A stretch of 12,126 bases of DNA from Oscillospiraceae bacterium (GTDB lineage Bacteria > Bacillota > Clostridia > Oscillospirales > Oscillospiraceae). Below the pieces are notes generated by a model. It was not told the origin of the DNA and did no database searches. It saw nothing but the letters and a program-made list of their open reading frames with translations. The stretch covers positions 1 to 12,126 of the forward strand of contig JAFTGG010000152.1 of assembly GCA_017458025.1 (NCBI GenBank). Reading direction: 5' to 3'. A program made the position numbers and the translations under genes. The number at the start of each line of letters is the position of its first letter. Within the stretch, counting starts at the first letter, position 1. Shown here one piece after another: positions 1 to 12,126 of the stretch.

Positions 1-177
1 CGCGCCGGTTACGGCGGTCTGGACGCCGCCGGCGTGCCGGACGAGCTTGCGGACGCCGTCCGCGCGATGCAGGAGGCGGCCGCCGCCAACCAAAACGCGG
101 AAGACGCGTTGAATCGGGCGTGCGACGCGTTTACCGCGCGCTTTCGCGCCGTGGAGGAGAAAAACCATGAGACTTGA
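1..177 (+). CDS. mazG: MazG-family nucleotide pyrophosphohydrolase, C-terminal end (partial)
   Basis: Frame 1 is open from the left edge to a TGA at 175-177, giving 58 C-terminal residues. The last part (ALNRACDAFTARFRAVEE) resembles the end of MazG proteins, where a helix of the form EALxxxNxKFxxRFxxxE closes the second MazG domain. The upstream DELADAV could be the degenerate E..D metal-binding motif of that domain. MazG hydrolyses NTPs to NMP and pyrophosphate in the cytoplasm. The call rests partly on synteny: in Bacillus subtilis yabN (mazG) directly precedes yabO, yabP, yabQ and divIC, the order seen here. The reading frame overlaps the next start codon by 11 bases, which suggests translational coupling. 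The 5' end is outside the window, so catalytic residues cannot be checked. Confidence 0.7.
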   Translation, partial: RAGYGGLDAAGVPDELADAVRAMQEAAAANQNAEDALNRACDAFTARFRAVEEKNHET

Positions 178-412
178 CAAATACCTAAAGGTCTCCCGCC
201 TCATCAAGCGGCGCACCGTCGCCAACGAAGCCTGCGACACGGGCCGCGTCGAGGTCAACGGCAAGGCCGCCCGCGCGTCCTACGACGTGAAGGCGGGCGA
301 CCGGATCACGATTCGCTTCGGCGAGCGCGCGTTGACCGTCGAGGTCGTCAGCGTGCAGGAAAACGCCGGAAAGGCGGAGGCGGCGACGCTGTACAGGGAG
401 ATCGCGCAATAA
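167..412 (+). CDS. rqcP: S4-domain RNA-binding protein RqcP/YabO (HslR-like)
   Basis: An 81-residue basic protein that is almost entirely one S4 RNA-binding fold: MRLDKYLKVSRLIKRRTVA at the N-terminus, then the conserved VEVNGKAARASYDVKAGD turn. YabO/RqcP in Bacillus works with RqcH in ribosome quality control, binding 50S-peptidyl-tRNA complexes during C-terminal alanine tailing. The start is supported by GGAGGAG at 153-159, seven bases before the ATG and inside the end of mazG. Length and gene order match yabO. A strong hairpin terminator follows (440-475), so the mazG-rqcP transcript probably ends before yabP. Confidence 0.9.
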   Translation: MRLDKYLKVSRLIKRRTVANEACDTGRVEVNGKAARASYDVKAGDRITIRFGERALTVEVVSVQENAGKAEAATLYREIAQ

Positions 413-439
413 TACTACATCAGTATAAGGCATAATTTG

Positions 440-475
440 AAAAGGGTTTCCATACATTGGTATGGAAACCCTTTT
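440..475 (+). terminator. Perfect 16-bp terminator hairpin between rqcP and yabP
   Basis: The arms at 440-455 (AAAAGGGTTTCCATAC) and 460-475 are perfectly complementary around an ATTG loop. The 3' arm ends in TTTT and continues CTTT. The A4/T4 ends make it usable in either direction. It lies 28 bases after the rqcP stop and 25 bases before the yabP start. Confidence 0.8.
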
Positions 476-500
476 CTTTATCCACGAAAGGAGCGTTATT

Positions 501-788
501 ATGCCTTACGATACCGATTTTACCGCCGCGCCGCACCGCGTCACGCTCGACGGGCGCGACCGCTTGACCGTATCCGGCGTCGAGGACGTCGACCGCTTCG
601 ACGAAAACGAGATCGTCATGAACACCGCCGAGGGCGTGCTCGTCGTCACCGGCGAGAACCTGCACATCGACAAGCTGAGTCTCGACGGCGGCGAGCTGCA
701 CGTCGACGGACGCGTGGACGCGCTGAGCTATGAGGAAGCCGGCGGCATACGCGGCGGCGGATTGCTCTCGCGCATCTTCGGCGGCTGA
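501..788 (+). CDS. yabP: Sporulation protein YabP
   Basis: A 95-residue YabP/YqfC-family protein. The core reads HRVTLDGRDRLTVSGVEDV, then a beta-rich stretch (EIVMNTAEGVLVVTGENLHI, DKLSLDGGELHVDGRVDALSY), and it ends in a glycine-rich tail GGGLLSRIFGG, all typical of the family. YabP is expressed during sporulation. The gene is paired with yabQ as in Bacillus, three bases apart. The ATG at 501 is chosen because AAAGGAG lies at 487-493, seven bases upstream. An in-frame ATG at 462 sits inside the terminator hairpin and is unlikely. This gene is the main evidence, with yabQ, that the organism forms endospores. Confidence 0.9.
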   Translation: MPYDTDFTAAPHRVTLDGRDRLTVSGVEDVDRFDENEIVMNTAEGVLVVTGENLHIDKLSLDGGELHVDGRVDALSYEEAGGIRGGGLLSRIFGG

Positions 789-791
789 GGC

Positions 792-1481
792 ATGGGCACC
801 GTCATCGGCGAGCAGGTTCGCACGCTCGCGGCGTCCGTCCTGCTGGGCATGGCGCTGGCGCTGCTGTACGACCTGCTGCGCGCGCTGCGCCTGCGGCGGC
901 GCAAAAGCCGCCGGTTTACCGACGCGCTCGACGGCGTCTACTGCCTCGCGCTTGTGCTCTCCGGCGCGGTGTTCGCGCTGCGCATCGGAAACGGCGAGCT
1001 CCGGCTTTACACGCTCGCCGCCGCCGCGGCCGGCGCGGCGGTGTTTTTCGGCGCGCTCTCGCCGCTGCTGCGTCCGCTCTGGGATTTCTGGGCGCGTGTG
1101 CTGTTCGAGCTGCTGCGGTTGCTGCGCCTGCCGCTGCGCGCGCTGCAAAATTTTCAAAGAAATTTACATAAAACCGCCAAAAGGCTCTTTCTTTTTTGCC
1201 GCCGCTCCTTTATAATAGGCTCGTATCGGAACTACGCGCTCCGCGCAAGGCGCAGAGCGGAGAGAAGGGAGGGCGTCCGCTATGGCGGAACCGAACGCAA
1301 GCCCGAAAAGACGCGCAAGCCTGCTGGCGGCGGCGCTCGTCCTCGTGCTGCTGGCTCTGGTGGGGTGGCAGTTGATGCGCATGCGCGACCAGCTCGACGC
1401 GGCGCGCGCGGAGCAGACGGCGCTCGCCGAACGCGTCGCGCGCCAGGAGCAGGAGAACCGCTCCCTCGAAGCCGCGCTTGA
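792..1481 (+). CDS. yabQ: Spore cortex protein YabQ (C-terminus probably frameshifted)
   Basis: The N-terminal part fits the Spore_YabQ family: GEQVRTLAASVLLGMALALLYDLLRALRLRRRK, then a conserved TDALDGVYCL segment and several hydrophobic helices to about residue 125, consistent with a polytopic membrane protein. YabQ is required for cortex formation in the forespore outer membrane of Bacillus. The frame stays open for 229 codons, but the last ~65 overlap divIC out of frame and are a low-complexity Arg/Gly/Ala stretch with no family character. One base fewer in the T6 run at 1192-1197 would end the protein at a TAA at 1213-1215 (about 141 residues), a more usual end before divIC. The start ATG follows the yabP stop by three bases with only a weak Shine-Dalgarno sequence, so translation is probably coupled. 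Confidence 0.8.
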   Translation: MGTVIGEQVRTLAASVLLGMALALLYDLLRALRLRRRKSRRFTDALDGVYCLALVLSGAVFALRIGNGELRLYTLAAAAAGAAVFFGALSPLLRPLWDFWARVLFELLRLLRLPLRALQNFQRNLHKTAKRLFLFCRRSFIIGSYRNYALRARRRAERREGVRYGGTERKPEKTRKPAGGGARPRAAGSGGVAVDAHARPARRGARGADGARRTRRAPGAGEPLPRSRA

Positions 1482-1578
1482 GCGCGCGGACGATCCGGAG
1501 TACCTGCAGGAGCTCGCCCGCGACCAGCTCGGCATGGTGTCGCCGGGGCAGAAGGATTTTTACGACGTGAGCAACTGA
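1282..1578 (+). CDS. divIC: Septum formation initiator DivIC/FtsB
   Basis: A 98-residue bitopic membrane protein: short polar N-terminus, one transmembrane helix at about residues 12-30 (SLLAAALVLVLLALVGWQL), then a heptad-like coiled coil rich in Ala, Glu and Gln (about 34-70). The DivIC/FtsB box PEYLQELARDQLGMVSPGQKDF follows near the C-terminus. DivIC partners FtsL and DivIB in the divisome and acts in septal wall synthesis. The start is supported by AGGGAGGG at 1266-1273, eight bases upstream. A TATAAT occurs at 1211-1216, but no convincing -35 hexamer lies before it. The gene closes the mazG-yabO-yabP-yabQ-divIC block. Confidence 0.9.
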   Translation: MAEPNASPKRRASLLAAALVLVLLALVGWQLMRMRDQLDAARAEQTALAERVARQEQENRSLEAALERADDPEYLQELARDQLGMVSPGQKDFYDVSN

Positions 1579-1590
1579 ATAAAAGGCTTT

Positions 1591-1638
1591 TTTGAAACCG
1601 TTTCTCTTTTGTCTTGTCAAAAGAGAAACGGTTTCAAA
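1591..1638 (+). repeat. Perfect 20-bp inverted repeat after divIC
   Basis: The arms at 1591-1610 and 1619-1638 are exact reverse complements (TTTGAAACCGTTTCTCTTTT), separated by GTCTTGTC, whose outer G and C can add one pair. It begins 13 bases after the divIC stop. No U-run follows on either strand, so it is not a textbook intrinsic terminator. It could still end or stabilise the divIC transcript, or serve as a protein site. Confidence 0.7.
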
Positions 1639-1751
1639 CTTCCGTAGAGAAAAACGCTTGACGGACGGACTGCCGTGTCTTGTTATGACAAAGGGGGTTA
1701 AACGCGACATTGCTTTGATGCCGCGACGCCGTACTGCCGCTGCCTCAATTG

Positions 1752-1767
1752 CTGTCCACAGGGACAG
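1752..1767. repeat. Small REP-like palindrome
   Basis: CTGTCC-ACAG-GGACAG forms a six-base stem with a four-base loop in the otherwise featureless stretch 1639-1792. It resembles the small GC-rich palindromes scattered in many Firmicute genomes, but only one copy is visible here. A weak plus-strand promoter-like pair lies nearby (TTGACG at 1658, TGTTAT at 1681) with no convincing gene behind it. Confidence 0.25.
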
Positions 1768-1792
1768 TCCCGCATGTTTGGCTTTCGGGGGT

Positions 1793-2017
1793 CTACTTCT
1801 CGTTCGTTGCCGAGCCCAACGCTTCGTTCAAAAGCGCATAGCGTTTTTCGATGTCGCATAGATGCTCCCAGACGAAGTCCATTGCGTCGGCGTACCTCCT
1901 ATGGTCGAGCTCGGCGCTTCGCGCCGCCTCGTTCATGGCGTACAGCAGATTCAACGCTCTATGGAGCCTGACGTTCTCATCGTCCAGCTTTGACCAAATA
2001 TCCCTCGGCGTATCCAT
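1793..2017 (-). CDS. Orphan 74-residue helical protein behind a structured RNA leader
   Basis: I do not recognise this protein. It is 74 residues, begins MDTPRDIWSKLDDENVRLHR and appears all-helical: one amphipathic helix at about residues 6-36 and a second at about 41-68 (RRYADAMDFVWEHLCDIEKR), with no signal peptide or membrane segment. It contains a single cysteine. The start is well supported: AGGAGG on the minus strand (plus positions 2025-2030) lies seven bases before the ATG. Immediately before the ribosome binding site is an intrinsic terminator, and before that a folded RNA domain and a promoter. Expression therefore probably depends on read-through or antitermination. It is the only likely gene between divIC and hpf and is opposite in strand to both. 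It may be a regulated small protein, an RNA-controlled toxin or part of a small mobile element. Confidence 0.6.
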   Translation of the reverse strand: MDTPRDIWSKLDDENVRLHRALNLLYAMNEAARSAELDHRRYADAMDFVWEHLCDIEKRYALLNEALGSATNEK

Positions 2018-2024
2018 GCGACTG

Positions 2025-2030
2025 CCTCCT
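2025..2030 (-). promoter_or_regulatory. Ribosome binding site AGGAGG of the orphan ORF
   Basis: A full AGGAGG reads on the minus strand, seven bases before the ATG at 2017 and only three bases after the U-run of the upstream terminator. It fixes the start codon and shows that the ORF is likely translated despite its small size. Confidence 0.75.
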
Positions 2031-2033
2031 AAC

Positions 2034-2062
2034 AAAAAATGGCGTGGCACGAAGCCACGCCA
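2034..2062 (-). terminator. Intrinsic terminator directly before the orphan ORF's ribosome binding site
   Basis: Read on the minus strand: UGGCGUGGC (2062-2054), loop UUCGU, GCCACGCCA (2048-2040), then six U (2039-2034). This is a 9-bp GC-rich stem with a U6 tract, a strong Rho-independent terminator. It lies inside the leader of the 74-residue ORF, the position expected of an attenuator. Alternatively it marks the 3' end of a stand-alone RNA. Confidence 0.8.
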
Positions 2063-2073
2063 CGAAAAACGCG

Positions 2074-2201
2074 GCCCCGTGAGTCGCCAAACCAAATCAA
2101 TATGATACCCAGCGGAAACATGCACATTGAACACGGGGCGCATTTTTACCAAAGAAAAATGCACGTTCCGTTACGAGTATCCGATATTAATTTGGTTTGG
2201 C
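2074..2201 (-). ncRNA. Structured leader RNA, candidate riboswitch-like or antitoxin-like element
   Basis: Folding by eye on the minus strand: P1 pairs 2177-2201 with 2086-2108 (12 bp GCCAAACCAAAU/AUUUGGUUUGGC, a U-G pair, 5 bp, a two-base bulge, then GAUAC/GUAUC). P2 pairs 2161-2170 with 2113-2123 around one bulged base. P3 is a 6-8 bp hairpin (2140-2147 with 2155-2162). The segment 2132-2139 is complementary over 8 bases to 2074-2081, outside P1, so a pseudoknot is possible. Wobble pairs in P1 and P2 are U-G or G-U on the minus strand but C-A mismatches on the plus strand, which sets the direction. The predicted transcription start (about 2201) coincides with the first base of P1. It matches no riboswitch class I know. 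Confidence 0.55.
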
Positions 2202-2207
2202 ATATAA

Positions 2208-2236
2208 ACCGTACCACAAACGGCGAGGTCTGTCAA
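2208..2236 (-). promoter_or_regulatory. Sigma-A-like promoter for the minus-strand leader RNA
   Basis: On the minus strand: TTGACA (2236-2231, perfect -35), 17-base spacer, then TACGGT (2213-2208) preceded by TGG, an extended -10. The -10 hexamer matches the consensus in only three positions. The expected start, about seven bases on, falls at 2201, the first base of the long P1 helix. Confidence 0.5.
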
Positions 2237-2419
2237 GTGCCGCGAACGCGCGGCGGGCAAAGGGCAAAGTCACCCCGCCCGCAGGCGGAATCATCTGCAA
2301 AGCGACCCGCCCCTGCAAGAGGCATAAAAAGGGACCGCCGTCAACCGACAGCGGTCCAAGTGGGTGGGATATTGGAAAGCTTCCGACGCCTAATATACCC
2401 GACTTGTCCATGTTTTTTT
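2226..2419 (+). ncRNA. raiA: Structured RNA upstream of hpf, probably raiA RNA
   Basis: A compact, GC-rich, non-coding stretch with many local helices: CAAGU (2234-2238) closes with ACUUG (2402-2406). GCCGCG/CGCGGC (2239-2254) has an AACG loop, and GGACCGC/GCGGUCC (2332-2357) is a 7-bp stem. A 3' hairpin pairs GGG and AUAUU (2366-2373) with AAUAU and CCC (2392-2400) and holds an inner GGAA/UUCC. U7 follows at 2413-2419. The linkers are A-rich (GGGCAAAGGGCAAAG, CUGCAAAG, AUAAAAAGGGACC), as expected for unpaired RNA on this strand. The raiA RNA family is a conserved Firmicute/Actinobacterial non-coding RNA typically located upstream of raiA/hpf genes, exactly this position. The family call is from position and appearance, not from a covariance search. 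I could not find its promoter. Confidence 0.6.
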
Positions 2420-2488
2420 GTCGAACGCCGCCGAGCGCCGGAATTTAGGCATTTTAGCTAAATCGTTTTAAAATTAATACGTTTCTGT

Positions 2489-2516
2489 TTGACATTTTGC
2501 TTAGACATGTTATAAT
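2489..2516 (+). promoter_or_regulatory. Strong extended -10 sigma-A promoter of hpf
   Basis: TTGACA (2489-2494) and TATAAT (2511-2516) are both perfect, with a 16-base spacer ending in TGT, so an extended -10 motif (TGnTATAAT) is present. The expected start is near 2523, giving a leader of about 25 bases to the hpf ATG. It is the best promoter in the window and shows that hpf can be transcribed apart from the upstream RNA. Confidence 0.9.
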
Positions 2517-2547
2517 AGAATCAGCACATCGAAAGGAGCGCAGCGTT

Positions 2548-3093
2548 ATGAAATTCACATTTGCCTGCAAGAAAATCAGCCTCAACGACTCCGTCAAAGC
2601 CTATGCCGAGAAAAAGATCGGCAAGCTGGACAAGTACTTCCGCAGCGAACCGGAGGCCAACGTCACCTTCGCCGTCGAGAAGAAAAACCGCTGCGTAGTC
2701 GAGGTAACGCTCAGAAGCCCGGACGGCACGATGTTCCGCGCGGTGGGAGAAGATCCGGACGGCGATATGCGCGGCGCGATCGACTCCTGCGAGCAGCAGA
2801 TCGACCGCAAGATCCGCAAGAACAAGACGCGGCTTGCGAAGAATCTGCGCGAGGGCTCCATCAAGTCGGAGGTGCCCGAGGAGTTCGACCTCCACGAGGA
2901 GACCGAGTTCAACATCGTGCGCAAGAAGCAGTTCGCGGTCAAGCCCATGAGCCCCGAGGAGGCCATTTTGCAGATGAATCTGCTCGGCCACAACTTCTTC
3001 GTGTTCCGGAACACCGAGAACTACGCGCTCGACATCGTTTACAAACGCAACGACGAGGGCTACGGCCTCATCGAAACGACCGAGGATAAATGA
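2548..3093 (+). CDS. hpf: Ribosome hibernation promoting factor, long form (HPF/RaiA)
   Basis: A 181-residue long-form HPF. The N-terminal S30AE domain (about 1-100) starts MKFTFACKKISLNDSVKAYAEKKIGKLDKYF and carries the conserved VEVTL, FRAV and D..GAID segments. A charged linker follows, and a C-terminal dimerisation domain (about 125-178) ends EEAILQMNLLGHNFFVFRN and YGLIE. Long HPF binds the 30S decoding region and joins two ribosomes through its C-terminal domain to form inactive 100S dimers in stationary phase. AAAGGAG at 2532-2538 lies nine bases before the ATG at 2548. A longer in-frame reading from 2497 would start inside the promoter and is rejected. The transcript converges on gntR with a shared hairpin between them. 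Confidence 0.95.
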   Translation: MKFTFACKKISLNDSVKAYAEKKIGKLDKYFRSEPEANVTFAVEKKNRCVVEVTLRSPDGTMFRAVGEDPDGDMRGAIDSCEQQIDRKIRKNKTRLAKNLREGSIKSEVPEEFDLHEETEFNIVRKKQFAVKPMSPEEAILQMNLLGHNFFVFRNTENYALDIVYKRNDEGYGLIETTEDK

Positions 3094-3134
3094 CTGCGCA
3101 ATGCGCCGCGGCTTTTCGCGGTGTTTCGGATAAA

Positions 3135-3170
3135 GCAAGCCCCGCGCCTTTCGGCGCGGGGCTTGCCCGT
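3135..3170. terminator. Terminator hairpin between convergent hpf and gntR
   Basis: GCAAGCCCCGCGCC (3135-3148) pairs perfectly with 3153-3166 around TTTC, a 14-bp GC-rich stem, followed by CCGTTTTG on the plus strand and TTTATCC on the minus strand. It lies 41 bases after hpf and 8 bases beyond the gntR stop, so it probably serves both genes. Confidence 0.75.
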
Positions 3171-3174
3171 TTTG

Positions 3175-3954
3175 TCATTGGTCGATGACGCGTGTGAACT
3201 CGGTGGCGCCTTTCTGGAAATGCACGTTCAGCTTCATGCGGTCGGCGCGCATATAGCTCGTCGTGTACTCGTAGATACGCCCGTCCTCGCCGGTGGTGCG
3301 GCGCTGGTGGAAGAACGCCGGAATATCGCTGCGGCAGTCGAGCAGCGCCGCCTCGCGGTCGCCGAGCAGCACCGCCTCGTAGGTATCCTCCGCCGAGGCC
3401 GGCACGACGCCCACATGGTAGAGCAGGCTGTAAAAGCTGTGCGTCTGGAGCATTTCGCGCGTCAGGTTGGGATAGATGTACTCCGGATAGTACGACGTTT
3501 CGACGATCAGCGGCTTGTTGTCCACATTGCGCACGCGCGTGAAGCAGTAGACCCTCGCGTCGGCGGGCAGCTCCATGATCTCGCGGATACGCGGCGAAAC
3601 CGGCAGCACGTCGAAGTTCACGAGCGTCGAGGACGGGTTCTTGCCCATCTGCGAGACCTCGGTCGTGAACGAATACTGCACGCTCTTGCGGCGCGTGGTC
3701 GGGTCGGCGACGAAAGTGCCCTTGCCGCGCTTGCGCACGACAAAGCCGTCCTCCTCCAGCGCGCCGATCGCCTGGCGCACGGTGTTGCGGCTGATGCCGT
3801 ACGCCTTGCACAGCTCCGCCTCCGACGGCAGCAACTGTCCCACGTCCGCCTCGCCGGAGGTAATGACGCGCTTGATAATGCCGATGAGCTGCGCGTACAG
3901 CGGCGTCTCGCTGTCATTGTGCAGCTTTTGGGTCAAAATAGGACTCGTTTCCAT
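3175..3954 (-). CDS. GntR-family (HutC subfamily) transcriptional regulator
   Basis: A 259-residue regulator. The N-terminal winged helix-turn-helix (about residues 18-85) reads PLYAQLIGIIKRVITSG, LLPSEAELCKAYGISRNTVR and DGFVVRKRGKGTFV, the GntR signature. The C-terminal half (about 100-250) is a UTRA effector-binding domain, with conserved RVYCFTRVRNVDNKPLIVE and YYPEYIYPNL segments. HutC-type regulators usually respond to small metabolites such as amino acids or sugar phosphates. The ligand here is not predictable. The ribosome binding site before the ATG is weak (GGGAAG). The gene has its own promoter (3992-4021) and lies downstream of a 2-hydroxyacid dehydrogenase on the same strand, separated by a terminator. 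The dehydrogenase is a candidate target, by inference only. Confidence 0.9.
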   Translation of the reverse strand: METSPILTQKLHNDSETPLYAQLIGIIKRVITSGEADVGQLLPSEAELCKAYGISRNTVRQAIGALEEDGFVVRKRGKGTFVADPTTRRKSVQYSFTTEVSQMGKNPSSTLVNFDVLPVSPRIREIMELPADARVYCFTRVRNVDNKPLIVETSYYPEYIYPNLTREMLQTHSFYSLLYHVGVVPASAEDTYEAVLLGDREAALLDCRSDIPAFFHQRRTTGEDGRIYEYTTSYMRADRMKLNVHFQKGATEFTRVIDQ

Positions 3955-3991
3955 CGCTTCCCGCTTCTTTCGTGTTGTTTGGAATGTTTTG

Positions 3992-4021
3992 ATTGTACCA
4001 TATATATAAGGGATATTTCAA
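3992..4021 (-). promoter_or_regulatory. gntR promoter with candidate operator in the spacer
   Basis: Minus strand: TTGAAA (4021-4016), 18-base spacer, TACAAT (3997-3992) preceded by TGG (extended -10). The spacer holds CCATATATATAAGG (3998-4011), a palindrome broken at one symmetric pair only. Its place between -35 and -10 fits a repressor site for autoregulation. The transcript would start about 30 bases before the gntR ATG. Confidence 0.6.
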
Positions 4022-4024
4022 GCA

Positions 4025-4054
4025 AAAAATCACCGCCGTGAGACGGTGATTTTT
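4025..4054. terminator. Terminator downstream of the dehydrogenase gene
   Basis: AAAAATCACCG (4025-4035) pairs perfectly with CGGTGATTTTT (4044-4054) around an 8-base loop. The minus-strand copy, which follows the dehydrogenase stop by 20 bases, ends in a U-run. The A/T ends make it potentially bidirectional. It separates the dehydrogenase transcript from the gntR promoter, whose -35 is only four bases away. Confidence 0.8.
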
Positions 4055-4074
4055 GACTGTGCCATATGGATTTT

Positions 4075-5049
4075 TCAGAACTTGGGCTTGTTCGCGGGGC
4101 ACTGCGGGGCCTTGCCGTTGCAGACCGCCACGATGTCGTTCGCGACGCTGGTGCAGCAGTTGAGCACCGACTGCTCGGTCGTCGCCGCCATGTGCGGGGT
4201 CATGACGACGTTGTCGAGGTCGAACAGCTCGCGGCTGGACTCCTGGATCGGCTCATGCTCGAACACGTCGAGACCCGCCTGGAACAGCGTGCCGTCCTTG
4301 AGGCAGGCGATCAGCTCGTCCTCCTTGATCAGGCCGCCGCGCGCGCAGTTGATAAACGTCGCGGTGGGCTTCATCCAGCTAAACTGCTCGCGGCCGATGG
4401 AGTGGTGCGTGGACTCGACCTCGGGCAGATGGACGCTGACGAAGTCCGCCTGCTCCCAGACCTCCTTCGCGGTCGCCTTGAGCTCGACCAAATCGCCGAC
4501 CTTGTCCTGCGTGAGGTACGGATCGTAGCCGATGACCTTCATGCCGAAGCCGTACTTCGCCTTCTGCATGGCGAGCTGGGAGATGCGGCCGCAGCCGATC
4601 ATGCCGAGGGTCTTGCCGCCCAATTCATAGGTGTGCTCCATCTTCATGCGGACGAGGAAGTTGCCGCCGCGGAACTGACGGTCGACATAGGTAAAGCGCT
4701 TGGCGCAGGCGAGCATCAGGAGAATGGCGTGCTCGGCGACGGCGTTGGCGTTGCCGGCGGGCGCGAAAACGACCTGAATGTTCTTCTCGGCGGCGTGATC
4801 CATATCAATGTTGTCGAGGCCCGCGCCCTGCTTGCCGATGACCTTGAGGTTCTTGCAGGTATCCATCATCTTCGCGGTGATGGGCTCGGTGCGGCACATG
4901 ATGCCGTCGGGCTGGAACTCGGCGAGCTCCCTGACGTAGGTCTCCTCGTCGTTGTGCGAGCAGACCTTCACCTCAAAATCGTTCTGCTCAAAGATGTGGG
5001 TCGCCACTTCGTTGAGTTCGATGGTGTAATAAACTTTGAATTTCGCCAT
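4075..5049 (-). CDS. D-isomer-specific 2-hydroxyacid dehydrogenase (SerA-like)
   Basis: A 324-residue NAD-dependent dehydrogenase of the D-2-hydroxyacid/phosphoglycerate dehydrogenase family. The N-terminal catalytic half has the hinge GKQGAGLDNIDMDHA and NANAVAEHAILLMLAC. The Rossmann segment is GKTLGMIGCGRIS, where Ser replaces the usual last Gly, followed by IGYDPY. The catalytic triad is visible: Arg237 in CARGGL, Glu266 in DVFEHEP and His286 in TPHMAATT. There is no ACT or other C-terminal regulatory domain, and the protein is shorter than full-length SerA. The substrate is therefore open: 3-phosphoglycerate, glyoxylate/hydroxypyruvate or another 2-keto acid. The start at 5049 is chosen for GGAGGAG eight bases upstream; an in-frame ATG nine codons earlier lacks such a site. 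A promoter candidate lies at 5108-5136. Confidence 0.9.
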   Translation of the reverse strand: MAKFKVYYTIELNEVATHIFEQNDFEVKVCSHNDEETYVRELAEFQPDGIMCRTEPITAKMMDTCKNLKVIGKQGAGLDNIDMDHAAEKNIQVVFAPAGNANAVAEHAILLMLACAKRFTYVDRQFRGGNFLVRMKMEHTYELGGKTLGMIGCGRISQLAMQKAKYGFGMKVIGYDPYLTQDKVGDLVELKATAKEVWEQADFVSVHLPEVESTHHSIGREQFSWMKPTATFINCARGGLIKEDELIACLKDGTLFQAGLDVFEHEPIQESSRELFDLDNVVMTPHMAATTEQSVLNCCTSVANDIVAVCNGKAPQCPANKPKF

Positions 5050-5107
5050 GACGCGTCTCCTCCATACATTTATCATAATTCTACCAAAAGTAATTGCCGA
5101 TGGTTAA

Positions 5108-5136
5108 ATTCTATACTGTATCCTGACGAAAAGCAA
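5108..5136 (-). promoter_or_regulatory. Possible promoter of the dehydrogenase gene
   Basis: Minus strand: TTGCTT (5136-5131), 17-base spacer, TAGAAT (5113-5108), about 60 bases before the ATG at 5049. The match is moderate. The dehydrogenase could also be read from the hydrolase upstream, since no terminator is visible between them. Confidence 0.4.
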
Positions 5137-5199
5137 GGCTTATTTGCAAGATTCTATTCACATTTTTGATGATATGCTTCGTTTTCTGAAATTGTGCCG

Positions 5200-5958
5200 T
5201 CAAATGTCAAAGACCTGCCCGTTTCGCGAGATCGGCACGATCTTTTCCGCGTCGGCGGGATGTTCGCGGCGGTAGCGCTCGATCCAATCGAACTTCTCCC
5301 AGAAATGCATCGGGAACAGCGTCCGGACGGGGATCTGCTCCATCAGGTACTCGATGCCCAGACCGTAGGCGTCTCCGAGGCGAGGGTCCAGCGGCGCCAT
5401 GACAACGTCGATGACCGGCTTGCAGCCGCAGTCCGCGGACTCGTCGCGCACCGCGTCGGCGAGCTTGCCGACGGCGCGGCGGTAGTTCGCCGCCATGTTC
5501 GTGCAGTACTGCTTGCCCTCTTCCTCCCAATGCCACCAATTGAGGTCGCCCGCGTGGTAGACCAGCTTCCCCTCGGCGGAGAGCAGGAACGCGACGCCGA
5601 TATCGGTGGAGACCACGGTGCGGATCGTCAGCGGCGCGCCGCCGGCTTTGGTGGCGTACAGGCTGTTTGCGCGCATGGACGTGACGCGCGAGAAGATCTC
5701 CTGCGTCATGCCGAGCTTTTCCCACCGCCGCGTCGCGAGGCGGATGTCGTGGGAAAGGATATAGCGCGTGTCGGGGTATTCGGCGGGCAGCGTAAAGATG
5801 CGCTTGTCGAAGTGGTCCTCGTGGCTGTGGCTGGCAAAGACGAGCAGCGGCTTATTCCTGTCGAGCGGCGGCAGCTCGCCCTTCCACCAATCGAACAGGG
5901 TGTAGAAATGCTCCCATTCGACCAGGAAGCCGCTGTGGGCAATAAAGGTGACTTTCAT
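5200..5958 (-). CDS. Metallo-beta-lactamase-fold hydrolase, UlaG-like
   Basis: A 252-residue MBL-fold protein of the UlaG-like group. The metal motif SHSHEDH (His44, His46, Asp48, His49) is followed by His135 and Asp138 in YHAGDLNWW and His218 in FPMHFWEK, giving a plausible dinuclear site. The N-terminus MKVTFIAHSGFLVEWEHFYTLFDWW matches the usual HSGFLVE opening. UlaG itself is an L-ascorbate-6-phosphate lactonase, but most relatives are uncharacterised and the substrate here is unknown. AAGGAG four to nine bases before the ATG fixes the start. Its strong promoter (5993-6022) faces that of the radical SAM gene and shares the -35 region with it. A dehydrogenase gene follows on the same strand after 150 bases. 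Confidence 0.85.
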   Translation of the reverse strand: MKVTFIAHSGFLVEWEHFYTLFDWWKGELPPLDRNKPLLVFASHSHEDHFDKRIFTLPAEYPDTRYILSHDIRLATRRWEKLGMTQEIFSRVTSMRANSLYATKAGGAPLTIRTVVSTDIGVAFLLSAEGKLVYHAGDLNWWHWEEEGKQYCTNMAANYRRAVGKLADAVRDESADCGCKPVIDVVMAPLDPRLGDAYGLGIEYLMEQIPVRTLFPMHFWEKFDWIERYRREHPADAEKIVPISRNGQVFDI

Positions 5959-5992
5959 AAGCGTCTCCTTGCGAAAATGTGACTTTGATGGA

Positions 5993-6022
5993 ATTATACC
6001 ACGGAAAGCCCGCTCTTGGCAA
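5993..6022 (-). promoter_or_regulatory. Promoter of the MBL-fold hydrolase gene
   Basis: Minus strand: TTGCCA (6022-6017, five of six), 18-base spacer, perfect TATAAT (5998-5993) preceded by TGG, an extended -10. The start near 5986 leaves a leader of about 28 bases. Its -35 overlaps that of the plus-strand promoter at 6016-6044. Confidence 0.75.
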
Positions 6023-6044
6023 ACCCAACATCTTGTGTTAGAAT
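6016..6044 (+). promoter_or_regulatory. Promoter of the radical SAM-mutY-tdk operon
   Basis: TTGGCA (6016-6021, five of six), 17-base spacer, TAGAAT (6039-6044, five of six) preceded by TGT (extended -10). The expected start, seven bases after the -10, is position 6051, the A of the ATG, so the mRNA is probably leaderless. Confidence 0.7.
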
Positions 6045-6050
6045 CGGACC

Positions 6051-6893
6051 ATGAAAAAGGTCTACGTCGAGATCACGAACGTCTGCAACCTGCGCTGCGC
6101 GTTCTGCCCCGGCACGAAGCGCGCGCCTCGTACGATGTCGCCGGACGAGTTTGCGCGGGTGCTCGGCAAGCTGCGAGGGCGGGTCGAATACGTCTATCTG
6201 CATATCATGGGCGAACCGCTGCTCCACCCGCGGCTGGGCGAGCTGCTCGATATTGCGGCGCGGCAGGCGATGCGCGTCTGCATCACGACCAACGGCACGC
6301 TGCTGGGCGAGCGGGCGGACACGCTGCTCCGCGCGGGCGCGCTGTATAAAATCAGCGTGTCGCTGCACAGCGTCGAGGGAAACGGCGGCGATCCCGCCGC
6401 GGCGCGGGACTATCTGGAGCTCGTCTGGTCGTTTGCCGTGCGCGCCGCCGCCAAGGGCGTCATCGTCGCGCTGCGGCTCTGGAACGAGGGCGCGGCGGAC
6501 CGCGGCAACGGCGTCATTCTCGACTTTTTGCGGGAAAAGACCGGCTCCGCCGATTGGCCCGAGCCGCGCGCCCGCAGCTTTCATCTGCGGGACAACCTCT
6601 ATCTGGAGCGCGAGGCGGCGTTTGCGTGGCCCGACCTCGGCGCGGACGAAGTCCCCACCGAGTTTTGCCGCGCACTGCGCGAGCAGCTCGGCGTGCTTGC
6701 CGACGGCACGGTCGTGCCGTGCTGCCTCGACCACGAGGGCGACCTCGCGCTCGGGAACCTGTTCGCGCAGGAGCTGGGCGACATTCTCGACAGCCCCCGC
6801 GCCAAGACGCTGTTCGAGGGCTTTTCCCGCCGCAGTCCCTCCGAAGCGCTCTGCCGCCGCTGCGGCTACGCCATGAGATTTAATAAAAAGTGA
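6051..6893 (+). CDS. Radical SAM protein with SPASM-like C-terminal cysteines
   Basis: A 280-residue radical SAM enzyme. The CxxxCxxC motif for the catalytic 4Fe-4S cluster is Cys12, Cys16 and Cys19 (VCNLRCAFC). Further family marks are YLHIMGEPLLHP and ITTNGTLL. The C-terminal region has Cys206, Cys224-Cys225, Cys268 and Cys271 (GTVVPCC and LCRRC), the pattern of a SPASM-type auxiliary cluster. Such proteins modify peptides or metabolites by radical chemistry. No precursor peptide is visible nearby and the substrate is unknown. There is no Shine-Dalgarno sequence before the ATG, and the promoter -10 is only six bases upstream, which suggests leaderless translation. The stop overlaps the mutY GTG (GTGA), so the two genes are probably coupled. 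Confidence 0.85.
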   Translation: MKKVYVEITNVCNLRCAFCPGTKRAPRTMSPDEFARVLGKLRGRVEYVYLHIMGEPLLHPRLGELLDIAARQAMRVCITTNGTLLGERADTLLRAGALYKISVSLHSVEGNGGDPAAARDYLELVWSFAVRAAAKGVIVALRLWNEGAADRGNGVILDFLREKTGSADWPEPRARSFHLRDNLYLEREAAFAWPDLGADEVPTEFCRALREQLGVLADGTVVPCCLDHEGDLALGNLFAQELGDILDSPRAKTLFEGFSRRSPSEALCRRCGYAMRFNKK

Positions 6894-7963
6894 ACGAGCA
6901 TTGGGAAAATCTGGATACGCTGCGCGAGCCGCTGCTGGCATGGTACGCCGCGCACCGGCGCGTTCTGCCGTGGCGCGAGGAGCCGTCGCCGTACCGGACG
7001 TGGGTCAGCGAGATCATGCTCCAGCAAACGCGCGTGACGGCGGTGCTGCCGTATTTTGACCGCTTCATGCGCGAGCTGCCCGACGTGCGGGCATTGGCCG
7101 CGGCGCCGGAGGAGCGGCTCTTTAAGCTGTGGGAGGGTCTCGGGTACTACTCCCGCGCCCGCAACCTGCACCGCGCGGCAAAAACCGTCGTCGACGACTA
7201 CGGCGGCGAGCTGCCGCGCACCTATGGCGAGCTGCGGAGCCTGCCCGGCATCGGCGACTACACGGCAAGCGCCATTGCGAGCATCAACTACGGCGCGCCC
7301 GAGCCCGCCGTCGACGGCAATCTGCTTCGCGTCGCGGCGCGCGTCGCCGGCTGCGGCGAGGATATCATGGACGCGAAAGTCCGCAGGCTGTTCCGCGACA
7401 AGCTGGCGGCAGCGATAGACCGAGAGTGTCCCGGCCCATGGAACCAAGCGATGATGGATCTCGGCGCGACGGTGTGCGTCCCGAACGGCGAGCCGCTGTG
7501 CGGCGAGTGCCCCGCAAGGCCTTTCTGCGCCGCGTACCGCGCGGATATGACGAAAGTCCTGCCCGTCCGCGCGGAGAAGAAAAAGCGGCGCGCGGAGGAG
7601 CGCACGGTGTTTCTGCTGCTCCGCAGCGGCGCTCTGGCCGTGCGGCAGCGTCCCGATACAGGGCTTCTGGCAAAGCTGACCGAGTATCCCAACGTTGAGG
7701 GCAATCTTGACGAAGCGTCCGCCCGCGTCGCTCTCGCGCGGTGGGGCGTCAAGCCCGTCAGCCTGGCTCCGTGCGGCGCGGCGAAGCACATCTTCACGCA
7801 CGTCGAATGGCAGATGAAGGGCTTCGCCGCGGAGGTTGAGGGCAATTGTCCCGATTTTCGCTGGGTGGACGCGGCGGAATTTGAAACGCTCGCTATTCCG
7901 GCGGCGTTCAAAGCCTATACCGCGCAGGCGCGGGATTTGTTGAAATCTGTAAACAAGAGGTAA
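6890..7963 (+). CDS. mutY: Adenine DNA glycosylase MutY
   Basis: A 357-residue MutY, which removes adenine paired with 8-oxoguanine. Visible marks: SEIMLQQTRV with Glu41, the helix-hairpin-helix LPGIGDYTASAIASI, catalytic Asp142 in AVDGNLLRV, and a 4Fe-4S loop Cys196-x7-Cys204-x2-Cys207-x5-Cys213. The first gap is one longer than the six residues of E. coli MutY. The C-terminal NUDIX-like domain (about 235-345), which recognises 8-oxoG, has KHIFTHVEWQM. The gene starts with GTG overlapping the previous stop by GTGA, without a clear Shine-Dalgarno sequence, so translation is probably coupled to the radical SAM gene. Four bases separate it from tdk. Confidence 0.95.
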   Translation: MNEHWENLDTLREPLLAWYAAHRRVLPWREEPSPYRTWVSEIMLQQTRVTAVLPYFDRFMRELPDVRALAAAPEERLFKLWEGLGYYSRARNLHRAAKTVVDDYGGELPRTYGELRSLPGIGDYTASAIASINYGAPEPAVDGNLLRVAARVAGCGEDIMDAKVRRLFRDKLAAAIDRECPGPWNQAMMDLGATVCVPNGEPLCGECPARPFCAAYRADMTKVLPVRAEKKKRRAEERTVFLLLRSGALAVRQRPDTGLLAKLTEYPNVEGNLDEASARVALARWGVKPVSLAPCGAAKHIFTHVEWQMKGFAAEVEGNCPDFRWVDAAEFETLAIPAAFKAYTAQARDLLKSVNKR

Positions 7964-7967
7964 TTTC

Positions 7968-8555
7968 ATGGCACAATTATACTTTAAGTACGGCGCAATG
8001 GGCTCCAGCAAGACGGCAAACGCCCTCATGGCGCGGTTCAACTACGAGGAACGCGGGCAGCAGACGCTGCTGGTCAAGCCCCAGCTCGACACGCGCGACG
8101 GCGACCATATGGTGCACTCGCGAATAGGCTTAGAGTACCCTTGTATCTATTTTCATGAAATGCGCGCCATGCGCGAAGACGACCTCAAAAAGAACGCCTG
8201 CATCATCGTGGACGAGGCGCAGTTTCTCACGCGCGAGGAGGTCATGTACCTCGTCCATCTTGTCGACGACTGCGATATCCCCGTCATCTGCTACGGCCTG
8301 CGCGCCGACTTTCGCGGCGAGCTGTTCCCCGGCAGCTACGAGCTGCTGGTCATGGCGGACAAGCTGGAGGAGGTCAAGACCATCTGCTGGTGCGGCAAAA
8401 AGGCGATCTTCAACGCCCGCTTCGACGAGCGGGGCCGCGTCCTCAAGGAGGGCGAACAGGTCGTGCTCGGCGCGAACGACAAGTACATCGGCCTCTGCCG
8501 CAAGCATTGGGCGCAGGGCGATTTGGGGCCTGATTTTTTCAAAAAACAACCATGA
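7968..8555 (+). CDS. tdk: Thymidine kinase
   Basis: A 195-residue type II thymidine kinase, which phosphorylates thymidine to dTMP in the salvage route. The P-loop is GAMGSSKTA (about residues 9-17), the Walker B/lasso start is IIVDEAQF, and the DFRGELFPGS segment is conserved. The structural zinc site is Cys140, Cys142 (ICWCGKKA, CxC rather than the more common CxxC), Cys177 and His180 (CRKH). The start has AGAGG at 7956-7960 within the end of mutY, seven bases upstream. It is the third gene of the radical SAM-mutY-tdk operon. It shares dTTP supply with the dCMP deaminase encoded 1.5 kb downstream. Confidence 0.93.
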   Translation: MAQLYFKYGAMGSSKTANALMARFNYEERGQQTLLVKPQLDTRDGDHMVHSRIGLEYPCIYFHEMRAMREDDLKKNACIIVDEAQFLTREEVMYLVHLVDDCDIPVICYGLRADFRGELFPGSYELLVMADKLEEVKTICWCGKKAIFNARFDERGRVLKEGEQVVLGANDKYIGLCRKHWAQGDLGPDFFKKQP

Positions 8556-8627
8556 AACTGTTATCTTTTAAAAAAGAAAAATTGCCGTTTTGCCCGCCGC
8601 TGACGCGGCAGACGCGGAATATGGCCG

Positions 8628-8660
8628 ATATCGAAACGGCGCTGCATGCCGTTTCGATAT
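8628..8660 (+). repeat. Perfect 13-bp inverted repeat before the second radical SAM gene
   Basis: ATATCGAAACGGC (8628-8640) and its exact reverse complement (8648-8660) flank GCTGCAT. No U-run follows, so it is not a clear terminator for tdk. The right arm merges into TATAAT (8658-8663), and the ATG at 8670 follows six bases later. An operator or mRNA 5' hairpin is possible. The rest of the 114-base gap after tdk shows only an A-rich run. Confidence 0.65.
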
Positions 8661-8669
8661 AATCGCCCC

Positions 8670-9542
8670 ATGCTTTGCGATATTTGCCCGCGCCATTGCC
8701 GCGCGGAGCGCACGGAGACAAGCGGCGCGGGGTTTTGCGCCATGCCCGCCGGCGTCGTTGCCGCCAAAGCGATGCTCCACCGTTGGGAGGAGCCCTGCCT
8801 CTCCGGCACGCGCGGCGCGGGCTGCGTATTTTTCACCGGCTGCAATCTGGGCTGCTCCTACTGCCAAAACGGTAGAATCTCTCAAGAGAATTATGGTAAG
8901 TCTATCACTTCGGCGCGTCTGCGCGAGATCTTTGACGCGCTGATCGCGCAGGGCGCCCACTGCATTGACCTCGTGACGCCGACACACTTTACGCCGTGGG
9001 TCCTCGAAGCGCTGCAAGAGCCGCTTCCGGTGCCTGTGGTATGGAATTCCGGCGGGTATGAAAGTGTTTCCGCTTTACGAGAGTCGACTAATAAAGTACA
9101 GGTTTACTTACCGGATTTGAAGTACGCGGACAGCACGCTTTCAATGGACTTATCGAATTGTCTGGACTATTTTGAGGTCGCGCGAGCCGCTATCGACGAG
9201 ATGTTCCGGCAGGTCGGACCGTACCAGATGGGCGAAGACGGGCTGCTGAAACGCGGCGTCATCATCCGGCACATGGTTTTGCCGGGTCAATTAGACAACA
9301 CGCGCCGCGTGATCGACTACGTCGCGGGCCGATTCGCCCCCGGAGAGGTGCTTTTTTCGCTGATGAGCCAGTATACGCCCCAACAGAACGCCTCGGGACA
9401 GCTTGCGCGGCGTATTACAGGCGCGGAATATCGCGCCGCGGTCGAGTACATGCGCGCCTGCGGCTTAACCGATGGATTTGTTCAGGAAAAAAGCTCCGCG
9501 AAGGCAGAATACACACCTGTTTTCGATTTGAGCGGGATATAA
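8670..9542 (+). CDS. PflA-like radical SAM protein (COG1313 group)
   Basis: A 290-residue radical SAM protein resembling pyruvate formate-lyase activating enzymes of the uncharacterised COG1313 group. The N-terminus CDICPRHC...GFC places Cys3, Cys6, Cys10 and Cys23 ahead of the catalytic CxxxCxxC (Cys58, Cys62, Cys65 in GCNLGCSYCQN). Later marks are TPTHFTPW, VWNSGGYES, YLPDLKYAD, IRHMVLPG and SLMSQYTP. Members are suspected activases or modifying enzymes, but the substrate is not known. I start at 8670 because the family begins directly before the first CxxC. An ATG at 8646 is in frame but lies in the inverted repeat. No Shine-Dalgarno sequence is seen; a TATAAT sits six bases before the ATG, as at the first radical SAM gene. 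Confidence 0.85.
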   Translation: MLCDICPRHCRAERTETSGAGFCAMPAGVVAAKAMLHRWEEPCLSGTRGAGCVFFTGCNLGCSYCQNGRISQENYGKSITSARLREIFDALIAQGAHCIDLVTPTHFTPWVLEALQEPLPVPVVWNSGGYESVSALRESTNKVQVYLPDLKYADSTLSMDLSNCLDYFEVARAAIDEMFRQVGPYQMGEDGLLKRGVIIRHMVLPGQLDNTRRVIDYVAGRFAPGEVLFSLMSQYTPQQNASGQLARRITGAEYRAAVEYMRACGLTDGFVQEKSSAKAEYTPVFDLSGI

Positions 9543-9572
9543 GCCATTGTATTAATATAATGATACAATGGC
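9543..9572. repeat. 10-bp inverted repeat after the second radical SAM gene
   Basis: GCCATTGTAT (9543-9552) and ATACAATGGC (9563-9572) are exact reverse complements around an AT-rich loop. They begin at the radical SAM stop. No U-run follows. The element includes TTGTATTAATA, which recurs at 9944-9954 beyond the zinc-ribbon gene. Confidence 0.5.
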
Positions 9573-9628
9573 CCTTGTTGAATTTAAATCATTGTTTTCT
9601 CTCAATCATATAAGGAGGGCTTCCCAAA

Positions 9629-9916
9629 ATGGAATCTCAAAGCTGTCCGCGCTGCGACACGCCGATGCGGCATATGTCCACAGAATACTTGCAGCTTGGC
9701 AAAATGAATCCGCTGATCGGCGCTTGGCCGAACCTGTTTGCCGGCGGTTTAAAAGCGGAAATACAGGTCTGCCCGAATTGCCGCAAGCTGGAATTTTTCT
9801 ACGCGGGCGAGCTGCCGGAGGAGGACGCCGCCTTACCGCAGCGGACCTGCCCGAACTGCGGCTGTGTCCACGATTTTGACTACGGGCGCTGTCCCCGCTG
9901 CCATTATGAGTATTGA
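9629..9916 (+). CDS. Small protein with two zinc ribbons
   Basis: A 95-residue protein with four CxxC pairs: Cys6/Cys9, Cys48/Cys51, Cys74/Cys77 and Cys88/Cys91. The first two pairs frame a 38-residue spacer with hydrophobic patches (NPLIGAWPNLFAGGL) and end in a nucleic-acid-binding-type ribbon VCPNCRKLEFFYAG. The last two pairs form a rubredoxin-like CPNCGCVHDFDYGRCPRC ribbon. Zinc binding is a safe inference; a role in nucleic-acid or protein binding is only suggested by the fold. The start has AGGAGG at 9613-9618, ten bases before the ATG. It stands alone between two AT-rich palindromic gaps. Confidence 0.75.
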   Translation: MESQSCPRCDTPMRHMSTEYLQLGKMNPLIGAWPNLFAGGLKAEIQVCPNCRKLEFFYAGELPEEDAALPQRTCPNCGCVHDFDYGRCPRCHYEY

Positions 9917-9944
9917 ATTTGAGAGGAAAATGCGCGTACCTTGT

Positions 9945-9956
9945 TGTATTAATACA
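9945..9956. promoter_or_regulatory. Palindrome TGTATTAATACA, possible operator
   Basis: A perfect 12-base palindrome in the gap between the zinc-ribbon gene and the dCMP deaminase. It shares TTGTATTAATA with the inverted repeat at 9543-9572. GntR- and MerR-type regulators use AT-rich palindromes of this size, but no regulator can be assigned. No convincing promoter was found in 9917-10022. Confidence 0.3.
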
Positions 9957-10022
9957 GTAGTACATCTGTCATTTTGAGTACAATTTGTTGATTTATATGG
10001 ATATTATACAGGGGGTATCACT

Positions 10023-10505
10023 ATGGAGCGTACCAGCAAAGAGAACTACTATCTCGACATCGCGCAGACCGTGACGGAACGCGCGACCTGCCTGCGCCGC
10101 GTCTATGGCGCGATCATCGTCAAGAACGACGAAATCATCTCCACGGGCTACAACGGCGCGCCGCGCGGGCGTAAGAACTGCGTCGACCTCGGCTACTGCA
10201 CGCGCGAGGCAATGCGGGTGCCGCGCGGACAGCGCTACGAGCTCTGCCGCAGCGTCCACGCCGAGGCGAACGCGATCATCTCCGCCTCCCGCCGCGACAT
10301 GGTCGGCGGCACGATCTACCTCGTCGGGCGCGACGCCGCCACCGGCGAGCTGCTCGGCGACGCGGACTCCTGCTCCATGTGCCGCCGCCAGATCATCAAT
10401 GCCGGCTTGGAACGCGTCGTGATCCGCCGCACGCCGACGGAGTATGTGGTCGTTCCCGTACGCGAGTGGATCTACGAGGACGATTCGATGCCCGATCTTC
10501 CGTAA
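10023..10505 (+). CDS. dCMP deaminase (ComEB family)
   Basis: A 160-residue cytidine/deoxycytidylate deaminase-fold protein. The zinc site is His79 with catalytic Glu81 (CRSVHAEANAI) and Cys117/Cys120 (SCSMC; the usual residue before the first Cys is Pro). The substrate-side motifs GAIIVKNDEIISTGYNGAPRG and the extra Cys/His pattern NC...C are those of dCMP deaminases, which convert dCMP to dUMP for thymidylate synthesis. An AGGGGGT site at 10010-10016, about seven bases upstream, fixes the ATG. A perfect terminator follows directly. Together with tdk it points to dTTP precursor supply from both de novo and salvage sides. Confidence 0.92.
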   Translation: MERTSKENYYLDIAQTVTERATCLRRVYGAIIVKNDEIISTGYNGAPRGRKNCVDLGYCTREAMRVPRGQRYELCRSVHAEANAIISASRRDMVGGTIYLVGRDAATGELLGDADSCSMCRRQIINAGLERVVIRRTPTEYVVVPVREWIYEDDSMPDLP

Positions 10506-10542
10506 AACAGGAAGCCCGCCTGACGGCGGGCTTCCTGTTTTA
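10503..10542. terminator. Perfect 18-bp bidirectional terminator between convergent genes
   Basis: TAAAACAGGAAGCCCGCC (10503-10520) pairs exactly with 10525-10542 around TGAC. The arms end in A4 and T4, so each strand presents a GC-rich stem and a short U-run. The first three bases are the stop codon of the deaminase gene. The VanW gene ends six bases beyond on the other strand. Confidence 0.9.
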
Positions 10543-10548
10543 GCAGTA

Positions 10549-12126
10549 TCACAAATTGCTGCTGGGGATCTCCTCCGTTTCGGGCGCAAGCTGCCCGATC
10601 TGCTCGTCAATGGGCGTCGGGTCGACGCCGCCGGGGATCTCGCTCGGCGCGGGTGCGGGCTCGGCAGGCGGTCCGGCAGGCGAATCGGCGGGCGTTTCCG
10701 CCGCCGGAGGTTCCGCGGGCGTCTCCTCCAGCCCGCCGGGGCCGACAAGCACGATACGGCCGCGCGCCTTGTAACGGCTGCGCCCCTCATAGGTCTCCGA
10801 AAGCAGGTTGCCCTGCCCGTCGTAGACCTGACGGTAGGTATCGACAACGTAGCCGGTATAGGCGGTCTGCTCGACCTTGCGCTCGCCGGGGGCGAGCTCG
10901 TCGGTCTCGATGACCTCATCCTCGGGCGGCGGCGTGCTGGAAAGCGTCACCGTGCGCATCTTGACGCTCGTGTCGTCGGTCTTGGTGCCGAGAATGTTGA
11001 CCGTCAGACGGTTGTTCGGGCTGTAGACCGTCTCGATCTTGATGGGATACGGCGTATTGTTGCGGAATTGGAACTCCGGCCCGCCGCCGGACACGGTCGC
11101 GTCAAGGCCGAGCCCGATGTAGTCGGACGCGAAGCCGTGCGCTGTGCGCGCCACGATCTCAAGGTTCGCCAGCAGCGCCGCGGCATAGGTGGTCGAGCTG
11201 CATTGGCACGCGCCGCCGCCGTCCATCTCGACCGTCTTGCCCTGCAGGTAGCCGGGCGCGGACTGGTAGCCGTTGGCGGCGCTGAACGGGCCGCACAGCT
11301 CGTAGTAGTCGAACACCTCGCCGCTGTTGAGGACCTTGCCGTTGACGCGCTCGGCGGTCAGCCTGACGTTCGCCTTGCGCCCCGCCGCGCCGCCGACGCG
11401 GGTGGTGTAGGTGCCGAGCACGTCGCGAAACAGGACCTGCTCCAGCTCCTCCGCCGTGATCTCCGGCTCGGACGCCTCCGCGGGCACGCTGATCTGCGCG
11501 CCGGGCGCGGCGGCGTCGAGCAGCATCTGCGCCTGCGCGACGTCGAAGCTGAGCGCCGCGCGCTCGGGCACGATCGTCTCCGTCTCGGCGTCGTATTTTG
11601 CGTTCGCCATCTCGCCGCCGAGCAGCTCGCCCAGCGCCTTCAGGTCGCCCTGGTCGGCGCCGATGACGGTGTAGGGCAGGTCGACGCTGCGCGCGCCGGA
11701 GGCGTCGGCGTCCGCGCCGTCCAGCCGCGTTTTCAGCGTATTGCGGTCCACGTTTCGTCCGTCGCGCGCCTTGGTCAGCAGCAACGTATCGCCGTCCGCG
11801 ACCTCGTAGGAGAAGTCCTCCGCCGGAAGGTATCCCGCCGCCGCGAGCTTCTCCGCCGCCGTTTCCGCCCAGCCGGCGTTCGGCTCCGGCGTGACGACGG
11901 TCTTCCTGCCAAGCGCAGAGGTCAACAGGTTCCAGCCGTCGGCAAGGACATTGCCGCTGTGGCTGCTTTCATACGCCTCGTCCGCCAGCGCGCCGGCGTC
12001 GAAGGTGGCACCAAGCTCGTCATAGGTGAGGTAGGCGACCTCCTCGCCGTCCTCCAGCGTGATGCGGACGCCGCTCTCCGTGCGCAGGGAATCGAGCGCG
12101 GAGTTGATCGCCCATGCCGCTTCGGC
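10549..12126 (-). CDS. VanW-family protein with G5 domain (5' end off the window)
   Basis: The frame is open from the right edge to a TGA at 10551-10549, giving 525 residues without the N-terminus. The first ~215 visible residues look like peptidoglycan-binding type-4 repeats that often precede VanW (e.g. VRITLEDGEEVAYLTYDELG). The VanW domain is at about 245-370, with GEVFDYYELCGPFSAANGY, a DGGGACQCSSTTYAAAL core and NNTPYPIKIE. A G5 domain follows at about 398-462 (EVIETDELAPGERKVEQ, GRSRYKARGRIV). The C-terminal ~60 residues are Pro/Ala/Glu-rich and probably unstructured. Such proteins are membrane-anchored or exported envelope proteins; the biochemical role of VanW is not known. A TTG at 11925 is only an internal codon, because the frame continues upstream. 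Confidence 0.9.
   Translation of the reverse strand, partial: AEAAWAINSALDSLRTESGVRITLEDGEEVAYLTYDELGATFDAGALADEAYESSHSGNVLADGWNLLTSALGRKTVVTPEPNAGWAETAAEKLAAAGYLPAEDFSYEVADGDTLLLTKARDGRNVDRNTLKTRLDGADADASGARSVDLPYTVIGADQGDLKALGELLGGEMANAKYDAETETIVPERAALSFDVAQAQMLLDAAAPGAQISVPAEASEPEITAEELEQVLFRDVLGTYTTRVGGAAGRKANVRLTAERVNGKVLNSGEVFDYYELCGPFSAANGYQSAPGYLQGKTVEMDGGGACQCSSTTYAAALLANLEIVARTAHGFASDYIGLGLDATVSGGGPEFQFRNNTPYPIKIETVYSPNNRLTVNILGTKTDDTSVKMRTVTLSSTPPPEDEVIETDELAPGERKVEQTAYTGYVVDTYRQVYDGQGNLLSETYEGRSRYKARGRIVLVGPGGLEETPAEPPAAETPADSPAGPPAEPAPAPSEIPGGVDPTPIDEQIGQLAPETEEIPSSNL

Follow-up and report, generated by a model that had tools for sequence, protein, structure and literature searches.

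A family of promoter-linked structured leader RNAs in Clostridia with rival pairings next to the terminator

The window analysed here is a 12,126-nt stretch of DNA from an Oscillospiraceae bacterium (contig JAFTGG010000152.1 of assembly GCA_017458025.1). On its minus strand, a promoter, a structured leader RNA, an intrinsic terminator and a small ORF follow each other closely (Table 1). The original prediction, made from the sequence alone, had proposed such a module, with transcription starting exactly at the first base of a long helix, and with a terminator ending in six U residues, a Shine-Dalgarno sequence and a 74-codon ORF behind it; all of these elements are present, and the register of the promoter is conserved in relatives. 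In the window, TTGACA, a 17-nt spacer, TACGGT and a further 6 nt lead up to G2201, the first base of the helix P1. This promoter is absent from the output of a strict promoter scan and its support comes from conservation in relatives. The ORF listing also offers a longer frame, from a GTG at 2164 to 1793, but we prefer the ATG at 2017 because it has a Shine-Dalgarno sequence and its position is conserved in relatives. For the predicted RNA (2201-2030), the folding energy is -74 kcal/mol and the z-score -6.6, a value matched by 0 of 200 shuffles, whereas the plus strand of the element gives a weaker z-score of -5.2.

Table 1. Minus-strand features of the locus, with the basis of each assignment
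Feature	Coordinates	Strand	Basis
-35 hexamer TTGACA	2231..2236	-	sequence; family consensus TTGa, 17-nt spacer in 106/116 distinct copies
-10 hexamer TACGGT, TGTGG just before	2208..2213	-	sequence; ends exactly 6 nt ahead of the first RNA base in 102/116 distinct copies
Structured leader RNA, predicted 5' end 2201	2030..2201	-	R1 covariance-model match, 117.8 bits
P1 5' strand	2184..2201	-	folding; covariation in homologues
P1 3' strand	2086..2103	-	folding; covariation in homologues
Local hairpin 5' strand GCAUUUUU, alternative partner for 2147-2140	2155..2162	-	sequence and family pairing tests
Switch strand AAAAAUGC-GCCCCGUG, partners: local 2162-2155 or long-range 2081-2065	2132..2147	-	family pairing tests
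Pseudoknot 3' strand CACGGGGC-C-GCGUUUUU, 1 nt ahead of terminator stem	2065..2081	-	8 anchored pairs kept, 111-112/112 copies each
Intrinsic terminator and U6 tract	2034..2063 (stem 2063-2039; U6 2039-2034)	-	terminator prediction; family covariation
Shine-Dalgarno AGGAGG	2025..2030	-	sequence
74-codon ORF, ATG 2017	1793..2017	-	sequence; purifying selection on the small protein

The surroundings of the element contain further features. A ribosome-hibernation-factor-like gene (S30AE) lies on the plus strand at 2489-3093, divergent from the RNA and with a perfect 12/12 match to a sigma-70-type promoter ahead of it. The stretch 2263-2298 recurs in at least five other contigs of the genome (C277, C263, C85, C50 and C214). 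At 1591-1638 there is a perfect 21-bp hairpin (TTTGAAACCGTTTCTCTTTTG), which looks like a dispersed genome repeat since near-identical hairpins adjoin the RNA copies on C83, C85 and C175. Inverted repeats of about 50 nt surround two other RNA copies (in L010, at 1059-1113 and 1616-1670, and in L011); they also surround a gene in L270 (C263:76-693), which we take to be CsaA-like, and this repeat has 11 matches in the genome.

The element is one member of an RNA family without an Rfam match. An Rfam 15 scan of the window (E up to 5) returned no family above its gathering score at the element, the only overlapping match listed at E≤5 being SorX, with 18.3 bits against a gathering score of 46.6. 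Likewise, no family was found above its gathering score at the element in eight relatives (E up to 1), or at the gathering threshold in six relatives, five of them of the long subtype described below. Together with compensatory changes in homologues, this supports the original reading of an RNA-controlled minus-strand module, one that matches no Rfam family. We found no published description of the leader RNA in the literature searched, although an unnamed listing in the supplements of structured-RNA surveys is possible.

To collect relatives we used a covariance model, R1, whose seed alignment comprises five copies from the window's own genome and three from other genera of the same family, and whose modelled base pairs are those of P1, the local hairpin and the terminator. 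The score of the window copy is not independent, as it is one of the eight seeds; it nevertheless has P1, the switch strand, the pseudoknot strand and the terminator in this order behind a sigma-A-type promoter, as the family does. Its genome holds at least eight RNA copies, the others lying on C83, C85, C175 and C63 (from a DNA search) and on C182, C205 and C201 (from the covariance model). R1 matches at E≤0.01 occur in 88 of 400 same-family genomes (39 of 106 genera) and, at E≤1e-4, in 90 of 391 same-class genomes (53 of 223 genera); across the phylum only one of 299 genomes matched, namely the window's own. At most seven (or nine) candidates were scored per genome in these searches, so that the true number of copies may be higher. 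Scanning the named GTDB genomes with a pattern gave at least 118 stretches. Among those listed, 80 loci are titled Clostridia or groups that we take to lie within Clostridia, with one titled Bacillota only, and R1 finds 85 matches in these 80, of which 83 are strong and fall in 78 loci. Exact 15-mer matches in 200 family genomes numbered 12, eight being the element (five in the own genome, three in others) and four unrelated sequence.

The comparisons below draw on 118 retained model matches, of which 113 have both pseudoknot anchors by pattern and 112 are distinct; five were dropped for missing anchors (L092, L093 and one each in L126, L176 and L145). Excluded earlier were four weak matches from one model search and two from another (L177 and L161). 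For the promoter and strand tests, 116 distinct copies had the required 45 nt or more of upstream sequence, and for the ORF distances 108 copies had 150 nt or more downstream. Loci L086-L115 come from the covariance model, whose own seeds share the 15-mer. The pattern used to select loci L116-L195 fixes both GGTAAAAACGC and TGCGTTTTTCG, so that the invariance at these two stretches is partly a matter of ascertainment. By length, the copies divide into a short subtype of fewer than 190 nt (72 of 112), to which the window copy belongs, and a long one (40 of 112).

The promoter is conserved along with the RNA. The consensus upstream runs TTGa, then TgTG.TAtAAT, followed by GCCAcACAAA at the start of P1, and at least 8 of 12 promoter bases are matched in 104 of 116 copies, whereas shuffled upstream regions reach this in 32 of 116. 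In alignment A4 (85 sequences), 99.2% of the P1 cells are paired and 10 of 11 pairs have changed on both sides, a strong outcome for the covariation in homologues called for by the original prediction; in the terminator helix, 99.8% of cells are paired and both sides have changed at 8 of 10 pairs. For the whole structure, A4 contains 301 cells changed on both sides, while shuffling gives 61 and sliding 43 at the most. In all 116 distinct copies the more stable fold is that of the sense strand, as expected from the G-U wobbles noted in the original prediction.

The fold also contains a strand with two potential partners. In the 112 copies selected by anchor, a small hairpin is followed by A5-YGY and a variable stretch; the pseudoknot partner, just ahead of the terminator, consists of a variable stretch and GCGU5. 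The pseudoknot had been predicted as eight pairs between 2132-2139 and 2074-2081, and the complementarity of GCCCCGUG (2139-2132) and CACGGGGC (2081-2074) is indeed there, but that length was too short: beyond a bulged C2073, AAAAAUGC (2147-2140) pairs with GCGUUUUU (2072-2065), and across copies the duplex has 10-17 pairs with a median of 14. Compensatory changes in the eight anchored pairs do exist, though in only 2 of 112 copies, these pairs being near-invariant. The variable core is specific to its own partner (-11.94 versus -9.74 kcal/mol when partners are permuted, 0 of 5000 permutations reaching it), a specificity that is weaker in the long subtype (15 of 5000 permutations) than in the short (0 of 5000). 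Pairing with the sequence on its 5' side, the same strand can instead form a local hairpin; it does so in 71 of 72 copies of the short subtype and 35 of 40 of the long, again better than with permuted partners (0 of 5000 in each subtype); all these permutation tests leave relatedness among the copies in. Joint change of all three strands, the switch strand and both its local and its pseudoknot partner, is seen in L114 and in the L166 copy at 3551-3714.

Where they share bases, the local hairpin and the pseudoknot exclude each other. Their median energies are close in the short subtype (-15.1 and -16.6 kcal/mol, respectively) and far apart in the long, where a weak local hairpin of -5.8 kcal/mol faces a pseudoknot duplex of -17.7 kcal/mol. 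A close balance of two states is therefore supported for the short subtype alone, and a true two-state balance may be restricted to it. The idea of mutually exclusive structures, as in an attenuator, thus survives in spirit, with a change of actors: the conserved rivalry is between these two pairings and does not involve the GCCGCG-UUUUU-CGUGGC hairpin originally invoked. That hairpin is present in the window, yet the family as a whole does not share it, its own pairing exceeding the permuted one in the short subtype (-7.15 versus -6.06 kcal/mol) and equalling it in the long (-3.06 versus -3.04 kcal/mol). Nor does the pseudoknot strand pair with the 3' arm of the terminator better than chance (pairing as good arises in 1059 and 4954 of 5000 permutations), and among these pairings we found no conserved antiterminator competing with the terminator, the GCCGCG-UUUUU-CGUGGC hairpin rising above permuted pairing in the short subtype only. 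Two further ideas were set aside. A U-A-U triple helix of the U5, A5 and U5 strands was dropped on a geometric argument made without calculation, and copy G129, which has no 5' U run, also speaks against it. The second idea, that the 5' arm mimics the 3' strand, was not significant by longest common substring, the observed length being reached in 37 of 500 and 382 of 500 shuffles.

The RNA is closely tied to what follows it. A Shine-Dalgarno-preceded ORF starts within 70 nt of the start of the U tract in 87 of 108 copies and within 40 nt in 75, versus 11 and one of 77 other terminators in the same loci. An earlier measure, taken from the end of the model match, placed an ORF within 60 nt in 87 of 108 copies and within 30 nt in 74, compared with 15 and five of the 77 other terminators and with 18.5% and 11% of 3955 random positions. 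The remaining 21 of 108 copies have no called ORF within 60 nt. Since the called ORFs start a median of 18 nt past the model match, most copies leave little or no room for another promoter. As in riboswitches, then, a conserved structured leader with a terminator lies ahead of an ORF. A pathway shared by the genes behind it was not found, no Pfam family occurring in more than 3 of the 86 cargo proteins, and PHROG matches among them spread over 118 families with at most four proteins each, many being HTH regulators. The cargo is non-random: among proteins of at least 100 codons, 38 of 50 have a hydrophobic N-terminus and 13 of 50 a lipobox-like site, the corresponding figures for 465 other ORFs of these loci being 99 and 21, with ORFs and hydrophobicity called by simple rules and not by gene annotation. 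One recurring cargo is a small Cys-rich protein with a CCCDECDY/F-like motif (L138, L151, L191, L118, L176 with two, L125, L147, L159 and L100).

The 74-codon ORF of the window is a coding sequence under purifying selection: its pN/pS is 0.17 and 0.23 against two paralogues in its own genome, and values over all ten compared pairs are 0.08-0.43. Its product has no Pfam match above cut-off and is probably helical. In 18 genomes of the genus, the gene occurs seven times, in three genomes, each time directly behind an RNA copy.

Given this organization, we favor the reading that the RNA is a cis-acting structured leader that serves as a switch-like transcription attenuator of the gene just behind it, with a probability of about 0.65 judged from sequence evidence. 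Promoter, RNA, terminator and gene stand in a fixed order in most copies, and the rival pairings adjoin the terminator. A sigma-A-type promoter would start the RNA at the first base of P1; the transcript would fold as a long hairpin in which the inner strand, A5-YGY with its variable stretch, can pair locally. Once the variable stretch and GCGU5 have been transcribed, the inner strand could pair there instead, giving a pseudoknot whose end lies right ahead of the terminator stem. By default, transcription would terminate and leave an RNA of roughly 150-220 nt, and read-through would yield the mRNA of the downstream gene, since in most copies the ORFs lie too close behind the RNA for a second promoter. 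The state of the switch strand may then alter the frequency of read-through. The pairings themselves are backed by their conservation, by partner specificity and to some extent by compensatory change, while it is their alternation that we infer. Envelope proteins, lipoproteins and small orphan proteins abound in the regulon, which suggests that the signal reflects general cell state. Several points weigh against an attenuator: without a conserved antiterminator, the step from fold to termination lacks an explanation; the anchored pseudoknot pairs hardly vary; and there are the 21 copies without a close ORF. Tandem RNA pairs 34 to about 100 nt apart occur in L097, L118, L126 and L166 and at G316:C34, G301:C5, G656:C80 and G580:C14; in the first four loci all eight units have retained promoters of their own, an arrangement less easily reconciled with a single leader for each gene.

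Some of these observations lend weight to a stand-alone trans-acting small RNA, in which the terminated RNA, sealed at its 5' end by P1 and at its 3' end by the terminator, would be the functional product and the gene would be expressed by leakage only. The promoter locked to the RNA start, the complete tandem units and the copies without a close ORF would all be expected of it, and the near-invariant A5-CGC and GCGU5 could pair between copies. We consider it unlikely, as the tight spacing of ORF starts behind the U tract is almost never seen behind other terminators and the cargo, with its hydrophobic N-termini, is non-random. More doubtful still is an RNA-antitoxin-like pair in which the RNA would bind the product of the gene downstream and keep it silent. 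The layout of promoter, RNA, terminator and gene recalls C. difficile RCd22-abiF, where, according to PMC12373285, a sigma-A promoter precedes an ncRNA, a terminator and a gene co-transcribed by read-through; RNA and small protein are moreover linked in all seven cases in the window's genus. The type III toxin-antitoxin idea raised in the original prediction is nevertheless not supported: there are no direct repeats in 1500-2600 of the window, neither abiF nor any other Rfam family matches, and the same RNA stands ahead of largely unrelated proteins, lipoproteins included. PADLOC matches in the 86 cargo proteins are few (at most three per model) and mostly carry HTH-type or control-protein names, and no ToxN, CptN, TenpN or AbiF appears among the 25 Pfam families listed out of 38 or among all 20 PADLOC families.

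Many copies per genome, and inverted repeats that bracket two of four own-genome copies examined, might point to a repeat of mobile or selfish nature, in which transposition has spread a promoter cassette and the RNA fold is secondary. This is improbable in view of the strong covariation and the fixed position ahead of genes. Terminal inverted repeats, which a transposable element should have at each copy, are confined to those two of four, with no such pair found around the window copy, and the same repeat bounds the C263 segment, where the model finds no RNA. Three gapped patterns gave no viral-contig matches, and a plasmid search with one RNA copy gave none either. A phage origin was likewise rejected on these patterns and on the exact 15-mer GCGTTTTTCGTGGCG, present in 61 viral contigs of which none carried the element by a simple filter; diverged viral copies could be missed, as the scans used exact patterns. 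Full RNA copies do occur in two unverified, unannotated human-faecal contigs of a phage collection, named 'Bacteriophage sp.' (L266, 3965-4125, and L267, 2077-2235), where they are followed by a zinc-ribbon-like and by a lipoprotein-like ORF; we do not take these as proof of phage carriage. The many exported-protein genes also bring to mind a c-di-GMP-type riboswitch, as cargo and copy number resemble GEMM regulons. This is very improbable: no riboswitch in Rfam matches, and a c-di-GMP sensor is disfavored because 30 of 90 RNA-bearing genomes of the class, some with six or seven RNA copies, lack a GGDEF match at E≤1e-10. Over the class, 291 of 391 genomes have such a match and 100 do not, although incomplete genomes may hide some.

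Returning to the attenuator, its broadest form is at present a tentative one: the RNAs could constitute a large undescribed class of gene-control RNAs of gut Clostridia, fused to their promoters, in which a strand exchanged between a local hairpin and a terminator-side pseudoknot senses a signal and sets a regulon of envelope proteins, lipoproteins and orphan small proteins. In any event, this is a widespread structured RNA family without an Rfam match in the tested sequences, and the covariance model and covariation make testing direct. Among its targets are many lipoproteins and further exported proteins of gut Clostridia, about whose control little is known. Should the RNA be a sensor, its signal would be a regulatory input not known before; otherwise, it has still to be explained why a promoter-fused pseudoknotted leader precedes so many unrelated genes.

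Many unrelated genes behind one leader RNA are a feature shared with GEMM regulons. In its folded 5' leader, pseudoknot, intrinsic terminator, Shine-Dalgarno sequence and nearby ORF, the family resembles the pseudoknotted riboswitch-type attenuators (for example preQ1, SAM-II and c-di-GMP-II); unlike these, it matches none of the models, has its promoter in fixed register and has no conserved antiterminator that we could find. With C. difficile RCd22 and the abiF motif (RF03085) it shares the order of promoter, RNA, terminator and gene (PMC12373285). These and the type III toxin-antitoxin systems, however, have repeated short motifs and one toxin family, whereas the leader RNA is one long pseudoknotted fold ahead of largely unrelated genes. 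Mobile or repeat motifs of the MRSC type (PMC11109978) likewise come in many copies per genome, but in the leader RNA the orientation and the distance to the gene are fixed in most copies, and promoter and terminator are included. The kind of element, a structured cis-regulatory leader, is already known; this family is set apart by its fusion to a promoter, by two pairings that compete for one strand and by a cargo of unrelated and often exported proteins.
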